Shown here in pieces: positions 1 through 64,000 of a DNA stretch of 64,000 nucleotides. Source of the stretch: Actinomyces massiliensis 4401292 (GTDB lineage Bacteria > Actinomycetota > Actinomycetes > Actinomycetales > Actinomycetaceae); assembly GCF_000269805.1 (NCBI RefSeq), contig NZ_JH711481.1, positions 410,051 to 474,050 on the forward strand, read 5' to 3'. Position numbers and translations under genes: made by a program. Position 1 is the first letter of the stretch. Each line of letters begins with the position of its first letter. The notes beneath the pieces were generated by a model, which was not told the origin of the DNA, made no database searches, and saw only the letters and a list, made by a program, of their open reading frames with translations.

Positions 1-84
1 GAGTCCACGGAGCCCCCAAAGACACACGGCGGACTCTCGGTTGCGGGGCATTATGAGGCGCACTGCTCGCTATCGCCTCAGGCC

Positions 85-1482
85 CTAGTTCCCCGATCGC
101 GCTGTCGCCCACGCCTGCCGCTCGGCCTTGCGCGAGCGCTCCCAGCGCTGGACCGGTCGCGCGGTCAGCGCCAGGAGAGCCAGAACCCCCAGCCCCGACG
201 TCACGATGAGGGAGGCCGTGGCGGCCCGCACTCCGACGGCGGAGACCTGGGACATGTCTGTCAGAACGGCGAGCGTCAGCGTCGCGAGGAGGGCGATCCG
301 GCCGCGCGGGTGCCCGCGCCAGGCCGCCAGCCCCAGTGCCGCCACAGTCGCAATCATGGCGGCCGAGAAGAAGCTGATCACCCCGTAGACGAGCCCGGTG
401 GCCCCGGCTACGCCCTCATCGGCGAGTTCCGCCGCCACACTCCCCACATCAGGATCGCGGATGAGTTGAGCCGACTGCACCCCGACCAGCAGCATGATGA
501 GGATCAGGGCCACGAGCAGCTGAGGAGGCCGCTGACGGTTCGCCTGGGCGTCCGCCGCTCGCGCCCGGGCCAGCTCGACGGAGTCCACCGACTCCGGAAC
601 GACGGCGTCCAGGTCCAGCACGTAGAGGTCGCCGTCGGTCTCCACCCGGTCCCCGCCGCCGTTCTTGTCGTGGTAGGCAGTGAAGAAGTCCGGCCACACC
701 CCCAGGTCCGCCTCCGCATTGGCCCAGCGGACGTCGTCGACGACGAAGTTGCGCTCGATGTCGATATCCGCATCGATCTTGTGGGTGACCTGGAAGGTGA
801 GGGCGCTCAGCCCCACGGAGCGGTCGTAGGTCGCGCCGGCCAGCCAATCCACGCTGCGCCCGCCGGGCAGGACCCAGCCGGCCGGGGTGTGCCAGAAGCG
901 CACGTGGTGGCGCTGGGAGGGGTTGCCCTCGACCTCCTTCTGGTAGGCGAAGTCCTGGCCGCGCCCGAAGAGCACCAGGGTGGAGACCGGGGCCGCCGGG
1001 TAGGAGCGGCGCAGCAGGGAGGAAACGACGATGCGCAGGGCGGAGCGCGGCGTGATCGCGTCGGCGCGCACCCAGCCGGCTGCTCGCATCGCCGCATGGA
1101 TATCGTCCTCGTCCCCGTGAACCGCCAGGTTGACGGGGTCGCCCAGGAGACCGTCCGGAGTGCGCGTGCGACCGATGAAGTAGTCGGGCACGTACAGCCA
1201 GGTGAGGACCTGGTGAACGCGAGGGATGGCCAAATAGGCCAGCACCGCCCAGAAGAGCACCGAGTTGAGCGCCAGCCAGGGGTCCAGGTGCCACCCCGAA
1301 CCGATGAGCAGCCAGGCCAACCACAACGTGGCAGCGGCGGCAACGGCGAAGAACACCGCGTCAATGATGTCGTCCAGACCCCAGCCGCGCGCCTTGACCT
1401 CCGTGACCTTCCCGGACGCGCCGGGGCGGCGGTACACGGGCGGCGCAGTCGGCCGCGGCCGGGTCGTCACGGGATCACTCAT
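85..1482 (-). CDS. LssY C-terminal-domain membrane protein
   Basis: 465-residue membrane protein. Two hydrophobic segments lie at about residues 38-60 and 70-88, and three more at about 320-440. The central part carries the conserved pattern of the LssY C-terminal domain: GDPVN, a GW helix, APVSTLVLFGRGQDFAYQ (about 165-182), RHHVRFW and a DIDIERNFV motif. LssY-type domains occur in membrane proteins near PAP2 phosphatases; their biochemical role is not established. The start MSDPVTTRP is the first Met and precedes a Pro-rich cytoplasmic leader. It reads the same way as its downstream neighbour 1556-2605. A degenerate copy of its 5' end and upstream DNA recurs at 3938-4072. Assignment rests on motif recall only. 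Confidence 0.75.
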   Translation of the reverse strand: MSDPVTTRPRPTAPPVYRRPGASGKVTEVKARGWGLDDIIDAVFFAVAAAATLWLAWLLIGSGWHLDPWLALNSVLFWAVLAYLAIPRVHQVLTWLYVPDYFIGRTRTPDGLLGDPVNLAVHGDEDDIHAAMRAAGWVRADAITPRSALRIVVSSLLRRSYPAAPVSTLVLFGRGQDFAYQKEVEGNPSQRHHVRFWHTPAGWVLPGGRSVDWLAGATYDRSVGLSALTFQVTHKIDADIDIERNFVVDDVRWANAEADLGVWPDFFTAYHDKNGGGDRVETDGDLYVLDLDAVVPESVDSVELARARAADAQANRQRPPQLLVALILIMLLVGVQSAQLIRDPDVGSVAAELADEGVAGATGLVYGVISFFSAAMIATVAALGLAAWRGHPRGRIALLATLTLAVLTDMSQVSAVGVRAATASLIVTSGLGVLALLALTARPVQRWERSRKAERQAWATARSGN

Positions 1483-1555
1483 AGGTGCCAGGCTACCGAG
1501 CGATCACACCCTCGGGCGGGAAGGCCGGGTGCCCGACGGCGGGGCGCGGCGCCCG

Positions 1556-2605
1556 CTAGGCGCGTGCGGCGTCGAGCAGCTCCTGAGCCAGGACGGGGTC
1601 AAGGTCCTCGTCATAGTCGGCCTCCCGGTCGACGCTCAGAGTGGAATCGGTGCAGGCGTAGGCCGCCACGCTCGTGCGGCTGGCCACGCTCCCGGTGGAC
1701 AGCTCGAGGGCGCTCAGGCCATTGCAGTCGGCGACGGCGCGGATGAGGCCAGTCGTCTCGTCGGAGGTGAGCCGATGGTCCTGATCGCCGTTGAGTTCGC
1801 AGACGCTGATCCTCGTCAGGCCGCTCTCGCCACCGTAGGCCTGCAACGTGCTCCCGTACTTGCTGCGCTCCTCCGTGGCCAGGAGCGCATTGATAGGCGT
1901 GGTGTCGATCGCCTGCCCAGGCTCGAGATAGAGCTCGACGGACCGCTTCCCGCTGGAGAAGGTCTGCTTGTAGTAGAGCGTCGCCTCGCCACTGCTCTCG
2001 CCGCTCCCGCCACTCCAGCCGCTCTGCGGCGCCTGAAGGTCCTCCGGTATCTGAAGGTCCAGGTCCTCCGGGACCGTGTCGTGCTTGTCGTAGTCCACCT
2101 CGACATGCTTTCTGTCCAGGGTCACCGACCGGGCGCTGGTACCCGCACGTGTCAGCGCAAGAGTCAGGGCCGGGCGGGCCAGCTCGTGCTTGTTGTCGCC
2201 CAGCTGAGTCTCCATGCGCAGGGGGAGGCCGCCAACCTTCCAGGACAGCGCAACCGTCACGTTTGACGCGGCGGCTGCGGCGATCTCGTTTGCCAGCTCC
2301 TGCTCCGCTCCGGTGAGCAGGGTGATGACCTCCTCCGCTCCGGTCTCCGCGCGAAGATCCGCGGTCGTCATGATTCCCGTGTTGTTCCAGTACCCGGCCT
2401 GTGCGTCACAGGTGGTGACGGCCTCCTGCGCGCAGAAGTAGTCCCGGGCGGCCTGGGCGAGCGCCACGTCCTCCTGAGGAGGATCTGGCCGCGGTTTTGG
2501 AAAAGGGGCCAGCCATAGGTGCCGCGCGCAGACGACCAGCACCAGCGCTGCGACCACGAGCAGCACCAGGAGGATCCGGGCCCACACTGAAACGCGTGTG
2601 AACAT
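1556..2605 (-). CDS. membrane-anchored hypothetical protein
   Basis: About 349 residues. One strong transmembrane segment at the N terminus (MFTRVSVWARILLVLLVVAA, then VLVVCARHLW) is followed by a soluble, presumably extracytoplasmic domain with paired Cys residues (YFCAQEAVTTC; SVCELNG; VADCNG; YACTD) that could form disulfides. I do not recognise the family. The ATG at 2605 puts the membrane anchor at the very N terminus; a GTG at 2638 would add 11 residues and cannot be excluded. It lies 73 bp upstream of the LssY-domain gene on the same strand, so the two may be co-transcribed. Confidence 0.65.
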   Translation of the reverse strand: MFTRVSVWARILLVLLVVAALVLVVCARHLWLAPFPKPRPDPPQEDVALAQAARDYFCAQEAVTTCDAQAGYWNNTGIMTTADLRAETGAEEVITLLTGAEQELANEIAAAAASNVTVALSWKVGGLPLRMETQLGDNKHELARPALTLALTRAGTSARSVTLDRKHVEVDYDKHDTVPEDLDLQIPEDLQAPQSGWSGGSGESSGEATLYYKQTFSSGKRSVELYLEPGQAIDTTPINALLATEERSKYGSTLQAYGGESGLTRISVCELNGDQDHRLTSDETTGLIRAVADCNGLSALELSTGSVASRTSVAAYACTDSTLSVDREADYDEDLDPVLAQELLDAARA

Positions 2606-2686
2606 AAGCCCAGCATAGAGTTGCTGGAAGGGCGGCACGAGTCTTAGCTCACATGCAGCTTCCTTCTCGGCCTCCCGAGTCGCTCG

Positions 2687-3259
2687 CTATTGGATCGCGC
2701 GGGCGTATTCCTCGATCACGACACCGGATTCGAAGGCGCGAGACCCCACCAGGCGGAAGCGCTGAATCGTGGCCCCGGTCGTGCCGAACAGCCGGATGCC
2801 GCTTCCGAGGACGACGGGATTGCGCTTGAGGATCAGCCGGTCGATCTCGGGCAGGAGCGCCCCGGCGAGGTCGCCGCCCCCGCAGAGGTAGATGCCCTGT
2901 CCGGGCTGCCGCTTCAGCTCGCGCACGGTGGCGAGGGCGTCGGCGGTGAAGGTCACCCCCTCCGGTGCGACGGCCTCGGATCGTGTCGCCACGTATTCGT
3001 GCAAATGTGCGTAGGGGCGATCGATGCCCGCGGCGCGCGCGACGTCGTAGCTGGCCCGACCCTGGATCACCGTGTCGAAGCGATCGAGCGGCGCCTCCAC
3101 CCCGAGGGCCGTGAGCACGTGGGCGGGGAGGGCGTCGGCGAACTCGCCGAGATAGACCTCCATGTGATCGCCCTCGATGGGGAAGGCGTCATAACTGCCG
3201 TCCGGTGCGGCGATGTAGCCGTCGATCGACACCGCGACGTAATAGACCAGTTCACGCAT
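2687..3259 (-). CDS. dihydrofolate reductase / RibD C-terminal domain family protein
   Basis: About 190 residues with the NADPH-binding reductase fold of the RibD_C/DHFR-like family: an N-terminal strand with YYVAVSIDGYIAAPDG, a middle ITVIQGRASYDVA-type segment and the Gly-rich GIYLCGGGDLAGALLPEIDRLIL near residue 130, typical of YyaP/YwjB-like proteins. The true substrate of this subfamily is usually unknown. ATG at 3259 is preferred because GGAG lies 6 bases upstream; a TTG at 3271 would add four residues. The gene is transcribed divergently from the TetR gene at 3339, with a palindrome in between, so it is a likely target of that regulator. Confidence 0.8.
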   Translation of the reverse strand: MRELVYYVAVSIDGYIAAPDGSYDAFPIEGDHMEVYLGEFADALPAHVLTALGVEAPLDRFDTVIQGRASYDVARAAGIDRPYAHLHEYVATRSEAVAPEGVTFTADALATVRELKRQPGQGIYLCGGGDLAGALLPEIDRLILKRNPVVLGSGIRLFGTTGATIQRFRLVGSRAFESGVVIEEYARAIQ

Positions 3260-3301
3260 CCTCTTCTCCAATCACTACGATTGTTGTGGTTGATTCAGAG
3301 T

Positions 3302-3321
3302 ACCACGACAGCAGTAGTGGT
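3302..3321. promoter_or_regulatory. candidate TetR operator between divergent genes
   Basis: A 20-bp interrupted palindrome, ACCACGACAGCAGTAGTGGT, with symmetric positions ACCACnACnGCnGTnGTGGT. It lies 17 bp upstream of the TetR start codon and 42 bp upstream of the reductase start, where an autorepressor controlling both genes would bind. Inferred from symmetry and position only. Confidence 0.55.
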
Positions 3322-3338
3322 CAACGGTAGGATGCGAT

Positions 3339-3908
3339 ATGGCCCGAAACACCGAGAGACGCATGCGCCTCGCCGATGCCGCCGTGCGGGTACTGGCACA
3401 GCGAGGCCCGCACGGTCTGACTCACCGCGCGATCGACGCGGAAGCCGACGTGCCCAAGGGCACCGCATCGAATTACTTCGCATCGCGTGACGAGATCATC
3501 GACGCAATCCTGCTCCGCATCAGCGAGCGCCTGCAGCCCGACCCGGGCGTTCATGCGGACCTCGCCGAAGAGTCCCCAAGCGTTGACCTATTCGCGGCAT
3601 ATCTGCGCGACATCGTGCACCGGCTGACCTCCGACCGAGATGCTGCGATCGCGCTCTTCGAACTGCGACTGGAAGCCACCCGACGCCCAGCCGTCGCCGA
3701 CGCCCTCGCCACCTGGCGGCGCAACGGGCTGCGCGCCGACATCGAATTCAACACGAAGATGGGCCTGCCGGGCGAGCCTGCTGACATCGTGCTCTTCCAC
3801 TACGCCCTCGACGGGCTGATCCTCGACCAGCTCACTGTTCCCATCGACGACGACGCCGATCCCGAAACGTTGGCAACGACCCTCGCCCACCGGATACTCC
3901 AAAGGTGA
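3339..3908 (+). CDS. TetR/AcrR family transcriptional regulator
   Basis: 189 residues. The N-terminal helix-turn-helix spans about residues 8-55 (RMRLADAAVRVLAQRGPHGLTHRAIDAEADVPKGTASNYFASRDEIIDAIL), a canonical TetR_N pattern with the recognition helix at VPKGTASNYF. The C-terminal half is helical and would bind an unknown ligand. The spacing to the divergent DHFR/RibD-like gene (2687-3259) and the palindrome at 3302-3321 point to repression of that gene and of itself. The pairing of a TetR regulator with a small reductase is common, but the inducer cannot be read from sequence. Confidence 0.88.
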   Translation: MARNTERRMRLADAAVRVLAQRGPHGLTHRAIDAEADVPKGTASNYFASRDEIIDAILLRISERLQPDPGVHADLAEESPSVDLFAAYLRDIVHRLTSDRDAAIALFELRLEATRRPAVADALATWRRNGLRADIEFNTKMGLPGEPADIVLFHYALDGLILDQLTVPIDDDADPETLATTLAHRILQR

Positions 3909-3937
3909 GCCGGGTGAATCGGTCGCGTTCCGGCACT

Positions 3938-4072
3938 TCCGCGACCTTCCCGGAAATACCGGGGCGGCGGTACACGGGCGACGCAGTCGGCCGCGGTTAA
4001 GCCGTCACGAGGTCGGCTCACTCATGCCATCACGCCAGTGGGTGCACGACGGCGGGGCGCGGCACCCGTGGG
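3938..4072. repeat. degenerate duplicate of the 5' end of the LssY-domain gene
   Basis: Without gaps or with short gaps, this stretch matches about 1400-1555 (for example CCGGGGCGGCGGTACACGGG and CGACGGCGGGGCGCGGC in both). Copy one is the first codons of the LssY-domain gene plus its upstream DNA; this copy has lost the reading frame and an internal segment. It is non-coding and marks an old duplication that spans the genes at 1556-3908. Confidence 0.65.
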
Positions 4073-4104
4073 CCTGAGACGGGGACGAACGGAGGAGGTG
4101 ACGA

Positions 4105-4518
4105 TCATTCTCCCCTTCGAGGGTCGAGCAGACGTATGCCCGTCCGTTCGAAATCTTTTGTGTTATGCGTGACCAGGATCAAATCGTGGACGATAGCTGT
4201 CGCGGCGATGAGTGCGTCCATTTCCGGCATTGGGTCAGGAACGTGCAGACCAGCAGCAGTCCGCGCCACGGATACGTCGATGGGGAGAATGAGCCCGGAG
4301 AACGCCGGCATGATCTCCGCCTCGAGCCAGGCCCTCAGATGCTGTCCTGCGGACGCATCACGACGCTCAACTTGCAGGATGCCCCGCTCAATTTCCAGCA
4401 AGCTGATGATGCTGATCGTCAGATCAGCGCGAACCTGGCTGGCCAGCCAGGCATTGAGCTCCGGAAACGTCTGTCGGCGAGCATCGCTCAGAACGTTCGT
4501 GTCGAGAAGATATCTCAC
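4105..4518 (-). CDS. vapC: PIN-domain ribonuclease toxin, VapC/FitB-like
   Basis: 137 residues, the usual VapC length. PIN-domain acidic residues are visible: Asp6 in LLDTNVLSD, Glu in SLLEIERG (about residue 43), Asp in MPEMDALIAATA (about 101) and Asp in NTKDFERTG (about 118). These bind Mg or Mn for RNA cleavage, often of tRNA or rRNA. It overlaps the stop codon of the upstream antitoxin gene by 4 bp, the normal order for these pairs. The exact RNA target cannot be inferred. Confidence 0.88.
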   Translation of the reverse strand: MRYLLDTNVLSDARRQTFPELNAWLASQVRADLTISIISLLEIERGILQVERRDASAGQHLRAWLEAEIMPAFSGLILPIDVSVARTAAGLHVPDPMPEMDALIAATAIVHDLILVTHNTKDFERTGIRLLDPRRGE

Positions 4519-4766
4519 AGGTCAAGCCCACGCGGAGGCTCAAGCCCGCGTTCCGGCAGCGGCAGTTCGATATCGGGGTCCTGTCCCCGCCAGAGCCGAT
4601 CCCCAAGCAGCTCCTTTCCTGCGGTGAGCCGGTCGAAATCCTCCACCGTCATCAGCACATGGGAACGGCGCCCGTGATCGGTGATCGTCACCGGCCCGGA
4701 TTCGGCGGCCCGCTTGGCCGCCGAAACGTCCCGGTTGAACTCACGGCTCGTGATGGTCACACTCAT
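4515..4766 (-). CDS. Phd/YefM-type antitoxin
   Basis: 83 residues. The N-terminal MSVTITSREFNRDVSAAKRAAESGPVTITDHGRRSHVLMTVEDFDRL is the Phd/YefM DNA-binding fold, with the typical VxITDRGRP-like hairpin. The acidic/Pro C-terminal tail would bind and neutralise the PIN toxin encoded just downstream with a 4-bp overlap. Antitoxins of this family usually repress their own operon. It sits 29 bp upstream of the nrdF stop codon side, with no operonic relation evident. Confidence 0.85.
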   Translation of the reverse strand: MSVTITSREFNRDVSAAKRAAESGPVTITDHGRRSHVLMTVEDFDRLTAGKELLGDRLWRGQDPDIELPLPERGLEPPRGLDL

Positions 4767-4797
4767 GGAAGTTTCCTTTGAAAGGAATCAGGTCTTC

Positions 4798-5886
<1,089 letters not shown>

Positions 5887-5969
5887 TCAGAGTCGCACAG
5901 AGGCCGCCTTTGCCGGGACCGCGATCGCGCACCGGGCCAGACGACCGGGGCTAACGGGACAATGGGCCC

Positions 5970-6659
5970 ATGAACGGACACGCGAGCACGCCCCCACGGC
6001 TCACCGGCGCGGCACCCGACCTCCTGAACCGGCTCATCGACGCCGCCGTGCGGCTGACGAAGCAGGCCGAGTCCGGTCGCGCCGTCGTCGGCATCACCGG
6101 GGCGCCGGGGGCTGGCAAGTCCACACTCGCCGCCGAACTGGAGACGGCACTGAGACGGCGGGGCCTGCTGGCCGGGAGCGTGCCCATGGACGGATTCCAC
6201 TTCTCCAACGCGGTCCTCGACGAACTCGGCCGTCACCAGCGCAAAGGTGCACCGGACACCTTCGACGTCGACGGCTATCTGGCAATCCTGGACCGGGTGC
6301 GTCAGGCCGCTCCGGAGGGCGAACCCCGCGAGGTCCTGGCGCCGGTGTACCGGCGCGATCTGCACGAGCCGGTGGCGGCAGGCACTCGCGTCGCGGGCCG
6401 CGGGATCGTCGTGACCGAGGGCAACTACTTGGCGCTGAATTCACTGGGCTGGGAGGGTGCCCGGGAGCGGATCGATCTGCTCATCATGGTGGAGGTGGAC
6501 GAGGCCGAGCTCATTCGGCGCCTGGTGGCGCGGCACATGTCCTTCGGGCGGCATCGGGCCGATGCCGGGCACTGGGTGCGCGCCGTCGATCTGCCCAACG
6601 CCCGGCTGGTGGCGGACTGCGCGAACCGCTGCGACGAGGTATGGCGGATCGGCCGATAG
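5970..6659 (+). CDS. P-loop nucleoside/nucleotide kinase family protein
   Basis: 229 residues. Walker A GITGAPGAGKST lies at about residues 43-54; a uridine/pantothenate-kinase-like PMDGFHFSNAVLDELGRHQRKGAPDTFDVDGYL motif follows, then VVTEGNYLAL, a typical substrate-site strand. This matches the PanK/URK-like 'nucleoside/nucleotide kinase family' (including FrcK-like proteins). The natural substrate is not readable. It starts 197 bp from divergent nrdF and is followed closely by acetolactate decarboxylase. Confidence 0.85.
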   Translation: MNGHASTPPRLTGAAPDLLNRLIDAAVRLTKQAESGRAVVGITGAPGAGKSTLAAELETALRRRGLLAGSVPMDGFHFSNAVLDELGRHQRKGAPDTFDVDGYLAILDRVRQAAPEGEPREVLAPVYRRDLHEPVAAGTRVAGRGIVVTEGNYLALNSLGWEGARERIDLLIMVEVDEAELIRRLVARHMSFGRHRADAGHWVRAVDLPNARLVADCANRCDEVWRIGR

Positions 6660-6718
6660 CGCCAGAGCCCACCTGTCAACACCGCTTCATGCCAATGCGA
6701 CTGCCTTACCCTGGACGC

Positions 6719-7453
6719 ATGACGTCTTCGCGGTCGCATACCGTCACCCGCCACCAGATCTTCCAGACCAGCCTCATCACGGCCCTGGCCCAGGGAGTCT
6801 ATGAGGATGAGATGACGCTGGCCGAACTGCTGGGGCACGGCTCCTTCGGAATCGGCACCTTCAACGGACTCGACGGGGAGATGGTGATCCTGGGCGGCAC
6901 CTGCTACCGGCTGCGCGGCGACGGCTCCGTGAGCGTGCCGGACCTGGGCGAGCGCACGCCGTACGCCGTCGTGACGAACTTCGTGCCGACCCTCCGCCAA
7001 GACGTGGACGGCGGACTCAGTCGCCAGGAGTTCTCAGAGATCATCGACACTCTCGTACCGAGCTCGAACTACATGTACGCACTGCGGCTGACGGGCCGCT
7101 TCGCATGGGCAAGCGCCCGGACCGTCGTCAAGCAGGAGCGCCCCTATCGGCCTCTGATCGAGGCCACCGGCGGCGAAGAGGTGGTCCGGCACGAGGACTT
7201 CGAGGGAACCGTCGCCGGTTTTCGCACGCCCCTGTATGAGCAGGGGATCTCCGTGGCCGGCTGCCACGCCCACGTCATTGACGAGGACCGCAGCTGGGGC
7301 GGCCATCTTGTGGACTTCGAACTGACCCGGGGCGTCGCGGAGCTCTGCCTGGGCACCGACTTCCGGCTGAGACTGCCACTGACCGAGGAGTTCGAAGAGG
7401 CGGATCTGAGCGAGGATATGAGCGAGGAGCTCCGGCAAGCCGAGCATCACTGA
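6719..7453 (+). CDS. budA: alpha-acetolactate decarboxylase
   Basis: 244 residues. It converts (S)-2-acetolactate to (R)-acetoin, diverting pyruvate into neutral products. Family signatures: ITALAQGVYEDEMTLAELLGHGSFGIGTFNGLDGEMV, the Glu-rich barrel, and the Zn site GCHAHVIDEDRSWGGH (His-x-His plus a later His) near residues 178-193. The start at 6719 gives the standard N terminus; an ATG 33 bases upstream is possible, and no strong ribosome site helps choose. No acetolactate synthase gene accompanies it here. Confidence 0.92.
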   Translation: MTSSRSHTVTRHQIFQTSLITALAQGVYEDEMTLAELLGHGSFGIGTFNGLDGEMVILGGTCYRLRGDGSVSVPDLGERTPYAVVTNFVPTLRQDVDGGLSRQEFSEIIDTLVPSSNYMYALRLTGRFAWASARTVVKQERPYRPLIEATGGEEVVRHEDFEGTVAGFRTPLYEQGISVAGCHAHVIDEDRSWGGHLVDFELTRGVAELCLGTDFRLRLPLTEEFEEADLSEDMSEELRQAEHH

Positions 7454-7502
7454 GCCGGGCCGCACCGGCGGCGTCATCCGCATCAGCACGATCACCGGGA
7501 CC

Positions 7503-10087
7503 TCACCACCCCCGTCCCCAGCCGCCCCCTCCCATCGTCGAGGTTGGCATCCCGAGCACCCGCCAGCCCGGAATCGTCGTCGTGGTTCGCCCATCCGTCC
7601 CGGCATGCTCCTGGACCCCGGCATGCTCCTGGACATGGTCCTGCACCCGCCATTTTCCGGGCAGGCCGACCGCCAGCCGGGCGCGGTGCGCGCCCGCCGC
7701 CAGAGGCATGAGCTTGACCACGCCGACGAGCCACGCCAGCAGCGGCAGACCCATGAGAATCATCGCGGCCGCATCGGGTGCACCGCCCGTCGGCAAGAGC
7801 AGCCACCACAGGACCGCCGTCTCACCCATGATCAGGAAGAAGGACGCCGGCTTGGCGCTTCCGTCAACAGCCCACCAGGCCGCGAGCGCGCTTCCGCTGC
7901 TGTCGCCGTCCTGGCCACGGGCCCCCGGCCAGATCCAGGGACCGCATGCCTCCCGCGCCCAGCTCATCAGGGCGCGTCTCAGCCGGGCGTCATAGCCGAC
8001 GTCCCGCAGGAAGGAGAGCGACCCGCCGATCATCATGAGTCCCCCCAGCACCGCCACGAGAACGCCGAGAATCCACCCTTGCCCTGCCCCGAGCCGAGTG
8101 ACTGCCAGAGCGAACAGCAGCAGGCCGGCGTGGAGGGGGAGCCAACCGCCCGAGGAACTGCGATGGCGGTCGGCGGCCAGGCGGCTGAGCCGTTCAACGG
8201 CCACCCCGCACTCCCATGGCGTGACGACACCCGTCGATGCGGCAGAGGTGACCGCGGACCATGCCCCCGGTCCGGCGATGAGAGCCTCATCGGGCGCCTC
8301 CAGCACCGCCGTCGAGCCCAGCGCGGACAAGGACGATAGCGACGATAACGGAACCCCGGTATCGCCGATGACCACGAGGCCGTCAGCGCCGACGCGCGCC
8401 AGGCCATCTGCCAGAAGCTCATGCTCCAGGCGCCCGATCCGCCGCCCCCAGCGCAGACGCCCCAGCACCGTGAACGCCCAGACGCCCAGGCCGGTGGCGA
8501 GCAGGAGGCCGAGCTCGACGTACCCGAGCCCCCAGGAGCGAAGGGTGGCGACAGTCAAGAAGCGAACGGAGCGTCCCAGGCTCGCCGGCGTCTCCCCCGC
8601 CGAGCAGCCCACAATAAGGACGCCGACGGTCAGGAGGATGAGTATCCACAGCCCCATCCCCCACAGGCCCGCACGAACCGACTGATGACGGACGCGGCGC
8701 CACAGCCCTTCCCGTATCCACGCCGGCAGCGTCGAGTCATGGGCCGGGTGGAGGCGGCAGGAGTCGGCCCAGGCCCTCAGCGCCCGCAGGTGCAGCCGCT
8801 CGGCGACGGCGCCGTCGATGAATGCCGGCAGCTCCGAGCCGAGGATGGCGGTCCCCAGGAGCGCGGCTGTGGCGCTGAGGAGCACCGGCGTCGCAGTGCG
8901 CCAGGCGAGGGCGTCGCCACTGACCCAGGGCCTGGCGCCGACATAGAGGATCATGGCGGCGGTGAACAGGACGCCGACATCGAAGGCGCGCTGACCGTAA
9001 CGGGCCACGGCGCGCGCCGAATCCAGCAGGTTGGCCAGTGCGGTCCTCGCCCGGATCACGTCCCCGACTGCACCTTCCCGAGACCGCCCCGCCCACGAGG
9101 TGCCGGGGCCGGCGATGTCCGCGGCGGCCTTGGGCAGGAGGGCCACCTGGGTGTCCAGGAGCGTGACATCGACGAGTCCGGAGCGGTTGGGGCGAGTCCT
9201 CGTACCGGCGAAACGGGCGCATACCGCTCCGGCACCGCCGGAGCGCGGCATCACCGGCTCATCCTTCGGCAGCACCATGGGGTCGTCGGTGAACCGCTGG
9301 GCGAGATTCCAGGGGTCGGCTTCCAGGCCCGTCAGCCCGATGAGGGAGCGGACGCGCCTGAGCCGCATTGATAGCACAATATTACTGAGCAGGCCGCCGA
9401 GGACGACGCCGAGCACCAGGACCGTCCCCACCAGGCGCGCGCTGTCCTGGAAGGGGCCGGCGCATAGGCGCGCACAAGGGACGTCACGACCGAGGGTGCC
9501 AGGACCGCCCACACCAGGCCGGGCAGGCGGCGGGGCAGTGCGGCTCGCAACCACTGGCCGATAGCGGACGGGCCGCCGCGGCGGACGGCATCGTCATCGG
9601 GAGCGCCCGTTCCGATCGAGGAGGTCCGCGGACCCCCATGATGGTCCCCGGATCGCCGGGGCATTGGGGCGCTGCGCGCCCAGACGGCGGCGGCGCGCAC
9701 GTGAACGCGGCTCGACTTCCACTGCCAGTAACTGACGTAGAGGGCGATGAGGCAGGCGAGAATCAGAACAATGAGAAGCGGAAGGGAGCCGGTGGCGGGG
9801 TCGTCGTCAATCACGGCGAGGACCTGAATGCCCGTCATGAGAAGGATCAGCGGAGTGAAGACCTCGCGTATGAGCGGGAGGGCCGCTGGGCGGTGAAGGA
9901 AGGCGGCGGAGAGCATCTCGACGGCGACTTCGGCTCTCCACGGAGCGCATTCGGCTTGCTGGGTCGGGGTCGGGCCATCGAGGTACGGGGTACTCAGGGG
10001 CGTACCACCGGGATGGATGGAACCGTTGTTCGCGACAGTGGGCCGATCGACATAGGGGCGGGGAATGTCGGCGGCGGTGATGCTCAT
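7503..10087 (-). pseudogene. large multi-pass membrane protein, frameshifted
   Basis: Two overlapping minus-strand reading frames, 9332-10087 and 7503-9554, are two parts of one protein of about 861 residues. The first frame gives a TM-rich N terminus up to LVRAYAPAP; the second resumes at FQDSARLVGTVLVLGVVLGGLLSNIVLSMRLRRVRSLIG. Restoring one base in the G run at 9453-9456 joins them as APAPFQDSARLVG. About ten to twelve hydrophobic segments are seen, with a long soluble middle. I do not recognise the family. Either a sequencing error in the homopolymer or a real or phase-variable frameshift would explain this; the ORF is otherwise intact. Confidence 0.7.
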
Positions 10088-10313
10088 GCCCTCACGCTAC
10101 TGGCCCGGTGCGACACGCAAACCCGTCACTACTACCCACACGTACCCGCGCCGCTACTCGACCCCAGCGCCTCCGCAGCCGAGAGCAGCGCCTCTTTCCA
10201 CTGGAACAAACACTTGAGAGCACTGCTGTGACCAGCATAAGAGAAATTCATGAATTACCTGTCAAAAGTCTTGCACTCCACAATAGTCACTGGCATTCGC
10301 GTAGATTGCACAA

Positions 10314-11345
10314 ATGGTTCGTTACTCAGCACATGTATCGCGTCGCTCCATCCTGGGCACCGCCTCCATCGGGATCGCGGCCTCGGGGATCGCCGCATGC
10401 TCTCAGGCGTCCTCGCCGAGCAGCGAAGGCACGCGCACCACGGAAGACGCGCAGGGAGGCAGCGGTTCAGCCGGCTCCACAGCGAGCGCTCCAGCATCGG
10501 GCGAGCCGGATGCTCCCTCTCTCGACGATCTTGTCGCGGAGGCGCAGGGCAAATTCACTCAGGAGGCGTACAGCGATCCGGATACCGGCAAAGAACTCGC
10601 TTTCAATGTATTCCTACCCGAGGGGTATTCCGGCTCGGGCTCCTATCCACTGGTGCACTACATCGCGGACGCCAGCACCGTATCCGACGACCCCACCACT
10701 CCGTTGTCGCAGTACGGCGCGCTCATTTGGGCGAGCAGCGTCACGCAGGCGACCGACCCCTGCATTGTGGTGGTGCCCTCCTACACCGAGACGGTTCTGG
10801 ACGACCATGACGGTTACACGACGACCGATTGGCTCGACCTCACCGGCCGCTTCGTCACATGGCTTCAGAGCCAGTACGCCATTGATCCCGCCCGCGTCTA
10901 CGGAACCGGGCAATCGATGGGGTGCATGATCCACTTGGTTCTGGCCGGTAAACAGCCCGATCTGTTCACTGCTCTCATGTTCGTCGACGGGCAGTGGGAT
11001 CCCAGTCAGCTCTCCGGTCTGGGCGAGTCCACATTCATTTACCATGTCGCGGGCGGTGACGACAGGGCCCTGGAGGGTCAGACCGCCACCAAGGACATGC
11101 TGACCCAGGCGAGTGTGGATTTCGCGGTCGCCGATGAGGAGTGGGATGCGACGGCGGGCCCCTCCGCGCTTCTCCAGCAGACGCAAGCGCTATTCGGCAA
11201 GGGGAAGCAGCGGAACTTCTCCTCCTTCGTCGCGGGCACGGTGCTGGAGGCGAACCCGCAGTCGATGGAGCACATGGCCTCCTTCGAGCCCGCCTACAAG
11301 CTGACGGGCGTGCGGAACTGGCTGCTGGCCCAGCGCAGCGCCTGA
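10314..11345 (+). CDS. lipoprotein alpha/beta-hydrolase (esterase/peptidase-like)
   Basis: 343 residues. The N terminus has a twin-Arg-type start (SRRSILGTASIGIAASGIAAC), with a lipobox ending at Cys about residue 29, then a 45-residue Ser/Gly/Ala linker, consistent with export and lipid anchoring. The domain that follows resembles secreted esterase/PHB-depolymerase-like hydrolases: LAFNVFLPEGYSGSGSYPLVHYI and the nucleophile elbow GTGQSMGC near residue 203. The His of the triad is probably in SMEHMASFE. Substrate unknown. Confidence 0.82.
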   Translation: MVRYSAHVSRRSILGTASIGIAASGIAACSQASSPSSEGTRTTEDAQGGSGSAGSTASAPASGEPDAPSLDDLVAEAQGKFTQEAYSDPDTGKELAFNVFLPEGYSGSGSYPLVHYIADASTVSDDPTTPLSQYGALIWASSVTQATDPCIVVVPSYTETVLDDHDGYTTTDWLDLTGRFVTWLQSQYAIDPARVYGTGQSMGCMIHLVLAGKQPDLFTALMFVDGQWDPSQLSGLGESTFIYHVAGGDDRALEGQTATKDMLTQASVDFAVADEEWDATAGPSALLQQTQALFGKGKQRNFSSFVAGTVLEANPQSMEHMASFEPAYKLTGVRNWLLAQRSA

Positions 11346-11731
11346 TCGACCCGCACCGGGCACGCCGCTAGAGGCTCGCCGGAGGAAGCCGATGGGCCGG
11401 CGGCCCCTCTCCCATGCGCATTCAGTTCCGGCAGCACTCAGAATGCCCACGCCAGCCTGGCCGGCCAGGTCGGTTGGGCCAAGACGATGGCCGTCAGAAG
11501 GATCTGCGGAATGCTGTGTCGATGACGAAGTCGGGAGTGGATCTGACTGTGCGGCATGCTCTCGACCGTACGCGAGCTAGCGCGGGTCGAGAACGGGTAG
11601 AGCTCCCCTGATAGAGGAATCGGCAGGGACGTCGGGATCCGGCCGATTCCGCCCAGCGCCGGGAGCGATGACCATAGTTGAAGGTCTTGCGACAAGACGA
11701 CAGAGGCGACCCGCCCGACCCTCACCAGCAT
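11346..11731. other. intergenic region, no gene recognised
   Basis: About 386 bp between the esterase gene and the repeat-rich promoter of the AlbA_2 gene. Short open frames exist on both strands, but none has a recognisable motif or convincing start. A small inverted pair (CGAGCTAGCGCGGGTCG area) is weak. I see nothing firm here. Confidence 0.5.
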
Positions 11732-11837
11732 CCTCACTGTAGAAACTGAGCGCCTCACTCTACAAAGTGACGACCTCACTGTAGAAACTGAGCGCCTCAC
11801 TCTACAAAGTGACGACCTCACTGAGGTACAGTGACGA
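11732..11837 (+). repeat. five tandem 21-bp operator-like units
   Basis: Units begin at 11732, 11753, 11774, 11795 and 11816, and alternate between CCTCACTGTAGAAACTGAGC and CCTCACTCTACAAAGTGACG types; the last is a 22-bp variant. The second type contains the palindrome TCACT-N6-AGTGA, and the last contains TCACTG-N5-CAGTGA. The GTG start at 11831 falls inside the last unit. Regular 21-bp spacing puts successive sites on one face of the helix, as expected of a cooperative autorepressor. Confidence 0.75.
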
Positions 11838-13564
11838 CCGTGAACGCCGACGAACTGCATCAGCATGTCGCACGCATGCGCCGCCAACGCAGCGACGACG
11901 CCTCCGTGGAAGCGAAGGCCGCTGTTCGCGACCTGCCGAAGAGCATCTGGGACACCGTGTCCGCCTTCGCCAATACAGATGGCGGAACCATCATCCTCGG
12001 CCTTGATGAGCGCGAGGACTTCCAGCCGGCCAAGGGGTTCACCGAGGCGGTGGCCAAACGTCGGATTGACGCCCTGATCTCAGGACTCGATGCCTCGCCG
12101 CAGGGAAGCGCCAAAGTAGCACCGGTGCCGGACTGCGTCCCAGAGCGCGACACCGTGGACGGCCGTCCCGTAGTCGTCCTCAACGTGCCATCCCTGCGCG
12201 AGCGTCTGGACATTGACATGCCATGCTATGTCATTGTTAAAGGGATTCTGAACGGCAGTTTCAAACGTATGGACGATCATGACGTCCGCCTGTCTCCTTA
12301 CGAGGTGCACGTCCTGAGAACCCGTCGGATCGAGGATCCCACAGACCGTGAGCCAGTGCTTGGAACAACCATTGAGGATCTCAACCCCCAGAGCGTGGAT
12401 CGCCTCCTCAGTGAGCTTCGCAGCAGCAGCTCTCACATCCTTGACCACATCAACAAGGACGACCGGGAGACGGCCCTCAAGCGGCTCAACATCCTCACGT
12501 CCGACGGTGTTCCGACCTTCGCCGGATATGCAACGCTAGCACCCTATCCGCAGCAAGAATTTCCACGGCTGGTGGTTGATGTAGCGGTCCACCCTGGCAC
12601 GCAGAAAGCCCAGGACACCAGCGTGCGATTCCTCGATAGACAGGTGTGCGACGGCCCTATTCCGCTCATGGTGGAGGATGCCGTGTCCGCAGTAACGCGG
12701 AATCTGCGCCACCGACGAATTACGAAGGGAGCGTTGGCTGAAGATATTCTCGAAATTCCAGAAGATGTTTTGCGCGAGGCCATCACAAACGCAGTAATGC
12801 ACCGCGACTACTCCGCGCACGCTCAAGGTCAGACAGTTGCTGTGGATATCTATCAGGACCGAGTTGAGGTCGGGAATCCCGGCGGTCTCTACGGAGGCAG
12901 GACCATCACCAACATTGACGAGGGGCTTCCCGTCTCTCGCAACAAGGTTCTTGCGAACCTTCTGCGCAGCGTCCCCAGACCTCATAGCAGGGGTATGGTC
13001 GCCGAGGCCGCCGGAACCGGCGTTCCTCGCATGATCAATGCCATGCGCCAACAAGGTCTTCCCGCTCCGGACTACGATGCGACAACGATCGACCGCGTGA
13101 CGGTGAAACTCTCCCGTTTCGGTCTCCTTGACCCCGATGTGCGAGCGTGGCTCGACAGTCTTCCCGGCGGGCCGCGGAACACCGCCGCGGATTCCGTTCT
13201 GGCGCTGACCCGTAGAGACGGGAAGGTGTGGGTAGTGGATATACGGCGAAATCTCGGCCTCGACTCCGACGACGTACGGGATCTCCTCGGCGAGCTCGTA
13301 GCGGAGGGACTTCTGATCGGCATGAATGACGGCCCTTATGTACTCGCCGATCCGAAGCTGGGCATGCCGTCCACCGGAGCCAGGTGGGAGGTCCTGTCCG
13401 TTCTCGACTCCCGGGAGCCACTGAAAATTCAGGAGATCGCCGAGCAGACGGGCAAATCCCTCTCCGCCCTCCGCCCGCTTCTGCGCGAACTGGTTGGTGA
13501 CGGGCTGATTACCGCAACCGCACCGCCTACCAGCCGCAACCGCGCTTACCTGCTCGCCGAGTAG
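11831..13564 (+). CDS. AlbA_2-domain, RecG-like ATP-binding regulator
   Basis: 577 residues. The N-terminal AlbA_2 (Schlafen-type) domain is seen in SVEAKAAVRDLPKSIWDTVSAFANTDGGTIILGLDE (about 26-60). The middle and C-terminal part shows the GHKL/HATPase_c_4 pattern LREAITNAVMHRDYS, VEVGNPGGLYGG and a GTGVPRMINAMRQQGLPAP ending (about 318-430), then two winged-helix-like segments. Such proteins are often annotated ATP-dependent DNA helicase RecG-like, without helicase motifs; several belong to defence islands, others are regulators. GTG 11831 is used because it follows AGGTACA and starts the AlbA_2 pattern. Five tandem operator units cover the start, suggesting autoregulation. Confidence 0.85.
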   Translation: MTTVNADELHQHVARMRRQRSDDASVEAKAAVRDLPKSIWDTVSAFANTDGGTIILGLDEREDFQPAKGFTEAVAKRRIDALISGLDASPQGSAKVAPVPDCVPERDTVDGRPVVVLNVPSLRERLDIDMPCYVIVKGILNGSFKRMDDHDVRLSPYEVHVLRTRRIEDPTDREPVLGTTIEDLNPQSVDRLLSELRSSSSHILDHINKDDRETALKRLNILTSDGVPTFAGYATLAPYPQQEFPRLVVDVAVHPGTQKAQDTSVRFLDRQVCDGPIPLMVEDAVSAVTRNLRHRRITKGALAEDILEIPEDVLREAITNAVMHRDYSAHAQGQTVAVDIYQDRVEVGNPGGLYGGRTITNIDEGLPVSRNKVLANLLRSVPRPHSRGMVAEAAGTGVPRMINAMRQQGLPAPDYDATTIDRVTVKLSRFGLLDPDVRAWLDSLPGGPRNTAADSVLALTRRDGKVWVVDIRRNLGLDSDDVRDLLGELVAEGLLIGMNDGPYVLADPKLGMPSTGARWEVLSVLDSREPLKIQEIAEQTGKSLSALRPLLRELVGDGLITATAPPTSRNRAYLLAE

Positions 13565-14091
13565 GAGGCTCCAAACACTGGAAGCACTGTAAACACCGTC
13601 TGTCCATATCGGAGGTTTAGAAACATCTCCGACGCCGGCAACCGGGTCAGGTCCCGCGGAATCATGCCGTTCCTGGGCCGTGCCAGTCTTTATTCGACCT
13701 TTACTCCGAGCGCTATACCGCCGCGTTGGACAGCAGTGGACGTTACCGAGTCAGCAAACCCGGTAACGCCAGCGTTGCCAGCAATGCTGACGTATCCTGA
13801 TCGTGCTCAGGGCAGTAGCCTTGCGAAGTGAGCCCGGTAGCCTTCCGGACGGTGGGTGAGCCGGGTTTCGCGTTGTCTCAGGTGATGTCGACCTTGATCG
13901 TCGTGATGTGGAGCCTCTCGACCGCCGAGCGCCAGTCACCTCCACGATGCCACGCCCACGCAACACCATCGGCAAACGACAGCAGCGGTTCCTCGTGGTC
14001 ATGAAGATGATCATATGCCCCAGAGTCGCGCACATGAGCAACTACCACGTTCTACCCGCTTCCATGCGCGGCTCGAACAAGGACCAGAGCC
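13565..14091. other. intergenic region with one hairpin
   Basis: 527 bp between the AlbA_2 gene and the nrdE stop. It includes a perfect inverted repeat at 13741-13768 (arms CGTTACCG and CGGTAACG, 12-base loop). The open frames on either strand lack motifs and look degenerate. The hairpin might terminate the AlbA_2 transcript, but there is no T-run. No gene is supported. Confidence 0.5.
13741..13768. terminator. hairpin downstream of the AlbA_2 gene
   Basis: Perfect 8-base arms (CGTTACCG / CGGTAACG) separated by 12 bases, 177 bp downstream of the AlbA_2 stop. No U-tract follows, so termination is a guess; a regulatory site is equally possible. Confidence 0.35.
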
Positions 14092-16248
14092 TCACAACAT
14101 GCAGGAGACGCAGCCCTCGACCTCGGTGCCGGTCAGGGCCGCCTGGCGCAGGCGGATGTAGTAGAGGGTCTTGATGCCCTTGCGCCAGGCGTAGATCTGG
14201 GCCCGGTTGACGTCGCGCGTGGTCGCGGTGTCCGGGAAGAACAGGGTGAGGCTCAGGCCCTGGTCCACGTGCTGGGTGGCCGCGGCGTAGGTGTCAATGA
14301 TCTTCTCCGGGCCGATCTCGTAGGCGTCCTGGTAGTACTCCAGGTTGTCGTCCGTCATGTAGGGAGCCGGGTAGTAGACGCGCCCGATCTTGCCCTCCTT
14401 GCGGATCTCAATCTTGGCCACAATGGGGTGGATCGACGACGTCGAGTGGTTGATGTAGGAGATCGAGCCGGTCGGCGGCACCGCCTGCAGGTTGCGGTTG
14501 TAGATGCCGTCGCGCCGGATCTTCTCGGCCAGCTCCGCCCAGTCCGCGCGCGTGGGCACGTGCACGCTGGAGGACTCGAAGATCTCTCGGACGCGATCCG
14601 TCGCAGGGACGAAATCCTGAGTCGTGTACTTCTCGAAGAACTCGCCGGTGGCGTACGCGGAATCCTCGAAGCCGACGAAGGTCCGGCCACGCTCGACGGC
14701 GAGGTCGTGCGAGGCGCTCAGGGCCGCGAAGAGCACGCAGGCGAAGTAGACGTTGGTGAAGTCCAGGCCCTCCTGGCTGCCGTAGAGGATCCTCTCGCGG
14801 GCGAGGAAGCCGTGAAGGTTCATCTGCCCCAGGCCGATGGCGTGGGACTCGCGGTTGCCGCGGTCGATCGAGGGCACGCTCGGCAGGTGGGTCTGCTCCG
14901 AGACGGCGGTCAGTCCCCGCACCGCGGTCGCGATCGTCTTAGCGAAGTCTGGGGAATCCATCGTCTTGGCGATATTGAGGCTGCCCAGGTTGCAGGAGAT
15001 GTCCTTGCCGACGTGCGCGTAGGACAGGTCCTCATTCAGCACGCTCGGCTCGGAGACCTGCAGGATCTCCGAGCACAGGTTGGACATGACCACCTTGCCC
15101 TTGACCGGGTTGGCGCGGTTGACCGTGTCCTCGAACACGACGTACGGGTAGCCCGACTCGAACTGGATCTCGGCCAGGGTCTGGAAGAACCTGCGCGCGT
15201 TGATCTTGGTCTTCTTGATGCGCGCGTCGTCGACCATCTCGCGGTACTTCTCGGTGACATCGAGGTCCGCGAACGGCACCCCGTGGACGCGCTCGACGTC
15301 GTAGGGGCTGAACAGGTACATGTCCTCGTCATTCCGGGCCAGCTCGAAGGTGATATCGGGAATGACGACGCCGAGCGACAGGGTCTTGATGCGGATCTTC
15401 TCATCCGCGTTCTCGCGCTTGGTGTCCAGGAACCGCATAATGTCGGGGTGGTGGGCGTGCAGGTACACGGCCCCCGCGCCCTGGCGCGCCCCCAGCTGGT
15501 TGGCGTAGGAGAAGGAGTCCTCCAGCAGCTTCATCACCGGGATGACGCCGCTGGACTGGTTCTCAATGCGCTTGATGGGCGCGCCCATCTCACGCAGGTT
15601 GCTCAGCAGCAGAGCCACTCCCCCGCCCCGCTTGGACAGCTGCAGGGCGGAGTTGATGCCCCGGGCGATCGACTCCATATTGTCCTCGATGCGCACGAGG
15701 AAGCAGGAGACGGGCTCACCGCGCTGGGCCTTGCCCTCGTTGAGGAACGTGGGCGTGGCCGGCTGGAAGCGGCCGGTCATCATCTCCTCAATGAGGTCCA
15801 GGGCCAGCCGCTCATCGCCGTCGGCCAGCGCCAGGGCCACCATGGTGACCCGGTCCTCGAAGCGCTCCAGGTAGCGCTTTCCGTCGAAGGTCTTGAGCGT
15901 GTACGAGGTGTAGTACTTGAAGGCGCCCAGGAAGGTCTCGAAGCGGAACCTGTGCGCGTAGGCGGCCTTGAAGGCGGCCTTGACGAACTCCGGGGAGTAG
16001 CGCTCCAGGACGCCCCCCTCGTAGTAGCCCTCCTCGACCAGGTAGTCGAGCTTCTCCTCGATGTCGTGGAAGAAGACCGTGTTCTGGTTGACGTGCTGGA
16101 GGAAGTACTGGCGCGCGGCCTGGCGGTCCGCGTCGAACTGGATCCTCCCGCTGGCGTCGTACAGGTTCAGCCTGGCGTTGAGAGCGTGGTAGTCGAGCTC
16201 CGGGGAGGGGGCGGGCTCCAGCCCGGTGTCCGTCAGCGTGTCTGCCAA
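14092..16248 (-). CDS. nrdE: class Ib ribonucleoside-diphosphate reductase alpha subunit
   Basis: 718 residues, TTG start, overlapping nrdI by 16 bp. The catalytic subunit: substrate-site and radical Cys residues are visible in [27 protein letters not shown] and the C-terminal redox pair GCVSCML, which exchanges electrons with NrdH. Motifs [10 protein letters not shown] and [18 protein letters not shown] (about 590) are standard for NrdE. It makes deoxyribonucleoside diphosphates with NrdF. nrdF is not adjacent; it lies 8.3 kb downstream on the same strand. Confidence 0.96.
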
Positions 16249-16658
16249 AAGTCTTCCAATCCTTGTCTGACGCGTGCGACGTCGGTGGGCGTCCCCAGCA
16301 ACTCGTAGCGGTACAGGAACGGCACCCCGAGCTTGCTCGCGATAATGTCGCCGGCGAGGCAGTACGCCTCACCGAAGTTGGTGTTCCCCGAGGCGATCAC
16401 GCCCCGGCACAGGGAACGGTTGCGCGGGTCGTTGAGGAACGCGATGACCTGCTTGGGCACGGCCCCCCTTGACGGACCCCCGCCGTAGGTCGGCACGAAC
16501 AGGACATACCCCTCGCCGACCGTAAGCGGCTCATCCCGACGGCGCAGCGGAATACGCGCACTGCGATAACCGAGCCTGCCCACGAAGCGATGCGTGTTCT
16601 CCGAGGCGGAGGAGAAGTACACCAGGAGCGGACCGCCCCCGGGACTCGAGGAGGGCAC
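16233..16658 (-). CDS. nrdI: NrdI flavodoxin-like ribonucleotide reductase accessory protein
   Basis: 141 residues. Flavodoxin fold FMN-binding loops: [19 protein letters not shown] near residue 12, PTYGGG near 55, and [13 protein letters not shown] around 100. NrdI supplies an oxidant to assemble the dimanganese-tyrosyl cofactor of NrdF. GTG at 16658 is chosen because it lies 5 bases after the nrdH stop, and the second copy (20884-21309) starts at the same point. It overlaps the nrdE start. Confidence 0.92.
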
Positions 16659-16663
16659 GCCCC

Positions 16664-16909
16664 TCAGACCGCGAGGGCCTCGACGGCGACGGCCAGAGCC
16701 TTGATCTTGTCCGGACGGAAACCCGACCAGTGATCCTCCCCGGCCACGACCACAGGGGCCTGGGCATAGCCGAGGGCCCTGACCTGCTCCAGGGCCTCGA
16801 CATCGAGCGCGACGTCCACCGTCCGGTAGACCAGACCCGCCTTGTCCAGAGCGCGGTAGGTAGCGCTGCACTGCACGCAGTTGGGCTTGGAGTAGACGAT
16901 GATCGCCAT
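16664..16909 (-). CDS. nrdH: NrdH glutaredoxin-like redoxin
   Basis: 81 residues. The CxxC active site is in [18 protein letters not shown] (residues about 11-14), and the NrdH hallmark WSGFRPDKI follows near residue 63. It donates electrons from thioredoxin reductase to NrdE. ATG 16909 has GAGGAAG 9 bases upstream and matches all NrdH starts; an open frame continuing upstream is not protein-like. First gene of nrdHIE. Confidence 0.93.
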
Positions 16910-17555
16910 ATCGGTCACTTCCTCGGGTTCCGGTGGCGAGCCGGACGTATCACCCCGCAGGGGGATCGCGCCGGTGTAACCACACATCTGTCATTCGCGG
17001 AAGGCCATGGCGGCCCCGCGAGACAAGACACTACCCCTAGGGGCCCACCGGGTCCACCACCCCAACATGCTGTGTCTGGCGCCGACCTGTGCACAATGAC
17101 CTCCTCGCCTGTGGATAGCTCCGGGACCGCTTGTGGTGGGACCGTGGATAGTCGCCCCGCGCGCCTCGGAGCGCCGTCCCGGGGCTCCCGCTCCGATCCA
17201 CAGAACCATGGTCCTGCGGGGGTGTGACACGAAAGAGGGCCCCTTAACCACAGCACCGCCGTCCCGCTCGGAGCACACCGGCCCCCACCCTGGGGACAAG
17301 TCCGGCAAATCTCGGTTGCGTCACACCCGCCTTCCGCGTGTCGCCACCGCCGCCAGCCCACCAACCAGCAGCCGCCAGCCCACCAGCCCTCAGCCCGCCA
17401 ACCGCAAGGCGCCAGTCACCGCCGCACAGGCTCCGCCGCTCGCCCTCCCCGCAGCCCCCTCACCGCGCATAGGCTTACCGCCACGGTCCCCGCGCTGGCC
17501 ACCGCAGGGCGGCCGCACCACGAGCCTGAGAGGGGCCGAGAAGAAAGGACCGCCC
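16910..17555. other. nrdH / niaR divergent intergenic region
   Basis: 646 bp of non-coding DNA between divergent genes. It contains the nrdH promoter (17028-17056), a DnaA-box-like TTGTGCACA (17088-17096, minus strand), a CTATCCACA (17110-17118, minus strand), and a GTGTGACAC palindrome near 17224. The same elements occur in the same order upstream of the second nrdH (21561-22340), showing that the regulatory region was duplicated with the genes. The niaR-proximal half, 17330-17540, is C-rich and shows nothing clear. Confidence 0.6.
17028..17056 (-). promoter_or_regulatory. nrdH promoter with CCCCTAGGGG palindrome in the spacer
   Basis: On the minus strand: -35-like TGGACC, a 17-bp spacer ending CCCCTAGGGG, and -10 TAGTGT. 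The 20-mer CCCCTAGGGGTAGTGTCTTG is exactly conserved at the second nrdH promoter (21700-21728) and nearly so at the csoR promoter (58562-58590). The conserved spacing suggests an operator overlapped with the promoter core. Confidence 0.6.
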
Positions 17556-18056
17556 ATGGACGCCGGGATACGCCGTCAGGAGATCCTCGACCGCCTCGCG
17601 GCCACGCGCAGGCCCCTGGCCGCCACCCGCCTGGGCGCGCAGCTGGGCGTCTCGCGCCAGGTCATCGTCGGCGACGTCGCCCTCCTGCGCGCCGAGGGCC
17701 ACCCCATCCGCGCCACCAACCGCGGCTACGTGCTGGCCCGTCCCGCCACCCGGCCGCACCGCTCCATCTTCGTCCAGCACACCCGCGAGGACATCGCCAT
17801 CGAGCTGAGCGCCATCATCAAGGTCGGGGGGAGCGTTCTGGACGTCTCGGTGGAGCACCGCCTCTACGGGCAGATCACCGTCGACCTGCTCATCCGCAGC
17901 CCCGAGGACCTCGCCCACTTCCTGGCGCGCCTGCCCCGGTCCACGGCCCTGTCCGAGTTGACCAACGGCTGGCACACCCACACCATCGAGGCCGACGACG
18001 AGGCCGCCCTCGATGCGGTCGAGGCCCGGATGGGGGAGCTCGGCTTCCTGCGGTAG
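17556..18056 (+). CDS. niaR: NiaR/YrxA-type repressor (HTH_11 plus 3H domain)
   Basis: 166 residues. The N-terminal helix-turn-helix is IRRQEILDRLAATRRPLAATRLGAQLGVSRQVIVGDVALLRAEGHPIRATNRGYVL (about 5-60); the C-terminal 3H domain (about 70-166) has spaced His residues (RPHRSIFVQHT, VEHRLYGQI, GWHTHTIEADD) that form the metal site in TM1602-like proteins. The family represses niacin uptake and NAD synthesis genes with nicotinate as corepressor. ATG 17556 follows AAAGGA. It precedes the PTS_EIIC_2 gene by 168 bp, with two palindromic sites in between. Confidence 0.85.
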   Translation: MDAGIRRQEILDRLAATRRPLAATRLGAQLGVSRQVIVGDVALLRAEGHPIRATNRGYVLARPATRPHRSIFVQHTREDIAIELSAIIKVGGSVLDVSVEHRLYGQITVDLLIRSPEDLAHFLARLPRSTALSELTNGWHTHTIEADDEAALDAVEARMGELGFLR

Positions 18057-18132
18057 TGCCCCGCCCGTTTCCCGCAGCGCACTCCCCCACGCCCCAGGCC
18101 ACCCCTGCCTCCGTGACACGCATCCCACCCAT

Positions 18133-18185
18133 GTGTCATGACACTGACGGCATCCGAGGGATAGGCTGCCAGGTGTCTTGACACC
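18133..18185. promoter_or_regulatory. two palindromic operator candidates GTGTCWTGACAC
   Basis: GTGTCATGACAC at 18133-18144 is a perfect palindrome, and GGTGTCTTGACACC at 18172-18185 has the same core with a T. Centres are 40 bp apart, about four helical turns. They lie 40-92 bp before the transporter start and after niaR. Similar operator symmetry has been described for NiaR-type repressors, but I cannot check the published consensus here. Confidence 0.6.
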
Positions 18186-18224
18186 CATGGGCCTCGCGCC
18201 CCCCTTCGACTCCAAGGCAGCCCC

Positions 18225-19382
18225 GTGACCACCAACCGCACACCCGCCACCAGCGCCGCAAGCACCGCCACCACCTCCGCAGCCTCCCTGCTGCGCCACC
18301 TCCTGCCCGCACTGCGCGCCCTGGCTCACCGCGTCCTCATCGACGCCATGACCGGCATGGCCCACGGCCTGTTCGCCTCCCTCATCCTGGGAACGATCCT
18401 GGGCCAGCTCGGCAGGCTCCTGCCCGGCGCCGCCGGCACCTGGCTCACTCTCCTGGGGGCGATCGCCACCTCACTGACCGGGGCGGGCATCGGCGTCGGT
18501 GTGGCCCACCGCCTCAAGGCGCCAACCTTCGTCGTCGTGGGCGCCATGGTGGCCGGGCAGGTGGGCGCCCGCGCCGCGGCCCTGCTGTCGGGCACCGCCC
18601 TGCAGTCCGACGGCGGAGCACCGGCCCTGGTTCTCAACGGCCCCGGCGAGCCACTGGGCGCCTTCATCGCCGCCTGGGCAGCAGTGGAGGCCGGGCGCCT
18701 GGTGGCGGGCCGCACCAGCCTGGACATCCTCGTCACCCCCACCCTGTCCGTATGCGCCGGCGGCAGCGCGGGCCTGCTGGTGGGCCCGCCGATCTCGCGC
18801 CTCATGATCAGCCTGGGCCAGCTGGTCAACTGGGGTACCGAGCGCCAGCCCCTGCTCATGGGCATCATCGTCTCTGCCCTCATGGGCATCATCCTGACCC
18901 TGCCGATCTCCTCGGCGGCCCTGGGCATCATCCTGGACCTCTCGGGCCTGGCGGCCGGGGCGGCCACCATCGGCTGCACCACGCAGATGGTGGGCTTCGC
19001 CGTGGCCAGCTATCGGGAGAACCGCTTCGCCGGGCTCATCGCCCAGGGTTTGGGCACCTCCATGCTTCAGGTGCCCAATATCGTGCGCCACCCCCTCATC
19101 TGGGTGCCGCCCACCCTGGCCTCGGCGATCTTGGGCCCCATCACCACCATGGTGCTGGGCATGCAGTCCAATGCCATCGGCTCGGGCATGGGTTCGGCGG
19201 GGCTCGTGGGCCAGATCATGACCTTCCAGACAATGTCGGGCTCCACCTCCACCGGGCGGCTCATCGCCCTCATAGTCGTCTTCCAGATCCTCATCCCCGC
19301 GCTGCTGACCCTGGGGATCAGCGAGCTCATGCGGGCCCGCGGCTGGATCAAACCGGGGGACATGGCCCTGGCCGCCGGCTGA
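18225..19382 (+). CDS. PTS_EIIC_2-family membrane transporter
   Basis: 385 residues with about eight to ten transmembrane helices and Gly-rich loops (GAGIGVGVAHRLKAPTFVVVGAMVAGQVGARAAALL; MVGFAVASYRENRFAGLIAQGLGTSMLQVPNIV; GMQSNAIGSGMGSAGLVGQIMTF). This is the PF13303 PTS EIIC-like family, which stands alone without EIIA/EIIB. GTG 18225 follows AAGGCAG. Placement behind niaR and GTGTCWTGACAC sites suggests a niacin or niacin-related transporter; that is inference. Confidence 0.8.
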   Translation: MTTNRTPATSAASTATTSAASLLRHLLPALRALAHRVLIDAMTGMAHGLFASLILGTILGQLGRLLPGAAGTWLTLLGAIATSLTGAGIGVGVAHRLKAPTFVVVGAMVAGQVGARAAALLSGTALQSDGGAPALVLNGPGEPLGAFIAAWAAVEAGRLVAGRTSLDILVTPTLSVCAGGSAGLLVGPPISRLMISLGQLVNWGTERQPLLMGIIVSALMGIILTLPISSAALGIILDLSGLAAGAATIGCTTQMVGFAVASYRENRFAGLIAQGLGTSMLQVPNIVRHPLIWVPPTLASAILGPITTMVLGMQSNAIGSGMGSAGLVGQIMTFQTMSGSTSTGRLIALIVVFQILIPALLTLGISELMRARGWIKPGDMALAAG

Positions 19383-19530
19383 GGGCCGCCGCAGTCGCCT
19401 CCACCCGACCATGCCGCGCCAACCGCCTCAACCACTCTCAGCCCTCCCCCAGCCGAACCTCAGCCACCTCCAGCCACCCCGCTCTCCGGTATCCCACCCC
19501 CTGCCGGGGTCGGTAATTTGTCTGGGTCCC

Positions 19531-20693
19531 ATGGCCGGAATTAAACAAAACGACATTCTGGGGCGGCTGCTGCGAGATTGCTGGCTGGTATTTACGGGGA
19601 TCGCGCATGAGGATCGCCTCGTGCAGATCGACATGACAAACGAGGAGCGAGGCGTCCTCATCAGGTGGAAGAATCATTCGGACACCTACAGGCTTGTGAG
19701 AATGAAGGCGGAGGCGATTGCGTACGCCGCCCGCGGCGTCGGCCTGGATATTATCATGGAGATGGTCGAGCGGGCCGAGAAGACAGTGCGCAAGTGGCTG
19801 TCACAGTGGCGGAGGCGCAGACTGAGCTCCGTGGTAACCGGTCACGCCGTGGGCAGGAACGCGGCAAAGCTCAGGAGGGCGCAGAAGGAGGAGCGGGAGG
19901 AGATTTTTAACAAGCCGCCATCGGAGGCGGGCGCCTGGGCCGAGCTCTGGGACGTTCCGGCTCCTTGAGGATGTCGCGCCTGATCAGATTCGGCGTCGAG
20001 TACAGGTCGGAGTCCTCATACTGGCTGCTCATGCGCTTGTCGGGCATGAGCCTCTGCTCCCCGACCTGTTCGTGGAGCGCCGCGACGAGAAGGCCATCAC
20101 CAGGCGGATGGCCGAGACCCGGGACCAGGTCGCCGGCCTGCTCCAGGACGGCCGGGAGCCCTGTACCGACGACGAGGTCCGCGTGGAGCACGAGGCCGAG
20201 ACGAGGCGCATGTGGCTCCTCAAGGGGAAAGAGAACAAAGCTGTACGTGGACCGCAAGAAAGCGAGCCGATCGCTCTTCGGGGCACCGAGCCTGACGACC
20301 AAGAAAATGAGGATCCACCCCATCGAGGGAAACCAGAACGCCGAGCAGACCCGCCCTCATGATGGGTCGCCTGGCGCGCGAGACCGATGAGGGAAAGAAG
20401 ATCGCAGTCGTCCTGGACAACGCCAGGTTCCACCACGCCAAGGCCTTGAACGATCTTTATGCCCCCGGTCAGGCTCTAGAGCGCATCACACCCATCTACA
20501 TGCCCCCTACGCCCCCGACCCTGGGACCCACAGAACACATACGGGACGCCGCCAAAGCCAACATCGCCAACCCCCGCGCGCGCTCGCCCCGCAAAACACC
20601 CTCGCGGCCTTCACCACCTACATCACCAACCGCACCTTCGACTACGACTTCGAGCACCTCCCAATCACACCACCACGCACCGACCTTGTTTAA
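19531..20693 (+). pseudogene. IS630-family transposase pseudogene
   Basis: Fragments in three frames form one transposase: MAGIKQNDILGR...RMKAEAIAYAARGVGLDIIMEMVERAEKTVRKW (HTH), RRRLSSVVTGHAVGRNAAKLRRAQKEEREEIFNKPPSEAGAWAELWDVPA, then IRFGVEYRSESSYWLLMR, EVRVEHEAETRRMWLLKG, LYVDRKKASRSLFGAPSLTTKKMRI, then AVVLDNARFHHAK and YAPGQALERITPIYMPP, ending TYITNRTFDYDFEHLP. DDE residues are seen in DDEVRVEHE, VLDNA and PTEH. At least four frame breaks mean it is inactive. Confidence 0.85.
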
Positions 20694-20703
20694 TTCCAGC
20701 CAT
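19531..20703 (+). mobile_element. decayed IS630-family insertion sequence
   Basis: About 1.17 kb bounded by 18-bp terminal inverted repeats (19531-19548 and 20686-20703) that match at 17 of 18 positions: ATGGCCGGAATTAAACAA, and the right end read in reverse gives ATGGCTGGAATTAAACAA. The right end abuts TA of the nrdE fragment, as expected for IS630 TA targeting. The left flank no longer shows TA or nrdE sequence, so DNA on that side was lost or altered. It carries one broken transposase gene. Confidence 0.8.
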
Positions 20704-20899
20704 ACTTGAAGGCGCCCAGGAAGGTCTCGAAGCGGAACCTGTGCGCGTAGGCGGCCTTGAAGGCGGCCTTGACGAACTCCGGGGAGTAGCGCTCCAGGAC
20801 GCCCCCCTCGTAGTAGCCCTCCTCGACCATGAGAGCGTGGTAGTCGAGCTCCGGGGAGGGTACCGGCTCCAGACCGGTATCCGTCAGGGTGTCTGCCAA
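20703..20899 (-). pseudogene. truncated, internally deleted nrdE copy
   Basis: Encodes [23 protein letters not shown], then jumps to [42 protein letters not shown], where the IS630 element begins. Compared with the intact nrdE it has lost about 140 bp internally and everything after residue about 112. It shares a TTG start and overlaps nrdI2 by 16 bp, as in the intact operon. Bases 20703-20829 are identical to 15914-16040 (127 of 127). Confidence 0.88.
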
Positions 20900-21309
20900 A
20901 AGTCTTCCAATCCTTCTTTGACGCGTACGACGTCGGTGGGTGTTCCCAGCAGCTCGTAGCGGTACAGAAGCGGCACATTCAGCTTGCTGGCGATAATGTC
21001 ACCGGCGAGGCAGTACGCCTCACCGAAGTTGGTGTTGCCGGAGGAGATCACACCTCGGCACAGCGACCGGTTGTGCGAGTCATTGAGGAACTTGATGACC
21101 TGTTTGGGCACGGCCCCTTTAACAGACCCTCCGCCATAAGTCGGCACGAGGAGGACGTACTCCTCGTCGACCGCGAGCGGCGCCTCCTTCGGCCGCAGCG
21201 GTATGCGTGCGCTGCGGAATCCGAGCTTGCCCACGAAGCGATGCGTGTTCTCCGACGTGGAGGAGAAGTACACCAGGAGGGGGCCGCTCCGACGACTCGA
21301 GGTGGACAC
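20884..21309 (-). CDS. nrdI2: second NrdI
   Basis: 141 residues, about 80% identical to NrdI at 16233-16658 by eye. The flavodoxin loops are intact ([47 protein letters not shown]). GTG 21309 lies 5 bases after the nrdH2 stop. Because its nrdE partner is broken, the protein could only serve the other NrdEF. The reading frame is clean with no stops, so it may still be under selection. Confidence 0.9.
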
Positions 21310-21314
21310 GCCCC

Positions 21315-21560
21315 TCAGACCGCGAGGACCTCGGCGGCGATGGCCAGAGCCTTGATCTTGTCCGGACGGAAACCCGACCAGTGATCCTCCCCGGCCATGA
21401 CAACAGGAGCCTGGGCATAGCCGAGGGACTTGACCTGCTCGAGAGCCTCAACGTCGAGAGAGATGTCGACCGTCTCGTAGCGGAGTCCCGCCTTGTCCAG
21501 GGCGCGGTAGGTGGCGTTGCACTGCACGCAGTTGGGCTTGGAGTAGACGGTGATCGCCAT
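21315..21560 (-). CDS. nrdH2: second NrdH redoxin
   Basis: 81 residues, CVQC active site in [18 protein letters not shown] and WSGFRPDKI near residue 63. Differences from copy one are mostly conservative ([32 protein letters not shown]). ATG 21560 is equivalent to the start of copy one, and GAAGTGACC lies upstream. Transcribed with nrdI2 from a promoter duplicated together with the genes. Confidence 0.92.
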
Positions 21561-21699
21561 GTAGGTCACTTCCTGGCTCTCGTGAGGGGTCGATGGGCAG
21601 GTATTCGGGTCGCAGCCAATGGCACCCTCACAAGGAGGTTCCACCGGCGTAACAACACTCGTGTAGTTCTCGGGCGGGCATACCGCCCCGCAGGGCAAG

Positions 21700-21728
21700 A
21701 CACTACCCCTAGGGGTCCGGGCGTGCCA
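21700..21728 (-). promoter_or_regulatory. nrdH2 promoter with CCCCTAGGGG palindrome
   Basis: On the minus strand: TGGCAC, a 17-bp spacer ending CCCCTAGGGG, and -10 TAGTGT. The core CCCCTAGGGGTAGTGTCTTG is identical to that of nrdH1 although surrounding sequence has diverged, indicating selection on this element. Confidence 0.6.
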
Positions 21729-22229
21729 GCACCACTAGATAATGTGTCTGACGTGGCGCTGTGCACAATGCGCCTCCTTCCTGTGGAGAGCGGCCCGTCA
21801 TCCTGTGGACGCCGGGAGACGCGGACCATCTGCAGCCTCCGACGCTGAAGACCGACGAACGACCCACGATCTGCGCAACCATGCTCCTCCAGGGGTGTGA
21901 CACGAATTCTGCCCTCTTACCCACAGGCCTCCACGCACCTCTCCGCCCACTCCATCCCCATCCTGGGGACAGAGCTCGGAAAACTCACCCCCGGAAAGCG
22001 ACCGCTCCGGGCGTGTCGCACTCCCGTTCATGGGTGCGGGGCGACCCAGCCACTCCTTCGCCACCTGCCCCACTTCACGCGTTCGCCACACGCCCGTTAC
22101 AATATTGACATATGTCCGACATATCGCGGATATCTGTGGCGCGACACCATCACCAATCACCCACGGCTCCACCCCTCCACCCGAGTCGGAGGTCGGGACA
22201 TTCCGAACATTACTCATAACTGCCGATGG

Positions 22230-22249
22230 TTATTCACAGGTTATTCACA
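22230..22249 (+). promoter_or_regulatory. two DnaA-box-like TTATTCACA sites
   Basis: TTATTCACA at 22230-22238 and 22241-22249 in direct orientation, 2 bp apart. Both match the E. coli-type TTATNCACA box. They lie 91 bp before the DUF4956 gene and about 670 bp upstream of nrdH2. Possibly DnaA binding, possibly chance; no other origin features are present. Confidence 0.45.
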
Positions 22250-22340
22250 GAACTGCGCGTTGGACTGACCATCTTCGGACTGAGCGACATGCTCACCGAA
22301 CGGTCTTGCCCTGACAAACCGCGAAGAAAGGAATTCTGCG

Positions 22341-23237
22341 ATGACCCTCACCGCGCTCGCCTCCACCGGCCTTGACATGGTGGCGCTGGCCGTCCTGGTC
22401 GGTGCACTTTACATACCCCGTCATGGTCGCCGAGACCTTGTGGCCGCTTATATCGGAGTCAACATCGGCGTCTTGGCCGTCACGCTCCTGCTGTCCAGCG
22501 CGCAGGAACTGGGGGCCGGTCTGGGCCTGGGACTCTTCGGCGTCCTGTCGATCATCCGCCTGCGCTCCACCGCTCTGGCCCAGGGTGAGGTCGCCTACTT
22601 CTTCGCCGCTCTGGCACTCGGCTTGATCGGAGGCATGGAGGCCAACATCGGATTGACCGCCACCCTCATGGCGCTGGTGCTCGCAGCCCTGTTCGTGGGC
22701 GACCACCCCGCGCTGATGCGGCGCAACCGCAACCAGGTGGTGACCCTCGACCGCGCCGTCAGCGATGAGCACGAGCTCACCGACCATCTCGAGCAGCTTC
22801 TCAACGCCAAGGTGCTCAACCTGGACATCCAGCGCCTCGACCTGGTCAATGACACGACCATCGTCGACGTCCGTTACAGGCTCCACCGCCCCCAGCCTCA
22901 GACGGAGGCTCTGCAGGTCTCACAGGCCGCACAGGCCTCGCCGCAGCCTCTTCAGACCCAGCAGTCGGCGCCATTGGTTCACGAGGTGTCCACGACCACG
23001 CCCCTCCCTCGGGATGGCCAGGCGGTGCAGCCCCAGGGAATCGCGACATCGACCTTCTCGCCTCAGCAGCCGGCATCCACACGGCGGGGCCGGCGAAGCC
23101 AGCAGAGCCCGAATATTCAGCAGGAGTACCAGAGCGCACCCGCACCGCAGCAGAGCCAGCCCGCCGCCCCTGCGCAGGACCCCTGGACCAACTCTTCCTG
23201 GCCCGCGCCGCCCTCACACCCCAACAACGCCCACTGA
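22341..23237 (+). CDS. DUF4956 membrane protein, copy 1
   Basis: 298 residues. Four transmembrane helices occupy about residues 5-125 (DMVALAVLVGALYI; LVAAYIGVNIGVLAVTLLL; GLGLGLFGVLSIIRLRSTALAQGEVAYFFAALALGLIGG; LTATLMALVLAALFVGD), followed by a cytoplasmic domain with VTLDRAVSDEHELTDHLEQLLNAKVLNLDIQRLDLVNDTTIVDVRYR, the DUF4956 signature. A Pro/Gln-rich tail of about 110 residues is disordered. DUF4956 genes travel with VTC-domain genes; this one does too. A homologous copy is at 26195. Confidence 0.88.
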   Translation: MTLTALASTGLDMVALAVLVGALYIPRHGRRDLVAAYIGVNIGVLAVTLLLSSAQELGAGLGLGLFGVLSIIRLRSTALAQGEVAYFFAALALGLIGGMEANIGLTATLMALVLAALFVGDHPALMRRNRNQVVTLDRAVSDEHELTDHLEQLLNAKVLNLDIQRLDLVNDTTIVDVRYRLHRPQPQTEALQVSQAAQASPQPLQTQQSAPLVHEVSTTTPLPRDGQAVQPQGIATSTFSPQQPASTRRGRRSQQSPNIQQEYQSAPAPQQSQPAAPAQDPWTNSSWPAPPSHPNNAH

Positions 23238-23461
23238 CAGCCCTGACAGCCCTGACTGCGCTGACGGCCCTGACCGCCCAGCGAGGTCGGCAAGGTCGGG
23301 CAACAGATCAACCAGTCGCAGAACCGGCGGCTCCGGCGAGGCGCGCCGCCCCATCGGCACAGCCGATTGCAGCCGATTCGCGGCACCACCGATTCCAACC
23401 ACTCACTGTACTCACCGCCTGATTCACCGCCCGGAAGGACCGGAAGGAAAGGAGGGGCGAC

Positions 23462-24280
23462 ATGCCACGCACCGAGCACCTCAACACCATCACCCTCGCC
23501 GAGCTCAATGCCGAAGCGGGCCTGCTCACCCGCATGGACCGCAAGTACCTGGTGCCGCCGGACGACGTCCAGGACATCATCGACATCCTCGCTCCGCGGG
23601 CACAGGTCCTGCAGATCGACGGACTGCGCAACTTCCAGTACGCCTCCACCTACTTCGACACCTCCGCTCTGGACGCCTTCTTCCTGGCCGCCTACAAGCG
23701 CCGTCGTCGCTACAAGATCCGCACCCGCACCTACCTGGACTCCGACCTGTGCTTCCTGGAGGTCAAGACCAACGGTTCGCGCGAGGCAACGGTCAAGGAC
23801 CGGCTGAAGTACAGTCCCGACGACGCCGACCGCATCACCGAAGAGGGCAAGGAATTCATCGTCGAGCGCCTGGTGGAGTCCGAGACCTGCGCCCTCGAGG
23901 AGGCCCGCGACATCGCGGAGGCGCTGGTGCCCGTCATGGACAGCACTTACCAGCGCACCACGCTCCACCTGCCCAACGACAACGCCCGCGCCACCTTCGA
24001 CAAGGCCCTGACCTGGGAGCTGTTCAACTCCGATGGCGTCCGCACCGACCGCCGCGTGCTCATCGACAAGCGGATGGTGGTGGAGACCAAGAACCCCTCC
24101 ACGGCTTCGCCCACGGATCGGCTCCTGTGGGGACGCGGCCATCGGCCGACCCGTTTGTCCAAGTACGCCACCGGAATGGCGGTGCTCCACGAGAGCCTGC
24201 CCACCAACAGGTGGCACCGAACCATCAACCGCGACCTGGGCCGTTACCAGTACGACGCCCCGACGCGCCGGGGTCTTTAA
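23462..24280 (+). CDS. VTC-domain polyphosphate polymerase-like protein, copy 1
   Basis: 272 residues. VTC tunnel-fold markers: TRMDRKYLVP near the start, YASTYFDT, KRRRRYKIRTRTYLDS, FLEVKTN, the middle Arg-rich STYQRTTLHLP, VVETKNPS and SKYATGMAVLH. Known VTC-domain proteins polymerise phosphate from ATP or bind polyphosphate. The basic tunnel residues are present, but activity is not shown. ATG has AAAGGAGGGG upstream. It follows DUF4956 copy 1 by 224 bp and has a homologue at 26961. Confidence 0.9.
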   Translation: MPRTEHLNTITLAELNAEAGLLTRMDRKYLVPPDDVQDIIDILAPRAQVLQIDGLRNFQYASTYFDTSALDAFFLAAYKRRRRYKIRTRTYLDSDLCFLEVKTNGSREATVKDRLKYSPDDADRITEEGKEFIVERLVESETCALEEARDIAEALVPVMDSTYQRTTLHLPNDNARATFDKALTWELFNSDGVRTDRRVLIDKRMVVETKNPSTASPTDRLLWGRGHRPTRLSKYATGMAVLHESLPTNRWHRTINRDLGRYQYDAPTRRGL

Positions 24281-24391
24281 GGCCCGTCCAGCCGTTGCCC
24301 GGTCCGACCTGGAAACTAGAACAAGGCCAGAACAGGCAACGGCTGGACGGCTGGGTTCGACCCACAAGTCAGGAACCCGCGGCTTCCCCTC

Positions 24392-24600
24392 ATGGGCAGA
24401 CCGCGGAGTCTCAACGAGCAGGCGATGATCGAGCACGCCATGGAGGAGTTCTGGGCCAACAGCGACAGCTGTTGCCTCACCGCTGCCTCACCGGCGCGCC
24501 CGGCCGAGGCAACCGGCCTGACCAAGGGCAGCCTGTGCGCCTTCTCCGACAGGCGCGCACTGCTCGATACATGCCTGGCATGTACCAGCAGGTCGCCGAG
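24392..24600 (+). pseudogene. TetR regulator remnant
   Basis: Reads MGRPRSLNEQAMIEHAMEEFWANS, then an out-of-pattern insertion, and then EATGLTKGSLCAFSDRRALLDTCLA, which is the recognition helix of a TetR N-terminal domain, and then runs into unrelated sequence (TSRSPRPGRNRAV). Only the DNA-binding part survives; no ligand domain follows. Short repeats (AACTGCTCGATCTC) and a 124-bp inverted-repeat element occur right after. It probably once regulated the SDR gene at 25083, a common pairing. Confidence 0.7.
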
Positions 24601-24694
24601 ACCGGGCCGCAATCGGGCAGTAATTGCTCGATCTCCAGTAGCAACTGCTCGATCTCGAGCCGCAACTGCTGGAGGCCTCCGAGAACTGCCGCCG

Positions 24695-24844
24695 CGCGCA
24701 TCCGGCGCAACATGTCCAAAACGGAGGAGATCAAGACCTTCTCCCTCGCAGTTTCACTCAGCAACCCGCTCCAACCTGCGGGTTTCTGTTTCAGCTGTGC
24801 AGGGGCAGTGCGTTGATCTCCTCCGTTTTGGACATCCGAGCCTC
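24695..24844. repeat. 150-bp repeat, left copy, with 124-bp inverted-repeat element
   Basis: Same sequence as 25895-26044, direct orientation, with two mismatches in 150 and an exact offset of 1200 bp. Inside, 24712-24835 is a 124-bp element with perfect 23-bp terminal inverted repeats, starting ATGTCCAAAACGGAGG and ending CCTCCGTTTTGGACAT. No ORF of note. The size and TIRs resemble a MITE, but the matching continues 17 bp left and 9 bp right of the TIRs, so the copies arose from duplication of a larger block. Confidence 0.8.
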
Positions 24845-24928
24845 TGGAGCTCTCCACCAGGCGATCGACGTGGCGCTATCCGGCCTGCGAGTCTGGCTCG
24901 GCCAGGACGGGTGACCGCGCCCCGGCCG

Positions 24929-24994
24929 AGCCGGCCGGCCGCTGATCGCCGGCCTATGCACAGCCGGCCGGCCGCTGATCGCCGACCGATGCGC
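24929..24994. repeat. 33-bp tandem duplication
   Basis: Two units, 24929-24961 and 24962-24994, beginning AGCCGGCCGGCCGCTGATCG; they differ at about three positions. In the spacer before the SDR gene. It may be a binding-site pair or a slippage product. Confidence 0.6.
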
Positions 24995-25082
24995 AGCACA
25001 CCCGCGACCCGCCCCATCCAGGGGAAACGTCCGTCCACGTCTTTGACCGATAGTTCAAACCGATAGCTCAAGAAGGAGAACT

Positions 25083-25877
25083 ATGAATCTGCATCTCGAG
25101 GGGAAGACCGCCCTGGTCACCGGGGCCGGCCGTGGAATCGGCCTAGCAGTCGCGCAACGGCTGGCGCAGGAGGGCGCGCAGGTCGTCGGCACCGCGCGCA
25201 CCATCACCCCAGAACTGGAAAAGACAGCCATAGCAGCCATCCCAGCCGACCTGGCAACACCTGGGGGCGCCACCGGTGCGGTGCAGTCCGCCCTGGATGG
25301 GCTCGGCGGTATTGACATCCTCATCAACAACGTCGGCGGTGGCGACGCGGACACCCTCAAGCTCGGTGGTTTCCTCGAGCTGGATGCGGATGATGCCCAG
25401 TGGCAGAACATGTTCAACCTCAACCTCTTCAGCGCCGTGTGGACAAGCCATGCCGCTCTCCCAAGCCTTATTGAGCGCAAGGGCTCCATCGTCAGCGTCT
25501 CATCCATCAACGCCCTCATCCCCACCCCGAGCCCCGTGGGCTACAGCGAGGCCAAGGCCGCACTCCTTGCTTTCAACAAGCGGCTGAGCGAGGAGTTCGG
25601 GCCGCGCGGCGTACGCGTCAACACAGTCTCCCCGGGCACCGTGGGAACCGGACGTTTACGCGATCCAGACGGCTACGGCGCACGAGTCGCTGCAGCCCGG
25701 GGCATGAAGCATGAAGAGCTCCTAGCCGCCCTGCCCTCGATCTTCAAGATCGCTTCCGGGCGCCTCACCGAGCCCGAGGAGATCGCCGACTTGGTCGTCT
25801 TCCTCGCATCACCTGCTGCCAGCAGTGTTGTCGGCGCCAACATCGTCGCCGACGGCGGCACTGTGAAAACCGTCTAA
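25083..25877 (+). CDS. short-chain dehydrogenase/reductase
   Basis: 264 residues. Classical SDR: the NAD(P) motif TGAGRGIG (about 13-20), NNVGG (about 85), the catalytic Ser in SIVSVSSINAL and the Tyr-x-x-x-Lys in GYSEAKAALLAFNKRL (about 155-170). Start codon with AAGGAGAACT upstream. Substrate unknown. Two near-repeats CCGATAG-TTCAA just upstream (25044-25070) may be a regulator site. Bracketed by the 150-bp direct repeats at 24695-24844 and 25895-26044, beginning 18 bp after its stop codon. Confidence 0.9.
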   Translation: MNLHLEGKTALVTGAGRGIGLAVAQRLAQEGAQVVGTARTITPELEKTAIAAIPADLATPGGATGAVQSALDGLGGIDILINNVGGGDADTLKLGGFLELDADDAQWQNMFNLNLFSAVWTSHAALPSLIERKGSIVSVSSINALIPTPSPVGYSEAKAALLAFNKRLSEEFGPRGVRVNTVSPGTVGTGRLRDPDGYGARVAAARGMKHEELLAALPSIFKIASGRLTEPEEIADLVVFLASPAASSVVGANIVADGGTVKTV

Positions 25878-25894
25878 GAGGCCCTGATCCCGCA

Positions 25895-26044
25895 CGCGCA
25901 TCCGGCGCAACATGTCCAAAACGGAGGAGATCAAGACCTTCTCCCTCGCAGTTTCACTCAGCAACCCGCTCCAACCCGCGGGTTTCTGTTTCAGCTGTGC
26001 AGGGGGAGTGCGTTGATCTCCTCCGTTTTGGACATCCGAGCCTC
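25895..26044. repeat. 150-bp repeat, right copy
   Basis: Right copy of the repeat at 24695-24844. The 124-bp element with 23-bp perfect TIRs is at 25912-26035. It lies directly downstream of the SDR gene stop and upstream of the second DUF4956 gene. Strong stem potential could also make it a terminator. Confidence 0.8.
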
Positions 26045-26194
26045 CCCACCGCCCGCATCTCCCGGACTTCCCGGACCTCCCGGACGACTCATGCCCTGCC
26101 CATGCCCGATTCACAGCGGGCTCATTGAAACCGCTCCTTGACTATCCACCAACGGGCCGACCAGCCCGGGACATCAGATCCAAGGAGCCTCACC

Positions 26195-26929
26195 ATGACC
26201 CTCGCATCGATCGCCGCCATCGGCGCCGACCTGATCGCTCTGATCGCGCTCGTCGGCGGACTGTACGTTCGGCGCCACAGCCGCAAGGACCTCATGGCCG
26301 CCTACATCGGCGTCAACGTGGGCGTGCTGGCGGTGACTCTCCTACTGGCGACCTCCAGTGTCGGAGCCGGCCTGGGTCTGGGCCTCTTCGGCGTCCTGTC
26401 GATCATCCGCCTGCGCTCCACCGAGCTCGCCCAGCACGAGGTCGCCTACTTCTTCGCCGCCCTGGCACTCGGCCTGCTCGGCGGCATCGGCGCCTCCATC
26501 GCAACGACGGCCGTACTCATGGCGCTCGTCGTCGCCTCCCTGTGGATCGGCGACCACCCGTCCATGCTGCGCCGCAACCGCCACCAGGTGGTCATGGTCG
26601 ACCGCGCCATCTCCGATGAGACCGCCCTGACCGACCACCTCTCCCGCCTGCTCAACGCCCGGATCCACTCGATCGAGGTCCAGCGCCTCGACCTGGTCAA
26701 CGACACCACGCTGGTCGATGTGCGCTACCAGCTCCACCGGCCCCGCCCCCAGGCGGCGACCAGTGCGCCCGCCCCGGCGGCTCCGGAGAGCCTCGAGAGC
26801 CCCGTCGCCACGCTGCCGCCCGCACTCTCCCCAGCAGAAGTCTGGAACCCGGTCGTGCAGGAGGCTCCCTCCTACCGCCCGCAGCGCGAGCCGCGGAACA
26901 CCACGGCAGTCCACGCGGTCGTCCGCTGA
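26195..26929 (+). CDS. DUF4956 membrane protein, copy 2
   Basis: 244 residues; ATG 26195 with AAGGAG 9 bases upstream. Clearly homologous to the copy at 22341 through the membrane and cytoplasmic domains (LGLGLFGVLSIIRLRSTELAQHEVAYFFAALALGLLGG; VMVDRAISDETALTDHLSRLLNARIHSIEVQRLDLVNDTTLVDVRYQLHRP), but the disordered tail is shorter and unrelated. Followed after 31 bp by VTC copy 2, so an operon is likely. Confidence 0.88.
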   Translation: MTLASIAAIGADLIALIALVGGLYVRRHSRKDLMAAYIGVNVGVLAVTLLLATSSVGAGLGLGLFGVLSIIRLRSTELAQHEVAYFFAALALGLLGGIGASIATTAVLMALVVASLWIGDHPSMLRRNRHQVVMVDRAISDETALTDHLSRLLNARIHSIEVQRLDLVNDTTLVDVRYQLHRPRPQAATSAPAPAAPESLESPVATLPPALSPAEVWNPVVQEAPSYRPQREPRNTTAVHAVVR

Positions 26930-26960
26930 CTCACCACTGGATATCGGATAGGAGCCACCC

Positions 26961-27824
26961 ATGCCCGCGGCCGCGCCCACCACCACCGCCCTCGACACCG
27001 AGCGCCTGACCGCCACGACCCTGGAGGACCTCAACGCCTCCGCCGGCCTGCTCACCCGCGTCGACCGCAAGTACCTCGTCGCCTCCGACACCGCCCAGGG
27101 CGTCATCGACGCCCTGGCCGAGCGGGCCCTCGTCCTCGACATCGACGGTCGGCGCTGCTTCTCCTACGCCTCGACCTACTTCGACACCCCCGAACTCGGC
27201 TCCTACTTCCAGGCCGCTCACAAGCGCCGTCGCCGCTTCAAGATCCGCACCCGCTCCTACCTGGATTCGGGACTGACCTTCCTGGAGGTCAAGACCCGCG
27301 GTCCTCGGGGCGCCACGATCAAGCAGCGCATAGACTACCGAGCCGCGGACGCCGACCACCTGACTCCCGAGGGCCTCGGCTTCATCGCCGACTGCCTCGC
27401 GCCACTGAGCGGGTCCGTACGGGATGCCCGCCGCGTCGCGCGAAGCCTCAAGCCGGTGATGAGCACGACCTACCGCCGCACCACGCTGCACCTGCCCGAC
27501 GACGGCGCCCGCGCCACCATCGACACCGACCTGACGTGGACCGCATTCGCGTCCGGCGAGGACGGCGAGGGCGAGGAGCGCGGGTCCGGCACGCGCGCCA
27601 CCCGCCGCGGCGCGCCCCGACCCGCGGGGCCGCTCGCCGTCGTCGAGACGAAGAATCCGGCTCGATGCTCTCCCACGGACCGCTACCTGTGGGCCAGCGG
27701 CCACCGGCCCTCGCGGATATCGAAGTACGCCACCGGCATGGCCGTACTCCACCCCGAGCTGCCGGCCAACAAATGGCATCGGCTCCTGACCCGCGAACTC
27801 GGCAGTACCGCTCGTGCCGCCTGA
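26961..27824 (+). CDS. VTC-domain polyphosphate polymerase-like protein, copy 2
   Basis: 287 residues. Same markers as copy 1: TRVDRKYLVAS, YASTYFDTPEL, KRRRRFKIRTRSYLDS, FLEVKTRGPRG, TTYRRTTLHLP, VVETKNPARCSPTDRYLW, SKYATGMAVLH. It carries an extra low-complexity stretch (SGEDGEGEERGSGTRATRRG, about 197-216) within the second half. In operon with DUF4956 copy 2 and upstream of the carbohydrate-binding-domain lipoprotein. Confidence 0.9.
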   Translation: MPAAAPTTTALDTERLTATTLEDLNASAGLLTRVDRKYLVASDTAQGVIDALAERALVLDIDGRRCFSYASTYFDTPELGSYFQAAHKRRRRFKIRTRSYLDSGLTFLEVKTRGPRGATIKQRIDYRAADADHLTPEGLGFIADCLAPLSGSVRDARRVARSLKPVMSTTYRRTTLHLPDDGARATIDTDLTWTAFASGEDGEGEERGSGTRATRRGAPRPAGPLAVVETKNPARCSPTDRYLWASGHRPSRISKYATGMAVLHPELPANKWHRLLTRELGSTARAA

Positions 27825-27932
27825 GCCGGGGATTCCGGCTATCACCCCCACTGACCATCTGCCCCATCGACCGGCCGCCGCCCACCAGCAGCCAGGCCCC
27901 GAGCGCCGGGACACCGGCACCAGGAGACACAC

Positions 27933-29702
27933 ATGTTGAACCCGCTCAAGCACGTCACCGCCCGCCCCATCGGACGCCATGCCGCAGCCCCGCGCGGCCG
28001 CAGGATGCAGCGCGTCGGTGGCGCGATCGCCGCCCTGGCCTCGGTCGCGCTCGTCACCGCCTGCGGGATGACGTCGGCGACCGCCACTGATGCGGCCACG
28101 GGCTCGACCAGCATCAGCACCGCCGTCAGGCAGGCCTCCGTCGGTGCGAGCGCATCCGATGTCCTGTCCGCGAACGCAGATACCTCCGAGGCAACCGCGG
28201 TCGCCTCGGATGCCGACAAGACCGGCGCCTACGACGCCTCCGCCACCACGACCATCACGGCCTCGGGCGGCTCCGCCGAGGTCTCGGGCGCCGACGCCGG
28301 CAATGTCACTGTCGATGGCGGGACCGTCACCATCACCGGCTCCGGCACCTACGTGGTGAGCGGCACTCTCGACGGCCAGGTGGTCGTCAACGCGGATAAG
28401 GCCGACGTCCGCCTCGTTCTGGCGGGCGCCTCGATCACCAACACCGGCGGGCCCGCGATCGACATCCAGGACGCCGGGAGCGCCGTGATGGTCCTGGCGG
28501 AGGGCACCACGAACACACTAGCCGACGGCTCCGCCTACGCCGATACCAGTGAGGACGCCGCCACCGCCGCCCTGTTCTCCTCGGACACGCTCACCATCAC
28601 GGGCACTGGCTCCCTGAACGTGACCGGCTCCTACAACGACGGCATCTCATCGAAGAACGGCCTGGTCATCACGGGCGAGCCAACGATCACGGTCGACGCC
28701 GTCGATGACGGCGTGCGCGGCAAGGACTACCTGCTCGTCTCGTCGGGGAGTCTGACGGTGAGCGCGGGCGGCGATGGCCTGAAGTCCTCCGAGGACAACG
28801 ACGAGGCCAAGGGGTTCGTCGTGCTCGGGGACGCCACGGTGAACGTCACCTCCGGCGACGACGGCGTGTCCGCGACCACCGACGTCACCGTGGACGGCAC
28901 GACGCTGTCGATCGCCGCCGGGGGCGGGCAGGCCAATGCCACCGTCTCGGAGGAGCAGGGACCGGGTCAGGGCGCGCCCGATCAGGGTGCGCCGGGTCAG
29001 GACCAGGGCGCCGGCGGCCAGTCCGATGAGAGCCAGTCCGAGAGCACCACCGCCTCCCCCAAGGGGATCAACGCCGGCGTGACCTACGCCCAGGACACGG
29101 GCAGTGTCACCATTGACGCCGCCGATGAGGGCCTGCAGGCGGCCTTCGTCAATGTGAATGGCGGAAGCCTCGATATCGCCTCGGGCGACGACGGCATCAA
29201 TGCCTCCAACGGCGATTACACGATCGAGGGCTACGAGAGCGCCGACTCCGAGTCCGATGACGGCTCGGTGCTCACGATCTCAGGCGGGCAGGTGCAGATC
29301 GATTACGCCAACTCCGACGGGATCGACTCCAACGGGTCGGCCCATGTCACCGGCGGCGAGGTCGTCGTGGGCGGTGCAGCGGGATCGATGGACGGATCGG
29401 TGGACGCCAATGGCGAGACGACGCTGGTGGGCGTATCCGCCTCCATTCCGGTGGCCGAGGGCGACACGATCACCGTCACGGGTGCGGACGGCACGAGCTG
29501 GACACTGACCAGTACGGTCTCCGCCGATGCGGTGACGGTGCTCGGCCTGAGCGAGGGCGGCGAGTACACGGTGGCGACGACGTCGGGCGGTTCGACGACC
29601 GCGACGGCCGGCGCGCTGAGCGCCGGCATGGGCGGAGGCCCGGGAGGCCCCGGGGGCGGGGACCAGGGCCCGGGGCAGGGCGGTCCCGGGCGCAAGGGCT
29701 GA
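27933..29702 (+). CDS. DUF4353 carbohydrate-binding-domain lipoprotein
   Basis: 589 residues. Signal peptide with lipobox LVTACG at Cys about 44. The rest is a repetitive parallel-beta-type domain rich in D-G, T-I-T-G motifs: VTITGSGTYVVSGTLDGQVVVNADKADVRLVLAGASITNTGGPAIDIQ, NDGISSKNGLVITG, DGLKSSEDNDEA, GDDGINASNGDY, typical of DUF4353 proteins that accompany VTC and CotH-like genes. The C terminus is Gly/Pro/Gln rich (MGGGPGGPGGGDQG). Probably surface exposed; role unknown. Confidence 0.85.
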   Translation: MLNPLKHVTARPIGRHAAAPRGRRMQRVGGAIAALASVALVTACGMTSATATDAATGSTSISTAVRQASVGASASDVLSANADTSEATAVASDADKTGAYDASATTTITASGGSAEVSGADAGNVTVDGGTVTITGSGTYVVSGTLDGQVVVNADKADVRLVLAGASITNTGGPAIDIQDAGSAVMVLAEGTTNTLADGSAYADTSEDAATAALFSSDTLTITGTGSLNVTGSYNDGISSKNGLVITGEPTITVDAVDDGVRGKDYLLVSSGSLTVSAGGDGLKSSEDNDEAKGFVVLGDATVNVTSGDDGVSATTDVTVDGTTLSIAAGGGQANATVSEEQGPGQGAPDQGAPGQDQGAGGQSDESQSESTTASPKGINAGVTYAQDTGSVTIDAADEGLQAAFVNVNGGSLDIASGDDGINASNGDYTIEGYESADSESDDGSVLTISGGQVQIDYANSDGIDSNGSAHVTGGEVVVGGAAGSMDGSVDANGETTLVGVSASIPVAEGDTITVTGADGTSWTLTSTVSADAVTVLGLSEGGEYTVATTSGGSTTATAGALSAGMGGGPGGPGGGDQGPGQGGPGRKG

Positions 29703-29727
29703 GCGCGCTCCCCCACACTCCCCCGTC

Positions 29728-29798
29728 GAGATCGGTTGTATTCCGGCTCGAGATCGGTCCGATGGACCGATCTCGAGCCGGAATACAACCGATCTCGG
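29728..29798. terminator. 34-bp-arm perfect hairpin between convergent genes
   Basis: Arms 29728-29761 and 29765-29798 are exact reverse complements, with a three-base loop GAT; the sequence is two head-to-head units of the CGAGATCGG repeat family. It sits between the convergent lipoprotein and GH13 genes, so a bidirectional terminator is the simplest reading. There is no T-run. Confidence 0.65.
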
Positions 29799-29811
29799 CA
29801 TTTAGTGGGGA

Positions 29812-31704
29812 TCAGCCGGGGATGCGGATCCAGGCAGTCGTGTCGGCGGGCAGGACACTCGCGGCGCCACCGGCCGCTCCGGAACCACCATCGGACTCGA
29901 CGACGCCGAGCGGGGCCGAGACCAGCAGGACCTCCCCGGCCGGCAGCTCGGTATCGGCACCGAAGGCTGTCCAGCACTGCACGTCGCCACGGGCGAAGGC
30001 CAGAACGTCCTCGTCACGTCGCACCCACCGAAACGGCCCGGCCGACGGATGCGCCGCGCCCCAGATCTCGCGACGCAGTCGTAGGCCCTCGCAATACAGG
30101 TGAAGCATCGAGCCCGGGTCGGCCTCCTCGAGCTCGACGGCATGCTCCCCCCAGTCCGCCGGCTGGGGCAGGTGCGGCTCGGCGCCGTCGTCGGGTCCGA
30201 AGCCGAATGAACGGCCGGTCGCCGTCCACGGCAGCGGCACGCGGCAACCGTCGCGCCCCTTCTCCTGGCCGCGCATGCGGCGGGCGATGGGGTCCTGCAG
30301 GCGGTCCTCGGGGATGTCGGGGACCTCGGGCAGGCCGAGCTCGTCGCCCTGGTAGAGGTACATGGCTCCCGGCAGCGCCATCACGACCATGGCTGCGGCT
30401 CGCGCCCGGTGCTCACCGCGCGCGGGGTCGCATGCGGGTGCCGCACCCTCAGTGCCCTCAGTGCCCTCAGCGCCCTCAGCGCCCTCAAGGCCATCGGCTC
30501 TGATCCACCGGCGCGCCAGTCGTTGGGCGATGCCCGCGGGATACTCGGGGTCGGGCTCCTCCGGAGAATCGTCATCGGCGAGGTCGAAGCCGTAGCGGGT
30601 GGCGACCCGCGGGGTGTCATGACAGCCGAGGACCCAGGTGGTCGAGCCGCAGGCGGCCTGGTCCGCGATGCCGGCGTCGATCGCCCAGGCGACGGAGCGG
30701 GCGGTCCAGTCGGCATCCTGCATCTGGAAGTTGAAGGCCTGCCCCAGGCTCGCCGCGTAGGCGGGACGGCGCGAGGCGACGACGCCCGCCTCGGCCACGG
30801 CGAAGCGCGGCGGATCGTAGGAGTCGAGGGCGGCGCGCCAGTGGCGGTAGATGTCGTGGACCTCGTCGCGGTCGAACAGGGGGTGAGAGCCGTCGTCGGG
30901 CAGAGGCCACCAGGGGATCTCCGCCATCGGACGGTGCGGCTCGGACATGTCCTTGGCCATCCCGGGGGCCATGTCGATGCGGAAGCCGTCCACGCCGCGG
31001 TCGGACCAGAAGCGCAAAGTGGCCAGGAAGTCCTGGCGCACCGCCGGATCGTCCCAGTTGAGGTCGGGCTGCTCGGGGGCGAAGATGTGGAGGTACCACT
31101 GGTAGGGGCGGGATGTTCCGGGACCGGTGAGCGGGGCGCCGTCGGGGCCGACGTCGTCGATGCGCTCCCAGGCGGAGCCGCCGAACATGGAGCGCCAGTC
31201 ATTGGGCGGCTCGGTGCCGCCAGAGCCGGTGCCGGGGCGGACGTGGTAGAGGGCGCGCTCGGGGGCGTCGGGGCCGCCGGCCAGAGCGGCTCGGAACCAC
31301 GGGTGCCGGTTGGAGGAGTGGTTGGGGACGATGTCCACCATCACCTTGATGCCGACGGCGTGAAGGGCGGCAACCATGCGGTCGAAATCGGCCAGCGTGC
31401 CGATCTCGGGGGCGACGTCGCGGTAGTCATCGACGTCGTAGCCGCCGTCGGCCAGGGCCGAGGGGTAGAACGGGGAGAGCCAGACGGCGTCCACGCCGAG
31501 GGCGGCGAGGTAGGGGACGCGGCTGATAATGCCGGCGAGATCGCCGATGCCGTTGCCGTCGGAGTCGGCGAAGGAGCGCGGGTAGATCTGGTAGACGACG
31601 GCGTCCTTCCACCACTGGCGGACCGGGGCGGGCGCGCTGGGGCGGTGGTCTCGGTGGGCTTGATGGGCTGGGCGGGCTTGGCGGTCTTGCTGGTCTGCGG
31701 TCAC
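29812..31704 (-). CDS. GH13 alpha-glucosidase (oligo-1,6-glucosidase-like)
   Basis: 630 residues. Family 13 regions: WWKDAVVYQIYPRSFADSDGNGIGDLAGI, IMVDIVPNHSS, GVDGFRIDMAPGM with the nucleophile Asp, FAVAEAGV with the acid Glu, and LGCHDTPRVATRYG where the usual Asn-His-Asp is Cys-His-Asp. This marks an exo-acting alpha-glucosidase/oligoglucosidase of maltose or isomaltose use. A low-complexity run of Glu-Gly-Ala (GLEGAEGAEGTEGTEGA, about 415-431) interrupts the C-terminal half. No signal peptide, so cytoplasmic. No sugar transporter lies next to it. Confidence 0.87.
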   Translation of the reverse strand: MTADQQDRQARPAHQAHRDHRPSAPAPVRQWWKDAVVYQIYPRSFADSDGNGIGDLAGIISRVPYLAALGVDAVWLSPFYPSALADGGYDVDDYRDVAPEIGTLADFDRMVAALHAVGIKVMVDIVPNHSSNRHPWFRAALAGGPDAPERALYHVRPGTGSGGTEPPNDWRSMFGGSAWERIDDVGPDGAPLTGPGTSRPYQWYLHIFAPEQPDLNWDDPAVRQDFLATLRFWSDRGVDGFRIDMAPGMAKDMSEPHRPMAEIPWWPLPDDGSHPLFDRDEVHDIYRHWRAALDSYDPPRFAVAEAGVVASRRPAYAASLGQAFNFQMQDADWTARSVAWAIDAGIADQAACGSTTWVLGCHDTPRVATRYGFDLADDDSPEEPDPEYPAGIAQRLARRWIRADGLEGAEGAEGTEGTEGAAPACDPARGEHRARAAAMVVMALPGAMYLYQGDELGLPEVPDIPEDRLQDPIARRMRGQEKGRDGCRVPLPWTATGRSFGFGPDDGAEPHLPQPADWGEHAVELEEADPGSMLHLYCEGLRLRREIWGAAHPSAGPFRWVRRDEDVLAFARGDVQCWTAFGADTELPAGEVLLVSAPLGVVESDGGSGAAGGAASVLPADTTAWIRIPG

Positions 31705-31756
31705 GGCCGCATTCTGTCAATCCTGTCAATTCTGTCAGATTTTCGCGCCGAGCCCC

Positions 31757-33193
31757 TCAGCCCTTCCCCCGCCTGTCCGCCACACGAGCGCCGAGCGCGG
31801 TGTAGCTCAATGCGACGACGAGAAAGATCGTCCCCACCCATAGGAATCCGGCGCCCATGCTGGCGCTGGCGGAGATCCCCATGAACACCGCCCCCAGAGC
31901 GGCCACCCCCACCGCCAGAGCACTTTGTTGAACGGTCGTGATCAAGCCGCTTCCCAGACCGATCTTATGACCAGGAATGGTAGACAGAATAGTACGATAA
32001 GTACTTGGCACGTAAAGACCGTTGCCGATACCGATCAGGAACATTCCGGCAGCCACATGATAGAATTCGAGATAAGGCCAGAATAGAACAACTGGCAGCA
32101 TGATGGCCGCAATTCCCGTCGCCTGCGCCAGCCCTCCGATCTGGATGGATCGAATCCCATATCGCTTAATTATTTGTGGTGCCCGCATGGCCGATAAGAA
32201 CTGCCCCAGCGCCATCGGGGCCATAGACATCCCGGATTCAAGCGCGCTCATGGAATTCCCCTCCTGCATGGCCAGCGCAAAGGCGAACAGGTAGCCGCCG
32301 AACACCAGGAATCCACTCCCCAGCACCAGCAGTCCTCGCCGCATCGTCGAGATCGCCAGAAGGGAGGGCGGGATGAGGGGAGCCCGCCCTGAGGCCTCGA
32401 TGCGCGATTCGTAGAGCCGCAGTGCGGCGAACGCCGCGGCACTGCCGACGCAGAGGGCCCACGCCCACGCCGGCCAGCCCGTCTGCCTGCCCACGCTGAG
32501 GGGAATGAGCAGGCCGAGAATCGCCGCCCCGAAGAGGAGAGTCCCGCCGATATCCGTGGAATCAGGGTCATCCGCCCTCGTCTCCGGAACCCAGGCCCTG
32601 ATCCCCAGGGCCGCCACAACCCCCAGAGGAAGATTGATCAGGAATATGAGCCGCCACCCCAGGCCGCCCAGGTCGGCCCATACAATGACCCCTCCCAGCA
32701 ATCGACCCACTGCCGCGGACAGGCCACCAATAGCGGCGTAATAACTGAGCAGACGCGTCTTGGCGGGCTCTTTCAGAGCGGCTTGAATAGTGGACATGAC
32801 TTGAGGGAGCAGCAAGGCGGCGAAAGCCCCTTGAACCACCCTGGCAGCAATCAGTATTTCCATCGAGGCGGCCACTCCGCAGAACAGCGACGCCGCAGTG
32901 AATCCCAGTGTGCCGAATACGAGAACTCGCCTGCGCCCGTATCTATCCCCAGAACGCCCACTGAAGACCAGAAGCAGGGCGTAGACGATCGAGTATCCAC
33001 TGATGACGAACTGCGATTCGACGGTGTCCGCCCCCAGCGAGGACTGGATGGACGGAAGCGATACGTTCACGATGAATGAATCGATCGACGTCAGAACAGC
33101 AGCCAGCAGAATAGCGGCCCGCCCAGCGGGCGGGAATTCTTTCGCGTCGGATATCGATTCCCGCGCCGCAATCGCACCGGATTCTCTCATCAC
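31757..33193 (-). CDS. MFS drug-export-type transporter (DHA2-like)
   Basis: 478 residues, about 14 transmembrane helices. Motif A is GDRYGRRRVLVFG near residue 83, motif C-like GGLSAAVGRLLGG near 155, and the N-terminal LLAAVLTSIDSFIVNVSLPSIQ is typical of the EmrB/QacA (DHA2) group. ATG overlaps the stop of the quinone-reductase gene by 4 bp, so the two form an operon under the TCAG-N4-CTGA promoter at 34195. The segment 31930-32180 is visibly lower in GC than its neighbours. Substrate unknown. Confidence 0.87.
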   Translation of the reverse strand: MMRESGAIAARESISDAKEFPPAGRAAILLAAVLTSIDSFIVNVSLPSIQSSLGADTVESQFVISGYSIVYALLLVFSGRSGDRYGRRRVLVFGTLGFTAASLFCGVAASMEILIAARVVQGAFAALLLPQVMSTIQAALKEPAKTRLLSYYAAIGGLSAAVGRLLGGVIVWADLGGLGWRLIFLINLPLGVVAALGIRAWVPETRADDPDSTDIGGTLLFGAAILGLLIPLSVGRQTGWPAWAWALCVGSAAAFAALRLYESRIEASGRAPLIPPSLLAISTMRRGLLVLGSGFLVFGGYLFAFALAMQEGNSMSALESGMSMAPMALGQFLSAMRAPQIIKRYGIRSIQIGGLAQATGIAAIMLPVVLFWPYLEFYHVAAGMFLIGIGNGLYVPSTYRTILSTIPGHKIGLGSGLITTVQQSALAVGVAALGAVFMGISASASMGAGFLWVGTIFLVVALSYTALGARVADRRGKG

Positions 33194-34173
33194 GCCTGCG
33201 ATCCGGTGGGGCGCTCGTGGACGAAGACGGTCTTGCCGATGGTCCTGCCGTCGCGCAGCGCGGTCAGCACGCGGGGCGCGTCCTGAATCGGAGCCCGCTC
33301 CGCAATCTGCACAGTCACCTCACCAGAAGCCACCAGCGCCAGCGCCCGGCGCAGATAAGTGCCGACGATGCGCGGATACGCAGCGGACATGGCCCCGAGA
33401 TTGAAGCCGTGAACACCGATCCCCTTTAACCAGAGCGTATTGCTGCTGACCACCTGGTCACCGGCCTGGGAGGCATCGCCGACGGCGAGCAGACGGCCGC
33501 CGAGTCGGAGCAGCTCGAGGCTGGTGATCCTGCCGGGCCCGGCCACCGGATCAGCGATCACATCGAACTGTCCCGGTTCCGCATTCTCAAGATCAGCACG
33601 CAGCCATACCTCGTCGTATCCGAGATCGAGCGCGGCCCGCTTCTTCTCCTCGCCGCCGACGACGCCGACAACACGGCCGGCTCCGAGCGTGCGAGCGATC
33701 TGCCCGAACTGGGAACCCAGCCCACCCGCGGCGGCATGCACGAGCACATGCTCTCCCGGCCGAAGATGCGCAACCCGCTCGAGCGAGATCAGCGCGGTGG
33801 TCGTATTCGACGGCACCACCGACGCCAGGGAGGGATCCATGCCCGCAGGGATCGGGGCGACGAGCTGGGCGTGCGTGACAGCGACCTGCCCGTAGGCGCC
33901 GCCCGCATTGATCGTCAGCGCGGCAACCCGATCGCCGACCGCGAGGCCCTCCACTCGCTCGCCGAGTGCCCGAATCCTGCCCGCGGCCTCGATGCCGGGC
34001 ACCCACGGCAGCGGTTTGGGCACGAACCCGCCCGCGAACAGGGCTTCAACATAGTTCGCCCCCGCGAACTCCACATTCAGCGCCACTTGCTCCGGGGCGG
34101 GCTCGGGTTCGGGGAGCGTGTCGTAGGTCAGCCCTCGAGGACCGTCGTAGCTGGTGATCTGGATGGCTTTCAT
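33190..34173 (-). CDS. zinc-binding-type quinone oxidoreductase (MDR family)
   Basis: 327 residues from ATG 34173, with GAGGAGAG 7 bases upstream. NADPH:quinone reductase layout: N-terminal GroES-like domain (GPRGLTYDTLPEPEPAPEQVALNVEFAGANYVEALFAGGF; PGIEAAGRIRALG), then Rossmann AAGGLGSQFGQIARTLGAGRVVGVVGGEEKKRAA (about 149-182). The catalytic Zn ligands of alcohol dehydrogenases are absent, as in the QOR group. Probably reduces a quinone or alkenal. Divergent from the aldo/keto reductase. Confidence 0.88.
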   Translation of the reverse strand: MKAIQITSYDGPRGLTYDTLPEPEPAPEQVALNVEFAGANYVEALFAGGFVPKPLPWVPGIEAAGRIRALGERVEGLAVGDRVAALTINAGGAYGQVAVTHAQLVAPIPAGMDPSLASVVPSNTTTALISLERVAHLRPGEHVLVHAAAGGLGSQFGQIARTLGAGRVVGVVGGEEKKRAALDLGYDEVWLRADLENAEPGQFDVIADPVAGPGRITSLELLRLGGRLLAVGDASQAGDQVVSSNTLWLKGIGVHGFNLGAMSAAYPRIVGTYLRRALALVASGEVTVQIAERAPIQDAPRVLTALRDGRTIGKTVFVHERPTGSQA

Positions 34174-34194
34174 CTCGACTCTCCTCATATAGTG

Positions 34195-34250
34195 TCAGTA
34201 AGCTGAACAGAATCAGGAACCTGATAGATATGACAGTATCAGACACCTGA
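34195..34250. promoter_or_regulatory. three MarR operator candidates TCAG-N4-CTGA
   Basis: TCAG-TAAG-CTGA (34195-34206), TCAG-GAAC-CTGA (34213-34224) and TCAG-ACAC-CTGA (34239-34250), between divergent quinone reductase and aldo/keto reductase. Centres are 18 and 26 bp apart. A fourth copy overlaps the MarR start (35896-35907). The shared palindrome in a MarR-linked locus is strong evidence for a common operator. Confidence 0.75.
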
Positions 34251-34279
34251 CACAGATCGGAAGCGAGAGGTGAGCCACG

Positions 34280-35332
34280 ATGCAGCGCGAACTTGGACGT
34301 ACAGGGCGGAAGGTGTTCCCATTGGGCCTCGGCTGCATGGGCATGAGCTGGATCTATGCGGAGAGCCGCCGCGATGACGAGCACTCCATCGCCGTCATCC
34401 GACAGGCCCGGGACGCCGGCGTGCAGCTGATCGACACCGCGGGCCTGTACGGCGACGGCCATAACGAGGAGCTCGTCGGCCGCGCGCTGCGCGGGCAGCG
34501 CGACGACGTTGTCATCGCCACGAAGGGCGGACTGGTGGTCGACGACCTCGCGGCGAGGCGGGTGCACCGCGACGGACGGCCCGAGACCCTGAGGCGACAG
34601 GTCGACGAGAGCCTGCGGCGCCTCGACGTCGAGCAGATCGACTTGTTCTACCTCCACCGGGTCGACCCGGCAGTGCCTATCGGCGAGAGCTGGGAGGCCC
34701 TGTCGGCCGTCGTCGACGCCGGCAAAGTGCGCTGGCTCGGGCTGTCCGAAGTCACCATCGCCCAGGCCGAGAGCGCACATGCGATTCACCCGGTGACGGC
34801 GATTCAGTCCGAACTCTCGCTATGGACGCGCGACCCTCTCGGACGCGGCGCCGAACAGGGCACGGGCCGGGAGCAGGCCGAGCCCACGAGCCGCGGCGGC
34901 TCGGCCGAAACCTCCAACGGCACCTCGAACAGCACCTCCGACGGCGACCTGCTCGCCTGGACACGAGACCATGGAGTCTCGTTCGTACCGTTCGCACCGC
35001 TGGGGCGGGGCTATCTGACCGGCACGCTCACGCCGGACGGATTCGAGGACGGCGACTTCCGCGCCACGAACCCGCGCTTCACACCGGAGGCATTCGCCCG
35101 CAACCGGGACATCACCGACGAGATCTCGCGGGTCGCCAGCGCCCACGATGCGACATCCGCACAGGTCTGCCTGGCGTGGCTGCTCGGTCTATCGGAGAAC
35201 ATCATCCCGATTCCCGGCACCCGCAGCAGTACTCACCTGCGGCAGAACCTCCGCGCCACACAGCTCGCCCTCACCGACGACGAGATGCGGACTCTCGACG
35301 GGCTGCCCGCCCCCTCAGGGGCTCGCTACTGA
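34280..35332 (+). CDS. aldo/keto reductase
   Basis: 350 residues. The AKR catalytic tetrad is readable: Asp52 and Tyr57 (IDTAGLYGDG), Lys82 (ATKGGL) and His126 (FYLHRVDP); the NADPH site GTRSSTHLRQNL is near residue 315. A Ser/Thr/Asn/Glu-rich insertion, about 188-223 (RGAEQGTGREQAEPTSRGGS onwards), is unusual for the family and probably disordered. The C terminus overlaps the antisense MarR gene by 62 bp. Likely controlled from the TCAG-N4-CTGA sites just upstream. Confidence 0.9.
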   Translation: MQRELGRTGRKVFPLGLGCMGMSWIYAESRRDDEHSIAVIRQARDAGVQLIDTAGLYGDGHNEELVGRALRGQRDDVVIATKGGLVVDDLAARRVHRDGRPETLRRQVDESLRRLDVEQIDLFYLHRVDPAVPIGESWEALSAVVDAGKVRWLGLSEVTIAQAESAHAIHPVTAIQSELSLWTRDPLGRGAEQGTGREQAEPTSRGGSAETSNGTSNSTSDGDLLAWTRDHGVSFVPFAPLGRGYLTGTLTPDGFEDGDFRATNPRFTPEAFARNRDITDEISRVASAHDATSAQVCLAWLLGLSENIIPIPGTRSSTHLRQNLRATQLALTDDEMRTLDGLPAPSGARY

Positions 35333-35903
35333 GCTCCGCCCCGGCCGACGACGATGCAGTGCCGGCACCGGCGACAGCATCGTCGTCGGCATCGGCGTCA
35401 TCAGCGCCGTCGCCACCGCGCAGCACCGCCGCGATTCGACTCAGGAGGTCGCGAGCCGCAGCGTGCTCCTCCGCGGTGAACGCACCGGCCAGGCGCTCCT
35501 CGACCGCGCGTGCGCACTCGTCGGCGCGCAGCAATAACGCCTCGCCGGCCTGCGTCAGCTCAGTGACCAGCACCTTGCGGTGCACCTTCGACGGCGTGCG
35601 CTCGATCAGCTTCTTGCCCTCAAGCCTGGCCAGGATCGTCGTCATCGTCTGCGGCGTCACCGCCGCGTTCCGCGCCAACTGCGCCGAGGACTGCCCCGGC
35701 GAGTAGTAGAGGACCAGCATCGCCGCGTACTGCGCCACGGTGAGGTCGAAGGGCCGCAGCGCCTCCGACTTCGCAGCCATCAGCGCCTGCTCCGCCTGCT
35801 TCACATAGGTGCCCAGGCGGGCATGCACATCCTCCACAAGCGCGTCCTCCCCCCGACGGGGCGGGCATGGTCGCGGAATGGCGGCAGGCCGCGTATCAGT
35901 CAT
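35271..35903 (-). CDS. MarR family regulator
   Basis: 210 residues from ATG 35903. Winged-helix region ALRPFDLTVAQYAAMLVLYYSPGQSSAQLARNAAVTPQTMTTILARLEGKKLIERTPSKVHRKVLVTELTQAGEALL (about 48-125) is classical MarR. The C-terminal tail after residue 160 is low-complexity, Ala/Asp-rich, then Arg-rich, and lies antisense to the AKR end; the real protein may stop functionally earlier. A TCAG-N4-CTGA palindrome lies over its start codon, indicating autoregulation. Likely senses electrophiles or phenolics given its reductase targets. Confidence 0.85.
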   Translation of the reverse strand: MTDTRPAAIPRPCPPRRGEDALVEDVHARLGTYVKQAEQALMAAKSEALRPFDLTVAQYAAMLVLYYSPGQSSAQLARNAAVTPQTMTTILARLEGKKLIERTPSKVHRKVLVTELTQAGEALLLRADECARAVEERLAGAFTAEEHAAARDLLSRIAAVLRGGDGADDADADDDAVAGAGTASSSAGAELSSEPLRGRAARRESASRRR

Positions 35904-35907
35904 CTGA
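35896..35907 (-). promoter_or_regulatory. MarR autoregulatory operator
   Basis: TCAG-TCAT-CTGA covering the MarR ATG at 35901-35903. With flanks it reads TATCAGTCATCTGACA, close to TATCAGACACCTGACA at 34237-34252. Supports one regulator for both promoters. Confidence 0.7.
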
Positions 35908-35981
35908 CAATGATAGCCCGGCCGAGAACCGGTCCGCCGCCTCCGCACAGCGCCCCACCGATCCGCAGTACCTCTTGACAC

Positions 35982-36004
35982 ATAGGTAAATGGGATTAAC
36001 CTAT
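35982..36004 (+). promoter_or_regulatory. TetR operator and promoter
   Basis: Inverted repeat ATAGGTAAAT-GGG-ATTAACCTAT, nine of ten symmetric positions, 5 bp before the TetR start at 36010. TTGACA at 35975-35980 immediately upstream is a good -35, so the palindrome covers the promoter core. Confidence 0.65.
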
Positions 36005-36009
36005 TTTCC

Positions 36010-36588
36010 ATGACGCCCCCCACAGACCGACCGGACCGCCGCGTCACCGACACCCGGCAGCGCCTCATCGACACGACCCTGGAACTCATCGACGCCCATG
36101 GACGGCAGGAGGTGACGCTGACCGGCGTCGCCCGCGCCTGCGGGGTCACCACGCCCGCCTGCTACAAGCACTTCCCGTCCAAAACCAGCCTCTTCAACGC
36201 CGCCGTACGCCGGCTCTCCAGCAACCTGGGCGAGCAGGCCGAGCAACAGCTCCAGGACGATCCCGTCGAATCGCTCCTGGCCATCGGGATGATCCTGATC
36301 AACCTCGCCGCGGACCACCCCCACCTCTTCGAGTTCAACCAGCTCAGCCCCGAGGCCGTCGCCGCCCTGGACGACCCGGTCGAGGAGCACCCCCTGCTGG
36401 CCACCACCCGCCACGAGGTCGAGCGCCTGGCCGCACGCGAAAGGGCGGACCCCGAGCGCCTCCAGCTCATCATCTGGTCCTGCCTTCAGGGCTACACCCG
36501 ACTCATCGCCGTCGGCGCCGCCAGTGCCGACCCCGACTTCATACGCGCCGCACTGCACACCGTCATCACGATAGGAGACCACTCATGA
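36010..36588 (+). CDS. TetR/AcrR family regulator
   Basis: 192 residues. HTH region RQRLIDTTLELIDAHGRQEVTLTGVARACGVTTPACYKHFPSKTSLFNAAV (about 16-66), recognition helix TTPACYKHF. The remainder is a helical ligand domain of unknown specificity. The stop overlaps the ATG of the downstream oxidoreductase by 4 bp, so the regulator and enzyme are co-translated. The 23-bp palindrome at 35982 probably gives autoregulation. Confidence 0.88.
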   Translation: MTPPTDRPDRRVTDTRQRLIDTTLELIDAHGRQEVTLTGVARACGVTTPACYKHFPSKTSLFNAAVRRLSSNLGEQAEQQLQDDPVESLLAIGMILINLAADHPHLFEFNQLSPEAVAALDDPVEEHPLLATTRHEVERLAARERADPERLQLIIWSCLQGYTRLIAVGAASADPDFIRAALHTVITIGDHS

Positions 36589-37184
36589 CCCGCACCAACC
36601 GCACCCTCGTCATCTACGCCCACCCCTACACCGGCTCCTTCAACCACGCGGTCCTGGAGGCCACCACCACCGCCCTGGACAAGGCGAACCGCCCCTACGA
36701 CGTCATCGACCTCTACGCCGACGGCTTCGACCCCCGCTACACCGTCGAGGAACTGGCCCTGTTCAGCGACGGAGGCACCCTGGACCCGTTGGTCACCCGC
36801 TACCAGGAGCTGATCAAGGGTGCCGCCCGCCTCATCGTCATCACGCCGATCTGGTGGAATGACCTGCCGGGCATGCTCAAGGGCTTCTTCGACAAGGTCA
36901 TGAAGCAGAAATGGGCCTACGACCCCACCCCCTCGGGCGTGAAGGGGCGCCTGACCCACATCGAGCAGATGCTGGTGCTCACCACCTCGACCTCACCGAC
37001 CTGGTACATGCGCTACCTGGCAGGCAATGCGATGGGCTCGGTATTCCTGGGCGCAACCGCCAAGCAGCTGGGCATACAGGGGCGTCGCTGGATCAACTTC
37101 GGCCAAGTGGGCAAGGACGGCGAAGCCGGCGACCGGCGCCGCGCCGACCACCTCCAGAAGGTCGGCCACCTGGTGGCGGCGTGA
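36585..37184 (+). CDS. NAD(P)H-dependent flavodoxin-fold oxidoreductase
   Basis: 199 residues. Family signatures of YwrO/MdaB/NQO-like quinone reductases: TLVIYAHPYTGSFNHAVLEAT at the start (FMN/FAD phosphate loop), VITPIWWNDLPGMLKGFFDKVM near 87-107 and WAYDPTPSGVKGRL. It reduces quinones or nitro-compounds with FMN or FAD. Start overlaps the TetR stop, so its expression follows that regulator. Confidence 0.9.
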   Translation: MTRTNRTLVIYAHPYTGSFNHAVLEATTTALDKANRPYDVIDLYADGFDPRYTVEELALFSDGGTLDPLVTRYQELIKGAARLIVITPIWWNDLPGMLKGFFDKVMKQKWAYDPTPSGVKGRLTHIEQMLVLTTSTSPTWYMRYLAGNAMGSVFLGATAKQLGIQGRRWINFGQVGKDGEAGDRRRADHLQKVGHLVAA

Positions 37185-37526
37185 GTCGGCAGTGAGTCGA
37201 TAAGAAGCGCCGACGCCGGAACAGCTCAGGAGGACCCGGCACACCATCGTCGCGAGTACCGCTATCACGTATTCACGGGCGGTACCCGCGACGAGGCGGT
37301 CGAGGGCACTTTCGCCCCCGCGTTGCGACCGATCTCGATGCGGGTTGCGACCGATCTCGCGGCGGAAGCGGACCGATCTCGGCGCGGAGTACGACCGATC
37401 TCGAGGCGGAAGGAGGCGGGCGGGGGAGAACCCGGATCTTGGCCTCCCTCCCGAGGATGATCTGCGAAACTCCTTCTCCTTCCTCAGGCGGACTTTCGAG
37501 GAGACGATTCCCCTTAATCTAGTCGA
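37185..37526. other. intergenic region with repeat array
   Basis: 342 bp. The middle (37327-37414) is a four-unit array of the 22-bp repeat family. The rest is unremarkable, and I see no gene; the last 60 bp probably hold the DUF418 gene promoter, but no clear motif is visible. Confidence 0.55.
37327..37414. repeat. 22-bp-period tandem repeat (GACCGATCTCG family)
   Basis: Four units beginning at 37327, 37349, 37371 and 37393, each starting GACCGATCTCG and followed by a variable half. Same family as the arrays at 54809, 57805, 58358 and 62468 and the hairpin at 29728. Confidence 0.85.
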
Positions 37527-38813
37527 ATGCCAATGACGACATCCTTCACCCGCGGCGTGCGCTACCCGGCGCCGGATGTGTCCCGCGGCTTCATGCTGCT
37601 ACTCGTCGCGGTGGCGAACGTGCCCGCCTGGACCGGAGCAGACGGGCGCTTGACCCAGGGCGGTCTCCAGGCGCTGTCCGCGCACCTGTCGACGGCGGAC
37701 TCCGTATGGATCTTCATCCGCACCCTCCTGGTGGACGAGCGAGCCATTCCGCTGTTCGCCATGCTCTTCGGCTTCGGTCTGGCCACCATGATCAACCGGC
37801 GCATCAAAACCGGCACGCAGACATATCTGCAAACGCTGCCGGGCACCGCGGAGGGGCGCGAACCGACGCCGGCAGAACTGGCCTGGGCACGCGAGCAGGC
37901 CACGGTCGACGCCCGCCGCCTGGTGCGCCGTCGCGGCTGGTGGATGATCCTGTTCGGCGCCGTGCACGGCATCTTCTTCCCCGGTGACATCATCGGCGCC
38001 TACGGAGTGGTCGCGGTCGTCTTCGCGGGCTGGTTGGCCCGCAAGCACCGCAAACGCATTCTCGCCGCAGGCATCACCTTCGCAATCCTGGCCACGCTCT
38101 TCATGTACTCGTTCGGCCTATGGCAAACCGGCGCGATGAGCCGTACTCCGGGAGCGGACTCGTCCACCTCAGGCAGTCTGCCCTGGTTCATCGGCAACCT
38201 GACCGGCTGGGTATTCACCCTCATGATCACGCTGCTCTCAATGGTCATCCCCGCCATGTTCATCGGGGCTCGTCTGGCCGACACCGACCTACTGGCCCAC
38301 CCCGAGCAGCACCGCCGCCTCCTGATACCCGTCGCCGTGGCCGGACTGGGAATCGGCATCCTGGGCGGACTCCACGCCGGACTCGCATATGCTGGATGGG
38401 GAGTCCCCATGTCCTCCCTGGACCCGGCCGCCACCGCAATAACCGGTCTAGCGGCCGGCTGCGGCTGGCTGGCACTCCTCGCCCTCTACGCCGGCGGACC
38501 CGCACCAGACGGACAACTCACCGGGCTGCGCCGCCTCGCCTCCGCCGTCGGACGCCGCTCCATGACCGCCTATCTCAGCCAAACCATCCTCTTCGGACTC
38601 ACCTTCACCGTCGTCCCCGGACTCCTCGGCACCGCCCTCGCAGTCAACGAAGCCCCAGCAGCCGCCATCGCCGTCGGAGTGTGGACCCTCGCCGCCGCCT
38701 TCTGCATCACCCTCGAACACGGCGGGCACGCCGGTCCCTTCGAAACCCTCCTACGCACCGCCGTCGCCCGCAGCCAACGCAACCACCCCCACCCACCACC
38801 GCCCCAGGCATAG
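37527..38813 (+). CDS. DUF418 domain membrane protein
   Basis: 428 residues, about nine to ten transmembrane helices. Typical opening RYPAPDVSRGFMLLLVAVANVPAW, FAMLFGFGLATMINRR, RRRGWWMILFGAVHGIFFPGDIIGAYGVVAVVFAGWLARK, and the C-terminal DUF418 segment LRRLASAVGRRSMTAYLSQTILFGLTF. DUF418 proteins are acyltransferase-like membrane proteins (YeiB/YxaH), function unproven. A second Met lies two codons in; the first is kept. Confidence 0.85.
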   Translation: MPMTTSFTRGVRYPAPDVSRGFMLLLVAVANVPAWTGADGRLTQGGLQALSAHLSTADSVWIFIRTLLVDERAIPLFAMLFGFGLATMINRRIKTGTQTYLQTLPGTAEGREPTPAELAWAREQATVDARRLVRRRGWWMILFGAVHGIFFPGDIIGAYGVVAVVFAGWLARKHRKRILAAGITFAILATLFMYSFGLWQTGAMSRTPGADSSTSGSLPWFIGNLTGWVFTLMITLLSMVIPAMFIGARLADTDLLAHPEQHRRLLIPVAVAGLGIGILGGLHAGLAYAGWGVPMSSLDPAATAITGLAAGCGWLALLALYAGGPAPDGQLTGLRRLASAVGRRSMTAYLSQTILFGLTFTVVPGLLGTALAVNEAPAAAIAVGVWTLAAAFCITLEHGGHAGPFETLLRTAVARSQRNHPHPPPPQA

Positions 38814-39137
38814 GAGTAGACCTCCGAGAGCACCACGGCGAGAACCAGAACGGTGCGCGGAGGTACGAGTTATGCACACGGGAGCATCGTTCCGCTCAGC
38901 ACCAAGGTCTTATTTCCGCATGATTCCAAGGTTATACGCGGAGCTGATCGCATACGAGTGTGCAACATCCGCCAGATGCCGTTCACGAACTCTCGACCGG
39001 TTCCCGCGACGGCGCCTCACTCATCCCTCCCCCACCATGCCGACACCGATCACGGCTGAAAACAAGTCCCGGAACGAGTTCACGGCGCCAGGGCGCCCTG
39101 CGGGCGCGGCAGCCGCACCGGCTGCCGCCCTCCTCAC
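38814..39137. other. intergenic region, nothing recognised
   Basis: 324 bp between the DUF418 gene and the convergent hipA stop. Short frames on both strands lack motifs. The only structure seen is a GC-rich run near 39090-39120 with weak pairing. No gene is supported. Confidence 0.5.
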
Positions 39138-40376
39138 TCAGGCGGAAGGCTGGAGCTGCCGTCGTGTCCCGTCCACATGCGTCCCGATCCACTCAGCGAC
39201 AGGTGACGGCATGCGATCCCCCGCACCATCGCCCCAGGCATCGCCAAAACGTTCAAGGACCTCATCGACAACGTCGAGAACATCCTCGTCTCCAACGCGA
39301 AGCAGGTCCTGGAGTCGTGCGAAATGCTCGCGCGAAACCTCGGAGAGCCTCGTGGCACCAAGGAAGGGCAGCCCGAGTTCAAGGTTGTCTGAATGAGGCA
39401 GATATACGGCGGTGCATACGAGATCGTATGCGGGCGAGAGCCGGGCCCGCATACGGTCGGGGTAGATGAACGACCAATTCTTGAGATGGGCGTCGCCATT
39501 TCCGACAAGCAGGTTGAAGACGGTGCGCCTCACCATCTCCCGCAGGGAGTCGTGGTCCTGTCCACGGTAGGCGAGGGCCGCGAGGGTCTTGACCGTGGAC
39601 TTGTACTTGCCGTCCCCAGAGCCGAAGCGCCCGAGGACCTGCGCGAAGTCCTCAATGTGTACCCGGCCTCTCGCTTGACCTCCCGCCGTCCGGTCAAAGC
39701 GTCGCACCATGTAGGCCTCGGTCTCATCGGAGGGCCAGGCGCCTTCTCCGAGATCACCTACCTGATCGCGCTGCACCATCCGAGTTTCAGGCACCTCAAT
39801 GCCGACCTCATGCGCCAGTCTCATCACGGCGAGCTCGTTGGCCGGCAGCCCCGGGAAAGCGGCGTCGGGAATCTTGACAATCCAGTCACCGCCCTCACCG
39901 TGCGCGGGGAGCACGATCCTGTCCCCATCCTGCCGCATAGAGAATTTCATTCCCATTCCGGCCAGGGAGAAGCGCATGCGACCAGCCGCTCTCGACACGG
40001 GTGCCGACGCTTCGACTGAGGCACTGAAATCCGCCTCAACATGTGCGTGCTGATCCGGAACGACCTCAACCGCCCCGGGTAGATCATTTCCTATTCGCAC
40101 GAGAAGCTCGATCTCCCGGTATATGCTCACTCCTTGCTCGCGAGCAATAAGGTCCCGTAGCCGCCCCTCGGGAAGCAGATTGGAGAACCAGGCGGGCACA
40201 TGATTCGTCGCATGTGGCTGCCTGCGCGGATGATCCTCGAACCACCTGCCGAGAACGGCCCTGTCAGGACGATCCCAGTAGTCACTGTCGAAGATGAATT
40301 TTGTGAAGGCGTCTCGACGATGGATAGCGCCGACGTGCTCGCCGTAGAGTAGAACCGCATAGACCGCCTCGATCAT
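39138..40376 (-). CDS. hipA: HipA-like Ser/Thr kinase toxin (no HipB)
   Basis: 412 residues from ATG 40376, standard HipA length. N-subdomain 1 is present (VLLYGEHVGAIHRRDAFTKFIFDSDY, AWFSNLLPEGRLRDLIARE). Kinase features: SLAGMGMKFS (137-146, ATP loop), VKIPDA with Lys168, NGDAHLKN with Asp295/Asn300 (catalytic/metal), and AYDLV with Asp318. HipA kinases phosphorylate a translation factor (GltX in E. coli). The partner usually encoded upstream is the HTH antitoxin HipB; here it is a DUF262 gene ending 2 bp before this start, and no HTH gene is nearby. Confidence 0.88.
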   Translation of the reverse strand: MIEAVYAVLLYGEHVGAIHRRDAFTKFIFDSDYWDRPDRAVLGRWFEDHPRRQPHATNHVPAWFSNLLPEGRLRDLIAREQGVSIYREIELLVRIGNDLPGAVEVVPDQHAHVEADFSASVEASAPVSRAAGRMRFSLAGMGMKFSMRQDGDRIVLPAHGEGGDWIVKIPDAAFPGLPANELAVMRLAHEVGIEVPETRMVQRDQVGDLGEGAWPSDETEAYMVRRFDRTAGGQARGRVHIEDFAQVLGRFGSGDGKYKSTVKTLAALAYRGQDHDSLREMVRRTVFNLLVGNGDAHLKNWSFIYPDRMRARLSPAYDLVCTAVYLPHSDNLELGLPFLGATRLSEVSREHFARLQDLLRVGDEDVLDVVDEVLERFGDAWGDGAGDRMPSPVAEWIGTHVDGTRRQLQPSA

Positions 40377-40378
40377 GG

Positions 40379-42025
40379 TCAGGCACCTTTTAGCGTCTCT
40401 ACATCGCCACCATCGAAGATCCAATCATCAAGCGGGGGAGAGTCCTCATGTCCGCAGGCGGTGCGAGCCTTAATGAAGTCGATGAGGTAGTGGCGCAGCA
40501 CCTCGGCCCTGAGTTCAATCGCCTCGTCGTAACGATTGCCCTGCAGAAGGCTCAGGATCTCCCGGTTCAGAAGCAGGGAGTCGAGGTCGAAGTCGTCATC
40601 CAGAAGCGGGAGCAGCTGGCGCCGATCCAGAACGGAGATCACTTTGTTCGCAGCGACGAAGGCATCCGCACCCAGCGCAGTGGGCGGGACAAGATCGGCG
40701 GCTACGGCTCGTGGAGTCGTCTCCCCCTCCAGCTGCGCGGCCAGCGCCTCCACCGTCATCGGCTCCCCCGTATCGGGATCGACCGGCTTCCGGTTCCACA
40801 TCGCGGTGAGAATAACCTTACTGTCCGAGCGCGTCGCTCTGAACACACTGAGGTCGGGCACCTGCGGCCCGTGTGTCAAGGTCGCCTCGCTGAGAAGCCT
40901 TTGGACCGACTCCGACTCCTCACCGGGGACGATGCGTGCCGCCATATCGCGCAGATCGGTCTGAGACCCATTGATGCCGAGCTCGTCAGCACCGATACTC
41001 GTACGCCAGAACCAGCGGCGAAGCAGCTCGAGATTACGGTCATGAGGCTCGGGGAAGAAAGCGAAGAGTCTCGCCAGGACGAGCAGCTGGAAGCGGAAGG
41101 GCAGGAAGGTCATGTGCGGAACGCCGCACTGCTGCTGAAGGAAGCGCACGGCGGCCACGAGCGCCCGCTCTGTGGCCATATAGGCCTCCTTCTCGCTCTC
41201 ACCGGGGAAGTCACTCACAAGACTGCGGCTAGGAGAGAATTCCCCATGAACATCTCGACTAATATCCGTATGGCGACGCACCAAGAGCGCTTGTACGACG
41301 ACCTTGTCCGCGAGTGCGCCGAAATGGGTCTGCTCATCCACGTGCGCAGCGATCCCCGACATCGTCAAAGCCGCATCCGGACCGCCATGAATGGCGTCGA
41401 ATATTTCTGCGGCATTGAGCTTCTTACCGCGATTATTTATCCTGTCGAAGACCTCGCGGAGAACCTGCTCGTCGGCGTCCTCCATAATCGTGGCGGGTAC
41501 CGAGACGCCTGCGAGTCGACCCGTGACCTTCTGGATATGAGGGGCGAACCCAGCCCCATCAGGATTATCCCCCAGCCACGCCAGCGCCCGCCCGAGATCG
41601 AACAGATCGGGCAAGGGAATAACGAGGGGCGGGTCGGGCTCACGGAGCGGCACGACCTTCTGCTCCCTGAGGGAGTAGCCGAGAGCGAATCGAGGGTCGC
41701 GCACGCCTTCAGGATCAACAACATTGACGAGGCTCGTAATCCGCTGCTGGCCATCCACAACCCACAGAGCATCCGGCATCTGCCCCGCCTCGATGTCCAA
41801 CGTCCCGATCCTCAGGCGCGCGGCCCCGGCTTCACGCTTCCAGAGGAGCAGACTGCCAATTGGATACCCGCGAAGTACCGAGTCAACAAGATTGAGAACG
41901 TCCCGCCTCTCCCATCGAAACGATCGCTGGAACTGCGGCACTCGCAGCTGCCCAGCCTTTACAAGTGCCCGCAATCCCGCGATGCTGTAGCTCTGACTGG
42001 TCGAGAGTGCCTGCGGTTCGTCCAT
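40379..42025 (-). CDS. DUF262 domain protein (ParB-like NTPase fold), HipA partner
   Basis: 548 residues. DUF262 motifs: VPQFQRSFRW (29-38), RGYPIGSLLLWK (52-63) and WVVDGQQRITSL (88-99); the DGQQR box binds nucleotide in DndB- and GmrS-type proteins. REVFDRINNRGKKLNAAEIFDA follows near 190-211. The C-terminal half is helical and ends NRYDEAIELRAEVLRHYLIDFIKA; I see no HNH motif of DUF1524, so it is not a full GmrSD nuclease. ATG 42025; tight coupling to hipA (2-bp gap) makes a two-gene operon. Tandem repeats lie at its promoter. Confidence 0.85.
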   Translation of the reverse strand: MDEPQALSTSQSYSIAGLRALVKAGQLRVPQFQRSFRWERRDVLNLVDSVLRGYPIGSLLLWKREAGAARLRIGTLDIEAGQMPDALWVVDGQQRITSLVNVVDPEGVRDPRFALGYSLREQKVVPLREPDPPLVIPLPDLFDLGRALAWLGDNPDGAGFAPHIQKVTGRLAGVSVPATIMEDADEQVLREVFDRINNRGKKLNAAEIFDAIHGGPDAALTMSGIAAHVDEQTHFGALADKVVVQALLVRRHTDISRDVHGEFSPSRSLVSDFPGESEKEAYMATERALVAAVRFLQQQCGVPHMTFLPFRFQLLVLARLFAFFPEPHDRNLELLRRWFWRTSIGADELGINGSQTDLRDMAARIVPGEESESVQRLLSEATLTHGPQVPDLSVFRATRSDSKVILTAMWNRKPVDPDTGEPMTVEALAAQLEGETTPRAVAADLVPPTALGADAFVAANKVISVLDRRQLLPLLDDDFDLDSLLLNREILSLLQGNRYDEAIELRAEVLRHYLIDFIKARTACGHEDSPPLDDWIFDGGDVETLKGA

Positions 42026-42043
42026 ATGCCGATTATGCCCGTC

Positions 42044-42095
42044 TTACCGAGTATTCGAGTATTACCGAGCCTTACCGTGTACCACCGTGTACTAG
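42044..42095. promoter_or_regulatory. tandem short repeats in the DUF262-hipA promoter
   Basis: On the minus strand: two adjacent 10-mers GTACACGGTG and GTACACGGTA (about 42074-42093), then CTCGGTAATA-CTCGAATA-CTCGGTAAG. CATAAT at about 42033-42038 would be a -10. Such short direct repeats next to a toxin-like operon often bind the antitoxin. Confidence 0.5.
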
Positions 42096-42245
42096 CGACA
42101 CGATCGATGGACACTCCTAAGGCACGACCGACCGCTATCGGCGCTACGGCGCCGACGGCCGAACCAGGGGACCCAGAGCACAGGGCCGATGTGAACAGCG
42201 ACCGTACAACCGTGAGTCACGGCCGCGGCCTCCGCCGCCCGCCCC

Positions 42246-43910
42246 TCAGCACTCCACGACGTTGACGGCCAGGCCGCCGCGGGAGGTCTCCTTGTACTTG
42301 GCGAGCATGTCCTCACCGGTCTGACGCATAGTCTCGATGACGGTGTCCAGGGACACCGCGTGACGCCCCTCGCCCCACAGCGCCATGCGAGCAGCATTGA
42401 TCGCCTTGACGGCCGCCACCGCATTGCGCTCGATGCAGGGGATCTGCACGAGCCCGCCGACCGGGTCGCACGTCAGCCCCAGGTTGTGCTCCATGGCGAT
42501 CTCGGCGGCGTTCTCCACCTGCGCAGGCGTCCCGCCCAGGGCCTCCGCCAGCCCGGCCGCCGCCATGGACGACGCCGCCCCCACCTCCCCCTGGCAGCCC
42601 ACCTCCGCCCCGGCGATCGAGGCATTGGTCTTGATGAGAGACCCCACCGCGGTGGCGGCCAGCAGGAAGCGGCGCACCCCGTCGTCGTCGGCCCCGGGGA
42701 TGAAGCGCTCGTAGTAGGCCATAACGGCGGGGACGATCCCCGCGGCCCCGTTGGTCGGGGCGGTGACCACCCGCCGACCGGCGGCGTTCTCCTCGTTGAC
42801 GGCCAGGGCGAACAGGTCCACCCAGTCCATGCCGCGCAGCGGGTCGGCCATGGCGAAGGCGGCGGCCGGTCCTGACTGCGCGAGCAGCCGCTCATGCAGC
42901 GCCTTGGCCCGCCGCCGCACCCCCAGTCCCCCGGGAAGCGTGCCCTCAGCCGCCATACCGGCCTCGATGCAGGCGTTCATGGTGTCGCGCAGGCGGTCGA
43001 GATAGGCGAGCACCTCCTCGCGGGGCCGAGCAGAGATCTCATTGGCCATGACCACCTCCGAGACTCGACGCCCCTCGCACGCGCACACCGCCAGAAGGTC
43101 GGCCCCCGAGGAGAAGGGGTAGGGCGCCGGCGTGGCGTGCATTTCAGCCGAGGCCGCAGTCGCCAGAGCGCGGATCGACGGCGCGCCGGGAGCCCCGACG
43201 TCCTCCATGACGAAGCCGCCTCCCACAGAGTAGTAGGTGCGGCGCAGCACCTCCGCGCCGGTGGCGCAGTAGGCGGTGATGGTCAACGCGTTCGGGTGGT
43301 AAGGCAGAACCCGCCCGGGCAGGAAGAGGATGTCCGTGGTCGGGTTGAAGGGCAGCGCCCCGACGCCGTCGACCACGAGCTCTCCGGCCGCGGTCACCTT
43401 CTCGTGCAGGCCCTCGCATACCTCCGCCGGGACGGTCTCGGGCTCGTAGCCGGCCAGGCCCATGACGACGGCGCGATCGGTGGCGTGACCGCGACCGGTC
43501 GCCCCCAGCGAGCCGTAGAGCTCGACGGTCAGGCGGGTGACGGGCGCAGTGCCCCCAGCATGGTCATGCTGGTCAGGGCGCGCCGCGACGGCGATGACGT
43601 CGGCCAGCGCACCGGCGAAGGCGCCCCCGGCCCGCATGGGTCCGACCGTATGGGATGACGACGGCCCGATGCCGATGCGCATGAGGTCGAAGACGCTCAA
43701 CGGCCGCGATGCCCGCCGCGCGGTGACCTCACCGGCCATCAGGGCCGCAGGGGTTGCGGAATCCAGAGCAGCGGAGATGAGCGTCGTGTCTCCGTCATCG
43801 GCGGCGGCCACGGCTGAGATCCCTGATATCCCAGACGACGTCGGCGGCTCGGCCGACCGGCCGCGCGCAGTCCCGACCGGCCCGGCTTCCGCGAGATCAC
43901 GAATGGTCAT
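42246..43910 (-). CDS. sdaA: L-serine ammonia-lyase (Fe-S dehydratase)
   Basis: About 554 residues. Single-chain L-serine deaminase: N-terminal SDH_beta part ([30 protein letters not shown]) and C-terminal SDH_alpha part with the Fe-S Cys residues in [32 protein letters not shown]. It converts L-serine to pyruvate and ammonia. The first ~70 residues (Ala/Ser-rich) are extra relative to typical SdaA; an internal start at [19 protein letters not shown] (about 43735) is plausible. ATG 43910 is the upstream choice, without a strong ribosome site. Confidence 0.9.
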
Positions 43911-44044
43911 GACGCCATGATGCACCGGTTCGGGTCATGAATCCCACAGACCGCGCACAATCCGTCCCGTCGCCGTCTGCACCGTCTGCGGCTCCCGGCC
44001 GGGCCCTGAGGAGCCGCAGCCGGGAACCGGAGACTATTGACAGG

Positions 44045-46111
44045 TCAGTCGGTCGAGCGCACCAGCCACCAGGCGGCGTAGGGCGGCACGGGCACCTGCC
44101 CATCGCCGGCCCCCTCGAGCGTGGTCGAGTCGGAGGGAACCGTGTCGGTCAGCGCATCGACCGCGCCCAGCACCCCGTACTCGGCGAGCCGCCAGGCCGG
44201 CACGCTGCGCCAGTCGGGCGTCACGTTGTACACGCCGACGAAGGAGCCGCGCGGGTGGTCGCGGTAGGTGACCAGCACACCCTCATCGTCCACGGGGGCC
44301 ACCACCGTGCGCACGTCGGCGCTCAGCTGCGGCAAGCCGGCCCGCACCTCGCCCAGGTGCGCCAAGTCGCTGAAGACGCGCCCCTCGACCGTGGAGCGGT
44401 CGTGGCGGCGCTCCACGCGGCCCTTGTCCAGGACGGGGCGCCCGGACCACCGCGAGTCGGACTCATGACCCGGCTCCGTGTCCCAGTTCGGGTCATTGAA
44501 CTGGCCGAGCTCATCACCGCTCCAGATGACCGGCACGCCGCCCCAGCCGTAGATGATGGCGTTGGCCAGCCGCAGGGCGTTGAAGCGCTCCTCGAGCCAG
44601 GTGCGCAGCTCCTCCTCCTTCCAGGCCGGTGTGGACTCGTCAATGCCCTCGACCGCCTCGGCGGCGGTCTCGATGCCGATCAGGCTCGCAGCGGTGCCGG
44701 CGATGCGGCGGTCGTTGGTGACCGGGTTGTACTGGAAGACCAGGCCGCGGGCGTCGCTCATGGGGTAGGCGGCGCGGTACCAGTCCGCCAGGAAGACGCG
44801 ATGCCAGTAGCCGTTGAGGCCGACCGCATCGGCGTCGGCATCGCCAATGGCCCAGCCGATGTCGTCATGGCAGCGGATGTAGGTGATCCAGGTGGCGGTG
44901 TTCGGCTCGACCGGCAGGGCGCCCAGGGCGTGGGCGGCGAGCGTGACATTGCGGGTGGCGAGCATGGACCAGATCTGGACCATGAGGGAGTTGTGGTAGG
45001 CGAGGTCGGAGACCTTGCCCGTGTACTTGCCCTGGCCGAGGTACTGGAGAAGCTCGGTGGGGGCGACGATCGCCTCGGCCTTGAGATCCACCGCCGGGGT
45101 CGCGATGCGGGTGATGGCCCGCAGCACCTCGGTGATGGCGTGGACCTCGGGCTGGCCCTGGCAGTCGGTGCCCTTGCGCTTGATGGTGAAGGCGATGGCG
45201 TCCAGGCGCAGGACCTCCACGCCCTTGTTGGCCAGGTTCATGATGATGGAGACGAACTCCTCCATGATGCGCGGATTGCGCCAGTTGAGGTCCCACTGGA
45301 AGGAGTTGAAGGTCGTCCAGACCCAGCCGCCCATCTCGTCGTTCCAGGTGAAGTTGCCCGGGGCGAAGTCGGGGAAGATCTCCGGCAGAGTCTTCTCGTA
45401 CTCGTCGGGCTCGGTGCGGTCCGGGTAGATGAAGAAGTAGTCGCGGTAGCGCTGCTCGCCCGCGCGGGCGCGCTCGGCCCACTCGTGCTCGGCGGCGACA
45501 TGGTTGAGGACGAGGTCGATGACCAGGCTGATGCCGTCCCGGCGCAGCTCCGCGGTCAGATCGGCGAGGTCGTCCATATCGCCCAGGTCGGGGCGCACGG
45601 AGCGGTAGTCGGCCACCGCGTACCCGCCGTCGGAGTCCCCCGGGCGGGGAGTGAGCAGGGGCATGAGGTGGAGGTAGGACACGCCCAGCTCGCGCAGGTA
45701 TGGAATGCGGTCGATGACGCCGCGCAGGTCGCCGGCGAAGCGCTCGGTGTAGCCGGCGTAGCCGATGCGCGAGGGGTCCTGGATCCAGGTGGGGTCGAGC
45801 GTGCGCGCCAGGTCGAGGTGGCGCAGCTCCGGGTCGCGCTCGGCGTAGGTCCGGGCGGCGTCGGCGAGCAGGACGGCGGCGGTGCGCGTGGCGATCGGCT
45901 CGCCGTAGAGCGTCACGAGGCCGTCGCTGACGTCGGGGTACCAGCGTTCGATCCGGGTGGTGAGGATCTCGCGCTCGGAGCGGGTGAGTTGAGAATCGGC
46001 CAGGACGGCGTCAACGGCGTCGCGGACCTCGTCGGGGATCTCGACAGCGGTGTCGCGACCAGTGGACCAAGTGGAGTCGGATGCGGAGGGGGCGGGCTTG
46101 GAGGCGCTCAT
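44045..46111 (-). CDS. amylosucrase-like GH13_4 enzyme
   Basis: 688 residues from ATG 46111. Amylosucrase/sucrose hydrolase features: GYAGYTERFAGDLRGVIDRIPYLRELGVSYLHLMPLLTPRPGDSDGGYAVADYRSVRP, GVEVLRLDAIAF (nucleophile Asp), LKAEAIVAP (acid Glu), and IRCHDDIGWAI (the Arg-Cys-His-Asp-Asp version characteristic of subfamily 4). It would transfer glucose from sucrose to alpha-glucan or hydrolyse sucrose. No signal peptide. Stop is 134 bp from sdaA's start on the same strand, with no obvious coupling. Confidence 0.87.
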   Translation of the reverse strand: MSASKPAPSASDSTWSTGRDTAVEIPDEVRDAVDAVLADSQLTRSEREILTTRIERWYPDVSDGLVTLYGEPIATRTAAVLLADAARTYAERDPELRHLDLARTLDPTWIQDPSRIGYAGYTERFAGDLRGVIDRIPYLRELGVSYLHLMPLLTPRPGDSDGGYAVADYRSVRPDLGDMDDLADLTAELRRDGISLVIDLVLNHVAAEHEWAERARAGEQRYRDYFFIYPDRTEPDEYEKTLPEIFPDFAPGNFTWNDEMGGWVWTTFNSFQWDLNWRNPRIMEEFVSIIMNLANKGVEVLRLDAIAFTIKRKGTDCQGQPEVHAITEVLRAITRIATPAVDLKAEAIVAPTELLQYLGQGKYTGKVSDLAYHNSLMVQIWSMLATRNVTLAAHALGALPVEPNTATWITYIRCHDDIGWAIGDADADAVGLNGYWHRVFLADWYRAAYPMSDARGLVFQYNPVTNDRRIAGTAASLIGIETAAEAVEGIDESTPAWKEEELRTWLEERFNALRLANAIIYGWGGVPVIWSGDELGQFNDPNWDTEPGHESDSRWSGRPVLDKGRVERRHDRSTVEGRVFSDLAHLGEVRAGLPQLSADVRTVVAPVDDEGVLVTYRDHPRGSFVGVYNVTPDWRSVPAWRLAEYGVLGAVDALTDTVPSDSTTLEGAGDGQVPVPPYAAWWLVRSTD

Positions 46112-46347
46112 GGTCCTATAGTGACCGATCTGACCATCGTTTGGCAGGCGTTCAGGCGCCGAATTGGTCCGGTCGCCCATCCTGGCGCTGCGCAGTGGCT
46201 GCGCGCACCGGCTACGCGGCCGGGCATGAACGGGCATCCTGGAGAGCTGGAGAATGTGAACGGCGCCTGCCGTGCGCCCGGCTCGCGCTCGCGCAAGCCG
46301 GGCGCCGAAACCGGCCCCGGGGATTAGGGGATTAGGGGGTTATTCGC

Positions 46348-49300
46348 CTAGGCGCTCGTATCGCCGGAGCCGTCAGGACGACTGCCCTGACCGCCGAGAT
46401 CGGGTGCGCCTTCAGCAGCGTGCCGGGCACGAGAGACCCGAGTAACCGACCCGGTCGCCTCGGGCTCGGCAACCCGAACCCCAGTCCCAGTCGTGACCTC
46501 AGGCTCAGCCACCCGTCTCCCGGCCCCAGTCGTCGCCCTCGGCTCTGCAGCTACGCGCCTCCCGGCCCCAGTGGCCGTCCCAGGCTCGGCGACCCGCCTC
46601 CCGGCCCCGGTCGTGGCCATGGGCTCAGCCACCCGAACCCCAGTCCCAGTCGTGACCTCAGGCTCAGCGACCCGCCTCCCGGCCCCAGTGGTCGCCTCGG
46701 GCTCGACGGCCGCCCTGACGGCCCTGGCCCTCCGGGACGGCCGATCGCCGTCGAACAGGACGACGGCCAGCTGGGAGTCGTCACCGGCCGGGGAGTTGGT
46801 CACCATGGCGGCGCCCCCGACATGCTCCTCGAGAGTCTGGAGCATCTTCATGGGGGTGGCCAGGAGGAGCTGGAAGCCGAAGCCGCGGAAGACATCCAGG
46901 CCGGCGCGCGTGAACTCGGCGTCCGTCTTGTCGAAGGCCTCGTCGAGGACGACCAGCGCGTAACCGGGAACCGCCTGTCCCGGCTCGGTGAGCTGGTAGC
47001 GCAATGCGGCCGCCAGGCAGAAGACGACGAGTTTCTGGCGCTGCCCGCCCGACAGCCCTGCGGCGCCCTCGTAATAGTCGACGGCGACGCCGGAGGCATC
47101 GCGCTCCACGGCGGTGAAGGAGACGTGCAGGCGGGTGTCGAGGCACTGACGCCTCCACGACTCGTCGCGGGGGTCGGAAGAGCCCAGGCGCGTCATGACG
47201 GAGTTGAGGACGGCGAAGCGCTCCTCGGCCTCCTCGGTGGTCTCGTCGGCCAGATCGAGGCTCCCGGCGGCGATGGTGGCCAGGTCCGACAGGAAGTCGT
47301 GGACGATGGGCAGCCGCCGCTCGGCCACCTCGATATGCAGGTGATGACCGGGCGAGTACTCGGTGGCGCGCAGGGCGTCGTTGACCGGGCCGATACGGCT
47401 CCTGACCTGGCTGACGGCGCGGCGCACCTCACCGGCGAGCCGGCCGATGTTCTGACGGGACTGGTTGTGCAGGAGCTCGGCGAAACGGCGCTCGAACCGG
47501 GGCAGGCTATCCGTCTGAAGGCGGTTCAACAGCTCGAGGTAGTCGCCCAGGAAGGCGGCCTCCGGACGCACCCCGCTGCTCGGGATGGGCCAGCGCTCGG
47601 AGAATCGCACCATGATGGCGCGGGCCTCGCCCAGTCCGCGGCTCTCGGCCTGCGAGGCGCGCTGGTTGTCGTAGGCGATCTGCTGCTCGACCTCGCGGGC
47701 GGCGATGTCCACCTCCGCCAGCCCCGCGTGACGACGCCGCGTCCGGAATCGCTGCTCCAGCTCGGCGAAGAGAGCCTCCCGCTCGGCCTCGCCCAGGGCG
47801 AGCCAGCGGGAACCGTGCTCGGATGCGCCGGCATCGCCGGGACCGAGCCCGTCAGTCCCGTCCGCGCCGTCGCGCACGCGGCCCTCATCAGCCCTCTCCT
47901 GGCGCCGACGGGCGATCCCGGCCAGTGCGGCCTCGGCATCCTCCAGCCGCGAGCGCTGGACCTGCTCCTCCCCCGCGAGCCGGAGAACCGCATCCCGGGC
48001 CTTGTCCTCGGCCAGGCCCGCGGCCGCGGCGCGCGATTCGAGCTCGGCCAGCCCCGGCAGCGCATGCGCAGCGCGCTCCCGCTGCGCAGCCAGATCGGCC
48101 TCACGAGCCCTGGCGCCATCGACGTCGAGCTCCTCCCACGAGGTCTCCAGAATGCGCAGGCACGCGTCACGACGCTCCCGGCCGACGGCGCGGGCACGGT
48201 CCAGTGCGGCGAGCTCGCCGCCGATGTCCTCCAGACGGGCGGTCACCTCCCGGCCCTCGGCGATGACCTGCTCGAGGCGCTCGGCCGGGTCGACGCCGAC
48301 CGTCCAGTTGCGCGAGTCGGTCAAGTCCCGACGATCGTCCTTGAGGTGACTGGTGCGCGAGGACTTGACCTGCCCGGCACGGGTGACCCCCCGGTCCAGG
48401 CCGACCAGGTCGCGCGCATCCTCGACGCAGTCGTGATCGAAACGGCGCATGATCTCGGCGTCGAGCCACGCGGCGTGCTCCGAGCCCGGTTTGGGGCGGA
48501 TGCGACGGGCCAGCGCATCGGCGGTCACGGGGCGGGCGGAGCGCGGCGCGGCGGCCATCCGCTCGTAGGCGAGGCGGGCGCGCAGACGCTTGGCATCGAC
48601 GGCGTCGGCGACCTTCCGGTAGAGGTGCTCCGGAACGAGCATGGTGCGGGCGAAGGGGGCCACGACAGTCTCGACGGCGACCCGCCACTCCTCCTGCCCG
48701 GGGACGAGCTCGAGAACCTCCCCGGCGAAGGGCAGGGCGGCAGGCGCCTGCCCGACGGCGTGGGCGATGGAGTCCCGGGCCCGCAGCAGATCCGTGCTCA
48801 TGGCCGAGCGCGAGGCGGTGATCTGCTCGGCGCGCTCGCGCAGCTCACGGCTGCGCTCCTCCAGGGCGATCTGCTCGGCGCGCAGCGCACTGCGGGCCTG
48901 ATCCTGCTCGTCCTCGGCGCGCTCGGCGCGCTCGATCTCCTGCTCCGCCGTGCGCCGCAGCTCGGCGAAGGCGGCGCCCTCACTGGGCGTGGAGGCGCCC
49001 AGGACTCCCAGCTGGGAGTCGAGGAGTTCCCGCGCCCGCGCAATGCGCTCGGCGGTCCGGCGGGCCGCCTCCAGGCGGGCGTCGAGAGCGGGCAGGCTCT
49101 CACCGATGCCCCCCGCCAGAGCCAGGCGCGCGGCCTCCCGCTCACGGCGAGCGTCCTCCTCGACCCGACGGGCGGCTGCGAGCTCATCGGCGAGACGATC
49201 CAGGGCGCGCCGGGCCGTGTCGGCGGTCTGCTCGTGAAGGGTCGTCTTGAGCTGTTCGAGATAGGGGTCGATGGCGGCGCGCAGCTGTTCAGTGCGCTCC

Positions 49301-50166
49301 TGGTCGCGGCGGGCCGCGGTGATGCGCTCCTCCAGGCGGCGCAGCGGGGAGAGCAGGGCCTCCTGATTGCGCGCCTCGACGACGGAGGAGTGAGCCTCGC
49401 GCAGTTCGGCGAACTGCTCGACGGCCGCCGCCGCCATGGCGAAGGTTTCCGGCTCATCGAGCATGAAGTCGCGCAGGAGGGTATCGAGGCTCGTGAGGTT
49501 CTTGGCGGACTGGGTCCGGTGGAGCAGGCGCTGGGCGACCTCACCGGACAGGCCGAGGCGCCGTCGGAAGCGGGCCGCGAAGGCCTCGTAGCGCTCGAAG
49601 CGGGTGGCGCGCCCCTTCAGATCGCGGCTGAGGGCGCGCTTGTCGATGCCGTTGACCAGATACTCCATGAGCTCGGTCAGGGCGATATCCCCCTCCACGA
49701 GGAGCTGGGTCTGGGTAATGGAGTCGTCCGACGTCGAGCCCTGCCTGGCGTGATAGAGCGTGACGAGGGTGATCGTCTCCTCGGGGCGCAGGCGCGTGAA
49801 GGTCAGGGCGATGCCGCTGCGGGTGGCGCGCGGACGGAGGTAGTCGGTGACGACCTCTCCGGTGATCTCGTCCGCGCTGCGCCGGTAGGCGCCGCGCACA
49901 TAGCTCAGCACGGAGCGGGAGCGGTCGGCCGTGGAGGATGATTCTTGGGCCGCCGCGTTGAAGCGCAGGCTCTTGGCCGGCACGAGGACGGCGGACAGGG
50001 CGTCCAGCAGCGAGGACTTCCCCGAGCCCGAGGGTCCGGTGAGCAGGAGCCCGCTGCGCGGAACCGGCAGATCGTGGTGACCGGAGAACGTGCCCCAGTT
50101 GTAGACCTGGATGCGGGCCAGGCGGTGCTGGGAGGCGGTCTGCGGCGCGGTCGCCGAACTGGTCAT
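46348..50166 (-). CDS. jetC: JetC-like SMC/MksB-family ATPase of a Wadjet-type system
   Basis: 1272 residues. Walker A GPSGSGKSSL (44-53), two long coiled coils (about 270-480 and 650-880), ABC signature AGLSGGQRQKLVVFCLA near 1060 and Walker B ALVVLDEAFDKTDAEF. This matches the JetC component that, with JetA and JetB, clamps plasmid DNA. The last ~100 residues after LFDGDRPSRRAR are a seven-fold 13-residue tandem repeat (EPEATTGAGRRVA type). ATG overlaps jetB by 4 bp. JetD is not found downstream. Confidence 0.88.
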   Translation of the reverse strand: MTSSATAPQTASQHRLARIQVYNWGTFSGHHDLPVPRSGLLLTGPSGSGKSSLLDALSAVLVPAKSLRFNAAAQESSSTADRSRSVLSYVRGAYRRSADEITGEVVTDYLRPRATRSGIALTFTRLRPEETITLVTLYHARQGSTSDDSITQTQLLVEGDIALTELMEYLVNGIDKRALSRDLKGRATRFERYEAFAARFRRRLGLSGEVAQRLLHRTQSAKNLTSLDTLLRDFMLDEPETFAMAAAAVEQFAELREAHSSVVEARNQEALLSPLRRLEERITAARRDQERTEQLRAAIDPYLEQLKTTLHEQTADTARRALDRLADELAAARRVEEDARREREAARLALAGGIGESLPALDARLEAARRTAERIARARELLDSQLGVLGASTPSEGAAFAELRRTAEQEIERAERAEDEQDQARSALRAEQIALEERSRELRERAEQITASRSAMSTDLLRARDSIAHAVGQAPAALPFAGEVLELVPGQEEWRVAVETVVAPFARTMLVPEHLYRKVADAVDAKRLRARLAYERMAAAPRSARPVTADALARRIRPKPGSEHAAWLDAEIMRRFDHDCVEDARDLVGLDRGVTRAGQVKSSRTSHLKDDRRDLTDSRNWTVGVDPAERLEQVIAEGREVTARLEDIGGELAALDRARAVGRERRDACLRILETSWEELDVDGARAREADLAAQRERAAHALPGLAELESRAAAAGLAEDKARDAVLRLAGEEQVQRSRLEDAEAALAGIARRRQERADEGRVRDGADGTDGLGPGDAGASEHGSRWLALGEAEREALFAELEQRFRTRRRHAGLAEVDIAAREVEQQIAYDNQRASQAESRGLGEARAIMVRFSERWPIPSSGVRPEAAFLGDYLELLNRLQTDSLPRFERRFAELLHNQSRQNIGRLAGEVRRAVSQVRSRIGPVNDALRATEYSPGHHLHIEVAERRLPIVHDFLSDLATIAAGSLDLADETTEEAEERFAVLNSVMTRLGSSDPRDESWRRQCLDTRLHVSFTAVERDASGVAVDYYEGAAGLSGGQRQKLVVFCLAAALRYQLTEPGQAVPGYALVVLDEAFDKTDAEFTRAGLDVFRGFGFQLLLATPMKMLQTLEEHVGGAAMVTNSPAGDDSQLAVVLFDGDRPSRRARAVRAAVEPEATTGAGRRVAEPEVTTGTGVRVAEPMATTGAGRRVAEPGTATGAGRRVAAEPRATTGAGRRVAEPEVTTGTGVRVAEPEATGSVTRVSRARHAAEGAPDLGGQGSRPDGSGDTSA
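46440..46725 (-). repeat. seven-fold 39-bp tandem repeat in jetC 3' end
   Basis: In-frame DNA repeat encoding EPEATTGAGRRVA, EPEVTTGTGVRVA, EPMATTGAGRRVA, EPGTATGAGRRVA(A), EPRATTGAGRRVA, EPEVTTGTGVRVA and a degenerate last unit. Near-identical units (the EPEVTTGTGVRVA copies) show recent expansion. Confidence 0.85.
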
Positions 50167-51017
50167 GACTCGTCCCTCTCCTCCGATGAGTTGGCCACCG
50201 GATCACTGGCCGCCTCCGGAGAGGCCGGCCGCTCCTCCGCAGGCGCCCCCGCAGGTGCCCCGCCCTTTCCGGCATCGGCAGGCGCCCCGCCGCCGAGGAG
50301 TCCGCCCTCGGGGGCGCCGTTGCTCTCACTGCCCCCGCTGCTCTCACTGCCCTCACTGCTGTCACTACTGTCTCGGCCGTCCTCGCCGAGCAGACGGCGG
50401 TACTCAGCGGTCACTGCGGCGACCTCGTCGGCGGTGAAGACCAGGGCGAGCACCGGGGAGACCTCGTAGCGCTCGGCCACGTCGGTGTCGCGCAGAAGGG
50501 CGGCCCGCTTGAGCTTGTCAACCGAGGAGCTCACGCGGCGCATGAACCCCGTGTGATCGGTGGAGGTGTGCGGCCGGTAGACGGACAGGTGGTCGTCGAT
50601 CTCGCTGCGATCGACGAAGACGCGCTCGCCCGGCGTGTTCGCGCGCAGCAGCAGAGTGCGCAGGTGGAGCAGGAGGACGGTGTCGACGAGGGTCAGCCGC
50701 ATGGCGCGCATGACGGAGGGGGCCGCGCCGGTGGGGTCCGAGGCGTTGCGGGTGAAGGCCAGGCCCGCCGCGCGGTCGATGACGAGCTCGAGGAAGAGGT
50801 CGCCCAGCCGGCGGCGAATGTCGGCCTCGTCCTTCAGCAGGGCATTCCACAGCTCGGGGTGGAGCTCGGTGGTGAGGTAGGGCCCCTGGAGGAGGCGCAC
50901 GAGGGTGCGCCGGGTGTCCCGGGGCAGCGAGCCCGGGTCTCCGTCCCACAGCGCGCCGGGATTGGCGCCTCCGGTGTGATCCAGTCCGTCCTGAGCCGGT
51001 GCGGCATGGGAGCTCAT
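50163..51017 (-). CDS. jetB: JetB-like DUF4194 (MukE-like) subunit
   Basis: 284 residues. Core about 30-215: LLQGPYLTTELHPELWNALLKDEADIRRRLGDLFLELVIDRAAGLAF, LTLVDTVLLLHLRTLLLRAN and FMRRVSSSVDKLKRAALL, the winged-helix DUF4194 pattern. It bridges the kleisin JetA and the ATPase JetC. The C-terminal ~70 residues are low complexity (Ser/Asp/Glu/Gly, SSDSSEGSESSGGSES). Start overlaps the jetA stop by 4 bp. Confidence 0.88.
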   Translation of the reverse strand: MSSHAAPAQDGLDHTGGANPGALWDGDPGSLPRDTRRTLVRLLQGPYLTTELHPELWNALLKDEADIRRRLGDLFLELVIDRAAGLAFTRNASDPTGAAPSVMRAMRLTLVDTVLLLHLRTLLLRANTPGERVFVDRSEIDDHLSVYRPHTSTDHTGFMRRVSSSVDKLKRAALLRDTDVAERYEVSPVLALVFTADEVAAVTAEYRRLLGEDGRDSSDSSEGSESSGGSESNGAPEGGLLGGGAPADAGKGGAPAGAPAEERPASPEAASDPVANSSEERDES

Positions 51018-52489
51018 GCGTCTCCTGACTTCTCGGTGCGGTTGGTGAACAGGAACCGCGGTATGCGGGCCGAGCGCTCGGCTCCGCCGGCGGTCCTCCA
51101 GGTGACGGTCTCGTCGCCGGGGACCTCCTGGCCACGACGACGGGCGAGGAGCAGCAGGCCCACGACGCTGGCCAGCCCCTGAGTGGCAGGATGCGCGGCC
51201 AGGACCTCGGCGACAGTCGCCGCTCCCCGCTCCTCCAGGACCGCATCGACGGCGTCGATGAGCTCGACCAGGTCGATCTCGCTGGCGCGCACGACCCGGC
51301 GCACCTCCTCCAAGTCGAGGCGCGCGACCTCGCGGCTGTGGATCTTCTCGGTGACGACCGCGTCAGCGGGGTTGCGCATGCGCCAGGAGCCGATGGAGGC
51401 CATGTGGACGCCGGTGAGTGCAAGACCGAGGTCCATCTGCGTCTGCGGAGGCGTGCGCGCGGCGAGACGGGCGGCGAGACGCTGGGCCTCTGCGAGCTCG
51501 GCGCCCAGCCGGCGCTGGTCCTCGAAGGCGCGCGACCTCACGAAGTGCCTCAACGATCGGGACAGATCGTCCATGGTGCTGCGCACCGAGGTCGACTCCT
51601 GCGCGACAGCGGAGCGCCAGCGGCGCAGGAAGCGCAGCTCGGCGTCCTCCAGGCGGGTGGCGAATGCGCGGGCGAGGATCGTCTCCAAGTTCTCATCCAG
51701 GCGAGCGGAGGACTCGGAGTCCATGAGCAGCTCATGGAAACCGAGGAAGGAGCGGCCGGTCTCCGAGCTCTCGATGCGATCGACCCCGCGGAAGATGTCG
51801 TCGAGCACATCACCACGGGTGGCGTCCAAGGAGACGACATGCTCGCGCAGGGAGCGGTTGAGCGCCGCGATCTCGTTGCGGATTCGAGTGAAGTCCCCGG
51901 GGACCTGTTCGGCCAGGGCGAGGATCTCGGCGAGGCGCTCGGCGGCCTCCGGCCCGTCGAGCGGGACGAAGTCGCCGGCCTCGACCCGCGCGATCTCGGC
52001 GTCGAGAGCGTCGCGCTCGGCGCGCAGAGCCTCCAGACGCCCCGTGGCGGTGGGATCCGAGTCCCGGGCCAGGCGACTGACCTGCGTGGAGATGGTGTCC
52101 AGGCGCGACTGCGTGGCGACGGGACGAGGGCGCCCGCTGCGCACCAGGAAGCGGATGGCGGCCTCGGCCGGAGCGGACAGCTCGTAGGTCTCCCGTCGGG
52201 ATCCCGGCGTCGTGGCGCGCACGAGGACACCGGCTCTGCGCCACTGGTCGCAGTAGGCCCGACCCGCGCGCGATGCCGCTACGCCCGCATCACGCAGCGC
52301 CGCGAGGTCTTCGTCGACCAGCTCGTGAAGCTCGGCGACGGGACGGCGACGCACCTCTCCTCCCAGGTGCTCGGCGAGAATCGCTGCGGCCATCGGACCC
52401 AGATCGGCCCGGAGAAGAGCCAGCCCAGGATCCTTGCGCACCAGTCGCGTGAGCCTGAGCGCATCTGCAACGACTCTGCGGGTTCCCAC
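51014..52489 (-). CDS. jetA: JetA-like DUF3375 kleisin subunit
   Basis: 491 residues, usual DUF3375 length. N-terminal winged helix, a central coiled-coil region (RLEALRAERDALDAEIARVEAGDF; about 165-245), then DIFRGVDRIESSETGRSFLGFHELLMDSESSARLDENLETIL and a C-terminal winged helix. GTG 52489 with GGAGGTGAGC directly upstream. First gene of jetABC; promoter in the 136-bp gap to HxlR. Confidence 0.88.
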   Translation of the reverse strand: MGTRRVVADALRLTRLVRKDPGLALLRADLGPMAAAILAEHLGGEVRRRPVAELHELVDEDLAALRDAGVAASRAGRAYCDQWRRAGVLVRATTPGSRRETYELSAPAEAAIRFLVRSGRPRPVATQSRLDTISTQVSRLARDSDPTATGRLEALRAERDALDAEIARVEAGDFVPLDGPEAAERLAEILALAEQVPGDFTRIRNEIAALNRSLREHVVSLDATRGDVLDDIFRGVDRIESSETGRSFLGFHELLMDSESSARLDENLETILARAFATRLEDAELRFLRRWRSAVAQESTSVRSTMDDLSRSLRHFVRSRAFEDQRRLGAELAEAQRLAARLAARTPPQTQMDLGLALTGVHMASIGSWRMRNPADAVVTEKIHSREVARLDLEEVRRVVRASEIDLVELIDAVDAVLEERGAATVAEVLAAHPATQGLASVVGLLLLARRRGQEVPGDETVTWRTAGGAERSARIPRFLFTNRTEKSGDA

Positions 52490-52625
52490 CGCTCACCTCC
52501 TCGTCCTGTCCTCATCCTGAATACGGCCGGCTCGGGACGCGTACCCGTTGCCGAATCGTTAACCGGTACGAGAGTAGCGACTACCACCGACACGAGGGGA
52601 GGGAGTTGCACGACATCCTGTCGGC

Positions 52626-53030
52626 TCACCGAGCACTGTCGAGTACGACTGCGTCGTACCGGACGCGATTGTCCAGGATCTCCTCGGCATGCCCTTCGGC
52701 CCAGATGCGCAAGGCATTCATGGGCTCGGCCAGGGTCGAGCCGAGCGGGGTGAGCGCGTAGTCGACCCGGGGCGGGACGCCGGGCGCCTGGTCACGGGTG
52801 ATAAGTCCGTCACGCTCCATGGACCGCAGGGTGTCGGTGAGCACCTTGGGAGTGATGCCGCCGATGGCGGCGCGCAGCTCGCCGAAACGGTGGGAGCCGC
52901 GAGACAGAACGGCGACGACGAGGGGCGTCCACCGATCGACGACGTGCCGCAGCACCGTGCGCGAGGGACAGGCCGGAGACAGGATGTCGTACCCACCGGC
53001 CCGCTCCGGACTCCGCACGTTCTGTGACAT
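52626..53030 (-). CDS. HxlR family regulator
   Basis: 134 residues from ATG 53030, GGAGAG 5 bases upstream. HxlR winged helix: CPSRTVLRHVVDRWTPLVVAVLSRGSHRFGELRAAIGGITPKVLTDTLRSMERDGLITRDQ (about 20-80), then VDYALTPLGSTLAEPMNAL. Members sense redox or aldehydes and control a neighbouring reductase. Divergent from the NAD(P)-binding gene at 53187, the likely target. Confidence 0.87.
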   Translation of the reverse strand: MSQNVRSPERAGGYDILSPACPSRTVLRHVVDRWTPLVVAVLSRGSHRFGELRAAIGGITPKVLTDTLRSMERDGLITRDQAPGVPPRVDYALTPLGSTLAEPMNALRIWAEGHAEEILDNRVRYDAVVLDSAR

Positions 53031-53045
53031 ACCGCTCTCCTTAGT

Positions 53046-53077
53046 TACTTTGAAGTACTTGGTATATGAAACATACC
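53046..53077. promoter_or_regulatory. HxlR operator candidates
   Basis: TACTT-TG-AAGTA (53046-53057) and GGTAT-N7-ATACC (53061-53077) between divergent HxlR and reductase genes. HxlR-type sites are AT-rich inverted repeats of this size. Inferred. Confidence 0.5.
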
Positions 53078-53186
53078 GTGTCCGGTATTGCGGGCGCTCC
53101 GGCCATCGCCCTCGCGATTGCCCGCACACTCGCACGCACCCGCGCAGACCCGCGCTCAACCGCGCTCAGGAGAATCAGGAGAACCC

Positions 53187-53798
53187 ATGAGGATCACCGT
53201 CATCGGAGGAAGCGGCACCACCGGATCGGCCGCCGTCGCCGAGGCCGCCCGCCGCGGCCACACCGTCACCTCGGTCACCCGCTCGGGCAGGCACGTCGAG
53301 GGCGCGGCCGCCGACGTCATCGCCGAGCTGGCCGACGCCGCCGCCGTCGAGCTCATCAACGACTCCGACGCCACCATCATCGCCATCTCCCCCGACCGCA
53401 CGGGCGGCTCCACTCAGCCCGTGATCGACGCCTTCAAGGCGCTCATCGCCGCGCAGCCCGCGGGTCGCGTCATCGTCGTCGGCGGGGCCGGATCGCTGCT
53501 CGACGCCGATGGGCGCCGCCTGGTCGACAGCCCCGACTTCCCCGAGGACTACCGCGGCGAGGCGCTGGCCTTCGCCGACGTCCTCGAGCTCTTCCGCGCC
53601 GCCGGCGATGCCGTGGCGTGGACCCTGGTCTCGCCCGCGCCGGGCTACCCGGTACCGGAGTCGAGCGGTGCCTATGTCAGCGGCTCGGACTCACCGGTCG
53701 GCGACACGCTCTCCGCCGCCGACATGGCCCTCGCCCTGATCGATGAGGCGGAGAAGGACGCTCATCGAGGGATCCGCTTCACTGTCGCCAGCGCCTGA
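53187..53798 (+). CDS. NAD(P)-binding (NmrA/SDR-a-like) protein
   Basis: 203 residues. Rossmann motif ITVIGGSGTTGSAAVAEAARRGHTVTSVTRS (2-32), INDSDATIIAISPDRTGG, RVIVVGGAGSLLDADGRRLVDSPDFP. Matches the YwnB/YwrO-neighbour NAD(P)H-binding family; activity unknown. ATG 53187 with AGGAGAA upstream. Likely controlled by the divergent HxlR regulator. Confidence 0.85.
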   Translation: MRITVIGGSGTTGSAAVAEAARRGHTVTSVTRSGRHVEGAAADVIAELADAAAVELINDSDATIIAISPDRTGGSTQPVIDAFKALIAAQPAGRVIVVGGAGSLLDADGRRLVDSPDFPEDYRGEALAFADVLELFRAAGDAVAWTLVSPAPGYPVPESSGAYVSGSDSPVGDTLSAADMALALIDEAEKDAHRGIRFTVASA

Positions 53799-53826
53799 GC
53801 GCGCTCGCGTCGAGGTCGACTTCTTC

Positions 53827-53861
53827 GCACGAGATCGACGGTGACACCGTCGATCTCGTGC
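53827..53861. terminator. 17-bp-arm perfect hairpin
   Basis: GCACGAGATCGACGGTG, one base, then its reverse complement, 29 bp after the stop at 53798. Shares the motif GAGATCGACGGTG with the larger hairpin at 56866. Probable factor-independent or attenuating terminator, no T-run. Confidence 0.6.
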
Positions 53862-53945
53862 AGGAATGTCGATCTCGTGCGAGGAGGCGGAGGCGGCAGG
53901 ACCACTCGATTGGCCGCGGGACGCCGCCGGAGGCACGCTAGTGGC

Positions 53946-54794
53946 ATGACAGCCGCTACTGACATTACTGACATTACCGACGCCCCCGAGCGGGCCGTTC
54001 CCCCCATCGCCCTGGCCATCGCCGGATCGGAGGCCTCCGGCGGCGCCGGCGCCCAGACGGACCTCAAGACCTTCCACCAGTTGGGCGTCTTCGGGTGCAC
54101 GGCCCTGACCTGCATCGTCTCCATGGACCCGAAGGCAGGGTGGGACCATCGCTTCGTACCGGTGGACCCGCAGGTCATCCACGACCAGATCGAGGCCTGC
54201 GCGACCGTCCATACAGCGATCGACGCCGTCAAGGTCGGCATGCTCGGCACCGCCGCCACGATCGACGTCGTCGATGCCGCCCTGGAGGAGTACCGGTTCC
54301 CCAACGTGGTCCTCGACCCGGTGCTCATCTGCAAGGGCCAGGAGTTCGGCACCGCACTGGAGGTGGACAACGCCCTGCGCTCCAAGATCCTGCCGCGCGC
54401 CACCATGACCACCCCCAATCTCTTCGAGTCGGCCACACTGGCGGGCATGGAGGAGATCACGAGCGTCGCCCAGCTCAAGGATGCCGCCAAGCGCATCCAC
54501 GACCACGGCGTCCCCAATGTCCTGGCCAAGGCGGGCCCGAGTCTGGGAACCGGCACGGCACTGGACGTCTTCTACGACGGCGAGGTTCTCGAGGTCCTCG
54601 AGGTCCCGGCCGTCGGGACCAAGCGGGTCCACGGCGCAGGCTGCACGCTCGCCGCCGCCGTGACCGCCGAGCTGGCGAAGGGCGCGACGCCGCTGCAGGC
54701 CGCCATCACGGCGAAGGAGGTCGTCTCCGCCTCCATCGGCATGCGAGGCAACATCCCCTTCACCTACGTCTACCAGGGCTGGTACCAGGGCTGA
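53946..54794 (+). CDS. thiD: hydroxymethylpyrimidine/pyridoxine kinase
   Basis: 282 residues. ThiD/PdxK ribokinase fold: ALAIAGSEASGGAGAQTDLKTFHQLGVFGCTALTCIVSMDP near 22-62, VKVGMLGTAATIDVV, VVLDPVLICKGQEF, TTPNLFESATLAGM and the anion hole GAGCTLAAAVTAELAKG (about 238-254). It phosphorylates HMP or pyridoxal. The close match to PdxK types leaves substrate open. The leader MTAATDITDITDAPE comes from an ACTGACATT repeat. Alone, without other thi genes. Confidence 0.85.
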   Translation: MTAATDITDITDAPERAVPPIALAIAGSEASGGAGAQTDLKTFHQLGVFGCTALTCIVSMDPKAGWDHRFVPVDPQVIHDQIEACATVHTAIDAVKVGMLGTAATIDVVDAALEEYRFPNVVLDPVLICKGQEFGTALEVDNALRSKILPRATMTTPNLFESATLAGMEEITSVAQLKDAAKRIHDHGVPNVLAKAGPSLGTGTALDVFYDGEVLEVLEVPAVGTKRVHGAGCTLAAAVTAELAKGATPLQAAITAKEVVSASIGMRGNIPFTYVYQGWYQG

Positions 54795-54808
54795 CGGAGG
54801 CCCGCGTC

Positions 54809-54885
54809 GAGATCGGTCCGCTTCCGCGCCGAGATCGGTCGTACTCCGGCTCGAGATCGGTCCGCTTCCGCATCGAGATCGGTCC
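54809..54885. repeat. 22-bp-period tandem repeat (GAGATCGGTC family)
   Basis: Units start at 54809, 54831, 54853 and 54875, each beginning GAGATCGGTC. Non-coding, directly downstream of the ThiD gene. Confidence 0.85.
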
Positions 54886-54932
54886 AGCACGAATACGACC
54901 ACCCGACACGGGCTCGGAACAGGACCGGGGCC

Positions 54933-55025
54933 GCAGGACCCGCCGACCGGAAATCATCACGGATCCGCCCACATCGCAGAACCGTGTTGATTTAGCACCC
55001 CCCTAAATCAACATTCGGCAAGATC
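54933..55025. repeat. 93-bp direct repeat, left copy, with hairpin
   Basis: Matches 56779-56871 at 87 of 93 positions (offset 1846). It includes the hairpin GTTGATTTAG-N7-CTAAATCAAC at 54986-55012. It ends 14 bp before the AlbA_2 gene start, so it carries that gene's promoter region. Att-like bracketing of a single gene. Confidence 0.88.
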
Positions 55026-55039
55026 ACGGGGAGAATCAG

Positions 55040-56773
55040 ATGCGCCCAACCGGCCTGGACCGACGAGACCAGCTGCGCAGCGCCGTCGACGCCATCCTCG
55101 CCTCAGAGCGGGACGGCGCCATCACGAGGACCAATGAGACCGCCTCCATCGACTTCAAGGAGGAGGCCGGACGGCGCAACGGCCCGAATCTCGAGCCGGG
55201 AAGCACGGAGAACCCCCATGCCGCCACCAAGCTCGCCAACGAGGTCGCCTGCATGGCGAACTCGCCGGGAGGCGGCGCCCTCATCTACGGCGTCGAGGAC
55301 GGCACCGGCGCGGTCCTGGGAACCGAGCTGAATATTGACTGGCTCTGCCAGCGCATCAACCAGGCGATCGATGTCGCCCCGGACATAGAGGAGCGGCGCG
55401 TAGGAGGTCAGCGCGTCCTCATCCTGTACGTGGCCGAGTCCCGCGAACCAGTGCCGGACACCTCTGGCCGCCTGCGATGGCGCGTCGGAGACTCGTGCAA
55501 GCCCGTGGATCGCTCCGAGTGGTGGCTCCACCGCGAGCAGGCACGAGAGCACGACTCGATGGCGGACCGCTCCACCCTCACCACAGACGCCGTGACCGCT
55601 GGCGCCATGGCCCTCGTGCGCACCGACCTCCAGGCCGACGATTCCGAGACGAATGCGGACATCCTGCGCCGGATCGCAGCACTCCGTTCGGACGGCCACC
55701 TCTCGCAGGCGGCGCGTCTGACCCTCACACCGGCACGAGCAACGCTCATCGACCTCACGGTCCTGGACGTCCACGGAGGCGCCGTCACCAACCGGATCGA
55801 GCCCACCCCCTCACTGTCGCTACTCGAGCAGATCGACGACGTCGAGCAAGCTCTGACCGCGCTCAACACCTACTCGACACAGCCCTCTGACCGATTCGCC
55901 CTATCCCCGCAGCGCCTGGTCCCGCAGACGGCGGTGCGCGAGGCGATCCTCAACGGAGTCATTCACCGCGACTGGAATTCGTCCGAGCCGACCGAGGTCC
56001 GCTGGATCTCAATGGACTCCACGCTCGTGGTGCGCAGTCCCGGCGGGTTCACCGGCGGGATCAGCGCCTCGAACGTCCTGAGCAACCGGCATGCGCGCTA
56101 CCCCGCACTGGCGGATCTTTTCCGCGCCCTGTCGCTGGTCGAGAAGCAGGGGCTCGGAGTCGACCGCATGTACACGGCCATGATTCCCCTCGGACACAGG
56201 CCGCCCACCATTGTCGAGGAGGCCGGCCCGCACGTGACGTGCACGCTCGTCGGCGGAGACCCCATCCTGCCAATTGCAGACCTGTTCAACCAGATCCGTC
56301 CGCTGCCTCGACGCCGGGACACACGCGTGGCCGTCATCGTCGATCTCCTCCTGCACTCCCCCTTCACCACGCCGGAGGCTGTCGCCATGGCCCTGCAGAC
56401 GGATGTCAAGGGAACGCATGCGGCACTGCGGGCAACTGCGCAGTGCACCGTGGCGGACACCCCGCTCATCGAGAGGTACACCGCCGATGCCTGGCTTCTG
56501 GAGGAAGAGCCGCGCAGGATCGCCATGCCCGCCCGCAAGGCCCCCTGGTTCGCCGACGTCGTCGGGTACGCGTCAACAGATACCGATGAGTGCCGGACGA
56601 CCATCCGCCTGTGGTGCCGCGCCTTCAAGAAGATCAGCACCGGCGACCTCATGCGGCTGACGGGGGTCTCGCGCGGCACTGCGCAGAAGATCCTAACGAC
56701 GATGAGCGATCAGCAGGAGCTGCATCGCACCGGCTCGGGTCGAGCCACCTCCTACCAGCTTGCAGGAGCATGA
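55040..56773 (+). CDS. AlbA_2-domain, GHKL-like ATP-binding protein
   Basis: 577 residues. AlbA_2 domain: ETASIDFKEEAGRRNGPN, ANEVACMANSPGGGALIYGVED and RRVGGQRVLILYVAESREPVPDTSGRLRWRVGDSCKPV. HATPase_c_4 part: VREAILNGVIHRDWNSSEPTEVRW, VVRSPGGFTGGISASNVLSNRHARYPALADLFRALSLVEKQGLGVDRMY. A winged-helix end (SRGTAQKILTTMSDQQELHRTG) follows. Similar architecture to 11831-13564 but diverged. Bracketed by 93-bp direct repeats, so probably a mobile regulator or defence module. Confidence 0.85.
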   Translation: MRPTGLDRRDQLRSAVDAILASERDGAITRTNETASIDFKEEAGRRNGPNLEPGSTENPHAATKLANEVACMANSPGGGALIYGVEDGTGAVLGTELNIDWLCQRINQAIDVAPDIEERRVGGQRVLILYVAESREPVPDTSGRLRWRVGDSCKPVDRSEWWLHREQAREHDSMADRSTLTTDAVTAGAMALVRTDLQADDSETNADILRRIAALRSDGHLSQAARLTLTPARATLIDLTVLDVHGGAVTNRIEPTPSLSLLEQIDDVEQALTALNTYSTQPSDRFALSPQRLVPQTAVREAILNGVIHRDWNSSEPTEVRWISMDSTLVVRSPGGFTGGISASNVLSNRHARYPALADLFRALSLVEKQGLGVDRMYTAMIPLGHRPPTIVEEAGPHVTCTLVGGDPILPIADLFNQIRPLPRRRDTRVAVIVDLLLHSPFTTPEAVAMALQTDVKGTHAALRATAQCTVADTPLIERYTADAWLLEEEPRRIAMPARKAPWFADVVGYASTDTDECRTTIRLWCRAFKKISTGDLMRLTGVSRGTAQKILTTMSDQQELHRTGSGRATSYQLAGA

Positions 56774-56778
56774 GACGT

Positions 56779-56871
56779 GCAGGGCCCGCCGACCGGAAAT
56801 CATCATGGATCCGCCCATATCGCAAAACCGTGTTGATTTAGCGCCCCCCTAAATCAACATTCGGCGAGATC
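56779..56871. repeat. 93-bp direct repeat, right copy
   Basis: Begins 6 bp after the AlbA_2 stop. Six mismatches to the left copy; the hairpin arms are intact. Its last bases overlap the start of the long hairpin at 56866. Confidence 0.88.
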
Positions 56872-56930
56872 GACTTTTTGGGACGAGATCGACGGTGTCA
56901 CCGTCGATCTCGTCCCAAAAAGTCGATCTC
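56866..56930. terminator. 32-bp-arm perfect hairpin
   Basis: Arms 56866-56897 and 56899-56930 are exact reverse complements about a single-base loop, containing GAGATCGACTTTTTGGGACG. It lies between convergent AlbA_2 and 56992-57783 genes. The centre GACGGTG/CACCGTC matches the hairpin at 53827. Very stable cruciform or terminator. Confidence 0.75.
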
Positions 56931-56991
56931 GAGGTGGGCCCACCAGGCGCGCGCCAGACGCACGACAGGCCACGACAGGCCAGGCGCGGAC

Positions 56992-57783
56992 TTACCTGAG
57001 GAAGCTCCAAATGATGAAGAACAGGAGAAGGATGAGCCACCCGAAGTAGGAGCCGGATTTGTTCTTCTCGGGAGGCCTGGCGAACTGCGGGGGTCGAACA
57101 CCGGCCTGGCCGCCCCGAACACCCTGACCGTAAGACCCCACCGGCGCATACGGGTTGGCACCCGCGGGCGTCACCGGCCAGGCGGGAGCGCCCGACCACT
57201 GCGGCCCGCGACCGTAGGCGGCCGACCGACCTGGGGCACTTCCGTAGGGCGTCTGCGGTACCGGTCCGCGACCGTAGGCGGCCGACCGACCCGATGCACT
57301 TCCGTAAGGCATCTGCGGCGAGGGCATGCGCGGCTGCGCGGGAGAGCCTTGCTGCATACGGGAGCTCCGCTGACGTCGACCGGACCCGTACCCGGACCCA
57401 TACCCAGCCTGCGGCTGTCCACCGGCGAAGCGCCCATAGCCCGACGACGAGGCGGCCTTCTGCGGCTTCCGAGGAGTTCCGCGCCGCATGGCGCGCAACT
57501 GCTCCTCCGCCCGGGCGCGCAGCGCAGCCGTCGGATCGGAGTGCGCCCCGCCGTCAGGACTCTTCCCATAGCCGCGCGAGGATTCGCCCGCCTGCGCCCG
57601 ATGGTCGGAGGACTCGGAAGACTCATAAGACTCATTGAGTATCGAGACGTCGAACAGCGGTGAGCCCATGAGCGGATCGCCCAGCACGGAGCCGAAAGGG
57701 GCTTCACCGATACCCGGATCACCGGGCTCCCAGCCTATGGGCGCCCAGGAGTCAACATCTGCGTGAGCTGTCGGTGTGGCCAT
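56992..57783 (-). CDS. Gly/Ser/Pro-rich tail-anchored hypothetical protein
   Basis: 263 residues. A near-C-terminal hydrophobic helix (YFGWLILLLFFIIWSFLR) would anchor it. The middle is low complexity, with an internal duplication PYGSASGRSAAYGRGP / PYGSAPGRSAAYGRGP (about 165-200) and an acidic N-terminal third with SYESSESSDH. Not recognised. Convergent with the AlbA_2 gene, separated by the hairpin at 56866. Confidence 0.6.
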   Translation of the reverse strand: MATPTAHADVDSWAPIGWEPGDPGIGEAPFGSVLGDPLMGSPLFDVSILNESYESSESSDHRAQAGESSRGYGKSPDGGAHSDPTAALRARAEEQLRAMRRGTPRKPQKAASSSGYGRFAGGQPQAGYGSGYGSGRRQRSSRMQQGSPAQPRMPSPQMPYGSASGRSAAYGRGPVPQTPYGSAPGRSAAYGRGPQWSGAPAWPVTPAGANPYAPVGSYGQGVRGGQAGVRPPQFARPPEKNKSGSYFGWLILLLFFIIWSFLR

Positions 57784-57804
57784 AGGACCAGGATCTCATA
57801 CGCC

Positions 57805-57865
57805 GAGATCGGTCCGCTTCCGCGTCGAAATCGGTCCAGATCCGCCTCGAGATCGGTCCGGTTCT
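57805..57865. repeat. 22-bp-period tandem repeat
   Basis: Units at 57805, 57827 and 57849 beginning GAGATCGGTC or GAAATCGGTC. Same family as 54809 and 62468. Confidence 0.8.
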
Positions 57866-58143
57866 GTGTCGTGATTGTGGTGTGTCAGGACATCTGAGGC
57901 AGGGTGCGTACTCGACTTCGGGTGGTGGTTCCCGGTGGGGTGCTCCTCGGGGGACTCGACGGCGAGGTCGAGGATCCCGGTGCCCGCGTGTACCTGGGGC
58001 GATCGTCACCGCATTTGCTCAGCATGAAGAACCTTGTCCTGATGCCCGTGCCTGCCGGGGGCGGCGGGTGTTGCACACTCGCGTGCGCTCTGCATCGGTG
58101 GGAACCGCGTAATCATGCGGAACAGCAAAGTCAGTAGCGGTCA

Positions 58144-58195
58144 TGGTCGGGCTCCCATGTGCGCAGATCCCCCTCACCGCACATGGGAGCCCGAC
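58144..58195. terminator. 19-bp-arm hairpin
   Basis: GGTCGGGCTCCCATGTGCG (58144-58162), a 14-base loop, then its exact reverse complement (58177-58195). TCTCCCATGTGC recurs at 58269. Not tied to an identified gene; perhaps a small RNA terminator or protein-binding site. Confidence 0.5.
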
Positions 58196-58357
58196 CACCA
58201 GACACCACGCCCACCAGAAAAGCCTGTCATTCCAACAAAAACCAGCCGCCGTCCTGCAGGGACCCCGGTCTCCCATGTGCAACACCAACGACAACCACAC
58301 CCACCAGGCACACCACACCCCACACAACCAACCCACCACAAACTCCAACCGGAACCG

Positions 58358-58502
58358 GACCGATCTCGGCACGGAGTACGACCGATCTCGGCACGGAGTA
58401 CGACCGATCTCGGTGCGGAACTCGACCGATCTCGGCACGGAGTGCAACTGATTTCGGCGCGGAACCGGACCGATCTCGGTGCGGAATACGACCGATCTCG
58501 AG
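58358..58502. repeat. seven-unit 22-bp-period tandem repeat
   Basis: Units start every 22 bp from 58358 with GACCGATCTCGG (the fifth, at 58446, is diverged: AACTGATTTCGG). Longest array of the family in this window. Ends 60 bp before the csoR -35. Confidence 0.88.
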
Positions 58503-58561
58503 AAATAGAATGAGGTACTCGCAGGCACCGCACCAGACGGACCGCCCTCATTGACTCCCAA

Positions 58562-58590
58562 TTGACTCCCATACCCCCTAGGGGTACTGT
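58562..58590 (+). promoter_or_regulatory. csoR promoter and CsoR operator
   Basis: -35 TTGACT (58562-58567), 17-bp spacer, -10 TACTGT (58585-58590); the palindrome TACCCC-CTA-GGGGTA (58572-58586) lies in the spacer and overlaps the -10. GC-rich pseudo-palindromes of this form are typical CsoR operators. TTGACTCCCA is repeated at 58551. Confidence 0.75.
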
Positions 58591-58629
58591 CGAGCGCACT
58601 CCGCCAGACCGAGGAGGAAACGAGAGCGA

Positions 58630-58911
58630 ATGGCCGGCTACACGGGCACCAAGGACGACTACCTCAAACGGCTGCGCCGCATTGAGGGCCAAATCCGCGG
58701 CATCTCCCGTATGGTCGAGCAGGACACCTACTGCATCGACGTCCTCACCCAGGTCGCAGCGGCCACCAAGGCTCTGCAGGCCGTCAGCCTGGGACTGCTC
58801 GAGGACCACATGAGCCACTGCGTCATCCACGCCGCCCAGTCCTCCGACGCCGAGGGCCGGGCCAAGATCCGCGAGGCCTCCGACGCGATCGCCCGCCTCA
58901 TACGGTCCTGA
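58630..58911 (+). CDS. csoR: copper-sensing repressor
   Basis: 93 residues, all-helical. The Cu(I) site is visible: Cys35 (DTYCIDVLTQ), His60 (EDHMSH) and Cys64 (SHCVIH). Conserved RLRRIEGQIRGISRMVEQ binds DNA. Cu(I) binding releases the operator. ATG 58630 with GAGGAAACGAG upstream. Heads csoR-copZ-copA. Confidence 0.93.
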   Translation: MAGYTGTKDDYLKRLRRIEGQIRGISRMVEQDTYCIDVLTQVAAATKALQAVSLGLLEDHMSHCVIHAAQSSDAEGRAKIREASDAIARLIRS

Positions 58912-58935
58912 ACGCACAATCGAAGGAGCACCGCC

Positions 58936-59199
58936 ATGTCCGAGTTCACCGCCGACGGCACCGACCGCACCACCACCCTCAAGCTCTCGGGCCTGACCTG
59001 CGACCACTGCGTCGCCCATGTCACCGAGGAGCTCAAGAACCTCGACGGCGTCAAGAACGTCTCGGTCGTCCTCAACAAGGGCGGCCAGTCGGTGGCCTTC
59101 GTCGTCTCCGACGTCGTCCTGGACGATGCCGCCCTGGCCGCGGCCATCGATGAGGCCGGCGACTACACCCTCAACGCCGTCGAGCGCGACATAGCCTGA
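58936..59199 (+). CDS. copZ: CopZ-like copper chaperone
   Basis: 87 residues. Heavy-metal-associated domain with the CxxC site at Cys22/Cys25 (LTCDHCVAHVTEEL). It hands copper to CopA. 24 bp after csoR; ATG with GAAGGAG upstream. The site is CDHC rather than the common CxGC. Confidence 0.9.
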   Translation: MSEFTADGTDRTTTLKLSGLTCDHCVAHVTEELKNLDGVKNVSVVLNKGGQSVAFVVSDVVLDDAALAAAIDEAGDYTLNAVERDIA

Positions 59200-59320
59200 C
59201 CGGGCCGATCAACCAGCCGTCCGACGACGGGCCGGTCGCGGCGCATGCGGCGCGACCGGCCCGTCTTTCCGCCCGGGTGCGCCCGGGGTCCAGCACTTGA
59301 GTCCAGGAGTCCGATCCGCC

Positions 59321-62300
59321 ATGAGTCATTCCAGCGGCTCACCCCTCACCGACGCCAGCGCCTCCGTACGCGCCGCGCGCACCATCGACCTGGCCGTGGA
59401 GGGCATGACCTGCGCGTCCTGCGTGGCGCGCGTGGAGAAGAAACTGTCCAGGCTCGACGGCGTGAGCGCCAGCGTCAATCTCGCCACCGAGTCCGCCCGC
59501 GTCACGGCGCCCGCCGGCATCTCCGACGACGATCTGCTGGCCGCCGTCGCCCGCGCAGGCTACACGGCCCGGCTCAAGAGCGGACTGGCGCCTGCCGCGC
59601 CCACTGCAACGTCGAGTCCCTCAATCCGGGAGGCCGCAGCGCACAAGCTCGACAAGGCCGCAGCAAGCCCGGCCGCAGAAACCACAGCCGCAGACCCGGC
59701 AGTCCCAACCGCCTCCAATAGCACCGCCTCGCCACTGGCCAACAGCGCCGACAGCCCTCAAGGCCCAGCCGGCGCCGAGCCGGCCCGAGCCCCGCTCGCT
59801 CTGAGCACCCGAAGCACCCAGAACACCCAGAACACCACGGCCTCCCCCGCCCTCGAGCCCGCAGCTCCGGCAGACCCAGCAGCCCCGGCAGACCCAGCGG
59901 CTCCGACCGCCCAAGCCGCCCCGGCAGCCCCGGCCGCCCCGCGCATCGGGGACTCTCAGCTCGCCCGGGCCGCCGACCTGCGCCTTCGCCTCGTCTATAG
60001 CCTCGTCCTGTCCGTCCCGGTCATGGCGATCTCCATGATCCCGGCCCTCCAGCTGCCGGGTTGGCAGTGGACCGTCGCCCTCATGGCGCTGCCGGTGGCG
60101 ACTTGGGGCGCCTGGCCCTTCCACCGGGCCGCGGCCCGCGGCCTGCGCCACGGCGCTTTCACCATGGACACGCTCGTGTCGCTCGGCGTTGTCGCCGCCG
60201 TCGGCTGGAGCCTGTGGGCGCTCATCTGGGGCGGCGCCGGGGAGATCGGCGCACGCATGACCATGGAGTTCCTGCCGCGATATCAAGGATATCAGGGCCA
60301 CCAGGGACATGCGGCGCACATGTACTTCGAGTCGGCCGCCTGGGTCACCACCTTCCTCCTGGCCGGACGCTACGCCGAGGCGCGCGCCCGCTACCGCTCC
60401 GGCGATGCCCTGCGCGCTCTGCTCGAACTGGGCGCCAAGGAAGCCACTCGGGTGCGTCTGACCTCGCCGTCGGGCTCCACGGCCGCGATCGATGTCCTGG
60501 ACGACGACGGCGCCCCCCGCGCCGACGCCGCCCGCACCGAGGAGCGCGTGCCGGTCGATGCCCTCCAGCCGGGCGACCTGCTGGCCGTGCGTCCCGGGGA
60601 GAAGATCGCCACCGACGGGGTGGTCGTCGAGGGCCGCTCCGCCGTGGACGCCTCCATGCTCACCGGCGAGTCGGTGCCCGTCGAGGTCGGGATCAGCGAC
60701 GCCGTCACCGGCGGCTGCGTGAACACATTCGGGTCGCTGCTGGTGCGGGCCACCGCCGTCGGGGCGGGCACGACCCTGGCCCGCATCGGGGCGATGGTCA
60801 CGGCCGCCCAAGCCGGCAAGGCCCCGGTGCAGCGCCTGGCCGACCGCATCTCCGGCGTATTCGTCCCGGCCGTGCTCATCGTGTCGGCCATGACTCTCGC
60901 TGTATGGCTGGGGCTCGGCTATCCGGCGCAGCAGGCCCTGACGGCGGCCGTCGCCGTGCTCGTCATCGCCTGCCCGTGCGCGCTGGGTCTGGCCACGCCT
61001 ACCGCCCTGCTGGTGGGCTCGGGGCGCGCGGCCAGGCTCGGTGTCGTCATCAAGGGACCCGAGGTGCTGGAGTCCAGCCGCGCCCTGGACACGATCGTGC
61101 TGGACAAGACCGGCACGGTCACCCGGGGGCGCATGAGTCTGGAACTGGCCGACGACGACGCCATCACGGTAGCGGGAGGCCCTGACAGTCCAAGCAACCG
61201 TGAAAACCTTGGCGGCCCTGACGGCGCTGACAGTCCTGGCAGCGGCAATGACGGTAACGGCCCTGATGGCGTTGACGGCGCTGGTAGCACTGCTAGCACC
61301 GACCGCTTCGAGGCGCTGCGCCTGGCGGGCGCGCTCGAGGCGGCCAGCGAGCATCCGGTGGCCGCCGCCATCGCTCAGGCCGCTCGCGCCGCCGCAACAG
61401 AAGGCACCACGAGGGCTGACATCACTGATGATGCTGGCAACCCTGACAACGCGGATAACGCTGCCAACGCCGATAACCCTGACAACCCCAACAAGCCCGG
61501 CAACCCTGACAACACTGACATTGCTGACATCCCTGATATCCCCAGCATCCCCGACATCGCTGCCGGCACGACCGGCACCGGGTCTGCGTCAGCGTCAGCA
61601 ACGGTGACTGCGACAGCATCTGCCCACCTGCCCCATGTGGAGGACTTCGCCAACCATGAGGGCCGGGGCGTGACCGGCCGCGTGGAGGGCCGTGAGGTCG
61701 CCGTCGGTCGTCCGACCTGGATCGCCGAGCGCGGGATCGCCATCCCCGATTCGCTCAATGACGCCGTGGCGACCGCCCAGGCGTCGGGCGCCACCGCCGT
61801 CGTGCTCGCGGCCGCTCCGCACCCCGGCGAGCGCGAAGGCGTTGGGGCGAACGGTGAGAGCGGAGCTCTGCGCGCGCTCGCCGTGCTGGTGGTGCGCGAC
61901 ACTGTGCGCCCGAGCTCGCGCGCCGCGATCGCCGACCTGCGCGCGCTAGGGGTGCGGCCGATTCTGCTCACCGGCGACAACGCCCGCGCTGCGGCGCACG
62001 TGGCGGCCGAGGTCGGGATCGCAGCCGAGGACGTGCGCGCCGACGTCCTGCCGGGCGACAAGCGCGACGTGGTCGCCGAACTGCAGGAGCGCGGGCACGT
62101 CGTCGGCATGGTCGGCGACGGCGTCAACGACGCGGCGGCCCTGGCGCAGGCGGGTGCTCGCGGCCTCGGCTTCGCCATGGGGTCGGGCGCCGATGCGGCT
62201 ATAGAGACTGCTGACATCACGCTCGTGCGCACCGATCTGGATGCGGTGGCGGCGGCGATCCGCATCAGCCGGGCGACGCTGCGCATCATCAGGCAGAACC

Positions 62301-62446
62301 TGTTCTGGGCCTTCGCCTACAACGTGGCGGCGATCCCGCTGGCGGCGGCCGGTCTGCTCAACCCCATGATCGCCGGCGCCGCCATGGCGGCCTCCAGCGT
62401 CATCGTGGTGACCAACTCCCTGCGCCTGCGCCGAGCCGGCGCGTAG
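59321..62446 (+). CDS. copA: copper-exporting P1B-type ATPase
   Basis: 1041 residues, about 290 longer than usual. HMA domain with CASC at Cys31/Cys34; an Ala/Pro-rich linker of ~95 residues (about 105-200); TM helices; CPC motif at 551-553; phosphorylation Asp595 in DKTGTVTRG; SEHPVA for nucleotide binding; GDGVNDAAAL. The ATP-binding domain carries a ~100-residue insertion of Asn-Pro-Asp repeats (DNADNAANADNPDNPNKPGN area). ATG 59321 chosen over 59297 for the HMA start. Third gene of the csoR operon, 121 bp after copZ. Confidence 0.93.
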   Translation: MSHSSGSPLTDASASVRAARTIDLAVEGMTCASCVARVEKKLSRLDGVSASVNLATESARVTAPAGISDDDLLAAVARAGYTARLKSGLAPAAPTATSSPSIREAAAHKLDKAAASPAAETTAADPAVPTASNSTASPLANSADSPQGPAGAEPARAPLALSTRSTQNTQNTTASPALEPAAPADPAAPADPAAPTAQAAPAAPAAPRIGDSQLARAADLRLRLVYSLVLSVPVMAISMIPALQLPGWQWTVALMALPVATWGAWPFHRAAARGLRHGAFTMDTLVSLGVVAAVGWSLWALIWGGAGEIGARMTMEFLPRYQGYQGHQGHAAHMYFESAAWVTTFLLAGRYAEARARYRSGDALRALLELGAKEATRVRLTSPSGSTAAIDVLDDDGAPRADAARTEERVPVDALQPGDLLAVRPGEKIATDGVVVEGRSAVDASMLTGESVPVEVGISDAVTGGCVNTFGSLLVRATAVGAGTTLARIGAMVTAAQAGKAPVQRLADRISGVFVPAVLIVSAMTLAVWLGLGYPAQQALTAAVAVLVIACPCALGLATPTALLVGSGRAARLGVVIKGPEVLESSRALDTIVLDKTGTVTRGRMSLELADDDAITVAGGPDSPSNRENLGGPDGADSPGSGNDGNGPDGVDGAGSTASTDRFEALRLAGALEAASEHPVAAAIAQAARAAATEGTTRADITDDAGNPDNADNAANADNPDNPNKPGNPDNTDIADIPDIPSIPDIAAGTTGTGSASASATVTATASAHLPHVEDFANHEGRGVTGRVEGREVAVGRPTWIAERGIAIPDSLNDAVATAQASGATAVVLAAAPHPGEREGVGANGESGALRALAVLVVRDTVRPSSRAAIADLRALGVRPILLTGDNARAAAHVAAEVGIAAEDVRADVLPGDKRDVVAELQERGHVVGMVGDGVNDAAALAQAGARGLGFAMGSGADAAIETADITLVRTDLDAVAAAIRISRATLRIIRQNLFWAFAYNVAAIPLAAAGLLNPMIAGAAMAASSVIVVTNSLRLRRAGA
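62425..62446. repeat. 22-bp repeat at the copA 3' end (left)
   Basis: CCTGCGCCGAGCCGGCGCGT and the stop TAG; the same 22 bases recur at 63950-63971, beyond the DUF4143 gene. Possible target-site duplication or att-like pair. Confidence 0.65.
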
Positions 62447-62467
62447 CCGCACCGCGCCCCTTTCGCC

Positions 62468-62544
62468 GAGATCGGTCCGCTTCCGGCTCGAGATCGGTCG
62501 CACTCCGCACCGAGATCGGTCCACCTCCGCCTCGAGATCGGTCG
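62468..62544. repeat. 22-bp-period tandem repeat
   Basis: Units at 62468, 62490, 62512 and 62534, each beginning GAGATCGGTC, directly downstream of copA. Confidence 0.85.
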
Positions 62545-62623
62545 CACGCGTGAGGATGAGCCCGCATCGTCAGCCGCCCAGGCACAGACCGACTCAGACA
62601 GCAGATCTCACGCCCTGCAGCCG

Positions 62624-63865
62624 TCACTGCTCCGCCGCAAGCAGCCACTCCACGAGATTGCGATGCTCAACGCCGTCGTGGCCAAAGCTGAGCGGGTCGA
62701 GGCTGAGAACGAGCTTCGGATGGTTATCAGAGATGGCGAGAAGGGCGCCGAACTCACGGCGCCGCGTCTCCTCACTGGCAAGGAGGTAGCTGACCTGGAC
62801 GTAGAGCATCTTTGTATCGCGGCGGGCGACGAAATCGACCTCCTGAGCGCCGGCACGCCCGACACCGACCGTCCATCCCCTGCTAGTGAGCTCGTTGTAA
62901 ACAATGTTCTCCAGAACAAGTTCGATCGCTGTGGAGTTGGACAGACCCATCGCCTCCCGCAAGCCGTGGTCCACCACGTAGTACTTCTCCTCAACAGCGA
63001 GGATTCTCTTGGAGGTGAGGTCGTGGCGCGGGACGCGGCTGAGGAGGAAGGCCTCCGTGCAGTACGTGAGGTAGTTGAGCACGGTATCGACACTGACGGT
63101 GCGGCGCTCGCTGCGCAGGAACCGACTGAGCGAGTTGGCGGAGAAGGTGCGTCCGATATTCGCCAGGCAGTACGTGACAATGCGGTGGAAAAGGTCCACG
63201 TCCCTGATTTGGTGGTACTGAATCACATCCCGCACGAGGGCCGAGTCGTAGACGCTGCGGAGATAGGTCATGGACGCCTCCCGTCCGCCGCGGAAGTACC
63301 GCAGGCCCGGAAAGCCCCCAAGGGCAAGGTAGTCCTGGAAAAACTCCTGGTCCGACGCCGACGCCCTTTCCGAGGCGGTGAGGTCGAGACGACGCAGTGC
63401 CCGATACTCGGCGAAGGCGAGCGGCTGAATGTGAATCTCGACGTACCGGCCGGCGAGGTGAGTGGCTAGGTCCCCGGAGAGCATCCGGGAGTTGGACCCT
63501 GTGAGGTAGATATCGCAGTCCCAATCCACCCGCAACGTATTGACGACTCGCTCCCAGCCCGGAACCTGCTGTACCTCGTCGAGGAAGAAGTAGGCACGCG
63601 CAGCGCGGTCAGGCGCCTGGGCAGTGAGGTGGTCGAGCAGCTGCTCGGGAGTGCGGATGGCCAGGCCGACGGCGGACTCGAGGTTGAGCCGGACCGTCTG
63701 GGCTCGTGGATGGTCCTGGCAGATCTTCTGAGCGATAAGGTCGAGGATGGTGGACTTTCCGCTGCGGCGCACTCCGGTGAGGACCTTGATGACAGGGGTG
63801 TCGGCGTATGGCGTGATGCGGTCGGTGTAGCGAGGGCGAGGAACAATCTGGTCGGACTCGGGCAT
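62624..63865 (-). CDS. AAA ATPase with DUF4143
   Basis: 413 residues from ATG 63865, GGGAGGATG upstream. Walker A VRRSGKST (about 33-40), Walker B AYFFLDEVQQVPGWE (about 90-104), then SNSRMLSGDLATHLAGRYVEIHIQPLAFAEYRAL and C-terminal DUF4143 (AVEEKYYVVDHGLREAMG; ENIVYNELTSRGWTVGVGR; VDFVARRD). Such proteins are common orphan ATPases in mobile or plastic DNA; role unknown. Confidence 0.85.
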   Translation of the reverse strand: MPESDQIVPRPRYTDRITPYADTPVIKVLTGVRRSGKSTILDLIAQKICQDHPRAQTVRLNLESAVGLAIRTPEQLLDHLTAQAPDRAARAYFFLDEVQQVPGWERVVNTLRVDWDCDIYLTGSNSRMLSGDLATHLAGRYVEIHIQPLAFAEYRALRRLDLTASERASASDQEFFQDYLALGGFPGLRYFRGGREASMTYLRSVYDSALVRDVIQYHQIRDVDLFHRIVTYCLANIGRTFSANSLSRFLRSERRTVSVDTVLNYLTYCTEAFLLSRVPRHDLTSKRILAVEEKYYVVDHGLREAMGLSNSTAIELVLENIVYNELTSRGWTVGVGRAGAQEVDFVARRDTKMLYVQVSYLLASEETRRREFGALLAISDNHPKLVLSLDPLSFGHDGVEHRNLVEWLLAAEQ

Positions 63866-63949
63866 GGCATCCTCCCGTCGACTACGATCGACAAAGTTGG
63901 CCTGATCGCGATTCTCATCGATCATAGTCGACAGACCTCCCACCTTTTC

Positions 63950-63971
63950 CCTGCGCCGAGCCGGCGCGTAG
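63950..63971. repeat. 22-bp repeat matching the copA 3' end (right)
   Basis: Identical to 62425-62446. Together the pair brackets a 1.5-kb segment with the DUF4143 ATPase and one 22-bp array. The bases that follow (GTAGCCGC type) also resemble those after copA. Confidence 0.65.
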
Positions 63972-64000
63972 CGGTGAGTAGCCGCCGCACCCGCGCCAGT

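Follow-up and report, generated by a model that had tools for sequence, protein, structure and literature searches.

HipA is the founding persistence kinase, its natural trigger is still debated, and an aminoacyl-tRNA synthetase is the target of characterised HipA and HipT. Systems resembling one or other half of the locus analysed here have been described: in HipBST, HipS inhibits the kinase (PMC9325769); HipAD, identical to DS-6 and PADLOC PDC-M66, is a validated anti-phage system that combines a HipA-like kinase with DUF3037, and toxicity results when the partner is deleted (PMC13092281, PMC12548924); and in SspE the DGQQR motif of DUF262 serves as an NTPase switch (PMC10952713, PMC13251355). 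None of the ten Hip gene organisations that Gerdes 2021 sets out includes DUF262, going by its main text (PMC8262856), and a DUF262-HipA pair was not found in the literature searched.

Such a pair lies on the minus strand of a 64,000-nt window of Actinomyces massiliensis 4401292 (NZ_JH711481.1, GCF_000269805.1), the window being the whole stretch of DNA analysed, to which all coordinates refer. The first gene (40379..42025; ORF list and Pfam) encodes a DUF262 protein of 548 aa, with a GmrSD_N domain at residues 24-212 (41390..41956; Pfam, E 4.6e-26), a DGQQR motif at residues 91-95 (41741..41755), and a C-terminal part (residues 213-548; 40382..41389) in which Pfam found neither DUF1524 nor an HTH family. 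The second gene (39138..40376), whose ATG comes 2 bp after the DUF262 stop (gap 40377..40378), encodes a HipA-family Ser/Thr kinase of 412 aa; a longer in-frame ORF with a TTG start extends to 40424. The kinase consists of a Couple_hipA (HipS-like) N-terminal domain at residues 7-105 (40062..40358; Pfam, E 1.6e-18) and a HipA_C kinase domain at residues 136-381 (39234..39971; Pfam, E 8.4e-48), the latter scoring 163.3 bits against a Pfam cut-off of 30.5, which places the protein in the HipA kinase family. All kinase motifs of the window HipA (P0001) are intact, namely the P-loop SLAGMGMK with its serine S137 (residues 137-144; 39945..39968), the catalytic motif NGDAHLKN (residues 293-300; 39477..39500) and the metal-binding motif YDL (residues 317-319; 39420..39428). 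I equate S137, by eye and via the motif, with S150, the residue at which E. coli HipA autophosphorylates. Coordinates, Pfam domains and motifs agree with an earlier note on this DNA, which had described a complete HipA 2 bp after a 548-aa DUF262 protein with DGQQR.

A -10-like element, GGCATAAT (42032..42039, minus strand), is located 7-14 nt upstream of the DUF262 ATG and, across 19 Actinomyces DUF262 starts, no stretch of the preceding 60 nt is better conserved. Going by sequence, the pair is probably driven by its own promoter just upstream of the DUF262 start, and the DUF262 transcript may be leaderless. Translation of HipA is probably coupled to that of DUF262, and in 15 of 19 relatives the two reading frames share 4 bp; three of the others have gaps (2, 2 and 7 bp) and one has an overlap of 8 bp. 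The flanking genes, named by eye, are presumably sdaA (42246-43925) and a DUF418-like gene (37527-38813).

The gene pair is widespread, occurring in Actinomycetota and on alphaproteobacterial plasmids. Searching neighbourhoods across genomes yielded 41 DUF262-HipA pairs, 40 of them adjacent and one divided by contig ends. Of these, 20 come from a set of 99 relatives and 18 from a class sample of 394 genomes; a phylum sample added one and Azospirillum plasmids two. The pairing, rightly called unusual in the earlier note, is thus not confined to a single strain, and a strain-specific or chance pairing is ruled out by the pairs in relatives, class and phylum samples, and plasmids. Within the class sample, all 18 DUF262 places (E<=3.3e-68) and all 18 HipA places (E<=2.9e-74) belong to one set of 17 genomes; in 17 cases the two genes are neighbours and in one they are separated by contig ends. 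The next matches after the paired set were at E 8.4e-34 (DUF262) and 2.0e-31 (HipA); the genome searches scored the first three or four candidates per genome, depending on the query, so that weaker copies may be missed. A genome-contig scan with a single protein as query returned two loci, and among plasmid records 54 matched DUF262 (8 examined) and 334 matched HipA (6 examined).

No HTH antitoxin sits beside the window pair, as had been claimed: no ORF of at least 50 aa within 3 kb matched, at E<=1, a HipB profile built from six rhizobial HipB proteins. The same profile found a match in one of 47 stretches (the 42 with the 41 pairs, and five with solo HipAs), about 2.8 kb off and non-adjacent. 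Rhizobial plasmid HipAs, which share 38-40% identity over 92-97% of the window HipA, are immediately preceded by an HTH gene that overlaps them by 8 bp in all five annotated loci examined (6 of 334 records), and both of the two upstream genes tested match HTH_3 in Pfam. DUF262 therefore occupies the slot that is held by an HTH gene in related rhizobial HipA operons. A clade test of DUF262-paired versus HTH-paired HipAs gave an AU p of 0.27 on a HipA tree from which broken copies were left out. A HipB acting in trans is made unlikely by the window genome having just weak matches to a rhizobial HipB query (best E 1.5e-4), which leaves an unrelated HTH in trans as a conceivable partner.

Compared with E. 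coli HipBA, the locus shares a kinase of full length that has the N-subdomain, the P-loop serine and both the catalytic and the metal motif, and a coupled partner gene directly upstream, but the adjacent HTH antitoxin of HipBA is replaced by DUF262, and this partner is absent from three HipA lineages described below. HipAD likewise has a HipA-type kinase with a non-HipB partner, but P0001 has no PDC-M66 match (only PDC-M03A, at PADLOC E<=1) and the partner here is GmrSD_N, not DUF3037. The likeness to HipBST lies in HipS, which is kin of the N-terminal domain of the window HipA, and the nearest solved kinase to HipA by profile is HipT.

On the DUF262 side, 39 of the 41 paired rows have DGQQR and two, L189 and L192, have variants of it; once six other plasmid DUF262 proteins are added, the count is 43 of 47. 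Pfam scans of 20 DUF262 members (of the 41 pairs) returned no DUF1524 HNH match, the adjacent gene being HipA, no nuclease family besides GmrSD_N itself, and no HTH family at E<=1, which speaks at the family level against an HTH in the DUF262 C terminus. The DUF262 domain with DGQQR is shared with GmrSD, BrxU and SspE, but the window pair is without DUF1524 HNH and its putative output is a kinase rather than DNA cleavage. Solved structures match the DUF262 profile over positions 14-103 at most. The window DUF262 (P0002) matched PADLOC PDC-M55C at E 5.8e-47, with the best stretch at residues 180-520, and Menshen NsnA at E 2.2e-12. In this match, and in having a DUF262 without DUF1524 beside an effector-type gene, it resembles PDC-M55/Menshen (DUF262 with ATPase/OLD), but a HipA kinase is adjacent while PDC-M55A/B and Menshen NsnB are not. 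Related plasmid DUF262 proteins adjoin PDC-M55A/B ATPase-type, putAbiC/AbiP-like or DUF5677 genes, or sit near HNH, with one record each. In PADLOC, HipA matched PDC-M03A models only (E<=1), and sdaA, in a scan of four window genes, showed no match at E<=0.001; a Pfam scan covered ten neighbours chosen by eye.

The position in the HTH slot together with the defence-type neighbours of DUF262 kin makes a regulator or sensor with an effector the best reading. The pair would then be a sensor-effector module in which a HipA-family kinase is partnered by DUF262, not by the HTH antitoxin HipB, and in which DUF262 acts via the HipA N-domain; I consider the chances of this to be even. The coupling suggests DUF262-HipA as a candidate alarm-and-shutdown pair. 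In the scheme that I infer, DUF262 would bind HipA at the N-terminal HipS-like domain and either keep the kinase off until a trigger arrives or be required to activate it, with holding off being somewhat favoured. SspE, GmrSD, BrxU and Dazbog suggest by analogy that the trigger may be DNA that is modified or foreign, which might be read out by NTP hydrolysis at DGQQR. Once released, the kinase would phosphorylate a component of translation, predicted to be an aminoacyl-tRNA synthetase, leading to growth arrest as an abortive-infection outcome. A more specific version is offered tentatively, at somewhat less than even chances: a DUF262 NTPase that stands in for HipB as both antitoxin and sensor, grips the HipS-like domain, recognises modified or foreign DNA by NTP hydrolysis and lets go of a kinase that halts translation would constitute a further Hip organisation, unreported in the literature searched. 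If true, a type IV restriction sensor and a persistence kinase would be joined in one abortive-infection switch, and DUF262 as a HipA partner would make the trigger question concrete, in that foreign or modified DNA may be the trigger.

The rival that survives best, albeit an unlikely one, is that HipA is inactive by default and switched on by DUF262 binding after the trigger, with no addiction and no harm from the loss of either gene. Three separate HipA lineages without DUF262, two of them with intact motifs, are in its favour: the solo HipAs L086 and L087 kept all 58 residues that are invariant in 31 paired HipAs and have pairwise dN/dS values of 0.17-0.23 against paired relatives, similar to paired HipAs, so that DUF262 loss is tolerated with an apparently sound kinase, and one intact-motif solo HipA is directly preceded by a scar of the first DUF262 codons, a deletion remnant. 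In the remaining clade (L084, L085 and L088), one HipA gene is broken and pairwise dN/dS is 0.36-0.66 versus 0.125-0.28 between paired HipAs, as if HipA were devalued without DUF262, but this rise is significant against just one of two control pairs (p 0.012 and 0.004, versus 0.12 and 0.22 for the other), and dN/dS is a simple pairwise estimate with synonymous sites near saturation in some pairs. In all three genomes of this clade, Ala replaces the P-loop serine, which looks like disarming of the kinase and fits an antitoxin; the same change in E. coli HipA, S150A, is reported to abolish growth arrest (PMC3376134). Activation by DUF262 also sits poorly with a costly-toxin pattern of breakage, HipA being broken in 7 of 41 pairs, as counted from assemblies of which some are drafts, and DUF262 never by stop or frameshift. 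The suggestion in the earlier note that DUF262 is a sensor or antitoxin is accordingly supported in part: a regulator or sensor is the best reading, given the HTH slot and the defence kin, and there is partial support for a simple antitoxin, which the clade with the P-loop Ala favours and the two solo lineages with intact motifs, one behind a deletion scar, oppose.

Regarding the preferred reading, in which DUF262 acts via the HipA N-domain, the N-terminal HipS-like domain is less conserved where DUF262 is missing, and the remainder of HipA is not. Solo HipAs showed 22 changes at otherwise invariant positions within residues 1-105 (control mean 5.6, maximum 17, 390 sets), compared to 9 within residues 106-412 (control mean 10.7); position-1 changes in L086 and L087 stem from trimmed longer ORFs, leaving 20 N-domain changes without them. 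For the control sets, 15 intact paired Actinomyces HipAs served as the source, and that none of the 390 reached 22 is descriptive, because the domain test was devised after the deviations had been seen. HipA I95 differs in all four solo HipAs, which is weak by itself because 1.5% of control sets also have a position changed in all four members. Control references exclude solo HipAs in the N-domain test and include them in the I95 test. Broken HipAs (L067, L069, L071, L073, L175, L183, L184 and L088) were left out of the tree and the residue tests, except that two pieces of L088 were used in the invariant-residue check, and residue test B excludes the three most divergent pairs, L190-L192. The gene losses and the weakened conservation of the HipA N-domain point to a candidate interaction surface, with contact predicted around P37, E80 and I95 of HipA.

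An improbable alternative casts DUF262 as the main defence protein, working on foreign DNA as a nuclease or NTPase, with HipA as an accessory kinase tuning it by phosphorylation. The DUF262 frame stays open throughout the 41 pairs (one is cut by a contig end), including the seven without a whole HipA, and DUF262 may therefore have work of its own; pairs with a broken HipA show no clear rise in DUF262 dN/dS (0.13-0.33 versus 0.11-0.30 otherwise), two of them having values as low as 0.13-0.15, and PtuX, a DUF262 protein without DUF1524, was interpreted as a ParB/Srx-type nuclease (PMC11980606). This role is at odds with the nuclease-free Pfam result in all 20 members and with the HTH partner that rhizobial kin of the window HipA have instead. 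That the pair is a plain chromosomal regulator of growth or stress, with no part in defence, is highly improbable: sdaA or an amylosucrase-like gene lies in the same stretch for 14 of 18 other Actinomyces pairs and the neighbours elsewhere that were viewed look mostly metabolic or housekeeping by eye, but carriage is patchy (19 of 49 genus-sample genomes), one Azospirillum plasmid is typed conjugative and bears the pair beside a resolvase, the pair in G528 is near Fic/Doc and AbiEii genes, and the DUF262 kin are of defence type.

A phage-borne system was also considered and rejected, with a paired-type HipA in the stored flanks of none of 44 viral-contig DUF262 loci, and none in a separate viral-contig scan. 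Partial DUF262 matches were present in four phage records.

The window HipA kinase (P0001, 412 aa; 39138-40376, minus strand) carries the two Pfam domains of HipA; 2 bp upstream lies the DUF262 protein (P0002, 548 aa; 40379-42025, minus strand), which has a GmrSD_N domain and DGQQR. Both genes are as the earlier note had described. In NCBIfam, P0001 matched the couple_hipA domain and no equivalog exceeded its cut-off. The lack of an HTH antitoxin noticed earlier was also borne out: a profile from six rhizobial HipB proteins gave zero matches at E≤1 within 3 kb of the pair, which is flanked on its upstream side by sdaA and, downstream, by a DUF418-like gene in convergent orientation (both named by eye). 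When the 60 nt preceding the DUF262 start were compared in 19 Actinomyces genes, conservation was highest in GGCATAAT, 7-14 nt before the ATG; a GTGTCGG-like stretch from -29 to -23 was less conserved and is indistinct in the window's own copy. These stretches resemble a promoter that would give a leaderless transcript; a similar -10-like stretch lies immediately upstream of HipA in G028, one of the genomes with a solo HipA, i.e. a relative of P0001 whose DUF262 is missing.

The pair is not confined to this strain, a possibility the earlier note had raised, and the neighbourhood search it proposed yielded 41 pairs across genomes, adjacency being shown in 40. Full-length DUF262 relatives were present in 20 of 99 genomes (the strain's own, 18 of 48 from the same genus, and G091 of another family), with HipA, whole or broken, adjoining in all 20; the closest named relatives of the window DUF262 were those of Actinomyces israelii and Actinomyces sp. 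oral taxon 448. In a class sample of 394 genomes (own included), DUF262 at E≤3.3e-68 was found in 18 places in 17 other genomes and HipA at E≤2.9e-74 in 18 places in the same 17, the next-best matches being far weaker (8.4e-34 and 2.0e-31, respectively). These pairs were side by side in 17 of 18 cases, the exception being G253, where a contig end cuts DUF262 and HipA opens another contig. A phylum sample of 396 genomes, overlapping the class sample, added one pair (G528), and plasmid pairs came from two Azospirillum records. One genome, G150, holds two pairs (L174, L191) from separate branches of the DUF262-HipA family. At locus L077 (G036:C12:240000-254000; 5214-8053, minus strand), the greater part of DUF262 shows 85-97% DNA identity to locus L075, while its tail and HipA are closer to L074/L078 (about 78-93%) and L075 identity resumes past HipA, as if the HipA cassette of a recombinant pair had been exchanged.

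A tblastn search of plasmids with P0001 returned rhizobial HipAs at 38-40% identity (among the best 25 of 334 matching records), and six rhizobial or related loci, five of them annotated, were compared. In all five, whose HipAs cover 92-97% of P0001, HipA is preceded by a ~197-codon gene with an HTH-regulator annotation, the two overlapping by 8 bp; HTH_3 matched both of the two upstream genes tested, and the sixth, unannotated locus (Microvirga) has a matching ORF in that position. Because of this upstream HTH-type gene, the slot occupied by DUF262 in the family of P0001 is one that related kinases give to an HTH gene. For a single clade of DUF262-paired HipAs on the HipA tree, the AU p value was 0.27. 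An HTH within the DUF262 C terminus, which the earlier note considered adverse to its reading, did not appear among Pfam families: HTH and DUF1524 were without a match in 20 of 20 HipA-paired DUF262 proteins scanned.

The best PADLOC match of P0002 was the candidate-defence protein PDC-M55C (5.8e-47), followed by HEC-05 and Menshen NsnA. PDC-M55C was also matched, at 3e-58 to 3e-125, by four plasmid DUF262 proteins (525-565 residues) that have no HipA beside them. In a single record each, the genes of these four adjoin PDC-M55A/B matches (Paracoccus), a putAbiC/AbiP-like gene (Klebsiella) or DUF5677 (Rhizobium), or are followed two genes later by an HNH gene (Paraburkholderia); no named partner was found in the one record each from Arthrobacter and Nonomuraea. 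DUF262 has been described as an NTPase-type switch, as in SspE, where recognition of DNA causes GTP to be hydrolysed at DGQQR and the nuclease to be licensed (PMC13251355). It occurs without DUF1524 in Menshen and Dazbog, that of Dazbog likely reading methylated DNA (PMC10952713), and in ptuXYZ together with an ATPase and a toxin of RNase type (PMC11980606).

Of 41 pairs, 7 had a broken HipA beside an open DUF262 (G029, G005, G018 and G021 in the genus; G263, G355 and G134 in the class sample), and none of the 41 DUF262 matches had an internal stop, one ending at a contig end. In the G021 locus (L073, about 6200-6874, minus strand), the first ~85 HipA residues remain, as does a short tail recognised by eye; the kinase core is gone and DUF262 is open. 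HipA without a DUF262 match (E≤1e-3) occurred in G015, G028, G038, G051 and G022, the last being broken. On the HipA tree, three changes account for the four whole solo HipAs, and I take these changes to be losses of DUF262. G051 retains the first DUF262 codons immediately upstream of HipA as a deletion scar. Ala occupies the P-loop serine position (P0001 S137, equated by eye with S150 of E. coli HipA) in G015, G028 and G022. The E. coli serine is autophosphorylated and called essential (PMC6581861), and S150A abolishes growth arrest (PMC3376134). At 58 positions that never vary among 31 paired HipAs, the G038 and G051 HipAs showed zero departures.

Pairwise dN/dS was 0.125-0.28 among paired HipAs, 0.36-0.66 inside the solo clade G015/G028/G022, and 0.17-0.23 when G038 and G051 were compared with paired relatives. 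With one control pair as reference the elevation in the solo clade reached significance (p 0.012, 0.004), but with another it did not (p 0.12, 0.22). DUF262 gave 0.11-0.30 where both HipAs were whole and 0.13-0.33 where one was broken. The four whole solo HipAs were also compared with 15 whole paired Actinomyces HipAs at otherwise invariant positions, with 390 control sets each made up of a sister pair and two further paired HipAs. They departed 31 times (control mean 10.2, maximum 22). Of these changes, 22 fell in residues 1-105, or 20 once two start-codon positions are set aside, where the control mean was 5.6 and the maximum 17; the other 9 fell in residues 106-412, a number reached by 274 of 390 control sets (mean 10.7). 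I95 was changed in all four, and P37 and E80 in three each; in 1.5% of control sets some position was altered in every member, and in 1.3% at least three positions were altered in three members or all four. I read this test, devised post hoc with the pattern already seen and covering only three solo lineages, as suggesting that a DUF262-facing surface on the HipS-like N-terminal domain (residues 7-105) was released while the remainder stayed constrained. This domain is a plausible control point, since in HipBST a separate HipS protein inhibits the kinase by altering its P-loop (PMC9325769).

Most likely, DUF262 takes the place of HipB as the controller of HipA and also provides the sensing, so that it would act as both sensor and regulator. 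The earlier proposal of DUF262 as sensor or antitoxin gains from the exchange with the HTH slot and from the P-loop Ala in one solo lineage, but sits less well with the sound-looking HipAs of G038 and G051. The gene-loss data fit an inhibitor and an activator form each in part. I prefer inhibition because the G015/G028/G022 lineage has the P-loop change, because HipA is often broken, and because HipAD gives a precedent in which a non-HipB partner neutralises the kinase (PMC13092281, PMC12548924); the activator form, in which HipA needs DUF262 to switch it on, is favoured by the soundness of the G038 and G051 HipAs, contrary to inhibition. In the open-licence PMC literature, supplements aside, no DUF262-HipA link was found, the only co-mention being HipA in a reference list; a search of open-licence PMC literature for HipA, GmrSD and toxin-antitoxin gave nothing further, and PDC-M55 was not mentioned (supplements aside). 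The ten gene organisations in the available text of a Hip phylogeny include none with DUF262 (PMC8262856). HipA kinases with a partner other than HipB are already known, as are, separately, DUF262 proteins next to varied effectors, and the pair is therefore a variant on known themes.

Few signs of mobility or defence were noticed around the pairs. An sdaA or amylosucrase-like gene shared the stretch in 14 of 18 other Actinomyces pairs, and the remaining neighbours looked mostly metabolic or regulatory (by eye, among the neighbours listed). A resolvase adjoins the pair on conjugative plasmid p5, Fic/Doc and AbiEii genes lie near that of G528, and in the window the JetC (PADLOC JetC1, E 0) of a Wadjet-type anti-plasmid locus (46348-52489, minus strand) lies about 4.3 kb from the pair. 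Two overlapping ORFs upstream of JetC were named JetB and JetA by gene order alone; no JetD was seen directly downstream, where an amylosucrase-like gene lies instead. Elsewhere in the same genome, another HipA_C match at G000:C1:799269-800004 (L089), interrupted by a stop codon and close to a weak HTH match (E 0.2), is perhaps a decayed ordinary hipBA, and a distant second DUF262 match (L090, G000:C1:1054690-1054872, E 5.6e-5) lies in an open frame of 377 aa, a length that places it outside the subfamily of P0002.
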